DNA from: a virus
Virus record (IMG/VR): IMGVR_UViG_3300020200_000090
Coordinates: 1-33,947 of that record
DNA: 33,947 nucleotides
Direction: 5' to 3' (one strand)
The position numbers were made by a program, and so were the translations under genes. This document shows, in pieces, positions 1 through 33,947 of this stretch (position 1 is its first letter; every line of letters begins with the position of its first letter). Under the pieces are notes generated by a model that did no database searches, had not been told where the DNA came from, and saw only the letters and a list, made by a program, of their open reading frames with translations.

Positions 1-1
1 G

Positions 2-1108
2 AACGGAACTCTTACCTTTGCAGTTCCGTATAATGCTCCTTCCACGCTCTATTATACTTGCGGCATTCATAGTGGAATGGGGAATACAATTAATATAACC
101 AGTGTGGGTCCTCAAGGCGACACAGGTCCTTCTGGGTTGGGCGGAGAAGAATTAGGAAGTCCGGTTGGGTTTTTTAAAGCAAGTGACACATCGATATCTA
201 TAGATGAATCTTCAAGAATTTTTACAATAACACCAAATTTTTCATCATATGTATTTTATTCAGCTGGTAAAAAGTTTGAAAAAACAACATCACTTTCAAT
301 ATCATGGGCAAATAATCACGGTATTCACTTTTTTTATTTTGATGATAATGGAATTCTTTCTACAACTGAAACGTTTGTAGAAGAATTAATAACAAAATAT
401 ACTTTTATATCAATATTATATTGGGATTCTACGGCTCAAAAAGCAATATATTTTGGAGATGAAAGACATGGGATAAATATGGGAACAAGTACTCATATGT
501 ATCTCCACACGACACGAGGTGCTCAGTTTGATAAAGGTTTAAAACTTGTAAACTTTGTAGTAGATGGAGATGGTTCGCTAAGTTCGCATGCTCAATTCTC
601 AGCTCAATCTGGAGTTATTTGGGATGAAGATATAAAAATAAATATTCCAGCACAATCTGTTTTTCCAGTTTTTTATAGATCTGGTTTGGTCTGGAAATCA
701 AAAAATCCAGATTCTTTTCCATTGATATATTCAGGTCAAGAAGGATATTCTGGATTAACAATTGCTTACAACATGCAGAGCGAGGGATCCTGGTCTCTTC
801 AGCCGGTTGATTCAAACAAATTTGCACTGGTTCATGTATTTGCAACAAACAACATACAGTATCCATTTGTTGCAATTTTAGGGATAAGTCAATACGCAAA
901 CAAAACCGCTGCAAGACAAGGTATTAAAATAGAAACTCAACAATTGGGTGGATTGCCTTTTTCTGAATTTGCGCCTGTTGGATCTATTATATTTGAAACT
1001 AGAAATGGTTTTACTAATATACCAAAGGCAGCTATAGTCTCAACAGATCTTGGCATGAATTATCAAGATGAAAGAGGCGAGTCTTTTAGACCAGGTACTT
1101 TAGATTAA
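2..1108 (+). CDS. Virion/tail fibre-like protein, 3' part, with cupredoxin-like motif (5' partial)
   Basis: The reading frame is open from base 2, so the gene starts outside the window; the ATG at 77 is internal. The first 25 codons read as a beta-strand-rich segment ending in YYTCGIHSGMGN. Its C-x2-H-x2-M spacing resembles the copper-ligand loop of cupredoxins, and similar segments are known to me from marine phage structural proteins. Next comes a short collagen-like run (GPQGDTGPSG), then about 300 residues rich in Ser, Phe, Tyr and Asn, typical of a tail fibre or other receptor-facing appendage. I recognise no enzymatic motif. The C-terminus reads GESFRPGTLD, and the first seven residues recur in a paralogous family further right (see findings). 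The gene converges on a minus-strand gene across a shared terminator hairpin. Structural role: fairly likely; exact role: inference. Confidence 0.75.
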   Translation, partial: NGTLTFAVPYNAPSTLYYTCGIHSGMGNTINITSVGPQGDTGPSGLGGEELGSPVGFFKASDTSISIDESSRIFTITPNFSSYVFYSAGKKFEKTTSLSISWANNHGIHFFYFDDNGILSTTETFVEELITKYTFISILYWDSTAQKAIYFGDERHGINMGTSTHMYLHTTRGAQFDKGLKLVNFVVDGDGSLSSHAQFSAQSGVIWDEDIKINIPAQSVFPVFYRSGLVWKSKNPDSFPLIYSGQEGYSGLTIAYNMQSEGSWSLQPVDSNKFALVHVFATNNIQYPFVAILGISQYANKTAARQGIKIETQQLGGLPFSEFAPVGSIIFETRNGFTNIPKAAIVSTDLGMNYQDERGESFRPGTLD

Positions 1109-1136
1109 AAGACCCATCCATAGGTCTTGTTTTATT
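1107..1136. terminator. Bidirectional intrinsic terminator between convergent genes
   Basis: AAGACC (1109-1114) and GGTCTT (1123-1128) form a 6-bp stem with an 8-base loop. GTTTTATT follows on the plus strand, and the minus strand has a TTTTAA run on its far side. It lies exactly between the 3' ends of two convergent genes. Confidence 0.7.
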
Positions 1137-1653
1137 AACCAAGAAGAGCTTTAAGTTCTTCTGGCAAAAGTGTTACATTAACTTGAGTTTTAGGTTTCTT
1201 CTTTTGTCCTAATTCTTGTTGACGTGTTTCAATTGCCTCGTCTACAGATGCAATTGATTGAGAATCAGCGTTGCGCTCAACAAGGGCCTTACGAAGTAAT
1301 TTTAGTTCTTTTAGTTGAGCATCACTTGCATTTTGTCGCGAACCTGGACTCTTAGCTTGATACGCAGCGCCGGCGTTTAATGCTTTGTCTTTATTGTGCC
1401 AATTACTAACCAGTCCGCTTACATATTTACGAAGCTCTGACTTGTCAGACAGCTTTTTGCGATTTGATTCTGTATCTGAAAAAACAACTTGACCTTTTTG
1501 AAACATAGAAGTTACAACTTCTAAAATCTGAGCTCGATATTCTTTAGTCATAACAGAATGAATATCTGTTTGATTTGCGACAAACTCAATTCCAGCTTCT
1601 TGCAAAACTTGAATTGTTGCATTAAAAACGGCCTCACGTTGAGAAATAGTCAT
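1135..1653 (-). CDS. Three-paralogue family protein, divergent AT-rich copy
   Basis: A 172-residue protein, starting at an ATG preceded by AAGGAG at good spacing. It belongs to the same family as the genes at 7848-8339 and 9094-9588. The shared core is LRKYVSGLVSNWHNKDK, then a Tyr and an (S/N)PGSRQ turn, D-x-QLKELKLL-x-KAL-x-ERNA and a helical tail ending in PEELKALL. Here the start is MTISQREAVF, whereas the others start M-x-MSQS-x-SVV. The N-terminal third is divergent and lacks the GESF(R/K)PG segment of the other two. The core looks like a helical DNA- or protein-binding fold, but I do not recognise an activity. The copy is AT-rich like its surroundings, unlike its GC-richer paralogues, so the duplication is old or the copies came from different sources. 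A 10-bp hairpin and a CCGATTC element lie in its leader. Confidence 0.85.
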   Translation of the reverse strand: MTISQREAVFNATIQVLQEAGIEFVANQTDIHSVMTKEYRAQILEVVTSMFQKGQVVFSDTESNRKKLSDKSELRKYVSGLVSNWHNKDKALNAGAAYQAKSPGSRQNASDAQLKELKLLRKALVERNADSQSIASVDEAIETRQQELGQKKKPKTQVNVTLLPEELKALLG

Positions 1654-1676
1654 AACCTGACTCCTTATAACAAGTA

Positions 1677-1705
1677 TTGAAAAGAGAAACCACTCCTCTT
1701 TTCAA
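1677..1705 (-). promoter_or_regulatory. Leader hairpin upstream of the gene at 1135-1653
   Basis: TTGAAAAGAG (1677-1686) pairs perfectly with CTCTTTTCAA (1696-1705) around a 9-base loop. It lies about 25 bases before the start codon and downstream of the putative promoter element at 1712-1723. Read on the minus strand, the stem and loop contain an AGAGGAG that resembles a ribosome binding site. No T-run follows, so an mRNA stability or control element is more likely than a terminator. Confidence 0.4.
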
Positions 1706-1707
1706 AT

Positions 1708-2112
1708 TCAATTAGAATCGGATATTGTTAGTGAATTGGCATTTGTTGTAAAGTCTGAAAAAGACATTGTACTTCTACCTAGCCAAGCTAAACATTCGAG
1801 CGTTTTTTCATATATTACATTTTTAGGGTTTTTATTTTTAAGCAAACCTGGACTTACGGCAATTCCAATTTTTTCCACATTGGGTTCTGCTGTGTAGATT
1901 GCAGTCCAACAAATCCAACCATAATGATTCTCGTTTGGATCTAATAACTTAGCAACATAGGGTTTTGGCATCTGAGTTGCACAATTTGTTTTTTCGCAAA
2001 GCAATGCAAATTCCTTAAACCCGTCATTCAACTCATCTTGTAATCTGTCTTCTTCGGTTTCGTGTCCGCAGCTAGATATTAAAAACAAAGCAAACAATAA
2101 ACTTTTTTTCAT
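1708..2112 (-). CDS. Phage-encoded lipoprotein, function unknown
   Basis: A 134-residue protein with a lipoprotein signal: MKK, a hydrophobic stretch (SLLFALFLIS) and the lipobox ISSC with the acylated Cys at position 15. The mature part begins with an acidic stretch and carries four further Cys residues (in the CEKTNC segment, at WICW and at LECLAW), which suggests disulphide bonds in the periplasm. The start follows GAGGGTG, 9 bases after the preceding gene's stop codon. Small lipoproteins of phages are often spanin subunits, superinfection-exclusion factors or conversion factors. There is no clear spanin partner, so I leave the function open. The last codons overlap the CCGATTC promoter-like element of the next gene. 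Confidence 0.75.
   Translation of the reverse strand: MKKSLLFALFLISSCGHETEEDRLQDELNDGFKEFALLCEKTNCATQMPKPYVAKLLDPNENHYGWICWTAIYTAEPNVEKIGIAVSPGLLKNKNPKNVIYEKTLECLAWLGRSTMSFSDFTTNANSLTISDSN
1712..1723 (-). promoter_or_regulatory. CCGAT-type promoter element (copy a)
   Basis: Minus-strand ATCCGATTCTAA, ahead of the gene at 1135-1653 and inside the last codons of the preceding lipoprotein gene. It is one of about 13 copies of the repeated element described in findings. Confidence 0.5.
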
Positions 2113-2121
2113 ACAACACCC

Positions 2122-2286
2122 TCAATGAAGAATCTCCGGAATCGACTCTGTCATACTTTCATTTGCAATGATTACATAATCAATGTATTCATCTATCATT
2201 GTTACAAGCATCTCATCTGGAGTTGTTACTATTTTTGTTTTATCTTTTACATTGTTTAAAAGAGCAATGAGTTGTTCAACAGTCAT
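2122..2286 (-). CDS. Small hypothetical protein (54 aa)
   Basis: A 54-codon frame beginning MTVEQLIALLNNVKD and ending TESIPEILH. The start codon follows AGGGGA at about 7 bases, and a CCGATTCTATTAAAAT element lies about 25 bases upstream. The stop is 9 bases before the downstream lipoprotein gene. The sequence is acidic, helical and probably cytoplasmic, with no membrane segment. I do not recognise it. The start signals and its fit in a tightly packed operon support it as a real gene. Confidence 0.65.
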   Translation of the reverse strand: MTVEQLIALLNNVKDKTKIVTTPDEMLVTMIDEYIDYVIIANESMTESIPEILH

Positions 2287-2302
2287 GTATTTCCCCTGAT
2301 TT

Positions 2303-2316
2303 TAATAGAATCGGAA
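2303..2316 (-). promoter_or_regulatory. CCGAT-type promoter element (copy b)
   Basis: Minus-strand TTCCGATTCTATTA followed by AAAT, about 17-30 bases before the ATG at 2286 and just after the stop codon of the preceding lipoprotein gene. One of the clearest intergenic copies. Confidence 0.6.
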
Positions 2317-2317
2317 A

Positions 2318-2584
2318 TCAATGATAAACTCTGCCACAGGTAGCTTTTTTAACAATTAGTGGATTATGACCTGCTTTTTCTAATTCTTTAGCCAGTTTTT
2401 TAACAGCCTCGCATTTGTTTTTTCCGTGCGCAGCAAAATCATCATTATCTATTTTTAACAGACAAAGATGAGGATCCACTACAGTAACGCACAGCTCTGG
2501 TAGTTTTGGTTCTTGTTTTGGTTCTTGTTTTGGAATTGTACTGCATGAACTCAATACAAATGATAACAATAGTATTTTTTTCAT
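2318..2584 (-). CDS. Small lipoprotein, possible outer-membrane spanin-like protein
   Basis: An 88-residue lipoprotein precursor: MKKILLLSFVLSSC with lipobox LSSC and acylation site at Cys14. A KQEPKQEPKLPE linker follows, rich in Pro and Lys, then a small domain with Cys residues at VTVVD-flanking, LCLL, NKCEA and ATCGR positions. Lipid anchor plus Pro-rich linker is the layout of an o-spanin, but o-spanins usually pair with an inner-membrane coiled-coil partner next to endolysin and holin, which is not evident here. Its ATG overlaps the stop of the upstream 28-residue membrane peptide (ATGA), so the two are translationally coupled. The CCGATTC element of the next gene lies right after its stop codon. 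Confidence 0.75.
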   Translation of the reverse strand: MKKILLLSFVLSSCSTIPKQEPKQEPKLPELCVTVVDPHLCLLKIDNDDFAAHGKNKCEAVKKLAKELEKAGHNPLIVKKATCGRVYH

Positions 2585-2667
2585 TTGACACCTTCAAAAT
2601 ATCCACTTATAACTAATATTAAAAAACTAATCATAATAAATACAACTATATAATCAATGTAAATCAT
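2581..2667 (-). CDS. 28-residue membrane peptide coupled to the lipoprotein gene
   Basis: A short frame starting MIYIDYIVVFIMISFL and ending GYFEGVK. It is almost entirely one transmembrane helix with a short polar tail. AGGGGA lies about 10 bases before its ATG. Its stop codon overlaps the ATG of the lipoprotein gene in an ATGA arrangement, which is why I accept such a small frame. Together they may form a membrane/envelope pair. The peptide is too short for a classical i-spanin. Confidence 0.5.
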   Translation of the reverse strand: MIYIDYIVVFIMISFLILVISGYFEGVK

Positions 2668-2967
2668 ATCTACGAAAATCCCCTGTTGATAATATTTTTA
2701 AACCATGGTTGGTGTTTTATGTTTTTGATATTTTTATTAAAAACATAAACAATATGACCATAAAATGAAATTTTATGACTGGGGCAATACCTAAATATAA
2801 CGTAATATACCTTTTTTAGTTATTTTATATTAATTATACAAAAGTTCATCGAGTACGGGGGTGTGTTAATCATCCTTCAGTATTTGATTCAAGTCGTAAA
2901 CATCCACATCCATTCCGTGCTTGATGATTTTTGTGTCATAATCGAAATGCTGCTTTTTATAAAAATA
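2668..2967. other. Intergenic stretch with a coding-like continuation of the upstream small gene
   Basis: There is no complete gene in these 300 bases. Bases 2866-2967 on the minus strand continue the frame of the 44-residue gene past its TAA: YFYKKQHFDYDTKIIKHG is followed by MDVDVYDLNQILKDD and a second TAA. This reads like authentic protein. The rest (2668-2865) is very AT-rich and I see no gene in it. Confidence 0.5.
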
Positions 2968-3102
2968 TTAGAATTCATCTTTAAGTTCTTTACTAATATC
3001 ATTTAATGTTTTTTTAGGTTTTATAAAAAAGTTAATTATTAAATCAGTAATAGTTAAAAACAACACGACTGAAATTGTAATTATTAGTAAATTTAATAAC
3101 AT
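2968..3102 (-). CDS. 44-residue single-pass membrane protein, possibly truncated
   Basis: The protein starts MLLNLLIITISVVLFLTI and continues as one hydrophobic helix to about residue 27. A Lys/Pro-rich turn (KPKK) and a charged helix ending KELKDEF follow. Its ATG overlaps the end of the 74-residue gene (10-base overlap), consistent with translational coupling. N-terminal membrane anchor plus charged cytoplasmic or periplasmic tail could be a small holin, an i-spanin-like protein or an inhibitor. The frame continues for 33 protein-like codons after the TAA, so this may be a shortened form of a 78-residue protein. Confidence 0.55.
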   Translation of the reverse strand: MLLNLLIITISVVLFLTITDLIINFFIKPKKTLNDISKELKDEF

Positions 3103-3317
3103 ATTTCACTACTTTCAATAAACTTATTAAAAATCTCGGGATATCTGCCTACATAACCATTGTCTTCAAAGAAATAATAAAGAGCCTCACCAGGACGAAG
3201 ACCGTCTTCAAAACTATCACGCCAGTGATAATCTTCAAAACTATTGGCATCAAGTCCCACTGCCTCAACGCAGAGACGATTAACTTCTTTCATCCAGATT
3301 TTGAAATTCATCTTCAT
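3093..3317 (-). CDS. Small acidic hypothetical protein (74 aa)
   Basis: Begins MKMNFKIWMKEVNRLC; the start is supported by GGGAGAAG 5 bases upstream. The body is rich in Asp, Glu, Phe, Tyr and Trp (SFEDYHWRDSFEDG) and ends FIESSEICY. This composition is typical of small soluble phage accessory proteins. No motif is recognised. It overlaps the downstream membrane peptide gene. Confidence 0.75.
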   Translation of the reverse strand: MKMNFKIWMKEVNRLCVEAVGLDANSFEDYHWRDSFEDGLRPGEALYYFFEDNGYVGRYPEIFNKFIESSEICY

Positions 3318-3339
3318 TAGCTTCTCCCAAAAGATTTAC

Positions 3340-3423
3340 TTAATCATCACTCTCGGCTTTAGCTTCACCAAAATCGCGTTGTTCTTGGGCTTGATTGGTA
3401 ACCGCGCTTCCGGTATCGAGTTT
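3340..3423 (-). pseudogene. In-frame 27-codon continuation after the stop of the coiled-coil gene
   Basis: This stretch lies in the same frame as the 61-residue gene, directly after its TAA, and ends in its own TAA. The amino-acid composition (Gly, Ala, Thr, Gln, Glu, Asp) is protein-like. No start codon or ribosome site of its own is visible. I call it the stranded 3' end of the upstream gene. Confidence 0.4.
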
Positions 3424-3609
3424 TTAAGAATTTCTTTTTTGATTCACTTCTTGCAGCTGCGCAAGAAGACCATTGATTCTTTGAATGCTTTGCTTAATTT
3501 TCTCATGTCTTTCTTCAAGAGTGATTTCTCGTTTCTCGTTTTGAGGTTGCTTTTGCTGCACTTGTTGTTTGTTTCGAAAGCTGTTGATATCGATGACGTT
3601 GTCATTCAT
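3424..3609 (-). CDS. Small coiled-coil protein (61 aa), possibly truncated by an in-frame TAA
   Basis: Begins MNDNVIDINSFRNKQQVQQK after a strong AAAGGAGAT site. A Gln/Lys-rich linker leads into an amphipathic helix (EERHEKIKQSIQRINGLL) likely to form a coiled coil, ending NQKRNS. After the TAA at 3424-3426 the same frame stays open for 27 codons, to TAA at 3340-3342. It reads KLDTGSAVTNQAQEQ, then RDFGEAKAESDD, with balanced composition. There is no start codon of its own, so a nonsense change, a sequencing error or readthrough is possible. Function unknown. Confidence 0.7.
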   Translation of the reverse strand: MNDNVIDINSFRNKQQVQQKQPQNEKREITLEERHEKIKQSIQRINGLLAQLQEVNQKRNS

Positions 3610-3620
3610 AACGATCTCCT

Positions 3621-3956
3621 TTAGGGTTTGAGAGCATCGAACAAAACCTTAGCATACGGAGACATTTCTTCTTTTTCATATGAAGCCTCATAGGCTTTGT
3701 AAAACTCTTTATCTAAAGCTTCTTTCTCGTCTTCATCTTCATCGTGATAAGTTCCGTCTTGATGTTCAAAGATGCGGAAATCTCCTATTTCATAATCAAG
3801 CCATTCATTAAATCCTTGATTATATGCAACTTTATCTAATTCTTTTAAGGCATATGAGGTAGAGAAAGAATAAGTTGCCACCTTTACTTGCTCGGGATAC
3901 ACTTCATCAAGAAATTCGTCATACATCTTTTCAAGATCTTGCATATCTAGTTCCAT
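3621..3956 (-). CDS. Acidic hypothetical protein (111 aa)
   Basis: Starts MELDMQDLEKMYDEFLDEV after a strong GAGGAGG site. A CCGATTC element sits about 30 bases upstream. It is strongly acidic and aromatic (FRIFEHQDGTYHDEDEDEKE) and ends VLFDALKP, with no signal peptide or membrane segment. Such proteins can be DNA mimics or inhibitors of host factors, but nothing here shows that specifically. The downstream coiled-coil gene follows after 11 bases with its own ribosome site, so the two are probably co-transcribed. Confidence 0.8.
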   Translation of the reverse strand: MELDMQDLEKMYDEFLDEVYPEQVKVATYSFSTSYALKELDKVAYNQGFNEWLDYEIGDFRIFEHQDGTYHDEDEDEKEALDKEFYKAYEASYEKEEMSPYAKVLFDALKP

Positions 3957-3977
3957 GTTGTCCTCCTCTTTGTAATA

Positions 3978-3991
3978 AATAAGAATCGGAT
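3978..3991 (-). promoter_or_regulatory. CCGAT-type promoter element (copy c)
   Basis: Minus-strand ATCCGATTCTTATT, about 22-35 bases before the ATG at 3956, in the short gap after the stop at 4001. Confidence 0.55.
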
Positions 3992-4000
3992 TTAACCATT

Positions 4001-4246
4001 TTAGTCTTCAATAAAACCAATATATACATCTATTTGATATCCGTATGCCCAGCATTGATTATCTAGAGTAAAGATAGCATCTTTTTTATCAACAATAGAA
4101 ATAGTATCAACAGGTTGACGTTGACCATGTCTCAAACCTAACCCTATGTTTTTTTCAATAGATACTATTTTTGCCTTTTCTGGCGGCAAGCTTCCCCAAC
4201 AACCGCTCCACAGTACGTCATCTCCAATGCTTAAAAAAGCTGTCAT
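4001..4246 (-). CDS. Small conserved-type phage protein (81 aa)
   Basis: Starts MTAFLSIGDDVLWSGCWG after AAGAGG at 6 bases. The order of short strands (GDDVLWSG, PPEKAKIVSIE, VDTISIVDKKDAIFTLDNQCWAYG) resembles small beta-barrel phage proteins that begin with a 'GD-VLWSG-WG' turn and end with 'D-HWAYG-QI'. I recognise that pattern but know no function for it. The gene fits the minus-strand operon, with the promoter element of the next gene right behind its stop codon. Confidence 0.8.
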   Translation of the reverse strand: MTAFLSIGDDVLWSGCWGSLPPEKAKIVSIEKNIGLGLRHGQRQPVDTISIVDKKDAIFTLDNQCWAYGYQIDVYIGFIED

Positions 4247-4295
4247 AACAACCTCTTATTTGTCATACGACAATCTTTACAAATCGACATCAATA

Positions 4296-4337
4296 ATGTC
4301 ACAATCCGAATCTGTAGTTTTTCTAAAGGTCGCATAG
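4296..4337 (+). pseudogene. Remnant of the 5' end of the three-paralogue family, inverted
   Basis: The plus strand reads MSQSESVVFLKVA and stops. The first nine residues equal residues 3-11 of the protein encoded at 9094-9588, which reads MVMSQSESVVF. The DNA matches over the first 17 bases exactly (ATGTCACAATCCGAATC) and at most of the next ten. The orientation is opposite to the intact paralogues. There is no ribosome site and nothing homologous afterwards, so this is a fragment left by recombination rather than a gene. A chance match is possible, because part of it also resembles the CCGAATC promoter element. Confidence 0.4.
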
Positions 4338-4368
4338 TCCATTTAAGAATCCCTTATTGCTGATTTGT

Positions 4369-4578
4369 TTACTCAGTGCGAGTTCTTTTGGTCAAGGCAT
4401 ATTTCTTTTTCATCCTACATATTCCTGTCCAAGACATATCGTTCTGAATACATAACTTATAAAGAACATAGTGTAAGTCGTTTAAAGCTTTAAATTTTTT
4501 CTCTATCTTTAAATCGCATACTCGTATGTCTCTCATGCAATTCTCGCTCTGTGTAGCAGTGTCAGCGGTCATGACCAC
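4369..4578 (-). CDS. Small basic hypothetical protein (up to 69 aa)
   Basis: The frame runs from a GTG at 4578 or an ATG at 4572. An internal ATG at 4536 begins MRDIRVCDLKIEKKFKALND, with a GAGCGAG about 8 bases upstream. The body is helical and the C-terminus very basic (RMKKKYALTKRTRTE). No start has a strong ribosome site, so the 5' end is uncertain. The open frame and composition look protein-like, but I would not rely on it. Confidence 0.4.
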   Translation of the reverse strand: MVMTADTATQSENCMRDIRVCDLKIEKKFKALNDLHYVLYKLCIQNDMSWTGICRMKKKYALTKRTRTE

Positions 4579-4656
4579 TTAATATTAGTGATTTACTTCT
4601 TAAGTAAAGAATATTTTATTTTAAGAAACACTAATAAGATACTAAACCTTGTTATG

Positions 4657-4824
4657 CTAATGAAAGAAGTCTCTTTTAGAGATGGGTTCCAAGCTAATAG
4701 ATTGTCTATCTGCCGTTGTTGGTGGTGTGTTTTTTGCAAATCTACCCCAGGCATTTTTTCCTGCAAGTCCGCGATTCGAAGATTTCTTCTTCTTCTCAAA
4801 TCGTCGTGCATCATTGCTATACAA
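4657..4824 (-). pseudogene. Protein-like frame without a good start (up to 55 aa)
   Basis: Directly downstream of the 165-residue gene and shifted +1 relative to it, this frame reads YSNDARRFEKKKKSSNRG, then a Gly/Ala/Thr/Pro-rich part (GRFAKNTPPTTADRQS) and ends KRDFFH. It looks more like real protein than the other frames here but lacks an ATG and a ribosome site; a TTG at 4824 is the only nearby option. A competing frame on the same strand (4593-4814, starting MMHDDLRRRRN) has an ATG but odd composition. Either a frameshifted gene end or a small gene with an unusual start. Confidence 0.3.
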
Positions 4825-5314
4825 TCCTGTAAGTATCAAATTGACTAAAATATGGATAAACAAGCTCATATCCAAGTTGATTAACTATATCTTCGACAAC
4901 TGAGACTAGCATATAATAACCATGGCATTGATAGCCCGTTTTTTGATCTATAAACGCTATCTCAATGGTATGTGGAAATACTTCATTCATTGCACTTGTT
5001 CCACTTGACCAAGGGCCTTTAATGTTGCAGGTCGAACCGTCCGTCATTGTTAGATTAAACGTGTGGCCATAGAAACCACTTGAATCATTAAGTCGTTTGT
5101 AATAAAACTGAACAAAGCCAATTTCATTCTTTCCCCAGTATAGATCACCAACATGCTTGCCGTTGTCGCGATCATGGTCTTCTATCTTTTGAAATAAGAT
5201 ATCACTCGGCTCTCTTCCTCTAATATAAAGACGAAGTTTGTTAGTTGAGACCGTATCGATCCAGAATTCATAGCCATTAGAATATAATCTGTTTGGTTTT
5301 GCGACTTGTTCCAT
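4817..5314 (-). CDS. Hypothetical protein (165 aa)
   Basis: Starts MEQVAKPNRLYSNGYEFWID after GAGGTGA. Rich in aromatic and polar residues with alternating strand-like segments (KLRLYIRGREPSD, IGFVQFYYKRLN, GHTFNLTMTDGS), it is probably a compact beta-rich soluble protein. I see no signal peptide, membrane helix or known catalytic motif. Its start overlaps the end of the 73-residue gene by 38 bases, so the two are probably translated in a coupled way. Confidence 0.8.
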   Translation of the reverse strand: MEQVAKPNRLYSNGYEFWIDTVSTNKLRLYIRGREPSDILFQKIEDHDRDNGKHVGDLYWGKNEIGFVQFYYKRLNDSSGFYGHTFNLTMTDGSTCNIKGPWSSGTSAMNEVFPHTIEIAFIDQKTGYQCHGYYMLVSVVEDIVNQLGYELVYPYFSQFDTYRIV

Positions 5315-5498
5315 GGCTCACCTCGTGAATGGATTTTAGGATTTCATCGAAATAATGATTCTTATTTGTTACTTTTGCTATTCGCAAAATACCTAATAGC
5401 ATTTTAAATCTCTGTTTACTTCTTAAACCTTCAACGGTTACAACTAGTTTGTCAAATTCATCGTACTTATTTTCAGAAACAGATTTGTTAGATTTCAT
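5277..5498 (-). CDS. Small basic helical protein (73 aa)
   Basis: Starts MKSNKSVSENKYDEFDKLVV. Its ATG immediately follows the TAA of the 145-residue gene (TAAATG), a coupling arrangement. It is rich in Lys and helical (SKQRFKMLLGILRIAKV) and ends TSRKTKQIIF. It overlaps the next gene by 38 bases. Function unknown; a small nucleic-acid-binding protein would fit, but that is only inference. Confidence 0.7.
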   Translation of the reverse strand: MKSNKSVSENKYDEFDKLVVTVEGLRSKQRFKMLLGILRIAKVTNKNHYFDEILKSIHEVSHGTSRKTKQIIF

Positions 5499-5936
5499 TT
5501 ATAAAACTTTTTCTTCAATAGTTTCAAACTCAATTAATTGATTTAGATAATTGAGAATATCTTGCTCATCCACACCTGCTATTATTGCGAACTTTATACA
5601 ATTAGAAATATCAGACACATGTCCGCATTTCATTTCAGTAATCAAAAAAAACCTATCTGTTCCCATGTGTGCATCTTGAGCACAACTTGAAATTGCCCCA
5701 GAGGCAAAATAAAACGCATGATTGAGAATATTTGCATCTGCAATTTTACGTGCTAAATTACTTGCTATCTCACATTCTTTTTTTGAAGAAAGACCATTGA
5801 TATAATTATCTATAACTTTAATAACATTAGTTAAATCATCATCAGGGCATATTTTACTTGCCAAAATGGCAGAAAATAAATTAAGTCTATTGATTTGTTT
5901 ATTAGTAAGCTTGCGGCCACAATAGTAAATATTCAT
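5499..5936 (-). CDS. Hypothetical helical protein (145 aa)
   Basis: Starts MNIYYCGRKLTNKQINRLNL after a TTAGGGAGA site. It is mainly alpha-helical with scattered Cys residues (SKICPDDD, KKECEIAS, SSCAQDAHMG, MKCGHVSD, SNCIKF) and ends LIEFETIEEKVL. The Cys/His pattern is irregular and I do not claim metal binding. It is the first gene of a three-gene coupled string (5936 down to 4817). A TTCGAATCTATAGT element lies about 20-36 bases before its ATG, partly inside the last codons of the previous gene. Confidence 0.8.
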   Translation of the reverse strand: MNIYYCGRKLTNKQINRLNLFSAILASKICPDDDLTNVIKVIDNYINGLSSKKECEIASNLARKIADANILNHAFYFASGAISSCAQDAHMGTDRFFLITEMKCGHVSDISNCIKFAIIAGVDEQDILNYLNQLIEFETIEEKVL

Positions 5937-5956
5937 AATAAATCTCCCTAAGATTT

Positions 5957-5972
5957 ACTATAGATTCGAATT
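5957..5972 (-). promoter_or_regulatory. CCGAT-type promoter element, divergent (copy d)
   Basis: Minus-strand AATTCGAATCTATAGT, about 20-36 bases before the ATG at 5936. It keeps the CGA-TCTATA part of the consensus and overlaps the stop codon of the upstream gene. Confidence 0.45.
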
Positions 5973-6362
5973 TAATTGCTTTTCAACAGCGCAACGAAAC
6001 AAGTAATTCATAGCTAACATTTTTATTTGCTCTCGTTCTACTACTCTCGCCCCGTCGAGCGACCAGCTAAATGTAGAATAGGGTTCTGGATAGAATCGGA
6101 TCTGACAATAGCCCGCACTTCTATCTGAGATAAGTTTACCATTGGTTTGTTTAAGAAGACGTTTTAACTTAAATGAATGCTTATTCAAATCATGTCGAAG
6201 TTTGTTGTGCGCTTCGAATTCACGTTTTAATTTGTTAATTATTTCAATAGGTTTTCTATTATCAACTGCATACATAAGTTTATAACGCAATGAGCTACGT
6301 TTGCGAGCCCATTCGTTTCTAGCATTAACTATGAAGCAGATCTCTTCATATACAGAGTTCAT
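5958..6362 (-). CDS. Hypothetical basic coiled-coil protein (134 aa)
   Basis: Starts MNSVYEEICFIVNARNEWAR after an AGAGG site. The first 85 residues are a strongly basic helix (KRSSLRYKLMYAVDNRKP, INKLKREFEAHNKLRHDL) likely to form a coiled coil. A short strand-rich segment (GYCQIRFYPEPYSTFSWS) and a final helix follow. It looks like a small nucleic-acid- or virion-associated protein but matches nothing I recognise. The TATCCGAATCTATTT element lies about 23-37 bases upstream. Confidence 0.75.
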   Translation of the reverse strand: MNSVYEEICFIVNARNEWARKRSSLRYKLMYAVDNRKPIEIINKLKREFEAHNKLRHDLNKHSFKLKRLLKQTNGKLISDRSAGYCQIRFYPEPYSTFSWSLDGARVVEREQIKMLAMNYLFRCAVEKQLNSNL

Positions 6363-6384
6363 AAAACCTCTGACCTACACGTTG

Positions 6385-6399
6385 AAATAGATTCGGATA
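6385..6399 (-). promoter_or_regulatory. CCGAT-type promoter element (copy e)
   Basis: Minus-strand TATCCGAATCTATTT, about 23-37 bases before the ATG at 6362 and just after the stop of the small frame at 6405. Confidence 0.5.
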
Positions 6400-6404
6400 A
6401 TACT

Positions 6405-6545
6405 TTATTTTATAAAATCCTCAACATCTACAAAGGATAGGTTTACTTTACTGTTTTTTATAACTACTAATCTCATCAACACCCAAGTTAGGTGTATTCT
6501 AGTTGTAGTTCTATTGTTCCACTCTATTGGTCTAAAGTAACTCAT
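6405..6545 (-). CDS. Possible small protein (46 aa)
   Basis: The frame begins MSYFRPIEWNNRTTTRIHLT and ends SFVDVEDFIK. Its composition is protein-like and it fills an otherwise empty gap in the minus-strand operon. No good ribosome site precedes the ATG, although a CTTCGAATACATGATT stretch resembling the promoter element lies immediately upstream. Low confidence. Confidence 0.35.
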   Translation of the reverse strand: MSYFRPIEWNNRTTTRIHLTWVLMRLVVIKNSKVNLSFVDVEDFIK

Positions 6546-6583
6546 TTAATCATGTATTCGAAGTTGGGATTGATCAACGTGGT

Positions 6584-6805
6584 TCATAAATCACATACCT
6601 CTTCTAAAGTCATCTCTTCTGTCGTGACTAATTCTAGTTCGTCTATTGCATAGAAGTGAGAATAGCTTTTTGCATGGGCATCTGCTGCCTGGGCGTCAGT
6701 TGCATTTATCAGTCTTTGCATATCTTTTTCCGCCTGAGCGCGAACGGTATAGACCTTATCCACGGCGATTTCGACGTCATTAAATACTATGATATAGACT
6801 TTCAT
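6584..6805 (-). CDS. Small phage protein (73 aa)
   Basis: I place the start at the ATG at 6805 (MKVYIIVFNDVEIAVDKVYT), which follows AAGGAAG, rather than at an upstream TTG/GTG-type start. Strand-helix-strand layout: a first beta strand (KVYIIVFNDVEI), a helix starting RAQAEKDMQRLINATDAQAA, then a second strand (SHFYAIDELELV) and an acidic tail. This is a common shape for small phage accessory proteins that begin 'M-VY-V'. No function known. Its DNA is GC-richer than the genes to its left. Confidence 0.7.
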   Translation of the reverse strand: MKVYIIVFNDVEIAVDKVYTVRAQAEKDMQRLINATDAQAADAHAKSYSHFYAIDELELVTTEEMTLEEVCDL

Positions 6806-6881
6806 CTGTCTTCCTTGAGACGACCTGAGTCCGCGCCGACACTGTTCACACAATGAAGAAAAAAACTATGAAGCATGTTGT

Positions 6882-7085
6882 TCATTCAGAGCTCCAAAAG
6901 AACTTGGAGATGCTCTGCAGCATCCCCATCTTCAAGGCTTCGGCTTTCTCTATCGCTACCAACAAAGCTCTGCTGGCTGCTTTGAGGGAGTCTATGTCCT
7001 TGTAATCAGAGGAACTTAGTAAGTTTTCAGCTTCCCATATCAAGGTTCTAATAGTTTCTATTTCGTCTGAATTGTTAGGTTTCAC
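6882..7085 (-). CDS. Small helical protein (67 aa, GTG start)
   Basis: The start is a GTG at 7085 preceded by AAAGGAGAT at good spacing. The protein reads MKPNNSDEIETIRTLIWEAE, a helical hairpin (DSLKAASRALLVAIEKAEAL) and a short aromatic tail (FFWSSE). Its promoter is not evident: no CCGAT element lies within 100 bases. Function unknown. Confidence 0.65.
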   Translation of the reverse strand: MKPNNSDEIETIRTLIWEAENLLSSSDYKDIDSLKAASRALLVAIEKAEALKMGMLQSISKFFWSSE

Positions 7086-7228
7086 ACCTTATCTCCTTTA
7101 AACTCACCACAAGCGCATCCTCAAAAAAAAACGCGTTTGCAACTCAAAATATGATTACGAATAGACGGTACTCTCCAAAAAACAGTTACACACCAAACCA
7201 AAGAACCACAATTGAAATCAACGGAGTA

Positions 7229-7474
7229 TTAAACGGGGTTGTCTTCTAGCAAGAACTCAATCAATCCATTGAGCTGTCTCTCATTAAGACGGCCAATGAT
7301 TGAAGTCCGATAGTCATCTGCATCATAAGAGCAACCGTAAGTGTATTCGATCACACCCAGTTCCAAAAGCATCTCTAAGCCCTTCTCGCCAGGGAATCTA
7401 GCACTAAACATTCTATCAACCATACGAGCAACAGGAGTAAGCTCACGATCACCAGAGACCATAAGTACTGTCAT
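7229..7474 (-). CDS. Hypothetical protein (81 aa)
   Basis: I choose the ATG at 7474 (MTVLMVSGDRELTPVARMVD) because GGAGGTG sits 4 bases upstream; the TTG 12 bases earlier lies inside that site. The protein is a compact mixed alpha/beta chain with motifs RFPGEKGLEMLLELGVIE and a final helix (NERQLNGLIEFLLED). It follows the 61-residue gene after 12 bases and is surely co-transcribed with it. Function unknown. Confidence 0.7.
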   Translation of the reverse strand: MTVLMVSGDRELTPVARMVDRMFSARFPGEKGLEMLLELGVIEYTYGCSYDADDYRTSIIGRLNERQLNGLIEFLLEDNPV

Positions 7475-7486
7475 ACCCACCTCCAA

Positions 7487-7672
7487 TCATCTACGTAGTT
7501 TAATAATTGGATGACCTTCGTCTGTTACGTCAGATGTAGCGTCTGACAACTCAAGATCTACACAGCCAGCACCAAAGTATTCATCTTGCTCTAGATCAAG
7601 AATGGTTACATGATTGTTTAACTGATTTTCACTTAAAAGACTAAGGGCTTCTAGCAGTTCTTTATAGGTCAT
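7487..7672 (-). CDS. Small hypothetical protein (61 aa)
   Basis: The ATG at 7672 (MTYKELLEALSLLSENQLNN) follows GGAGGTG and is preferred to the open frame extending up to 7795, which crosses the promoter-like element. The sequence HVTILDLEQDEYFGAG, CVDLELSDAT and PIIKLRR suggests a small beta sandwich. The N-terminal 'MTYKELLE-L--L--EQL' pattern is common in small phage proteins of unknown function. A CCATCCGATTCTCTA element lies 21-34 bases upstream. Confidence 0.75.
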   Translation of the reverse strand: MTYKELLEALSLLSENQLNNHVTILDLEQDEYFGAGCVDLELSDATSDVTDEGHPIIKLRR

Positions 7673-7692
7673 AGTGACACCTCCATCTATGG

Positions 7693-7706
7693 ATGTAGAG
7701 AATCGG
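7693..7706 (-). promoter_or_regulatory. CCGAT-type promoter element (copy f)
   Basis: Minus-strand ATCCGATTCTCTAC, 21-34 bases before the ATG at 7672. It supports the shorter start of that gene. Confidence 0.55.
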
Positions 7707-7820
7707 ATGGAACGCTTCGCTGTCCCAGATTGCCCCAGTGAAAATGGGATAAAATGAGTTAAAAGTGGGTGGGTGGTGGCCGCGCACTCTCTCACTCAAC
7801 TTTCCACTTAAATTTTATTA

Positions 7821-7838
7821 GTGCACTTCCATGTGCAC
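7821..7838 (-). terminator. Hairpin downstream of the paralogue gene at 7848
   Basis: GTGCAC-TTCCAT-GTGCAC forms a 6-bp stem with a 6-base loop, 10 bases beyond the stop codon of the minus-strand gene. The following minus-strand bases are AT-rich (TAATAAAATTT) but lack a continuous T-run. Weak terminator at best. Confidence 0.4.
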
Positions 7839-7847
7839 CTATCTCAC

Positions 7848-8339
7848 TCAGAGCAAGTCTCTTAGGTGCTCTGGGATTTTACTAAGATCCACTTCGATTT
7901 TGCTTTGTGGCTTGATCTCGCTGAGACGCTGCGCAATTGCTTCATCGACCTTGGCAACTGCTTCAGGCTGGGCATTGCGCTCGATGAGAGCCTTGCGCAG
8001 TAGCTTTAGCTCTTTCAGCTGTGGATCACTTGAACCCTGGCGAACACCCGGGTTTTTGGGTGCATACTTTGTTCCACCATTGAGCTCGGTCGACTTGCGG
8101 AACCAGTTGTTCACCATACCTACTACGTAGGTACGGACCTTAGATGGTGAGTCGTACTTGATTCGAGCACCTGGACTAAAATCAGTCCCATGCTCGAGGA
8201 TCGACTGGGTCACTAGATCGACCACCTGCTTAGTCTGATCCTTGGTGATGTACTCCAAGACTGGAGTACCGGGTTTGAACGACTCACCGAGAACTTCTTG
8301 AGTAGCTGCAACAACTGACGCTGACTGTGACATAGTCAT
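7848..8339 (-). CDS. Three-paralogue family protein, GC-richer copy 1
   Basis: 163 residues, starting MTMSQSASVVAATQEVLGES after GGAGGTG. Layout: a short Ser-rich start, GESFKPGTPVLEYI, a helical region (KQVVDLVTQSILEHG), then the conserved core VRTYVVGMVNNWFRKS, LNGGTKYAPKNPG and SSDPQLKELKLLRKALIERN, and the C-terminal PEHLRDLL. It is very similar to the protein at 9094-9588 along its whole length and more distantly to that at 1135-1653. Strong ribosome site and own promoter element suggest high expression. I cannot assign a function. Conserved Trp, Tyr and basic residues in the core could mark a nucleic-acid or capsid-binding surface (inference). Confidence 0.85.
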   Translation of the reverse strand: MTMSQSASVVAATQEVLGESFKPGTPVLEYITKDQTKQVVDLVTQSILEHGTDFSPGARIKYDSPSKVRTYVVGMVNNWFRKSTELNGGTKYAPKNPGVRQGSSDPQLKELKLLRKALIERNAQPEAVAKVDEAIAQRLSEIKPQSKIEVDLSKIPEHLRDLL

Positions 8340-8376
8340 AAAACACCTCCAATAGTTGAGCTCAGGCCCAACATAT

Positions 8377-8392
8377 ATATAAAGGATCGGGA
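8377..8392 (-). promoter_or_regulatory. CCGAT-type promoter element, variant (copy g)
   Basis: Minus-strand TCCCGATCCTTTATAT, about 38-53 bases before the ATG at 8339. A 6-bp hairpin (CTGGGA/TCCCAG, 8397-8411) lies just upstream of it. Confidence 0.45.
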
Positions 8393-8437
8393 GAGACTGG
8401 GACCGTCCCAGCGTTCGCAGTGCTTCGGGTGCCGCTA

Positions 8438-8833
8438 CTACCGTTGGCCCGCGAACAATATATTATAGAGTCGGTTGACGGCGTAGCGGTGTCGGAGCTG
8501 TTGGCTCCGACTGGGGGAGCTAGCGAGGACTAAGTCCTCGCTTTCCCCTGGTGTTCTCACTATGCTCTCGGCTCGCCAGCGGACTGGAGAGCCGTCGTGT
8601 GGCTTGTGCCAGTTGGCCGTGTATTCCACGGTCTCGAACTCGTCTTCGAGTTCGACCAAGTTCGAGAGCATTTGGAGATGCTCTGCGAGTTCTGGATCGT
8701 GGTTGCCAACTAGTTCGTCGCTATCTTGGTACCTGAAGGCGCCGCCATCGATGGCGTAGTACTCGGTGTACTCGCTGTCTGTGATGTCAGTGATGAATGC
8801 ATTTACCGCGCCTTCGAGTCTTACATTGTACAT
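8438..8833 (-). CDS. Acidic hypothetical protein (131 aa), GC-rich
   Basis: Starts MYNVRLEGAVNAFITDITDS after GAGGTGA. Strand-rich N-terminal half (EYTEYYAIDGGAFRYQDS, DEFETVEYTANWHKPHDG), an acidic helix, and a C-terminal tail SRSQQLRHRYAVNRLYNILF. The tail is encoded by DNA that forms two strong hairpins (stems at 8491-8498/8504-8511 and 8522-8530/8534-8542). The last approximately 80 coding bases are repeated imperfectly upstream of the gene at 8891-8971. Composition is markedly GC-richer than the tail genes. Function unknown. Confidence 0.75.
   Translation of the reverse strand: MYNVRLEGAVNAFITDITDSEYTEYYAIDGGAFRYQDSDELVGNHDPELAEHLQMLSNLVELEDEFETVEYTANWHKPHDGSPVRWRAESIVRTPGESEDLVLASSPSRSQQLRHRYAVNRLYNILFAGQR
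8458..8540. repeat. Imperfect direct repeat, copy 1 (3' end of gene)
   Basis: About 80 bases matching 8891-8971. The best part is TATTATAGAGTCG-TTGACGGCGTAGC-GTGTCGGAGC with only single differences over about 42 bases, then a diverged middle and a shared AAGTCCT end. This copy is coding for the C-terminus of the 131-residue protein and contains a promoter-like CCGACTCTATAATA. Confidence 0.75.
8461..8474 (-). promoter_or_regulatory. CCGAT-type promoter element inside coding sequence (copy h)
   Basis: Minus-strand CCGACTCTATAATA within the last codons of the 131-residue gene, about 122 bases ahead of the paralogue gene start at 8339. It may be a promoter for that gene, or only the coding version of the repeated segment. 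Confidence 0.35.
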
Positions 8834-8843
8834 AAGTCACCTC

Positions 8844-8893
8844 ATTGTTAATATATAAGCTATATTTAATTATATAGCTTATTATTAACAATA
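8844..8893 (-). promoter_or_regulatory. Long AT-rich hairpin in the leader of the 131-residue gene
   Basis: ATTGTTAATATATAAGCTATAT and its near-perfect inverse at about 8870-8893 form a stem of roughly 21 bp with one bulge and a short AT loop. It lies between the CCGACTCTATAATAT element and the ribosome site. An RNA of this leader would fold strongly right before GAGGTGA, so it may protect the mRNA or limit translation. Confidence 0.6.
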
Positions 8894-8971
8894 TATTATA
8901 GAGTCGATTGACGGCGTAGCAGTGTCGGAGCATTCAGCGCCGACTGATTCTCTCTAGAACGAAGTCCTTTA
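8891..8971. repeat. Imperfect direct repeat, copy 2
   Basis: Matches 8458-8540. It covers the promoter-like element of the 131-residue gene and the 3' end of the 32-residue membrane peptide gene. After that peptide's TGA the frame continues MLRHCYAVNRLYNIL, equivalent to LRHRYAVNRLYNIL in the other copy, so this is a leftover of a duplicated gene end. Confidence 0.7.
8894..8907 (-). promoter_or_regulatory. CCGAT-type promoter element (copy i)
   Basis: Minus-strand TCGACTCTATAATA, upstream of the leader hairpin and the ATG at 8833. Confidence 0.5.
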
Positions 8972-9032
8972 TTACATCGGAGATAGTTAGTAAGATATAT
9001 CCGAACACGAAGATAATAAGTAAACTAGTCAT
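8934..9032 (-). CDS. 32-residue membrane peptide
   Basis: Starts MTSLLIIFVFGYILLTIS after a perfect AGGAGG site 8 bases upstream. One transmembrane helix is followed by a charged tail (DVIKDFVLERISRR). The ribosome site is the best of any small frame here, so I take it as a real gene. Its last codons lie in the repeated segment shared with the 131-residue gene. Role unknown. Phage peptides of this type include holin regulators, membrane-disturbing toxins and superinfection factors. Confidence 0.65.
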   Translation of the reverse strand: MTSLLIIFVFGYILLTISDVIKDFVLERISRR

Positions 9033-9058
9033 GATCGTATCCTCCTAGTTTAGGGAAA

Positions 9059-9082
9059 GGTTGGGCTCAGAAGAGCCCAACC
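9059..9082 (-). terminator. Hairpin terminator after the paralogue gene at 9094
   Basis: GGTTGGGCTC and GAGCCCAACC form a perfect 10-bp stem with an AGAA/TTCT tetraloop, 11 bases past the stop codon. On the minus strand it is followed by TTTCCC, a short T-run. It separates this gene from the membrane peptide gene that follows. Confidence 0.6.
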
Positions 9083-9093
9083 GGAACGGAACC

Positions 9094-9588
9094 TCAGACG
9101 AGGTCCCGGAGGTGATCTGGGATCAGATCCAGATTCACTTCGACCTTCTTGGCTGCGGGTTGGATCTCGGAGATTCGCTGGTCGATCGCTTCCTGCACCT
9201 TGGCCAGAGCATCTGGTGCTGCGTTCCGCTCGGTCAAGGCCTTCATCAGGAGCTTGAGCTCCTTGAGCTGGGGGTCGGTCGAACCTTGGCGAGATCCTGG
9301 GTTCTTGATCTCGTACTTGGTTCCACCGTTCAACTCCTTGCCTTTGCGGAACCAGTTGTTGACCATACCAACCACGTAGCTTCTCAGCTTCTTGGGATCG
9401 GCGAACTTCTCACGAGCCTGAGCGGAGAGATCGGTCTCGAACTCTTGGATCGACTGAGTCACAAGGTCAACAACCGAGGCAGTCTCGTCCTTCGAGATGT
9501 ACTCGAGGATCGGAGCACCTGGACGGAAGGATTCACCGAGAACTTGCTTGGTATAGAACACTACTGATTCGGATTGTGACATAACCAT
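9094..9588 (-). CDS. Three-paralogue family protein, GC-richer copy 2
   Basis: 164 residues, starting MVMSQSESVVFYTKQVLGES after AGGAGGTG, an exceptionally strong ribosome site. Layout is as in the 7848 copy: GESFRPGAPILEYI, a helical segment, the core LRSYVVGMVNNWFRKG with LNGGTKYEIKNPGSRQGS, then DPQLKELKLLMKALTERN and the end PDHLRDLV. Conservation against copy 1 is high at protein level, with many silent base differences, so both are under selection. It sits at the end of a leader crowded with CCGAT-type elements and has its own terminator, which suggests abundant expression as a single unit. Function unknown. Confidence 0.85.
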   Translation of the reverse strand: MVMSQSESVVFYTKQVLGESFRPGAPILEYISKDETASVVDLVTQSIQEFETDLSAQAREKFADPKKLRSYVVGMVNNWFRKGKELNGGTKYEIKNPGSRQGSTDPQLKELKLLMKALTERNAAPDALAKVQEAIDQRISEIQPAAKKVEVNLDLIPDHLRDLV

Positions 9589-9612
9589 ATAACACCTCCT
9601 GGTTGAACAAAC

Positions 9613-9628
9613 AGATAGAGTATCGGAT
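9613..9628 (-). promoter_or_regulatory. CCGAT-type promoter element (copy j)
   Basis: Minus-strand ATCCGATACTCTATCT, 25-40 bases before the ATG at 9588. It is the element nearest to the paralogue gene. Confidence 0.55.
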
Positions 9629-9671
9629 CAAACGCCGTACACTATCGATAACAGAATCGTAAGACAAAGAT

Positions 9672-9686
9672 AGAATAGTATCGGAA
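9672..9686 (-). promoter_or_regulatory. CCGAT-type promoter element (copy k)
   Basis: Minus-strand TTCCGATACTATTCT. A weaker relative, ACGATTCTGTTAT, lies just downstream at about 9648-9660. Confidence 0.5.
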
Positions 9687-9732
9687 TCTCCACATTCACC
9701 TCCAGTTTCGGGTGGGTGCTTTCCATAATACT

Positions 9733-9746
9733 TTATAGAATCGGAT
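9733..9746 (-). promoter_or_regulatory. CCGAT-type promoter element (copy l)
   Basis: Minus-strand ATCCGATTCTATAA followed by AG; the closest copy to the consensus. Confidence 0.6.
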
Positions 9747-9778
9747 ACCCGGTAGCCTTTCCTTTTTAGGGGACCTCT

Positions 9779-9794
9779 TATTATAGTATCGGTA
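9779..9794 (-). promoter_or_regulatory. CCGAT-type promoter element (copy m)
   Basis: Minus-strand TACCGATACTATAATA followed by AGAGG. The rightmost copy of the cluster. Confidence 0.55.
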
Positions 9795-10009
9795 CCGCGG
9801 CGCAAATAATCCCTAGCTGGGGCATTGCAAATACAAGGGCCCGGGCCCTCAATACAGAAACAGGCCCGGTAGCTTGTAGAAAAAAGTCAGGTACCAGTAC
9901 TTGATTTGCACACAATAGTATAGTGTGATTTATAGAGCGTGCATTTTAAAAACACATTGTATATTCATACAATTAATCAGTTTTGCTTATTCTATACTTC
10001 CTGTAACCT

Positions 10010-10069
10010 ACAACTGCCACCACATAGGGTGCATATAGTCGCCACAACTGCCACCATATAGGGTGCACA
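10010..10069. repeat. Tandem direct repeat, 34-base period
   Basis: ACAACTGCCACCACATAGGG-TGCATA at 10010-10035 recurs as ACAACTGCCACCATATAGGG-TGCACA at 10044-10069. The 26-base units differ at two positions and are separated by 8 bases. Spaced near three helical turns, they could be protein-binding sites. Confidence 0.75.
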
Positions 10070-10183
10070 TTCTCCTATTCCCTTGTCAAAGATCCACTCC
10101 TATTATACCCGCCCAGGGCCTGCGCGGACGCCCACTACATCGTTGACATCATTGAAATAAGTGAGAAAGTTATAGTTAAATTA

Positions 10184-10248
10184 CGTCGTTTACTTCGCTG
10201 ATATAAAGCGCGATATCGCGCTAGGATCTTCAGCGAATAGACTCGACG
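10184..10248. repeat. Nested three-tier inverted repeat around a perfect palindrome
   Basis: Centre: AGCGCGATATCGCGCT (10207-10222), a perfect 16-base palindrome. Next tier: TTCGCTGA (10194-10201) with TCAGCGAA (10230-10237). Outer tier: CGTCG (10184-10188) with CGACG (10244-10248). The gaps are nearly symmetrical (5/7 and 5/6 bases). It could fold as a cruciform in DNA or as a long interrupted hairpin in RNA. It is unlike any terminator here, having no T-run. Confidence 0.75.
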
Positions 10249-10426
10249 AGGATAGGTGGTGCTTTAGTTGTAGGTTAGGCGCGGCATCATAGGTGCAGTG
10301 GATTACAGGCGCTGGCATAAGGCATGATTGATAAAAAATATGGGTTGATTTAAAATTAGTGAAAGTTAAGTGTGTGCACTTAAAAAAGCATAGTGTTTTC
10401 ATGGGGTTCTAAAAAAACTTAAAAAA

Positions 10427-10963
10427 TCAAGAAAGAAACAATCTTCGTTCAGCTTCTCTACGACGAGTTAAACCAGCCATAACTTGACCACGGGACTTGT
10501 TGTATTTTAAAAACTCTTCTGCGGCAAGAACAAAGTTACGTTGATTAACGAGCTTAAGAAGAGTCGATTGCTTTAGATTACCAGCACCGACGTTGTAGGT
10601 AAACGAAACTAGAGCGGCAAATTGATTGTCATTGACTTCTACTTTTAGAAGCTTGCTTACTTGATCGCAAAAGCTTTGAAGATGATGGACGAGTGCTTGC
10701 TCAGCTTGCTCCTGTGTCCATACTGTCTTTGGACCAATTGGTGAGTGTTTTCCGTCTACCAGCGGAGAGAATTGATCAAGACCAGTTGCACCGTAGCCAA
10801 TTGTCCAAGGATCACCTGGAAGAGATTTCCAACCTTCTTTTCTGGCGTTTTGTGTTTTTAACAACTCTTTACCTAGAGGAGAGGCAGGATCGGCATATGC
10901 CTTTAACTTACAACCTTCGAAAGATTTTATTAGGTCAACACCATCTTTGTTTATCTTTTTCAT
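10427..10963 (-). CDS. Lysozyme-only product from an internal start (alternative)
   Basis: The ATG at codon 86 (MKKINKDGVDLIKSFEG) is preceded by GGAGAAG at about 6 bases, a better ribosome site than that of the long form. The 178-residue product is close to T4 lysozyme in size (164) and starts right at the family's normal N-terminus, with catalytic residues at 16, 25 and 54. Either the Cys-rich domain and the lysozyme were fused and the old start still works, or both forms are made. Confidence 0.6.
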   Translation of the reverse strand: MKKINKDGVDLIKSFEGCKLKAYADPASPLGKELLKTQNARKEGWKSLPGDPWTIGYGATGLDQFSPLVDGKHSPIGPKTVWTQEQAEQALVHHLQSFCDQVSKLLKVEVNDNQFAALVSFTYNVGAGNLKQSTLLKLVNQRNFVLAAEEFLKYNKSRGQVMAGLTRRREAERRLFLS

Positions 10964-11218
10964 ATTTTCTTCTCCAAATTTTTGTTCTATAGCAAAATCT
11001 AAAATTTTTTGCTTAGCTGCTTGTTTGTAGATTTCTGCAACTTCATATTCTGATCTTGCACGAAGAGCTCCGGTGGCTTCCCAACAACTCATCCAACCAG
11101 TTCCATCTTGCCTTTCTGTTAATTTAGCAAGAGGACAAATTTTACATGGATTATTTCTGAGATCTTCACAATCACCAGTCGAAGCTATATGCTCTAATAT
11201 CTTAGAGACGCGATTCAT
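10427..11218 (-). CDS. T4-type (GH24) endolysin with N-terminal Cys-rich domain
   Basis: Full frame of 263 residues; the start has GGAGT at 8 bases. Residues 1-85 form a small domain with Cys17, Cys25, Cys28 and Cys45 (C-x7-C-x2-CPL...C) and a helical tail. Residues 86-263 are a GH24 lysozyme that cleaves peptidoglycan between N-acetylmuramic acid and N-acetylglucosamine. The catalytic triad is Glu101 (SFEG), Asp110 (AYAD) and Thr139 (DPWTIGYGATG). E-to-D spacing is nine, as in T4 lysozyme, with an insertion of about 23 residues before the Thr. The C-terminal part NQFAALVSFTYNVGAG and the end AGLTRRREAERRLF are family signatures. I see no signal peptide, so export would need a holin. Minus strand, divergent from the virion module. 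Confidence 0.9.
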   Translation of the reverse strand: MNRVSKILEHIASTGDCEDLRNNPCKICPLAKLTERQDGTGWMSCWEATGALRARSEYEVAEIYKQAAKQKILDFAIEQKFGEENMKKINKDGVDLIKSFEGCKLKAYADPASPLGKELLKTQNARKEGWKSLPGDPWTIGYGATGLDQFSPLVDGKHSPIGPKTVWTQEQAEQALVHHLQSFCDQVSKLLKVEVNDNQFAALVSFTYNVGAGNLKQSTLLKLVNQRNFVLAAEEFLKYNKSRGQVMAGLTRRREAERRLFLS

Positions 11219-11232
11219 CGCAATACTCCATG

Positions 11233-11238
11233 TATAAT
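11233..11238 (+). promoter_or_regulatory. Candidate late promoter box TATAAT
   Basis: GTATAATAGG, 33 bases before the ATG at 11266, at the divergence point between the endolysin and the virion operon. Related boxes precede several virion genes at similar distance. Confidence 0.45.
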
Positions 11239-11265
11239 AGGTTATACCTAGGAGAGGATTTTATC

Positions 11266-12072
11266 ATGTCACAAAAGATGACCAAACCTTCAGCCACTTT
11301 TCCAAATAGCTCTACTTCTTCAAGTAGTCAGTTTCCAATAAACTTACCCGATCCAAGTATGTTTGGACAAAACTTTGATCAACTAATTCAAAGACGCGGA
11401 ATCAGATTTGTTCATCATAGGGCTTTGCCATGTCCTAACATGAACTCTCTTAATGACAATTCACATTCTCCAATTTGCCCACACTGTGATGGATCTGGTA
11501 TCTTTTACTATGAGCCAAGAGAGATAGTTGGCGTATTTATTTCTAATTCTGTAGAGAAAAACTTTGAATATCAAGGAGTGTGGGAAGTTGGAACTGCCAC
11601 TATTACTTTTCCAGTTGAATACGACAATGGAGATCAGGCTGAATTTTCTATGTATGATAAATTAGTAATAACTGATTATACAGTGAGAATGTGGGAAAAG
11701 AAAGAATACGAACCCAGACCAGGCGACACTCAACAGCTTAGGTATCCAATTGAAAAAGTAGAATATATGATAACAGCAACCGATACACTTGTTAAAGAAT
11801 ATAAACAAGGTGAAGATTTTACTGTAGAAAATGGATTAATAAAATGGATTTCTGGAAAAACTCCACCTTACGATACTCTTAACGAAATCGGTGATACTTT
11901 TGCTGTTAGTTATTTTGCAAATCCAGTTTATATTGTTCTTCAACCATTAAGAGAACTGCGTGTATCTCAACAAATGGTTGACGGTGTTAAGACAACCAAA
12001 AGACTACCTCAACATATAGTAGTTAAAAGAGACTTTTTTGTTAACAAACCAGAAAAAATATCTGGAATGTGA
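11266..12072 (+). CDS. Virion/connector-type protein with zinc-binding-like motif (268 aa)
   Basis: I place the start at the ATG at 11266 (MSQKMTKPSATFPNSS), preceded by AGGAGAGG at 8 bases; the upstream ATG at 11230 lacks a site. The first 35 residues are a flexible Ser/Pro-rich arm. Cys56, Cys71 and Cys74 (LPCPN, ICPHCDGSG) resemble the DnaJ-type CxxCxGxG metal site. The remainder is beta-rich (VGTATITFPVEYDNGDQA, KLVITDYTVRMWEKKEYE, FAVSYFANPVYIVL). First gene of the late operon and followed by neck-type genes, so a head-tail connector or adaptor is likely by position. Confidence 0.6.
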   Translation: MSQKMTKPSATFPNSSTSSSSQFPINLPDPSMFGQNFDQLIQRRGIRFVHHRALPCPNMNSLNDNSHSPICPHCDGSGIFYYEPREIVGVFISNSVEKNFEYQGVWEVGTATITFPVEYDNGDQAEFSMYDKLVITDYTVRMWEKKEYEPRPGDTQQLRYPIEKVEYMITATDTLVKEYKQGEDFTVENGLIKWISGKTPPYDTLNEIGDTFAVSYFANPVYIVLQPLRELRVSQQMVDGVKTTKRLPQHIVVKRDFFVNKPEKISGM

Positions 12073-12094
12073 TTCACTAAGCTAATAGAGGGCT

Positions 12095-12100
12095 TATAAT
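12095..12100 (+). promoter_or_regulatory. Candidate late promoter box TATAAT
   Basis: GGCTTATAATTGATA, 36 bases before the ATG at 12131. Confidence 0.45.
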
Positions 12101-12130
12101 TGATATTGTGTGATTTTAAGAGGATAGAAA

Positions 12131-13642
12131 ATGCCACATTTTGCAAGTAAAAAACAATATCGCATGATGATGGCCATTTTGCATGGAAAGAAAAAAGGCT
12201 CTACTGCAAGAGGAGACAGTGGTCCTCCAAAAAGTGTTGCCGAAGAATATTCAGGTGATAGTAAAAACATCCCAGACAGTAAAGGCAAAGAACACAAAGG
12301 TGGAAAATGGGATGAACATAAGCAAAAAAAGCATAGTGAAGCAAAAGAATATAAAAATAAAATTAAAGAAAAATTAGAACAACAAACTAAAAAATCAGAA
12401 AATAAACCTGGTTTTGGTGTGGTTGTAGTAGATGAAAACAATCATGTGCTAATGGGCAGGCATACTAAAACAAATGAACTTGCTTTTCCAGGCGGCTCTG
12501 CAGAAGATGGAGAAAAACCAGAACAAACAGCAGCAAGAGAACTTGAAGAAGAATCTGGTTTAAAAATACACCCATCTAAACTTCAACCTTTAGATGACAG
12601 AACTTTTTATATAAAAATAAACTCTAAAGATCCAGATGTCTATTTGTCAAATACTTCTGAGTTGTCAGATGTTGGTTTTAAAGATCCATATAGTATAGAT
12701 ATGTCAGAAGTAAGAGATTGCTGTATTCCATCTTTAAAGTCATGGATAAAATCATCACACCAAGATGATATTAAAAAATCTGAAATAATAGATAGAATAC
12801 ACAAAGAAGAAGATCAACTTAAACTTCATCCAGTTTTTGATATGCCAATTAGAGATTGTTTAACTTTAATTGCAAACGCTTTACACAGACACATAGATCC
12901 GCATGTTTCAGGTCTTGATGAAAATGATGTTGCTAAAATTCCATTAAGTTCTTATGTTGTAACTATTAGAAAACACAAAGATGGAAAGAAGTCTGGACAC
13001 ATAGATGATGGTGGAAAAACAATACATAGATTTATGGGGTTGGAAGACAATGAAATGACAAAAGACATAATGAGTCTTTTTGAATGGTTTGATTCTAAAC
13101 ATATGCATAAGATAAAAATAATATCACCAGAAAAATTATCTGATGACACAATAGAAGATGGAATGTCAAAAATGATCGATAACTATCGTTCCTATAATAT
13201 AGGCGATATTTATGATGAGATGGAGAATATTCGTCAAGAGATACGGCAGGGAAACGCTGTAGATTTACAGCAAGCAGAAGCTAAAATTTTATCTATATTT
13301 GATAAAATGGAAGATAGACTTTTAAATGTAGAAAAAAAACATAATTCTTTAGCAGGAAGAGCTGGAGATGAAATAGATCAAATTGAAGCCAAGTTAAGAG
13401 AACTTCAATCAAAAATAGAATCTATAAACAAAAAACCCTCAGTAATAGAAGCAATATCATCAGATAACATAAATCCTAGTAAGATATCAAAAGAATTTTA
13501 CCCTTACTTATCAAAGCCGATGGTTACAATAAAACCAAATGGTCATATTACAATCCATTTTAAAGAAGATTGGACAGATGATGAGAAGTCTAATTTTCTT
13601 ACAGATCTTAAAGCAAAGACTTTAAAGAAAAAGAAAAAATGA
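12131..13642 (+). CDS. Virion-operon protein with Nudix hydrolase domain (503 aa)
   Basis: Preceded by AGAGGA and starting MPHFASKKQYRMMMAILHGK. Residues 1-90 are a Lys-rich, probably disordered arm with GPPKSVAEEYSGDSK. Residues about 93-215 carry a Nudix fold. The box fits the consensus exactly: Gly122, Glu128, Arg136-Glu137-Leu138, Glu140-Glu141 and Gly143-Leu144. Nudix enzymes hydrolyse nucleoside diphosphates linked to another group, using Mg bound by the Glu residues. The remainder holds a mixed domain (SYVVTIRKHKDGKKSGHI), a long coiled coil (about 385-435) and a Lys-rich end. It overlaps the next gene (ATGA). The structural-operon position suggests virion packaging or a capsid-maturation role, which is inference. 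Confidence 0.8.
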   Translation: MPHFASKKQYRMMMAILHGKKKGSTARGDSGPPKSVAEEYSGDSKNIPDSKGKEHKGGKWDEHKQKKHSEAKEYKNKIKEKLEQQTKKSENKPGFGVVVVDENNHVLMGRHTKTNELAFPGGSAEDGEKPEQTAARELEEESGLKIHPSKLQPLDDRTFYIKINSKDPDVYLSNTSELSDVGFKDPYSIDMSEVRDCCIPSLKSWIKSSHQDDIKKSEIIDRIHKEEDQLKLHPVFDMPIRDCLTLIANALHRHIDPHVSGLDENDVAKIPLSSYVVTIRKHKDGKKSGHIDDGGKTIHRFMGLEDNEMTKDIMSLFEWFDSKHMHKIKIISPEKLSDDTIEDGMSKMIDNYRSYNIGDIYDEMENIRQEIRQGNAVDLQQAEAKILSIFDKMEDRLLNVEKKHNSLAGRAGDEIDQIEAKLRELQSKIESINKKPSVIEAISSDNINPSKISKEFYPYLSKPMVTIKPNGHITIHFKEDWTDDEKSNFLTDLKAKTLKKKKK

Positions 13643-14343
13643 TAGATAGAGGATTGGACACATTAAAATGGAGTCTCTCATCAAGAGGCTATGACGACGA
13701 CGATGTTCGCACCATATTGCTGCTTGCAAAAGATGAAATGACAGATGGAATTAAAGCACTTATTGAGTCTTGTGTTCAAGAAATAGTTGATAATGCAAAT
13801 TCTATGGAATCTGATGATTTCTTATCTCAAGTTAAATTAATATCAGAAAATGGATATGTTCAGATATCTACAGATAGTGGATTAACTGATTTTAGTAAAC
13901 CAGCTATTCCAATGCTTTCATCTATATTGAAAAATGGAAAAACATCAAAAGATGGTTCTATATACAAAGTTGTTCCAATAGGAAAAAATCCTTTTAATAA
14001 ACAAGATAATAAATTAATAAAAAATACTGATGCAGGTATAAAAGCATTATCTTCCGTATCTAGAGAAGGAAAATCTTTAGAGCAGACAACAGTAGACATG
14101 GCTGTTTCTTTTGGCATGGCCGCAAGTAGTATGATCTCTTCTAAAAAAGATAGTTCATCTTTACAAGATAATTCTATTAGTTTTAGAACAGCATCTAGTA
14201 ATCAAGATCCAAATTCTAGCTGGGTGATTCCTAGAAAAGAAGAAAATATGACAAACTTAGTATATGAAATTAATAATAAAATTAGATACGGCACAGATGA
14301 TATAATAGAAAATGTTGTAAGAAAATACGAAAGAGAATATTAA
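13639..14343 (+). CDS. Neck/tail-completion-like protein (234 aa)
   Basis: Overlaps the Nudix gene's end by 4 bases. Starts MIDRGLDTLKWSLSSRGYDD. Helical N-terminus, then a Ser-rich region and near the C-terminus the motif SFRTASSNQDPNSSWVIP. This resembles the 'FRT-S---P-SW-HPG' end of HK97 gp10-type tail-completion proteins, which seal the head-tail junction. The match is by eye and the protein is longer than the family average. The position between connector and sheath supports it. Confidence 0.5.
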   Translation: MIDRGLDTLKWSLSSRGYDDDDVRTILLLAKDEMTDGIKALIESCVQEIVDNANSMESDDFLSQVKLISENGYVQISTDSGLTDFSKPAIPMLSSILKNGKTSKDGSIYKVVPIGKNPFNKQDNKLIKNTDAGIKALSSVSREGKSLEQTTVDMAVSFGMAASSMISSKKDSSSLQDNSISFRTASSNQDPNSSWVIPRKEENMTNLVYEINNKIRYGTDDIIENVVRKYEREY

Positions 14344-14981
14344 TGTCGCAAGTGATGCCAGAAATAGCTGTTCAAAGAATAATTCAACATGGTCTAAAGC
14401 AACTTAGATTAAGTAAACCTATGTTTGATGATATTTTTGCATATGTTAAAGAGCATCCGTTAATGGTTGGGGCATATGGACCAACATACGTTGATCGTAT
14501 ATGGCAATGGTTTACTACAGAAAAACTACCAGTGGTTCAAGCTTTTTTACTCACGCCAGAACGTATTCCTTGTTATAGTGTTCATCTATCGGCAGAAAGT
14601 GAAGATGAATCAAAAGCCTCTATTGGTGATTTTTATGGAGAAGAATTAGAATCTGAATTAAGCATATCTAGTTTTAGTGTAACTTTAGACATAGGCATAC
14701 ACGGCAGCAAGACAGCAGATCAAGTTTTGTGGATGTATTATATTCTTTCATACATATTGTTTAAAAATAAACTATTAGCTCAAGATCTTGGGATTGAGAT
14801 GCAGACTTTTTCTGCTACTGATTGGCAAAAAGATACAGCAAAAATGCCTGAAAACATATATACTCGCTGGGTTAAGATGCGATGTACAGTATTTAATACA
14901 TGGTCAACTGAGCCGTTTTCCGGTCCATACGATATGGAAACTGAGCTTAATTTCGAAAGGGTGGTAGACACAGATGGCTAA
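14343..14981 (+). CDS. Probable neck/tail-terminator protein (212 aa)
   Basis: Its ATG shares one base with the previous stop codon. Starts MSQVMPEIAVQRIIQHGLKQ and is beta-rich (SELSISSFSVTLDIGIHG), with a long hydrophobic helix (QVLWMYYILSYILFKN) and a late WVKMRCTVFNTW strand. The place directly upstream of the sheath gene and the size fit a tail terminator that caps the sheath and tube, but no diagnostic motif is visible. The gene overlaps the next by 8 bases. Confidence 0.45.
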   Translation: MSQVMPEIAVQRIIQHGLKQLRLSKPMFDDIFAYVKEHPLMVGAYGPTYVDRIWQWFTTEKLPVVQAFLLTPERIPCYSVHLSAESEDESKASIGDFYGEELESELSISSFSVTLDIGIHGSKTADQVLWMYYILSYILFKNKLLAQDLGIEMQTFSATDWQKDTAKMPENIYTRWVKMRCTVFNTWSTEPFSGPYDMETELNFERVVDTDG

Positions 14982-15252
14982 AAGTAGGCAAATTGAAAAA
15001 GAAAGTATAGAACCAGATCTCAAAGCGATAGCTGATTTTGAAAAATCACAAAGAAAAAATAATGTTAAAAAAGAAGTAGATTCTTTAGTTGATTTTGATA
15101 AATGGTGGGCCGAAAGATCATCGGTCCTTTGTCAGCCAGCTCATATGAAAGAAATTTTAAGAGCTGATGCAAAAGGCAGGGGACTTGCAAACAAAGAATC
15201 AATGGAAAGATGGGATTGGGCCGCTAAGATGTTTGGATTAGTTGTTAAATAA
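14974..15252 (+). CDS. Small helical protein before the sheath gene (92 aa)
   Basis: Starts MAKSRQIEKESIEPDLKAIA. It is charged and helical with a Trp-rich middle (DFDKWWAERSSVL) and ends in another Trp segment (ERWDWAAKMFGLVVK). An AGGGTGG site lies about 9 bases upstream, inside the previous gene. Last gene before the sheath promoter. It could be a small neck or chaperone component; function not recognised. Confidence 0.65.
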   Translation: MAKSRQIEKESIEPDLKAIADFEKSQRKNNVKKEVDSLVDFDKWWAERSSVLCQPAHMKEILRADAKGRGLANKESMERWDWAAKMFGLVVK

Positions 15253-15275
15253 AATATTAAGCTATAGGCACGTGT

Positions 15276-15281
15276 TATAAT
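15276..15281 (+). promoter_or_regulatory. Candidate late promoter box TATAAT ahead of the sheath gene
   Basis: GTGTTATAATTACTAATGAC, 48 bases before the sheath ATG and after a gene end, a sensible place to boost sheath transcription. Confidence 0.5.
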
Positions 15282-15323
15282 TACTAATGACATTTTCTGA
15301 ACTCGCACTGGAGGTTATTTACA

Positions 15324-17495
15324 ATGGCAATAAGCGTCAGCTTTAACGGAGCGACAATAAAAAAGCCAGGTAGTTATTCAAAAACAGAAGTGGACGTGGG
15401 TGGGAATTTGCCACTTGGCCCAGCTGGATTAGTTGTCATTGTTGGAGAGGCAGATGCAGGCGCTCCAGTTACGGCTGAGATTGATGCTTCTAGAAATGTA
15501 TACACAGCAGATCAATTAAGTGAAATTAGAGCTAAATATCGCTCAGGTCCTATTGTTGATGCTGCTAATTTTTTATTTTCTCCATCTATCGATGGCGCTA
15601 TTCCCAATGGAGCACAGGCTGTTTGGGTTCTTAAAACAAATGCTTCTGTAAAAGCATCTTTGGCTCTTGCTTCTTCTTATGGAACTCTTAGAGCTAGAGA
15701 ATGGGGCGTTGGTGGAAATCAAGTAAGTGCAAAAATTGTCTCTTCTTCAGAGGTTCCTCCTGCTAAACTTGGAACACCTCTTGCTTTTGGGGCTTCTTTA
15801 AATGCAGCTTCTTTTAGTGTAAGAGTAAATGGCGGAGCTGCTTCAGTTGTTACTCTTAGTTCAACTTCGGATGATCATTCAGATTTAACTTCTTTAGTTT
15901 CTGAATTAGAAACTAAACTACCTGCAGGAGTTTCCGCTTTTGTTTCCTCTGGTTCTTTAAAAATAGAACTAGATACACAATCAAATCAACATCTTCTTGG
16001 TTTTGGTCGATCATTAGAATTAGTTGATTCTACTATTGGTGATTTAGCAAAACTAGGCATGACGGCTGGATTAGCTTCTAGCTCTGCAGAGCCTTCTGTT
16101 ACAGTATCTTTTTCACAAAAAAGAGATCTTTTAGTAGAAGAAGATGCAATTGGTGGCAATGTTGTCTTAACAATAGGTCATGATGGTTCTGGGGGCGTTT
16201 CTTCTGCTTCTGTTTCAATAAATGAAACTTCTATTGTCTTAAATACTTCAGCTGGTTCTGTTAGTATTCAGAAATCAGAATATTTAACATTAGGAAAAAT
16301 CGCTGAAGCAATCGACTTTCAACCTGGATGGTCTGCATCTGTGTCAAATGTGCTTTATGCAAATCTATCTCCTTCTTGTCTAGATCATGTTTCGTCAGCT
16401 GGAGCTTTGTCATCAGTTGCAGCAAAACCTGCTCGTATTAAAAAAGATTCTTTTGAAATGTCTAAACTGGTATCGGAGTCTCTGCTTGTTCAATTTGTAA
16501 ATCAATCAAAAGTAGGATTGCCTGCAGCAATGTCTGAAATGATGTTGTCAAATGGAGCTAAGGGCGCAACTACTTCTTTAAGTTTTGTTGAAGCTCTTGC
16601 CAAGGCTGAGAAGTTTCATTGCAATTTTGTAATTCCTCTTTTTTCTAGAGACGCATCTGCAGATGTTGCAGATTCATTAACAGATGCTGGTTCTACATAT
16701 ACAATAGATGGTATTCATCAAGCTGTTAAAACACATATTAGTTTAATGAAAACTACTCTTAAAAAGAGTGAGCGACAAGGATTCTTATCTCTTAAGGCAA
16801 GTTTTGATACTTGTAAAGAAAAAGCAGCTTCAGTTTCAGATGCACGTATGCAACTTGTTGTTCAAGATGTTCGCCAAGCAGATGCTCAAGGAAATATAAA
16901 ATGGTTTCAACCATGGGCATTAGCTTGTCTTCTTGCTGGGTCTAGAAGTGGAGCGCCAATAGGTCTTCCTATGACATTTAAATTTATGAACTGTGCTGGA
17001 ATTCGTCATACAGCTCAGTCCATGACAACAGCTGAACAAGATATTGCTATAGATTTTGATCCAGATGTTGAATTTGCAGAAGCCATTGATGCGGGTATTA
17101 CTTTCTTAGAATCGCCAAGAACAGGTGGCTTTAGAGTAGTTGTTGACAACACCACATATGGGCTTGATAGTAACTGGGTTTACAATCGTGCAAATGTTAT
17201 ATATTCTGGCGATATCGTTTCTTATAATTTCAGAAACACGATGGAACTTCGTTATGTTGGTGTTAAGAATAATATTAGAGCAGCAGAAGTAAAATCTACA
17301 GCTGAATCTGTTCTTAATACATTCTTAGCCCAGGGAATAACCGTATCTACATCAGATGCTCCGCAAGGATTTAAGGATCTAAGCGTGAGAATGGAAGGAA
17401 ATGTTATTTATATTAGCGTGACGGTTAAACTTGTTGAAGGTATTGATTTCATCTTGTCTGAGATCACTCTACAAAGAGCAACTCAATCGGCTTAA
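15324..17495 (+). CDS. Contractile tail sheath protein
   Basis: 723 residues, starting MAISVSFNGATIKKPGSYSK after GGAGG at 9 bases. The N-terminal strand, GPAGLVVIVGEADAGAPV, and an alpha/beta middle are typical of sheath subunits. The strongest evidence is the C-terminal domain: TGGFRVVVDNTTYGLDS, WVYNRANVIYSGDIVSYNFR, then a helical part (AAEVKSTAESVLNTFLAQG) and the final strands VIYISVTVKLVEGIDFIL. Sheath subunits polymerise around the tube and contract on infection. The chain is longer than simple sheaths because of inserted domains at about residues 155-380, one of which resembles units in the baseplate protein (see findings). Followed directly by a strong terminator. Confidence 0.95.
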   Translation: MAISVSFNGATIKKPGSYSKTEVDVGGNLPLGPAGLVVIVGEADAGAPVTAEIDASRNVYTADQLSEIRAKYRSGPIVDAANFLFSPSIDGAIPNGAQAVWVLKTNASVKASLALASSYGTLRAREWGVGGNQVSAKIVSSSEVPPAKLGTPLAFGASLNAASFSVRVNGGAASVVTLSSTSDDHSDLTSLVSELETKLPAGVSAFVSSGSLKIELDTQSNQHLLGFGRSLELVDSTIGDLAKLGMTAGLASSSAEPSVTVSFSQKRDLLVEEDAIGGNVVLTIGHDGSGGVSSASVSINETSIVLNTSAGSVSIQKSEYLTLGKIAEAIDFQPGWSASVSNVLYANLSPSCLDHVSSAGALSSVAAKPARIKKDSFEMSKLVSESLLVQFVNQSKVGLPAAMSEMMLSNGAKGATTSLSFVEALAKAEKFHCNFVIPLFSRDASADVADSLTDAGSTYTIDGIHQAVKTHISLMKTTLKKSERQGFLSLKASFDTCKEKAASVSDARMQLVVQDVRQADAQGNIKWFQPWALACLLAGSRSGAPIGLPMTFKFMNCAGIRHTAQSMTTAEQDIAIDFDPDVEFAEAIDAGITFLESPRTGGFRVVVDNTTYGLDSNWVYNRANVIYSGDIVSYNFRNTMELRYVGVKNNIRAAEVKSTAESVLNTFLAQGITVSTSDAPQGFKDLSVRMEGNVIYISVTVKLVEGIDFILSEITLQRATQSA

Positions 17496-17515
17496 AATCA
17501 ATATATATAACACTT

Positions 17516-17546
17516 AAAGGACTGAATAATTATTCAGTCCTTTTTT
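17516..17546 (+). terminator. Strong intrinsic terminator after the sheath gene
   Basis: AAAGGACTGAAT-AATT-ATTCAGTCCTTT is a perfect 12-bp stem with a 4-base loop, followed by a run of T. It ends the sheath transcript 20 bases past the stop codon. Confidence 0.9.
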
Positions 17547-17559
17547 ATTAATGTATTTT

Positions 17560-17648
17560 GTTTTATAACTATATTTATGATAATATAAAAACAGCTCTCA
17601 TAGTGAGAGTCTCTAACGTAGTGGGTTCTAGAGCCCTAGGAGAAGAAG
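17560..17648 (+). promoter_or_regulatory. Promoter and structured leader of the tail tube gene
   Basis: After the terminator comes an AT-rich stretch with TATAACT and TATGATAATAT boxes. Then two hairpins, CTCTCA-TAG-TGAGAG (17595-17609) and CTCTA...TAGAG (17611-17633), precede the AGGAGAAGA ribosome site. A fresh promoter is expected here because the sheath terminator lies upstream. The hairpins may stabilise a highly used mRNA. Confidence 0.45.
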
Positions 17649-18197
17649 ATGGCAGATAAGAAGACTAGTTTAATAACAGGTAGTAATGCTAAAATCAAGA
17701 TCAACGGCGTTACTCTTGCATACGCAACAGATGTTCAGTACGATGTTTCGGTTCAAACAATTCCAATCGAAACAATGGGACGCTACGAAGTGCTGGCAAA
17801 TGAGCCAATCGCAACTATCGTAAGTGGTTCGTTTTCTGTTGTTCGCTATACTAAGGCAGCAGCAGATGGAAAAATATCTGGAGCAGCTGCCAGTGGCAAC
17901 GGTGTTGGAAATTGGAAAGCAGGTACTGGAGTTGGCTTACATACACACTTCAATCCTGCTGACATACTGAAATCTGCAACAGTTGATATCGAACTTTTTA
18001 GAAAAACACAGAACGAACCAACCGCAGCAGAAGGCGTAGAATCTTTTAAGAAAATACTAGATGCTAGATTGACTAGGATGGGTGGAAGTGTTAACAAGCG
18101 CGGTATTCTTATGGAATCTTTCGCCTTTGTTGCTGAAGCAATTCAGGACGATTCATTTACTCACGGCAAGTCCGGTGAAAACGATCTTTCAGATTAA
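17649..18197 (+). CDS. Tail tube protein, first of three
   Basis: 182 residues, starting MADKKTSLITGSNAKIKING after AGGAGAAG. Beta-rich with the tube-fold start 'TGSNAKIKINGVTLAYATDVQYDV', a loop with GRYEVLANEPIATIVSGSFS and a late strand ILMESFAFVAEAIQDD. Tail tube subunits stack as rings inside the sheath. It sits immediately after the sheath gene, the standard place for the tube gene, with its own leader, so this is the most likely main tube subunit. It is closely related in layout to the next gene. Confidence 0.85.
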   Translation: MADKKTSLITGSNAKIKINGVTLAYATDVQYDVSVQTIPIETMGRYEVLANEPIATIVSGSFSVVRYTKAAADGKISGAAASGNGVGNWKAGTGVGLHTHFNPADILKSATVDIELFRKTQNEPTAAEGVESFKKILDARLTRMGGSVNKRGILMESFAFVAEAIQDDSFTHGKSGENDLSD

Positions 18198-18207
18198 GAG
18201 GCAATAG

Positions 18208-18774
18208 GTGGCAGGTAAGAAGCCGTTTTTTATAACAGGTTCTAACTGTAAAATAAAAGTAAACGGCGTAACTCTTGCTTATGCTACTGATCTTTCTTAT
18301 ACTGTTACTATAAATCACGCACCAGTTAAGGTTCTTGGCGTTTATGAATCAGACACTATAGAACCATTGTCCTATTCCGTATCTGGCAGTTTTACATTAA
18401 TTAGATATATAGACAGTGCCATTGACAGTCTTGGATATGTAAATGGAGCAAATGGATACGGCAACGGTGTTGGTTCTTTTGCTCAACCTTATCAATTCAC
18501 AAGACCCGATTTATTAAGAACAGATGGTAAAGCTGATCAAAGCGCCAACCCAGCAAAACTTGGAGATGCAACTGGTTTTGATATAGAGATGTATCAAAAA
18601 GTACCAAACAATTCACTAGGAATTGCAAAAATAAGAAATTGTAGAATTGTTGCTATAAATTCTCAAATATCTAAAAGATCTCCAATGATACAACAATTTC
18701 AATTTGTTGCAAATTACCTAGATGAAGATAGTTATATAGCAGAAACTTCGGGCCAGGGGCAGCAGTTCTCTTGA
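18208..18774 (+). CDS. Tail-tube-like protein, second of three (GTG start)
   Basis: 188 residues from a GTG at 18208 with AAGAGG upstream, 10 bases after the first tube gene. The start MAGKKPFFITGSNCKIKVNG aligns with the first tube protein along its length (KVNGVTLAYATDLSY, GVYESDTIEPLSYSVSGSF, QQFQFVANYLDEDSY). It is a paralogue by duplication. Likely a variant tube ring, a tube initiator near the baseplate or a tail terminator-proximal ring. Confidence 0.8.
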   Translation: MAGKKPFFITGSNCKIKVNGVTLAYATDLSYTVTINHAPVKVLGVYESDTIEPLSYSVSGSFTLIRYIDSAIDSLGYVNGANGYGNGVGSFAQPYQFTRPDLLRTDGKADQSANPAKLGDATGFDIEMYQKVPNNSLGIAKIRNCRIVAINSQISKRSPMIQQFQFVANYLDEDSYIAETSGQGQQFS

Positions 18775-18782
18775 GGTGTTAG

Positions 18783-19403
18783 ATGAGTAAAAGACGGGGA
18801 TTTGATAGGGGCACTGGTTTTTCGGGATTTGCATCTCGAACTGCTGAGAATTTGGTATCTTCAGTAGGTACTATTAATTCTTTAAAACCTACTGCTAAAT
18901 ACATGTCAGGCGCAAGAGCTGTTTTAAAAGTTAATGGAAGCATTGTTGGTTTTGCTATGCAAATATCTTGGACAATTAACACAGAGCAAGTAGAAATAAA
19001 TACAATAGATGATTATATGCCATATGAAATAGCACCAAGAAGAATTTCCGTAAATGGAACAATTGGAACATTTGTAATTCCTGGCAGATCACCAACTGCT
19101 GAATTAATACAATCTGATAGTCTTAGTTTTTTATTTAATAAATACATAACTATAGAAATAAGAGATTCAGTAACGGACAATATGCTATTTAAAACAAATA
19201 AAGCAGTCATCACATCCTCATCGTCTGATCTAAGGGCTGAACAACTTGGATCTACTACTTTACAATGGAAGGCAATAGGTTGGGTTAATGAATCTGCTCC
19301 AGGTTTACCAAGTGGATATAACGATGCATCTGATAAGGCATCTGCCGATCCAAGTGGGATTATAGATAAATTAAAAAAGAAAATTCCAAAACTTCCATTT
19401 TAA
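18783..19403 (+). CDS. Tail-tube-like protein, third and most divergent
   Basis: 206 residues, starting MSKRRGFDRGTGFSGFASRT after GAGGTG. A 40-residue flexible arm leads to KYMSGARAVLKVNGSIVGFA, which matches the 'KVNG-----A' start of the other two. The remainder is beta-rich (RISVNGTIGTFVIPGR, GSTTLQWKAIGWVNES), with a basic tail (KLKKKIPKLPF) not found in the others. Probably a specialised tube or baseplate-end ring. Confidence 0.65.
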   Translation: MSKRRGFDRGTGFSGFASRTAENLVSSVGTINSLKPTAKYMSGARAVLKVNGSIVGFAMQISWTINTEQVEINTIDDYMPYEIAPRRISVNGTIGTFVIPGRSPTAELIQSDSLSFLFNKYITIEIRDSVTDNMLFKTNKAVITSSSSDLRAEQLGSTTLQWKAIGWVNESAPGLPSGYNDASDKASADPSGIIDKLKKKIPKLPF

Positions 19404-19408
19404 ATTGG

Positions 19409-19414
19409 TATAAT
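19409..19414 (+). promoter_or_regulatory. Candidate late promoter box TATAAT
   Basis: TTGGTATAATTATTTAGTA, 32 bases before the ATG at 19441. Confidence 0.45.
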
Positions 19415-19440
19415 TATTTAGTAAATTACGGAGGCTTGTT

Positions 19441-19809
19441 ATGGATCTTCCAAAGCGTGAAAAAACTTTTTATTTTGATTACGAAGGCGAATCTGGCTTT
19501 AGATATGAAGGCAGTTTCACTGTTAAGTGTAGATTGACAGTTGCTGAAAAATATGCATCTGAATTAGAAAAAACTCGCTTACAAGGCGACACTTCAAATC
19601 CATCTGCTGGATTGTCTGGTATGGCAATTGCAATATCCACTCTTCGATCTCGTGTTGTAGATGGTCCAAACTGGTGGAAACAAGGACTTGGATTAGGTAT
19701 AGAAGACGAGGACGCATTGGTTGAACTATATTCAAAAGTTGAAGAAATAGCCGCAGAATGGGCTTTAGATGTCAAAAAAACATCTAAAGAAGAAAAATTG
19801 GGAAACTAA
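19441..19809 (+). CDS. Tail assembly chaperone, short form (gpG-like)
   Basis: 122 residues, starting MDLPKREKTFYFDYEGESGF after GGAGG. Beta-rich start, then helices (AVEKYASELEKTRLQ-like region, EDALVELYSKVEEIAAEW). It lies directly upstream of the tape measure gene and ends in a slippery heptamer next to its stop codon, the hallmark of the lambda gpG/gpGT arrangement. These chaperones coat the tape measure during tail assembly and are absent from the finished virion. Confidence 0.85.
   Translation: MDLPKREKTFYFDYEGESGFRYEGSFTVKCRLTVAEKYASELEKTRLQGDTSNPSAGLSGMAIAISTLRSRVVDGPNWWKQGLGLGIEDEDALVELYSKVEEIAAEWALDVKKTSKEEKLGN
19800..19806 (+). other. Programmed -1 frameshift site GGGAAAC
   Basis: G GGA AAC in the zero frame, directly before TAA, fits the X-XXY-YYZ slippery rule. 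Slipping by -1 enters a frame open to 20255. Confidence 0.85.
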
Positions 19810-20255
19810 CTGACGGAGATCTTGACGAAATCTCCGTTTATCAAGCAATAGACAATTTAATAGCTAAAAATGCTAGAGATGTCGATTCTGAAAAGGGTCG
19901 ACTATTATTTTTAATGTCCTGGTGGAGTAAGACCTATAATCGCCCATTAAAAGATCCAATTTTACAAACATATACATTAGAAGAACTTTATTATGAATAT
20001 CGCGATAAAATAGAAAGAGATATCGCAGTAAGAGAAATGTCAGAAAAAGAAACTGATAAGATAGAACAAGATAAGATAGATGATGCAATGGCATGGGCAG
20101 ACGCTGAAGAACAAAAAGAAAAAGAGCAAACAGGGGAATATTCTGTATCTGAAAATGACATAGAATGGATGAATGCTCAAATGAAAAAAGCCAAAGAAGA
20201 ATTTGGTGAAGATTTTGGTGAAGATATAAACGAGGATTTTGGAAATGGCAGATGA
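19806..20255 (+). CDS. Tail assembly chaperone, frameshift extension (gpT-like)
   Basis: 149 residues read after the -1 shift, giving a fusion of about 271 residues starting at 19441. It begins LTDGDLDEISVYQAIDNLIA and continues through LMSWWSKTYNRPLKDP, a helical acidic region and an end FGEDINEDFGNGR. The first codons lie before any ATG (the first ATG is at 19914), and the protein-like sequence starts exactly at the shift site, so frameshifting rather than independent initiation is the natural reading. In the family the T part binds the tape measure protein. Confidence 0.8.
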   Translation, partial: LTDGDLDEISVYQAIDNLIAKNARDVDSEKGRLLFLMSWWSKTYNRPLKDPILQTYTLEELYYEYRDKIERDIAVREMSEKETDKIEQDKIDDAMAWADAEEQKEKEQTGEYSVSENDIEWMNAQMKKAKEEFGEDFGEDINEDFGNGR

Positions 20256-23040
20256 TAATGACATTAAAAATAAACTAAGATCAAGACTTCAAGATGTCAA
20301 TACTCTGCCATCTAGATTAGCATCTGGTGTTGAAAGCATATTTGAAAGATCACAAGTAAAAACAAAGGCTCAATTAGATCTTGAGGCTGGTCTTGAAAGA
20401 ACTAGACAACAAAGAGCACAAGTAAATTCATTAGCATCATCTACATATGATGCAGATGAAAGAGAATCATTAAGAAGAAGACAGGTGGCATTAGTAAGGA
20501 GAGAAGCTAGGGCAAATGAAAGAATAGAAACTGAAGAATTTAATAGAACAAGTGCTGCAAGACGCGAGGCATTTCAAAAAACTTCTTCAATGCTTTCTTC
20601 AGAAAGGCTTGAAAGAGAAACTGGCAGAATTGGAAGAGCACCCGAGGCAAGGTTTCTAGCTGGACAATATGCTCAAGGTATGGCTCAATCTGAATTAGAA
20701 AATCGTAGATTTCAAAACTTAAAACATCAAGAAGAAACTGCAGCACAGATAACTGGATTATCTGCAAATATTGACGACCCTAGATCTGCAGCAAGAATGA
20801 GATATCTTACTGGTAAATTATCTAGACAACAAATATATGGCGGTCAGATTTCTGCAGCTCTTTCTCTTCAGAGAGAAATGGGAATAGATGATATAAGTGT
20901 AAGAAGACAATCCGCGTCTATATCTGAGAGAATAAATAAAGAAACAATGCGAGAAGGAATTTCTTCTGATATTCAATCTGGTCAAACTAGATCCTTTAAA
21001 GAAGAATTAGATACATATAGAAAATTACGAGATGTAGTAAAAGAAACTGCAGAAAAAATATCTTCTCTTGGCGAAGTTAGTGCTGATTTAAGACAAACTC
21101 AGCAAGATCAAGTTAGAGAACTTGAAAAACAGGGTGAAAAAGTTAGACAAATGAAAGCCGCTGGAATGGGTGGAGACGGCGGTGGTTTAAGTACTATTGA
21201 AAAAATTCAACTTGGCGCTGCAGGTTTTAAAGCAGCAGCAGGCATCGCTGGTTATGCAGCTGTCGGTTCTGAAATAGAGCAAATGAGAGCAAGAGCAGGA
21301 ATTGCCGCTGTAATGAATCAGCAATTTTTTGATCAAAAAGCAGCATTATCTGGAGATATGAGCGCGCTATTAATGACAAGTGGCGGAATAAATGCAGCTG
21401 TCCTAAGTGAAGCTGAAAATTTCAGAATCTCAGCTCGTCTTGCTGCTGGCGCTGATATTGCCGGCAGTGCAGTCGGAACAGTGGCAGATGTTGTAGGAAA
21501 CGCAAGGACAGGAAACGCTGGTGCTGCTGTTAGCTCAGCTATATCTGGAGTAAGTGATGCTGCAAAGGGAACTATTGCATTATCAAAAGGAATAACTCAA
21601 ACAAATGCTGCCTTAGAGGCATACTCAGCAAGAAGACAACTGTCTCAAGAAGAAATAAGAATAAGATCTCAATCTATGCAGGATTTTTACAATGATAGAG
21701 TTTCTGCATATAGAGCCTCTATTGGAGCGGGTGGCCTTTCTTCTAGTCTAATGGACGAAATGACTAATGCTCAATTTGCTGCTGGAATTGGACATATAGA
21801 TTTAAATAGACAAAAATCATTATTTTCAATGGGTATGGGGGCTGGAGGAAGAGCCTTTAGATCTGGTGCACAAGAAAGAGCTGCAACTATAAAAGCAGCA
21901 GCAGAATTTGAAAGAACTGGTATTGGAACAGCAGAACAATACATGAGCGGTCTTGATAGAATGGTCTCAGCTGGTGGATCTAGAAAAGATTTAGAAGACA
22001 TAATGAGAAACGCAATAGCAGCTGGCGTTGGAGATGCTGAGAATATAAACAAAATGGTTGAATCTACTGCTAATTTAGCAGAATTAATAAACCAGGGTAG
22101 AGGAATAGGTGGAGCTGCGACCGCAGCCCAAGCGTTGACATTGGGTCTTCAATCTTATCAAGGTACATCTTTAGAAGAAGAGCAAAAAAGACAAGGTGTT
22201 GCATATGGTCTTCAAAACCTTCAATCATTAACTGGTGGATCTGGGTTGAATCTAGAAACAGTATCTCAAATTGCTTATTTAAACAAAGCAATTCCAGGTC
22301 TTAAAGGAATGGGGCTTCAAAATGTTGTAAAACTTGGAGCAACAGGTGCAGCTGATGTTCTTAGTTTAATAAGAAGTAATAAAGATACTAAAACAAAAGC
22401 CAGATTATTGGAAGAAAGAGGGCTTTCTAGTGCTTTTATAAATGAAAGTGGAGATATTAGACCAGATGCTGAAGATACGGCATTTAAGATTTTTCAATCT
22501 GAAATTGCAGGCGTTGCAGGAGGAGCAGGGGCTGTAATAAGTGCACCAGCTAGTACGGCAATTTATAAATTATTAAATGCTAAAGATTTTAATCAATTTA
22601 AAAACATGTATCGCAAAATGCCAGGCGAAGCAAAAGATTATTTAACTGGTGCTGGAGTTAATAGAGCAGCAATGGAAGGTGTGTTTGGGGTTGGTTTTGG
22701 AGCAACAGGTCCAATAGGTGAGTCTCCAACTCCATCTGGTAATTTTGCACAAGCTCAAGAGATATTATCAAAAAGCACTCAAATGTCTATAAAAAACATG
22801 GAAGCTTTTGGTAATTCTTTGCAAGAAATAAATGAAAGAATGAAAAAAGTTTTAAGTGAATTTAATCCAGAGCAATCTTTTTCTAAAACACAACAAGCAA
22901 AAGAAGCCATGCATCTTGATGTTAAAGAGTTTAATAATTCTGTAATTGATTTTAAAACTGCTGTTAGTGTTTTTGCTAAAACCGTTGGATCTAAAGGCAC
23001 TGAACAACCAGATTCAGACAATCCTGCTAACTGGAGATAA
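20245..23040 (+). CDS. Tail tape measure protein
   Basis: 931 residues from the ATG at 20245 (MADDNDIKNKLRSRLQDVNT); an in-frame TTG lies 6 bases earlier. Long helical and coiled-coil N-terminal part rich in Arg, Glu and Gln (about 1-330), then Ala/Gly-rich hydrophobic segments (AAGFKAAAGIAGYAAVGSE, AGADIAGSAVGTVADVVG), and further helices to the end. This composition, the size and the place after the gpG/gpGT pair identify it. By the usual rule of about 1.5 angstrom per residue the tail would be near 140 nm. It overlaps the chaperone extension by 11 bases. Confidence 0.9.
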   Translation: MADDNDIKNKLRSRLQDVNTLPSRLASGVESIFERSQVKTKAQLDLEAGLERTRQQRAQVNSLASSTYDADERESLRRRQVALVRREARANERIETEEFNRTSAARREAFQKTSSMLSSERLERETGRIGRAPEARFLAGQYAQGMAQSELENRRFQNLKHQEETAAQITGLSANIDDPRSAARMRYLTGKLSRQQIYGGQISAALSLQREMGIDDISVRRQSASISERINKETMREGISSDIQSGQTRSFKEELDTYRKLRDVVKETAEKISSLGEVSADLRQTQQDQVRELEKQGEKVRQMKAAGMGGDGGGLSTIEKIQLGAAGFKAAAGIAGYAAVGSEIEQMRARAGIAAVMNQQFFDQKAALSGDMSALLMTSGGINAAVLSEAENFRISARLAAGADIAGSAVGTVADVVGNARTGNAGAAVSSAISGVSDAAKGTIALSKGITQTNAALEAYSARRQLSQEEIRIRSQSMQDFYNDRVSAYRASIGAGGLSSSLMDEMTNAQFAAGIGHIDLNRQKSLFSMGMGAGGRAFRSGAQERAATIKAAAEFERTGIGTAEQYMSGLDRMVSAGGSRKDLEDIMRNAIAAGVGDAENINKMVESTANLAELINQGRGIGGAATAAQALTLGLQSYQGTSLEEEQKRQGVAYGLQNLQSLTGGSGLNLETVSQIAYLNKAIPGLKGMGLQNVVKLGATGAADVLSLIRSNKDTKTKARLLEERGLSSAFINESGDIRPDAEDTAFKIFQSEIAGVAGGAGAVISAPASTAIYKLLNAKDFNQFKNMYRKMPGEAKDYLTGAGVNRAAMEGVFGVGFGATGPIGESPTPSGNFAQAQEILSKSTQMSIKNMEAFGNSLQEINERMKKVLSEFNPEQSFSKTQQAKEAMHLDVKEFNNSVIDFKTAVSVFAKTVGSKGTEQPDSDNPANWR

Positions 23041-23042
23041 AA

Positions 23043-24659
23043 GTGATTAAACAACCACAGGCAGGAATAAAAATTTATAACTACGAAGATAGACTTGGTA
23101 GTAGTTTTTATAATGGTAAAAAAGAAACACAAAATATAGAAAAAATAATAAAAATAAAAAGTGAAATAATATCTATATCTACTTTAAAACACAAAGCGCA
23201 ACCTGCTGGAGAGTTTCAAATAACATTAGCTCCAACTAAAAATTGGATAGCAACAATATCTCCCGGCAGTTGGTTGTCAATTCACATGACCTCAGATAAG
23301 ACAACTGATGATATTCTTTTTTCATTTAATGAAAAATCTTTAAAAATGATTGGACGTATAGATACAATTAGAATGAGTATGCGTGTAGATCAAACAACAG
23401 GCGCAAGACAAACTGTTTATACAATATCTGGAAAAGATTGGGGTCAGATTTTTGAGTCAATATTATACATAGACCCAATGGTATACGAGACCCTGAGTAA
23501 TAATCAAACTGCTATATTTTCATCGGTAGATACGCTTCTTGGTAGCGTATTAGAAACTTCAAAAAATGGAGCATCTTCTACTACGAATTTAATTAGAGCA
23601 ATGTTGCAAGTTTGGGGATCTGTTCCACTAATTCCACAAGGCCAAACTGGTGGATTATCTAGTGGTAGTTTTATAAATACACAAGTTCCATTTGAAATAC
23701 CAAAAGAATTATCTCAAGATTTAAATTTAAAAACAAGCAGCTTATCTAAGTCAATTAATTTAAAAACAGGTAGATTAATTGCAAATAATATATACGATGA
23801 AAGTAGACCTGAGGCTTATGGCGGGATTATTCCACAAAGTCTTTTTGGATCTAATGCTATTTGGCAAGTTATGTCTGCACATAGTTGTGAGCAGGTTAAT
23901 GAAATGCTATGTGATATAATATGGGAATCCGATATTCCTAAATTGACTCTTTTTAAAAGAATAAAACCTTTTGCTTTAAACTGTGTATCTTACAAAGATA
24001 ATAGAATTGAATCTAAATTTGTAAATTTATTTAAAACTGAAATAAAAAAAGAATCGATAATATCAATAGACTGTGGTGATAACTGGAGAGATAAGATAAA
24101 TGCTGTAGAAATATTACCGGCTTTTCCTCCTGGCTCCCCTGTAACTCAAGGACTCCAAGTGATTGCAAAACCAAGAGCGCAAAAAGCAGATCATACGGCA
24201 ATTAAAAGAGAGGGAATAAGACCTTTACTAATGCAATCTTATTTTTTTCCATATGCTGGAAAATCAGAAGATGTTGTTAATTGGATACCTGCTTTTATTG
24301 ATTGGTATTTTAATACTCACAAAATGTTAAATGGAAATATATCTTTTTTAGGTTGTTCTAATTATATACCAGTTGGTAGTAATATAGTTTTAGATTCTTC
24401 TGTTTTTGCAAAAGCTAAATACGTATCGAATCAGACAGAGCAAAACAAACTACTTGCGCACGTCGAATCTGTTTCTCATAATTTTTCAGTAGAAATTAAC
24501 GGAGCTAGGTCTTTTGTAACTGGAATTAATTTTGTTCGTGGTGTTTTTGTTGATTCGCAAATAAAAGATTTAATAAACAAAGAATCTTTTGCAATAGATT
24601 CATCTGCCACATCAATGTCAGATAGTGATGAGATTGTAAAAGGAATATACGAGATTTAG
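23043..24659 (+). CDS. Baseplate hub protein (gp27/gpD type)
   Basis: 538 residues from a GTG at 23043 with GGAGAT upstream, starting MIKQPQAGIKIYNYEDRLGS. The strand pattern 'QPAGEFQITLAPTKNW...ISPGSWLSIHM', 'MIGRIDTIRMSMRVDQTTG' and 'YTISGKDWGQIFESILYIDP' is typical of the tandem barrel hub that carries the spike. The last part has SHNFSVEINGARSFVTGINF, also usual in hubs. Follows the tape measure gene and precedes the spike. Confidence 0.75.
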   Translation: MIKQPQAGIKIYNYEDRLGSSFYNGKKETQNIEKIIKIKSEIISISTLKHKAQPAGEFQITLAPTKNWIATISPGSWLSIHMTSDKTTDDILFSFNEKSLKMIGRIDTIRMSMRVDQTTGARQTVYTISGKDWGQIFESILYIDPMVYETLSNNQTAIFSSVDTLLGSVLETSKNGASSTTNLIRAMLQVWGSVPLIPQGQTGGLSSGSFINTQVPFEIPKELSQDLNLKTSSLSKSINLKTGRLIANNIYDESRPEAYGGIIPQSLFGSNAIWQVMSAHSCEQVNEMLCDIIWESDIPKLTLFKRIKPFALNCVSYKDNRIESKFVNLFKTEIKKESIISIDCGDNWRDKINAVEILPAFPPGSPVTQGLQVIAKPRAQKADHTAIKREGIRPLLMQSYFFPYAGKSEDVVNWIPAFIDWYFNTHKMLNGNISFLGCSNYIPVGSNIVLDSSVFAKAKYVSNQTEQNKLLAHVESVSHNFSVEINGARSFVTGINFVRGVFVDSQIKDLINKESFAIDSSATSMSDSDEIVKGIYEI

Positions 24660-24660
24660 T

Positions 24661-25647
24661 ATGGTTGGAATAATAAAAGACTCATCAATATGGAAGACTC
24701 CAATATCTAATTTAAAAGAAAAAGAAATAAATAGAGTAGATATTGGAACTGTAATAAATGAAAGATATTCTAAAGAATTAGATTCAATTATTTACTCTGT
24801 TGAAGTATACTCTGGACAACGAAGATCAGTTGTTGAATGTATACAAATGGTTAAAAACGGAGACATTTATAATTATGAAGAAATAAAATTAAGATATCAA
24901 TTAAATAGAAATAACAAAAACACTAACATGTCAATGAAAACTCGATTTGGAGAAATGGTATTGGTAACATATGTTAGTGGGATTGGATCTTTTGGAGTGA
25001 TAATTGGCTCTATAAAACACTCTGCTAGAAAAAGTAAATTAATTTCAAAAGATATTGCATATGTATCTGAATATAATGGAATAGAAACATCAATAGATAA
25101 AGATGGTGCGTATAAATTAAAGTTTCAGGGAACACCTATAAATATTAAAAATGCAAAAGATGGTTTTCCGCTTCCTTCACCAAAATACGATGGCTCTATT
25201 GCTGGATCTTTTTTATCATTTGATAAAATTGGTAATTTTACTTTAACTGATGCTAATAAAGAAAAACCACAAACTATTAAAATAGATAAAAAAAATGGAT
25301 CAATACATGTAATATCTGGCGATGTGTCTTTGACAATAGAGAAAAATTCAAAAAAAATATCAATAAAAAGCGAAGACATAAACATCGATTCTAAAAAGAA
25401 AGTTTCAATAAAAACACCAGAATACTCTATAGATTCATCTAAAGCTATTAAAATAAAAGGTCAAAAAATAGCCATAGGATATGGCGGAAATGAATTATTA
25501 GATATATTGACAAATTTAATAGACGAAATTGGTCTTTTGGTAATAACTTCTCCTGTAGGGCCTTGCACTCCTATTCAAGGCTCTCCTACTTGGGTTAAGA
25601 TTTTAGCACTTAAAACTAAGATATCCACTATAAAAGGTAGTCTCTAA
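24661..25647 (+). CDS. Baseplate spike protein (gpV/gp5 type)
   Basis: 328 residues, starting MVGIIKDSSIWKTPISNLKE one base after the hub gene's stop. An OB-fold-like start includes FGEMVLVTYVSGIGSFGVII. Then a run of short strands with Lys and Ser (DVSLTIEKNSKKISIKSE, INIDSKKKVSIKTPEYSI, KAIKIKGQKIAIGYGG) is typical of a beta-helix needle. No lysozyme domain is inserted. The C-terminal SPVGPCTPIQGSPTW loop follows. It would form the membrane-piercing trimer. Confidence 0.75.
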   Translation: MVGIIKDSSIWKTPISNLKEKEINRVDIGTVINERYSKELDSIIYSVEVYSGQRRSVVECIQMVKNGDIYNYEEIKLRYQLNRNNKNTNMSMKTRFGEMVLVTYVSGIGSFGVIIGSIKHSARKSKLISKDIAYVSEYNGIETSIDKDGAYKLKFQGTPINIKNAKDGFPLPSPKYDGSIAGSFLSFDKIGNFTLTDANKEKPQTIKIDKKNGSIHVISGDVSLTIEKNSKKISIKSEDINIDSKKKVSIKTPEYSIDSSKAIKIKGQKIAIGYGGNELLDILTNLIDEIGLLVITSPVGPCTPIQGSPTWVKILALKTKISTIKGSL

Positions 25648-25656
25648 TGTTTTTAA

Positions 25657-25697
25657 TGATAAAATATTAAAATAAACTAATATAACGGATTTTATCA
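25657..25697 (+). promoter_or_regulatory. Leader with inverted repeat over the start region
   Basis: TGATAAAAT (25657-25665) can pair with ATTTTATCA (25689-25697), placing the weak ribosome site and the A of the start codon in a 9-bp stem. AT-rich boxes lie inside the loop. It may limit translation of the following gene. Confidence 0.35.
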
Positions 25698-26641
25698 TGT
25701 CAATACCTTCTCTTTCTAGTATTAAAAACAATGCTACAGATTTAGCAAGATCAGCTATTTCTCAAGTTTTGCCTAGTAAGAAAAAAGAAGAAAATAAAAA
25801 TGATAAAAATTCAAATGCTTATTATCCAATAGAGGAAAACTGGTATAAAGCGCTTCCTTATGCCTTTAAGACAAATAATGGCATAATATATCTTCCAATA
25901 TCGCCACAGAATATATCAATCAATACTTATTTTGCAACAAATACAATAACAACTTTATACTCAACTGTAGAAGAACATTCTGAAGTTAGATATTTTGATA
26001 TTGTAATACAAGGAACAACGGGCTTCTCTCCAAAATATATAGGAACACAGTCCAAACAAGATCCCACTAAAAAACCACCAGATGGAAGAATCTCATATGG
26101 ATCTGGTGCCATAATAGACACCGGTATATTAGGTGGTTTTGGTTCTAGTACTATAAATAAAATAAATGCTAGTTTAAATAAAATAACAGATGCAATTAGA
26201 CTTGGTGAAAACAGACCTCATGAGTCTGGTGTTTTTAAAGACAGAACAGGTTATATGGCATTTCATAAATTATATCTTTTTTTACTAAAATATAAAAAAG
26301 ACACTGCAAGTGGCTTGTTTAAAGAAGAAGCTAATCAAAAATCTCCACTTATTTTTATAAATTATAAAGATAATAATCAATATTCATGTACTGTTCAGCG
26401 GTTTTCTTTAGAAAAAAGCGCAGACAATCCAATGTTATATAATTATATTATTCAATTAAGAGCATATAATTTAAGTTCAATATCTACAAAGGCACCTGCA
26501 GAAGAACTTTTGAATAGATTAAATCAACTTGGTTTAGATAAAGAAAAAGCCTCTGTACTGGCAAGAGCAAGAAATACAATATCAAATGCTAGATCAGCAG
26601 TTAATTCAACCGTATCTGCTGTCTCAGGAGCAGGAAGATGA
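25697..26641 (+). CDS. Baseplate-associated protein (314 aa)
   Basis: Starts MSIPSLSSIKNNATDLARSA. A Lys-rich linker is followed by YKALPYAFKTNNGIIYLP and ISPQNISINTYFATN, a pattern seen in XkdP/gp53-like connectors between the hub and the wedge. The middle is Gly-rich, then FHKLYLFLLKYKKD and a strand FSLEKSADNPMLYNYIIQ. No LysM domain is present here; one is in the next gene. It overlaps the next gene by 4 bases. Confidence 0.6.
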   Translation: MSIPSLSSIKNNATDLARSAISQVLPSKKKEENKNDKNSNAYYPIEENWYKALPYAFKTNNGIIYLPISPQNISINTYFATNTITTLYSTVEEHSEVRYFDIVIQGTTGFSPKYIGTQSKQDPTKKPPDGRISYGSGAIIDTGILGGFGSSTINKINASLNKITDAIRLGENRPHESGVFKDRTGYMAFHKLYLFLLKYKKDTASGLFKEEANQKSPLIFINYKDNNQYSCTVQRFSLEKSADNPMLYNYIIQLRAYNLSSISTKAPAEELLNRLNQLGLDKEKASVLARARNTISNARSAVNSTVSAVSGAGR

Positions 26642-28230
26642 GTGTATTAACAACTGCCTATGTTGCATTAGCAGATTTAAATCTATGGGTAAAGTCTGGC
26701 CTTAATGAAGAATTAAGTTTAGCGGATGTTCCCTCTATAATTCCTAGTCGTTTTTATTATATAGTTGAAAACTGGTCTGTGTTTAAAAATAAATTATTAA
26801 ATATATCTGAAAATTATTCTAATCCATCTAGGCTTAGGGATGAAATGGATTCGTTTGTTGAAATTGTTAATATATATAAAACAGATACTACTAAAAGAAT
26901 TCCAAATATATCTAATTTAATGTCTAATTATTTTACTGTGTTTGATTCCATTTTAATAAACGACATACCAACATCTTTAATTGAACAAAAACAAATAGAT
27001 GCTGAAATAAAAAGAGTAACATCTTTTAATAAAAATGATTTTATAGCTATACGAAAAAGATTGCAAGATGGAAGAGATGCCGTTGCAGATTCTATTGGAG
27101 CATCTGATAAAGACTATAATAGAATATATACAAGATCGTCTCTTCCGACTTTGTTAAGCAGATCGATACCGCAGATTCAAGTATCTTTGGCTTTTCATCA
27201 GGGTGCTCAGATCGTTGACGATATACTTGCTAATCAAAATATTCTAAAAACAGAAGCCTTCATAGATCCATTTGCCTTCGCAAGATCAAATGCCAACAAT
27301 CCAGATATAGATATAAGATCATACTCATCTGGAAGATTGGTTAAGTTAAATTACGGCGAGACCTTGCAAACACTTGCATATAGAACAATGGGTGATCAAA
27401 ATAGATGGATTGAAATTGCGATATCAAATGGTCTAAAACCCCCATATATAGATGAAACGGGAGAAAAAGTTCCTTTATTAGTAAATGCTAAAAATAACAT
27501 TATAAATTTATCTAAAACTGATACAAATGGAAATGCTAATAAAGAAAAAATATATGTAAATCAAATAGTTATATTGCAATCAAATATAGAAAGAACTCCA
27601 GATCAAAGAGTTGTTGTCAGTATCAAAGAAGTTCCTGTTTCGGGTGAGCTTATAATAGAATTAAGTGGAAAATCTGATTTAGAAAAATATAAAATAACAG
27701 ATCAAGCTCATGTTAGAGTTTTTAAACCAAATACAATAAATAGTAATTTTTATATATTAATACCATCTACAGATGCTGTTCAGCAAAAATTTAAAGAAGA
27801 TCCTTGGTTTTTAAAAAGCAATGCAGAAGATGAAAAAAGAGCTGGTGTTGATTTGTTAATAGATAACGACTCAGACATTGTACTCACTCCACTGGGTGAG
27901 ATATTGTTAAGTTATGGTGTTAACAATGCTAGTCAAGCTGTTAAAATACTTATGAGTACTATTAAGGGTTCTTTAACTAAATATCAAGATTACGGTGTTC
28001 CTGCCTTAATAGGCACAAGAAATCAAGAACCTGAGTTGATAAAACAACAACTATCAGAAGATATAGCAAATCAAATATTAAATGACAATCGTTTTGAAAG
28101 ATTAGACTCTTTATCGGTAGAATATATAGGTAACCAAGATGCAGCTAGTGCATATAGAATAACAATGAGTGTTGTCTTGTCAGGTGGCTCTGTTGTTATT
28201 CCGATAAGCTTTAGTGTAAACATCTCGTAA
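26638..28230 (+). CDS. Baseplate protein with LysM-like and gp25-like domains (530 aa)
   Basis: Starts MSVLTTAYVALADLNLWVKS after AGGAGCAGGAAG. N-terminal 230 residues are helical. At about 234-275, LVKLNYGETLQTLAYRTMGD with WIEIAISNGLKPPYI is a LysM-like peptidoglycan-type module. At about 404-500, DLLIDNDSDIVLTPLGEILL with QAVKILMSTIKGSLTKYQDYGVP matches gp25-like baseplate wedge proteins. In other phages these are usually separate. The fusion would tie the hub to the wedge. Confidence 0.75.
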   Translation: MSVLTTAYVALADLNLWVKSGLNEELSLADVPSIIPSRFYYIVENWSVFKNKLLNISENYSNPSRLRDEMDSFVEIVNIYKTDTTKRIPNISNLMSNYFTVFDSILINDIPTSLIEQKQIDAEIKRVTSFNKNDFIAIRKRLQDGRDAVADSIGASDKDYNRIYTRSSLPTLLSRSIPQIQVSLAFHQGAQIVDDILANQNILKTEAFIDPFAFARSNANNPDIDIRSYSSGRLVKLNYGETLQTLAYRTMGDQNRWIEIAISNGLKPPYIDETGEKVPLLVNAKNNIINLSKTDTNGNANKEKIYVNQIVILQSNIERTPDQRVVVSIKEVPVSGELIIELSGKSDLEKYKITDQAHVRVFKPNTINSNFYILIPSTDAVQQKFKEDPWFLKSNAEDEKRAGVDLLIDNDSDIVLTPLGEILLSYGVNNASQAVKILMSTIKGSLTKYQDYGVPALIGTRNQEPELIKQQLSEDIANQILNDNRFERLDSLSVEYIGNQDAASAYRITMSVVLSGGSVVIPISFSVNIS

Positions 28231-28242
28231 TAAAGGTGAGAT

Positions 28243-31200
28243 ATGGCTGTTACTATTAGTTCATACAACGAGATACTAGGCAAATTAGTTCGTAAAATAA
28301 TAGCAGATACACCAGTGAATGATTTAAACCGGGGATCTGTTCTTTTAACATTGCTTGAAGCTGTGGCGTCTCAAGATTTTGAAAATAGCGCCAACATTCT
28401 TGGCGTACTAGAGTCTCTTAGTATAGATGCGTTAAAAAATTCAGATTTAGATCAAAGAGCTGCAGATTATGGTTTGACTAGGATTCCAGCTGGAAAAGCA
28501 ACTGGATTTGTAAATATTAAAGATACATCCATAACAAAAAGATCTACATCATTGTATGCTGTAAAACAAGCACCAATAGCAGGTTCTACTGTTATATATG
28601 TTAACGATGCTTCAGATTGGGACGCCTCTGGAGGTAGTCTTTATATAGGTAGAGGCACTCAACAGTTTGAGGGGCCGATTAATTATTCTTCTATAACTAA
28701 TAATACTAGTTTTTATACTATAAATTTATCTTCATCTCTTCAATACGATCATTTGATATCTGATTCTGTTGTCGATGCACAAGGAACAGTTGATCGTGAA
28801 ATATCATCTGGAACACTTGTAAAAATTCCAGCAAATAATCAAAATCCAGAAATATTATATTCAATACTCAGGGATGCGGTATTGCCAGCAGGTGAAGATG
28901 TCGTAAACAATATATTAATTATTGCCAATCAAGTTGGCTCATCTAGCAACACTGGTATCAATACAATTGTAGAGTTCTCATCTCCGCCTTTTACAAATGC
29001 TGCAGTTAGCAACTCAAATTCACTAACAGATGGAGTGGATACCGAATCTGATGATGATTTTAGAGAAAGAATTAAATCATACACTTCAACACTTGCAAGA
29101 GGAACAAGAGAAGCTATACTTAGTTCTGTTGTAGGAATTTCGGATTCAACAGATGGAAAGCAAGTATCATCTGCAACGATCACAGAGCCAGCAGTAATAA
29201 GTGATCCTTCTATAGTTTATGTAGATGATGGAAGCGGATTTCAGCCTACATATAAAGGACAAAGTGTTGACGTTATTCTATCATCTGCAACTGGTGATGA
29301 AGAATTTCTTCAATTAGCAAATTTTCCATTACCAAGACCGCAAGTAATAAACCAAGCAGATGGTCCTTATTCGTTAATTGACCAATGTGCTCTTTCTGTT
29401 GTTGTGGACAATTCTGAAGAAGAAATTTTATTTAAATCTTCTCAATTTAAAAATATAGCATCTGCAACATTACAAGAAATAGCTACTGTAATAAATGATA
29501 ATTCTATTAATTTTAAATGTAGACTTACTGAAAACTCAACTCGTTTATTACTATATCCAACTGCACATGATACAGAGTTTATTCAAGTATCATTATCTAA
29601 TTCTAATTTAGATGCAAATACTTATTTAAAATTTCCAACTAACAAATATTCATATATAACTTTATATAAAAACAATACTCTTTTGTCTGAAAAAGAATTT
29701 TCAGCAACACTTAGAACAATACCAAAATCTTCGTGGGGAATAACTTCGATAGGTAGTCTTATAATAGAGGTAGATGGAACGCCAGCTCAGAGTCGTACTT
29801 TTTCAAGTTTAGATTTTGACGGTCAATCTTTTGATGTGCTAACATCTTCTGATTGGGCTTCTGCTTTTAATAAAAAATTTGCCGGAATACGAGCATTAGC
29901 AACTTCTTCTGATCAAATAGAAATATCATCAAACTTAATTGGATATGAATCTTCTTTAAAGATATCTGGAGGAACTTATTTAAATAACATGTTCTCTGGT
30001 GTCGATACCTATGCAGAGGGCAAAACTTCTGACTTTGCATTAAATAGACAAACTGGCAATCTTCAAATGAAAACTCAAATTTCTTCTGGAGACACAATAA
30101 CAGCGGGATCTGTTGATGCAAAGGGAAATATAATATCAAATGCAGCAAGCGGAGTTTATAATCTAAATTTAGATGCTTTTGGCAGATCAGCAGAGATTGT
30201 AGTTGTTGCAGATGGCAATGATTCTGTTTTTAGAAATGAAGTAAATCCCATAGTTGGAACAACTCTTTTAATAACAGCATCATCTAATAAGATGAAAGTT
30301 ATTTCAAATGTAAATACTTTATTTGAAAAAGCTCAAATTGGGGATTTTTTATATATTGCAAACAGAGGCAATGATGCGGTAAATTGGTTTGATTCTAAAA
30401 ATTGTGGAATATTTAAAATAAGAGCAAAAGGAAACCACACTGATATCGGCACAGCTTGGGTGGAGGTCGATAATAAAGATGCAGTTAATAGCGGATCTGT
30501 TCGTTTGATTCAGTCATCTGAAGATATACAAGTTTTCTATGCAAATGTATATCCACAGCTTTGGAAAAGTTCTTATTTATCAAGTTTAGGAGACGCTACT
30601 ATAAAAGCAATAGTAGATTCTATAAATTTAAAACTTGAAAATGTAAAAAGCTCGATATATAAAACTAATTTAATAAAACTAACTAGCTCAACTGAAAATA
30701 ATGGATCTATATCATTGCCCATTTCTGCTGGCCTTATGACTAATGTCTTCGATTCTGGCATAGATGCTCAATTAGGTAATCAATCTAATATTGCAACAAA
30801 AATAACTCAAAAAGATATGATTAGCTTTTTTAAGAGAACTGAACCAAGTTCTTCTAATGTCTGGCTTAATAGATATGTATACAAAGATCTTAAAGGTTCT
30901 TTATCATCTGGATCTACAGATGTTTTTGGTTACAGTGAACAATTTATATTAAATCCATCTGGTTTGTTAAATAATACGACCATTTCTAATGACAATATCT
31001 TAAGCATAACCAGTGGATCTAATAAGTCTCATTTTAGAAATATTAAAGAATTCAATTCTGAGTTTGATCTTGGAACTCAAACAGAGACACCTTTTACTAT
31101 TTTTGATTATTTACCTAATGATGAGTTGAATATTGTAGAATCACTTGACATCTCATCTGATGACTCAATTGTTTTTATATTAGATGGAGACTCTGTAAAT

Positions 31201-33947
31201 AAAACTATAAATGTTAATTTTTGGAGAACTGGAAAAGTAAATACCAATCATTCTGCTTCGAATACATCTTTCTCTGCAGATGACATGGATAACGAAGCTG
31301 GGATTGATTTTAGTAATTTACAAATATGGAATAAAGAAAACAATTATACAGAATTTAAAGATTATGCAATTTGGTTTAGAAGTAGAAATTGGTATAGAAC
31401 AGGTGGAACATTAGGTTCTGGTGCTACTCTTTTATTAAGAGCAAAAGAATATGGTCCCAATGGAGATAAGTTATTTTTTAACATTGAATATCCAACAGCT
31501 CCAAATCAAGATTTTAATATAGATCACATAACCTCACCAGATGGATCTTTGTCTACCTATACGTTAGCAAGTGGCGATACGATTCCTACTGGAATAACTA
31601 GTGGAAATACTTTTTCTATAACAAAAAATGGAAACGAATGTACTTTAGATTTTAAAGAATCAAACATAGATTTGTCTGCATTAAATCCGGCCGGTGGAGA
31701 TATCATATCAATAACAGATCAGAGTGTGTCTGCTTCAAATAGAGGTTCTTTTAGAATCAATTCATTTAATTCTATTAATAAAACTTTAACAATAACCAAT
31801 GCAGCAGGATTTGCTACAACTCAAGGTTCTCCTGAGATATACAATATACAAACAATAGCAGATGTGGTGGGTACGCAAGGAAACATAACGATAACTTGTA
31901 CTTCCGAAGGAAATACTTCTAATAAAGTTGGCAGCGGTGATTATTTAATATTAAAAGATAATCAAGGAAATAAAATTGTATATTGGTATGCAGTTAATAA
32001 TAGTGGATCTGCTCCATCTTTAACTGGAATTTATCAATATATAAAAATAGCAACAATAGTAACTGGAGACACTGCAGCAGATGTTGCATCTAAAACCGCT
32101 GCTGTAATAAATGGTTCATATTCAGATTTTACAGCAAATTATTCTTCTGGAAATTCTGGAAATTCGTTTACTGTATTTAATACTTTTAATGGACCTGTTG
32201 TGTTGGATGAAAGTGGAAACTCTGGTACTGGTTTTGTTTATTCAAAAATAGATGGAAATCCTAATCAAACACTTGGTGGAAAATATTTTACAATACACGA
32301 CACAAATGGAAGCGTTGCGGTTTGGATGAATGTATATTCAAACACAGAGCCTGCACATGGTGCTGATAGGTCGATTCAAGTAGTGATTCCTTCTGGTAGT
32401 AGTTCTAATAATGTTGCTGATTTAATTGCTTCTGCTTTAGATTTAGATACTCAATTCTCTTGTACATATCTAAGCAATGTTGTCACTATAACAAACATAT
32501 ATAATGGAAGTCTTGAAAACGCGAACACTAACACAAGTGGCTTTACTATACAGACAGGAACAAATGGACAAAACGATGGAGTAGAAACAATAAATTCAGC
32601 TGAAGGTATTAAAGTATTTCCATTAATAGAAAATGATGCACAAACAATAGCTGAAAATATTAATAATAATTCATTAATAATGACAGCTGTTTCAATTGGT
32701 GATTCCTCTAAACTTTTCACAAGATCTACTAAAGAAGAAACATCATCTATTGCATATGATCATGCTTCGATCGATGGAAAAGTAAAAATGTTTGATGGTG
32801 AATCTTTTATAAAAATATTTGATAACGTAAATCCAAATTTTATACTTAAAAAAGATTTAGAATTACAAAACGTTCAACCATCAATATATAATATGTCAAA
32901 TTGTCCAAATCCAAACTCTTCTGAACTTGGTGAGTTTTTTAAATTAATTCCAAAAACAATTAAAAATGTAAAACATCACTTAAATCATAGAGCTCTTTCT
33001 CAACTTCCCATCGTAGCAGATGTTGATATTTGTAATAATTTTAGAAGAATTCAAATTAAATCTAAAAAACTTGGAACAGCTGGATCTGTTGAAGTCGTTG
33101 GTGGTCGAGCTAATTTAGGTGAATTTAGTATTTTTGGAGATAGTCAAATTTCAAGTAGTTCTTCTTCCAATATGTTAGAAACTAAAATATCAGCATATCC
33201 ATCTACTATAAATTCAAATGATATAATTAAAGTTTATAATGAAAAATCTGCAAAAAGACTTTCTCGTTTAAAATCAACAGATACAGTAGATGTTGCTGTA
33301 GTTTCTAATACCGAGTCTGAGTATTATTTTAATAAAAAAGATATTAATTCTTATTTCTTTGTACCATGGACAGTTACTGATGTTTCTTCTTTATACGGGA
33401 AGGCAAATGGGATTGTTTGGAGATGGCAACACGGTGATGCTGGAAAAACATTAAACATAACATCTTTAACAAATGGATTAATATCAGATCTTGCTTTTGT
33501 AAATGAATACGCATCAGATGGATCCACTGGTTCTGTTTCTTTAGAAGTTTTTTCTAAAACAAATGGAACTTTTTCTACTAAATTAAGTTTTAGTTTATCT
33601 ACTAATTCAACACCTACAAATGGTGATTATTTTACTTTTAGAAATGCAGATAATGATACGTTTGCTGTGTGGTTTAAAATAGGGAGTGGATCTAGTCCCA
33701 GTGGTGCTACTTATACAGATGCTTCATATAAAATACAAGTAGATATATTAAACACAGATTCTGCAAATCAAGTAATAGAAAAACTTAAATCAACACTTTT
33801 ATCAAATCATGAATTTGCATCGAAATTCTCATCATCAGATCTTCCTGCGACTTCGTTAGAGAATGTCTACGCCGGTGACTCATTGGGTGTTTGGGGAACT
33901 GAAAATTTTACTCAATGCAATATGAAAAACCAATCACAATCAACAGG
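28243..33947 (+). CDS. Giant baseplate J-like/gp6-type wedge protein (3' partial)
   Basis: Open for 1,901 codons to the window edge, starting MAVTISSYNEILGKLVRKII after AAGGTGAG. The baseplate J/gp6 signature lies at about 260-290: DGVDTESDDDFRERIKSYTS followed by ARGTREAI, preceded by SVLLTLLEAVASQDF at the start. Later come many beta-rich segments, including three copies of a domain with a '-VWF/VYW' core at about residues 1233, 1347 and 1795. Ordinary J-like proteins are 300-700 residues. The excess is beta-domain repeats that may form fibres or host-contact surfaces on the baseplate rim. This is the last gene in the window. Confidence 0.8.
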   Translation, partial: MAVTISSYNEILGKLVRKIIADTPVNDLNRGSVLLTLLEAVASQDFENSANILGVLESLSIDALKNSDLDQRAADYGLTRIPAGKATGFVNIKDTSITKRSTSLYAVKQAPIAGSTVIYVNDASDWDASGGSLYIGRGTQQFEGPINYSSITNNTSFYTINLSSSLQYDHLISDSVVDAQGTVDREISSGTLVKIPANNQNPEILYSILRDAVLPAGEDVVNNILIIANQVGSSSNTGINTIVEFSSPPFTNAAVSNSNSLTDGVDTESDDDFRERIKSYTSTLARGTREAILSSVVGISDSTDGKQVSSATITEPAVISDPSIVYVDDGSGFQPTYKGQSVDVILSSATGDEEFLQLANFPLPRPQVINQADGPYSLIDQCALSVVVDNSEEEILFKSSQFKNIASATLQEIATVINDNSINFKCRLTENSTRLLLYPTAHDTEFIQVSLSNSNLDANTYLKFPTNKYSYITLYKNNTLLSEKEFSATLRTIPKSSWGITSIGSLIIEVDGTPAQSRTFSSLDFDGQSFDVLTSSDWASAFNKKFAGIRALATSSDQIEISSNLIGYESSLKISGGTYLNNMFSGVDTYAEGKTSDFALNRQTGNLQMKTQISSGDTITAGSVDAKGNIISNAASGVYNLNLDAFGRSAEIVVVADGNDSVFRNEVNPIVGTTLLITASSNKMKVISNVNTLFEKAQIGDFLYIANRGNDAVNWFDSKNCGIFKIRAKGNHTDIGTAWVEVDNKDAVNSGSVRLIQSSEDIQVFYANVYPQLWKSSYLSSLGDATIKAIVDSINLKLENVKSSIYKTNLIKLTSSTENNGSISLPISAGLMTNVFDSGIDAQLGNQSNIATKITQKDMISFFKRTEPSSSNVWLNRYVYKDLKGSLSSGSTDVFGYSEQFILNPSGLLNNTTISNDNILSITSGSNKSHFRNIKEFNSEFDLGTQTETPFTIFDYLPNDELNIVESLDISSDDSIVFILDGDSVNKTINVNFWRTGKVNTNHSASNTSFSADDMDNEAGIDFSNLQIWNKENNYTEFKDYAIWFRSRNWYRTGGTLGSGATLLLRAKEYGPNGDKLFFNIEYPTAPNQDFNIDHITSPDGSLSTYTLASGDTIPTGITSGNTFSITKNGNECTLDFKESNIDLSALNPAGGDIISITDQSVSASNRGSFRINSFNSINKTLTITNAAGFATTQGSPEIYNIQTIADVVGTQGNITITCTSEGNTSNKVGSGDYLILKDNQGNKIVYWYAVNNSGSAPSLTGIYQYIKIATIVTGDTAADVASKTAAVINGSYSDFTANYSSGNSGNSFTVFNTFNGPVVLDESGNSGTGFVYSKIDGNPNQTLGGKYFTIHDTNGSVAVWMNVYSNTEPAHGADRSIQVVIPSGSSSNNVADLIASALDLDTQFSCTYLSNVVTITNIYNGSLENANTNTSGFTIQTGTNGQNDGVETINSAEGIKVFPLIENDAQTIAENINNNSLIMTAVSIGDSSKLFTRSTKEETSSIAYDHASIDGKVKMFDGESFIKIFDNVNPNFILKKDLELQNVQPSIYNMSNCPNPNSSELGEFFKLIPKTIKNVKHHLNHRALSQLPIVADVDICNNFRRIQIKSKKLGTAGSVEVVGGRANLGEFSIFGDSQISSSSSSNMLETKISAYPSTINSNDIIKVYNEKSAKRLSRLKSTDTVDVAVVSNTESEYYFNKKDINSYFFVPWTVTDVSSLYGKANGIVWRWQHGDAGKTLNITSLTNGLISDLAFVNEYASDGSTGSVSLEVFSKTNGTFSTKLSFSLSTNSTPTNGDYFTFRNADNDTFAVWFKIGSGSSPSGATYTDASYKIQVDILNTDSANQVIEKLKSTLLSNHEFASKFSSSDLPATSLENVYAGDSLGVWGTENFTQCNMKNQSQST

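Follow-up and report, generated by a model that had tools for sequence, protein, structure and literature searches.

What could two small lipoproteins and two tiny membrane proteins, encoded close together on the minus strand of a phage genome, do during infection? The four genes span positions 1708-3102 (1395 bp) of the window, which is the whole virus record of 33,947 bases that was analyzed here. The original prediction described two lipobox proteins together with membrane proteins of 28 and 44 residues within 1.4 kb, and all four open reading frames are indeed present. It also suggested a role in superinfection exclusion or lysis timing, of which exclusion is the likelier. The range assigned to them, 2118-3102, takes in three of the genes and leaves the lipoprotein at 1708-2112 outside. 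Taken as a set, the four are probably envelope-acting accessory genes. The reading that we favor, tentatively and with a probability of roughly 0.35, is that the two lipoproteins (here referred to as lipo1 and lipo2) modify the host envelope, most likely for superinfection exclusion of the T5 Llp/Cor type, without demonstrable homology to those proteins. Small phage lipoproteins are a recurrent means of blocking later infection, and the worked-out examples considered here come from coliphages. A conserved pair near a fibre-like gene in Mx1-like myoviruses would offer a concrete place to seek exclusion or envelope remodelling in a phage group that is little studied and rich in lipid-anchored or secreted enzymes.

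The window comes from a large myovirus that has Myxococcus phage Mx1 as a distant relative. Its sheath protein aligns with Mx1 across 92% of its length with 32% identity, Mx1 being the sole phage record to cover at least 80%, and a second virion protein resembles those of SPO1-like phages at about 29% identity. Virion genes occupy the plus strand from 11.2 kb onward, and the minus strand carries small genes together with a GH24 endolysin (10427-11218). From the relationship to Mx1 and the type of endolysin we infer a diderm host; bacterial genomes searched with a window protein as host probe returned no match. The endolysin lies 7.3 kb from the four-gene set, consistent with the earlier statement that no endolysin is adjacent. 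It has an additional N-terminal, cysteine-bearing part of about 90 aa, and tblastn stretches matching this part alone were found in three related loci (L006, L012, and L024).

On the far side of lipo1, the set is followed by a member of a multicopy gene family and then by a convergent fibre-like gene (Table 1). A PHROG scan of the fibre-like gene gave no family, and its homologue in the sister contig L004 has collagen-like repeats. Proteins of the multicopy family are about 165 aa long and are encoded at two further places in the window (7848-8339 and 9094-9588) and in up to four copies within 20 kb in related phages; the family had no match in the phage collection.

Table 1. Positions of the lipoprotein genes, their neighbors and associated sequence features in the window and in the sister contig L004.
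Record	Feature	Positions	Strand	Remarks
Window	Fibre-like gene, C-terminal part	2..1108	+	Convergent; putative label
Window	172-aa multicopy-family member	1135..1653	-	Directly follows lipo1 in both sister phages; 74% identity between them
Window	lipo1, 134-aa lipoprotein	1708..2112	-	Lipobox ISSC, +2 residue G
Window	TCCGATTCT motif	1714..1722	-	Inside lipo1 3' end, before 172-aa gene
Window	54-aa gene	2122..2286	-	Between lipo1 and lipo2; not found in L004
Window	TCCGATTCT motif	2307..2315	-	Between lipo2 and 54-aa gene
Window	lipo2, 88-aa lipoprotein	2318..2584	-	Lipobox LSSC, +2 residue S; Pro/Lys/Glu linker
Window	28-aa single-TM peptide	2581..2667	-	Its TGA overlaps lipo2 ATG (ATGA)
Window	300-nt gap	2668..2967	-	Between 44-aa gene and 28-aa/lipo2 pair; A+T-rich stem-loop around 2716-2749
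Window	44-aa single-TM protein	2968..3102	-	TM by prediction
Window	74-aa gene	3093..3317	-	Overlaps 44-aa gene; phrog_519 E 1.9e-9; DUF5419 below cut-off
L004	45-aa TM peptide	6397-6534		Counterpart of 28-aa peptide; basic C-terminal tail
L004	lipo2 homologue	6531-6791		Overlaps 45-aa peptide gene
L004	57-aa homologue of 44-aa protein	7465-7638
L004	lipo1 homologue	7888-8286
L004	Multicopy gene	8370-8888

Judged by sequence pattern, both predicted lipoproteins are beyond chance. A combined scan for lipobox and ribosome-binding site recovered two candidates in the window, lipo1 and lipo2, against none in any of five first-order Markov shuffles. The scan is strict, and it missed a protein of L004 (12856-13164) that is a lipoprotein when judged by eye. 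Strong transmembrane (TM) segments were predicted in the 28-aa peptide and the 44-aa protein, with 19-residue hydropathy values of 2.75 and 2.67, respectively. The ATGA overlap between the 28-aa peptide and lipo2 is by itself little informative, because any ATG start followed by AA (for example, ATG-AAA) contains TGA. When the upstream 300 nt were shuffled, a TM peptide spanning 28 codons or more appeared in the overlapping frame in 0.4% of 5000 cases, and a peptide of the L004 type (at least 45 codons with a TM segment) in none of 5000.

A search with the multicopy family (1135-1653 and its paralogues) yielded 30 loci, which were screened by tblastn. Each lipoprotein, as well as the 44-aa protein, was present in one of the 30, namely L004, with identities of 35% for lipo1, 42% for lipo2 and 41% for the 44-aa protein; the 28-aa peptide and its L004 counterpart are 30% identical over a gapped alignment. 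Four cysteines in each mature lipoprotein are kept between the two phages (C39, C44, C68, and C107 in lipo1; C32, C41, C58, and C83 in lipo2). The window and one sister phage thus have in common two predicted lipobox proteins and two predicted single-TM peptides. In L004, the genes run in the order 45-aa peptide, lipo2, a gene homologous to window 5958-6362, a 76-aa gene, the 57-aa gene, a 94-aa gene, lipo1, the multicopy gene and a 162-aa gene, after which comes the convergent fibre-like gene. This order indicates that the peptide-lipo2 pair and the lipo1-multicopy neighborhood are retained, whereas the position of the other TM gene changes.

Beyond L004, database searches were negative. Single-sequence searches of viral contigs with lipo1 and lipo2 found nothing, and alignment searches of the same contigs recovered L004 again and no other. 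Among 30 related records, each lipoprotein was likewise found in a single one, the sister contig. For lipo2, no relative was seen in bacterial genomes, the phage collection gave no hit with the E limit set at 10, and no PDB sequence came below E 0.5. For lipo1, the phage collection gave only two records at E 4 (Tenacibaculum phage pT24), which we take as chance. PADLOC and NCBIfam contained nothing convincing.

The four genes had been described as one operon, which is doubtful, as the 300-nt gap with its stem-loop, the 54-aa gene and the motif TCCGATTCT divide the set. No convincing gene was found within the gap. The window contains six exact copies of TCCGATTCT, all on the minus strand (1714, 2307, 3982, 6092, 7699, and 9737). 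Allowing up to one mismatch on both strands, there are 16 occurrences vs. 8.0 expected (sd 2.7), a number reached by none of 100 shuffles. Four exact copies occur in L004 (5205, 8304, 11245, and 11981), all on the small-gene strand; the copy at 8304 lies in the matching place ahead of the multicopy gene, and a one-mismatch copy follows the lipo2 homologue. The motif is located mostly 20-70 nt ahead of small genes, and in L008-L011 and L013 it also stands before genes of the 172-aa family. We consider it a candidate phage promoter or regulatory element. The copy at 6092 lies inside a gene and is unexplained by the promoter reading, and no copy stands directly before the 28-aa gene.

In the superinfection-exclusion reading, the cluster would be an early-type, fast-diverging envelope module. 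Both lipo1 and lipo2 would be exported, receive a lipid anchor and be retained at the outer membrane, where they would form small disulphide-stabilized periplasmic domains, and the 28-aa peptide would be translationally coupled to lipo2 and seated in the inner membrane. The host envelope would be altered during infection, most probably such that the receptor or entry route of later phages is blocked. Exclusion fits better than lysis, given the fibre-like neighbor, the cysteines kept in both phages and the location on the strand that carries the small early-type genes. The lipoproteins are encoded beside the convergent fibre-like gene in both the window and L004, among small genes with a common oriented motif and on the strand opposite to the virion genes. 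In addition, lipo2 has no fitting i-spanin partner, and the coupled TM peptide is found in both sister phages. Against exclusion, no homology to a known exclusion protein was seen, the endolysin is on the same strand as the lipoproteins, and only one sister phage carries the set. Early expression is suggested solely by strand and motif.

Llp and Cor are among the known proteins that come closest to this arrangement. As described in an excerpt of PMC9586334, Llp of phage T5 is a periplasmic lipoprotein that jams FhuA, and its gene adjoins that of the T5 receptor-binding protein. Llp and Cor are only about 20% identical, and similar small lipoproteins near the tail-tip genes of other coliphages are suspected of this role (same excerpt, PMC9586334). 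The proteins studied here are likewise small, cysteine-bearing phage lipoproteins by prediction, and their genes lie near a putative fibre gene. However, two lipoproteins with TM peptides are present rather than one lipoprotein, at least one gene separates them from the fibre-like gene, which is on the opposite strand, and there is no detectable sequence similarity. No homology to Llp, Cor or other exclusion proteins was seen with PHROG, Pfam, the phage collection, PADLOC or NCBIfam. The likeness to Llp is purely anatomical, as it concerns the predicted gene products and their setting.

Alternatively, these may be unrelated accessory envelope genes with separate roles, which are neighbors only because the region gathers small accessory genes. 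The interruption of the set by gap, stem-loop and motif is consistent with this view, and in L004 the homologue of the 44-aa gene has been relocated to a site between the two lipoprotein genes, with further genes interposed. Related phages also keep varied exported proteins, including ClpP-like, SLT transglycosylase, trypsin-like and PA14 proteins. Both sister phages, however, have kept all four genes within 2 kb and ahead of the same neighbor, and we regard an unrelated assortment as possible but somewhat doubtful.

A different proposal concerns lipo1 itself. AlphaFold2 was run on two-row alignments of each lipoprotein. For lipo1, one of five models was fair, with an alpha-beta-beta-beta-alpha topology and a mean pLDDT of 65; the other four reached 44-53. 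The top VIA-align rows for this model were zincins (3e11, Z 7.1, rmsd 3.8, 101 residues aligned), although Z values of about 7 are common without a clear match, and further rows included selecase, leukotriene A4 hydrolase and a SprT-like protease, followed by an Hsp90 group. The zincin lead is of interest because related phages carry lipoproteins with an intact HELGHC motif. On this proposal, lipo1 would be a degenerate zincin, kin to these lipoprotein metallopeptidases (PF18894 PhageMetallopep-like), which has lost its zinc site and now only binds. It shares with them a lipobox, a similar model topology and the layout of cysteines, a collinear alignment placing C68 on VGxC and C107 on the last cysteine of HELGHC, and L004 encodes a HELGHC lipoprotein with the motif intact in addition to its lipo1 homologue. 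In contrast to the HELGHC lipoproteins, lipo1 and its homologue have no HExxH.

Profile comparisons do not confirm this proposal. With signal peptides removed, hhalign gave P 0.3 with five sequences and P 0.053 with 38, the latter equalled or bettered by 5 of 150 shuffles, and hmmsearch ranked 11 of 1000 shuffles above lipo1. Foldseek returned no significant match for the model, and Hsp90 chains followed closely behind the zincins in VIA-align. We consider a degenerate zincin unlikely. Direct homology between lipo1 and the HELGHC proteins stays part of this rival reading and no more: an hhalign P of 1.1e-4 obtained with signal peptides was lost once these were cut, and lipo2, run as a control and aligning at its signal-peptide end alone, gave P 0.0037. 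More elaborate, and less probable still, is a version in which lipo1 would be a lipid-anchored pseudo-protease, its zinc site lost in this phage lineage, acting as periplasmic binder in an envelope-remodelling module with lipo2 and the tiny membrane anchors. If true, it could, for example, capture the targets of the HELGHC lipoproteases that the phage group itself encodes, or shield them from these enzymes.

Lysis offers another explanation, in which lipo2 would be an o-spanin, its i-spanin either the 28-aa peptide or a protein encoded elsewhere in the genome. As in overlapped Rz/Rz1 spanins, a membrane-protein gene precedes and overlaps a small lipoprotein gene. The predicted outer-membrane lipoprotein signal of lipo2 (lipobox and non-Asp +2 residue) is what an o-spanin requires, and the best family match of lipo2 is a PHROG of Rz-like spanins (E 0.0023), with a second one at E 0.063. 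Distance from the endolysin has a parallel in T4, whose spanin genes are also distant from holin and endolysin according to an excerpt of PMC6139136. However, the PHROG match is confined to residues 4-47, a stretch made up of signal peptide and linker, and is not seen with the L004 homologue. Spanins require an inner-membrane partner with a periplasmic domain (same excerpt, PMC6139136); unlike in Rz/Rz1, the partner here has 28 residues, or 45 including a basic tail in L004, which leaves no room for a periplasmic helical domain, and lipo2 itself has a predicted folded domain. This compact beta-beta-alpha-alpha domain, at about residues 40-80, was modelled by AlphaFold2 with pLDDT >90, four of the five models being poor; a fold search found no significant match, with weak dsRBD-like and other rows (best Z 4.2).

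A related record of 176 kb, G003, bears on the same question. It has a separate spanin-like pair, a 112-aa TM protein overlapping a 49-aa lipoprotein by 4 nt (56,318 and 56,653), and contains no homologue of lipo1 or lipo2. This pair had no match in the other loci at E up to 1. The feature table of Mx1 includes an endolysin and no annotated holin or spanin, and the strict lipobox scan of Mx1 gave no lipoprotein. As found, the peptide and lipo2 do not look like a spanin pair on their sequences, in agreement with the original view that the set differs from one, given the peptide too short for an i-spanin and the separate pair in G003. The same evidence makes lipo2 as an o-spanin with its i-spanin elsewhere, in the unsequenced remainder of the genome, and with it a role of the set in lysis, improbable. 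The two lipoproteins are in this way set apart from spanins, with which they could otherwise be confused through weak family matches.

Least probable is a Spackle-like lipo2 that inhibits the tail lysozyme of incoming phages. Like T4 Spackle, lipo2 is small, predicted to be exported and cysteine-bearing, and T4_Spackle ranked first in Pfam for lipo2 as well as for its L004 homologue (E 0.11 and 0.22). However, the scores of 13.5 and 12.5 are far under the cut-off of 27, and the aligned region begins at the signal peptide. Spackle folds as an all-helical bundle (excerpt of PMC7677548) vs. the beta-beta-alpha-alpha model of lipo2. Of 12 records searched for GH24, 7 gave a single match and none gave a second.

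Related phages encode further exported proteins. HELGHC proteins with a VGxC ahead of the motif, many of them carrying a lipobox, were observed in L057-L097, L004 (14347-14964), L026 (6953-7516), and L016 (12615-13121), and one of them matches PF18894 PhageMetallopep. A search with three HELGHC proteins retrieved 41 loci in viral contigs; among the 43 HELGHC open reading frames from these 41 loci and two further, 25 have a lipobox by pattern. We regard them as one family, probably of lipid-anchored zinc peptidases. Additional exported or lipid-anchored proteins of the relatives (L004:4139-4768, L038:6664-7482, L038:9141-9797, L030:6325-7140, L050:17708-18379, and L012:19400-20104) include two ClpP-like proteins, an SLT transglycosylase, a trypsin-like protein, a subtilase with a signal-like N-terminus and a PA14-domain protein. 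In L026, the fibre-like gene is followed by closely packed genes for exported and membrane proteins (4067-9000). They encode two lipoproteins, several single-TM and two multi-TM proteins and a candidate barrel protein, and a PHROG scan gave none of them a family of known function. In the window itself, G+C content rises to about 0.47 at 7501-10500, around two of the multicopy genes, from 0.31-0.40 elsewhere.

Follow-up and report, generated by a model that had tools for sequence, protein, structure and literature searches.

The window analyzed here, a virus record of 33,947 bases, belongs to a contractile-tailed phage (with a tail sheath gene) and includes a block of small minus-strand genes, among them three paralogues (1135-1653, 7848-8339, and 9094-9588). 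The first two are 44% and 69% identical to the 9094-9588 copy, and both this three-member family and the ribosome site ahead of the third gene, as described in the initial annotation, are real. The paralogue has no match in Pfam, PHROGs, NCBIfam, or PDB sequences, nor in a search of phage records, and a search of bacterial genomes revealed no relative and thus gives no clue to the host. The GC content is 0.48 to 0.50 at window positions 8001-10000 versus 0.28 to 0.43 in the remaining window.

The leader ahead of gene 9094-9588 contains four minus-strand copies of CCGAT(A/T)CT, at 9617, 9675, 9735, and 9783. Four stacked promoter-like elements had been annotated at 9613, 9672, 9733, and 9779, all pointing at the paralogue gene; the copies are indeed present and share the orientation of the gene, with the coordinates off by 2 to 4 bases. 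When the 242-base leader (9589-9830) was shuffled 5,000 times with dinucleotide composition maintained, 4,911 shuffles had no copy, 88 had one, and one had two, so that the observed four exceed them all. A weaker fifth element had also been placed near 9650, and a sequence with two mismatches is present there, but it is indistinguishable from chance and is probably non-functional. The coordinates of these and related features are listed in the table.

Table. Features of the leader and of the minus-strand gene block (window coordinates).
Feature	Position	Strand	Remarks
TATAAT inside conserved block GTCCGCGCAGGCCCTNNNCGGGTATAATAGGA	10102-10107	-	Block kept in near relatives
TATACT, ordinary -10-like box	9917-9922	-	Upstream part of leader
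Copy A, CCGATACTAT	9783-9792	-	Continues into TATAAT; predicted RNA start near 9774
Clade-conserved block GGCTACCGGGTAT	9745-9757	-	Immediately before copy B
Copy B, CCGATTCTAT	9735-9744	-	Predicted RNA start near 9726
Mini-ORF, VEIPILFYLCLTILLSIVYGV	9628-9693	-	GTG start, 21 aa, hydrophobic; own SD at 9697-9703
Copy C, CCGATACTAT	9675-9684	-	Within mini-ORF, codons Pro-Ile-Leu
Weak fifth copy, ACGATTCTGT	~9651-9660	-	Two mismatches to CCGATNCTAT; within mini-ORF
Copy D, CCGATACTCT	9617-9626	-	Closest to gene; counterparts in L011, L016, and L017; predicted RNA start near 9608, ~20 nt before ATG at 9588
Ribosome site AGGAGGTG	9593-9600	-	Of paralogue gene 9094-9588
Paralogue gene	9094-9588	-	Behind leader; 164 aa, no known family
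Degenerate motif TCGACTCTA (8899) and long hairpin	8846-8907	-	Before gene 8438-8833; hairpin 17 nt later, z -6.4
Motif CCGATCCTT	8382-8390	-	Before paralogue 7848-8339; predicted hairpin from 18 nt on
Motif CCGAATCTA	6388-6396	-	Before gene 5958-6362
Motif CCGATTCTT	3981-3989	-	Before gene 3621-3956
Motif CCGATTCTA	2306-2314	-	Upstream of SD and ATG
Motif CCGATTCTA	1713-1721	-	Before paralogue 1135-1653; predicted hairpin from 16 nt on

The stacking is conserved as well as real. Both flanks of copy A are kept in six near relatives and its position is recognizable in far relatives; a conserved GGCTANCGGGTAT precedes copy B in near and far relatives alike; and copies A and B are about 50 bp apart in the near and some of the far relatives. 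Copy number in the same leader varies from two (L036) to seven (L011 and L017), with extra CCGATGCT copies in relatives that are only 20 to 23 bp apart. Counterparts of the mini-ORF (MDAPILFYLYMVALLWIADA and similar) are found in L011, L015, L016, and L017, and these four contigs, which differ by silent changes at this point, all retain PIL or PILF; copy C is best explained as mainly coding sequence. Since copy C and the weak copy lie inside this conserved 21-codon frame, only A, B, and D are credible promoters, and the proposal that all four or five copies serve as promoters of one gene is unsupported.

Other sequence features were noted as well. Two 27-nt direct repeats (10010-10070), 93% alike, 34 bp apart, and operator-like in appearance, sit just downstream of the conserved minus-strand TATAAT box, and a perfect 12-nt inverted repeat (TAACCTACAACT and AGTTGTAGGTTA, 10004-10015 and 10266-10277) has 250 nt between its arms. 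Two related blocks, GCGGGTATAATAGGA and GGCTANCGGGTAT, appear repeatedly in the minus-strand leader 9745-10134 and in L022, L026, L033, L039, and L043, and far relatives keep a near-palindrome resembling AGGGATCCCT directly after copy A. A further element, ACACTGCTACGCC, follows the hairpin behind many genes (intergenic regions of L011, L015, L016, and L036, and window positions ~8908-8950) and is found in either orientation in relatives (GTAGCAGTGTC).

The motif is not peculiar to gene 9094-9588 but stands before all three paralogues and other small genes of the block. In its relaxed form, CCGA(A/T)NCT(A/T), it occurs nine times in the sense (minus) orientation and never antisense in 1109-9900, where 0.41 copies are expected and 1,000 shuffles gave at most 4; positions 9901-33947 have none. 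An 83.6-kb record of the same phage, overlapping the window from 10010 on, has a single CCGATWCTW match, which is intragenic. The paralogue gene is encoded by five contigs, one of which is the same phage, and the set was widened with relatives identified through the tail sheath. Thirteen related contigs together have 82 sense copies and one antisense copy, although these counts are not independent because the contigs are related, and a p-value computed from them serves only as rough guidance. In the distant 134.9-kb genome G003, CCGA(A/T)NCTA has 18 minus-strand copies at 88-124 kb and two copies elsewhere. The 153- to 177-kb genomes G013, G014, and G015 contain the motif as well as the paralogue family, with strand counts of 3/12, 0/6, and 9/0, respectively, G013 being less one-sided. 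Motif and family co-occur in all contigs that reach the gene, with the exception of the far relative L047, in which the motif has diverged. The isolate with the closest sheath, Myxococcus phage Mx1, has the motif only at chance level.

Alignment of 48 near and 42 far copies shows strong conservation at the motif positions only; with no conserved position upstream, a -35 box is lacking, and T is not conserved at the -7-like position either. In a gapless alignment of seven intergenic leaders from four near-relative contigs, which were chosen after inspection, a hairpin begins 18 nt from the first motif base; seven of its nine pairs have compensating changes, and slid controls fail. When hairpin offsets were scanned more broadly, at 127 loosely defined copies, no offset stood out clearly (9 versus a mean of 7.9, with 6-bp stems), and a consensus fold of the whole leader has little covariation. 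Within the window, hairpins are predicted to begin 16 to 18 nt after three copies, those at 1713 and 8382 and the degenerate one at 8899. An SD with an ATG lies within 130 nt of 75% of copies compared with 25% of random positions, and in 63 of 65 cases the distance from motif to SD start is at least 18 nt. Among 31 near-group copies, positions 9 to 17 are 58 to 94% AT, T occupies position 17 in 68%, and A or G occupies position 18 in 81%. The hairpin start, the SD boundary, and the T-purine step agree, from which we infer that the RNA 5' end lies about 18 nt beyond the first motif base, some 9 bases past the box.

We consider it probable that these motifs are single-box promoters, that the host RNA polymerase reads them with the help of a sigma factor from either phage or host, and that A, B, and D act in tandem. 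The promoter-like nature proposed in the initial annotation gains support from the strand lock, the mostly intergenic positions upstream of ribosome sites, the start-like signature at a fixed distance, and the clade-wide conservation. CCGA(A/T)NCT(A/T) would be the sole recognized box, at about -18 to -10 and with no -35; the AT-rich stretch after it would melt, and RNA would begin at a purine about 18 nt after the first motif base, often directly into a 5' hairpin or ribosome site. Such promoters would punctuate the block of small minus-strand genes, which we assume from its position and its small genes to be expressed early, and A (9783), B (9735), and D (9617) would drive both the mini-ORF and the paralogue gene as tandem promoters.

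A candidate reader is present in the same phage, which encodes a 244-aa sigma-like protein weakly matching TIGR02937 (NCBIfam; E value 1.5e-5) and Pfam Sigma70_r2 (E value 0.012), both below the curated cutoffs, and a sigma entry in PHROGs (E value 0.0033). Hypothetically, this protein reads the motif together with the host RNA polymerase; alternatively, a host sigma factor might accept it as an extended -10. A second possible sigma-like family (A4), with weak matches only, is not similar to the first. Inspection of large genes turned up no RNA polymerase, and a search of 10 contigs for a T7-like polymerase (PF00940) gave no match, with its control equally silent. Among known promoter types, a canonical sigma-70 promoter (TTGACA-like and TATAAT-like elements 16 to 18 nt apart) was rejected, as a consensus scan of 9400-10450 found no minus-strand site and there is no fixed -35, and a sigma-28 promoter (a TAAA -35 about 15 nt before CCGATAA) was rejected as no upstream position is conserved. 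The same phage also codes for a GroEL homologue, a T5 A1-like DNA transfer protein, and a terminase in which intein/LAGLIDADG matches were found (L103:6171-7898, L103:12486-14090, and L104:4277-7666).

Several observations sit uneasily with promoter function and bear on what else the motif could be. Farther upstream, the same leader contains ordinary -10-like boxes, and related copies in G002 and G007 adjoin the SD (CCGAAACTAGGAGG), such that the SD would fall outside a transcript starting where predicted. Both would suit an RNA-level element, in which long transcripts from the upstream TATAAT or TATACT carry CCGAWNCU as a site of cleavage, stability, or translation control, flanked by a 3' hairpin on one side and by a 5' hairpin or a ribosome site on the other. 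The motif does lie between two hairpins in many intergenic regions, the hairpins seen in the minus-strand block have no U-tract, unlike a terminator-like hairpin seen in the plus-strand block, and the upstream TATAAT box is kept in near relatives. Nonetheless, a transcription start accounts better for the AT-rich stretch, for the T-purine step, and for the fixed boundary at 18 nt; in addition, no Rfam covariance model matches, and we regard an RNA element as unlikely.

The 20- to 23-bp spacing of copies in some relatives is likewise close for separate promoters and would suit binding sites as well as RNA elements. Together with the variable number of copies in the leader, it is compatible with an operator array, whose repeats would bind a phage regulator, perhaps a member of the paralogue family, acting on the ordinary upstream promoters. 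The co-occurrence of motif and family would fit, as would the chance-level motif in Mx1 alongside the empty search of phage records for the paralogue. The motif, however, is non-palindromic and always sense oriented, neither of which an operator needs, its distance to hairpins and SDs is fixed, and the paralogue matches no known DNA-binding family, making this explanation quite improbable. That the copies are coincidental or a by-product of coding is barely credible: copy C and the weak copy do encode conserved mini-ORF codons, but shuffles, strand lock, and conservation contradict this explanation overall, and shuffles together with conservation refute it for A, B, and D.

If the single-box promoter interpretation is correct, then a tentative extension is that these sequences form an undescribed promoter class, with a CCGA(A/T)NCT(A/T) box, often a 5' hairpin, recognition by a phage sigma, service to small and probably early genes, and tandem copies that adjust how much the first gene yields; we hold this to be possible but somewhat doubtful. 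It would supply a grammar from which expression could be read in an uncultured clade of contractile-tailed phages without a known host, would allow many small genes of unknown function to be sorted into transcription units, and would add a one-box promoter type with a directly testable candidate sigma.

Parts of this organization have parallels elsewhere. The sigma-28 -10 box, GCCGATAA, resembles CCGATA, but the TAAA -35 element that goes with it is missing here. The late promoters of T4 (TATAAATA, read with gp55) also have a single box without a -35 element, but differ in sequence and serve late genes. Closer in design are the phiEco32 middle and late promoters, with the box tAATGTAtA and starts 6 to 8 bp downstream, which are read by a sigma factor without region 4, phi32_gp36 (PMC8948821). 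As there, one conserved nine-base box is found with no conserved -35, a start is predicted a few bases downstream, and the presumed early and late blocks are on opposite strands; the box sequence differs, however, the phiEco32 box serves middle and late genes, and the sigma and starts are proved for phiEco32 but inferred here. Phage 7-11 late promoters, GTAAtg-(16)-aCTA, are read by sigma SaPh711_gp47 (PMC8948821), and their downstream box ends in CTA, as CCGAWNCTA does, but they are bipartite with an upstream box, and none was found here. AR9 early promoters, AAATATATATTAT-(6N)-G (PMC5312081), similarly combine a conserved box with a purine start at fixed spacing and are scattered through the early gene set, but AR9 uses a multisubunit virion polymerase, and no polymerase gene was noticed in the present clade. 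Single-box phage promoters are thus already known from phiEco32, and CCGA(A/T)NCT(A/T) is most likely a clade-specific one-box promoter, stacked before the paralogue gene.
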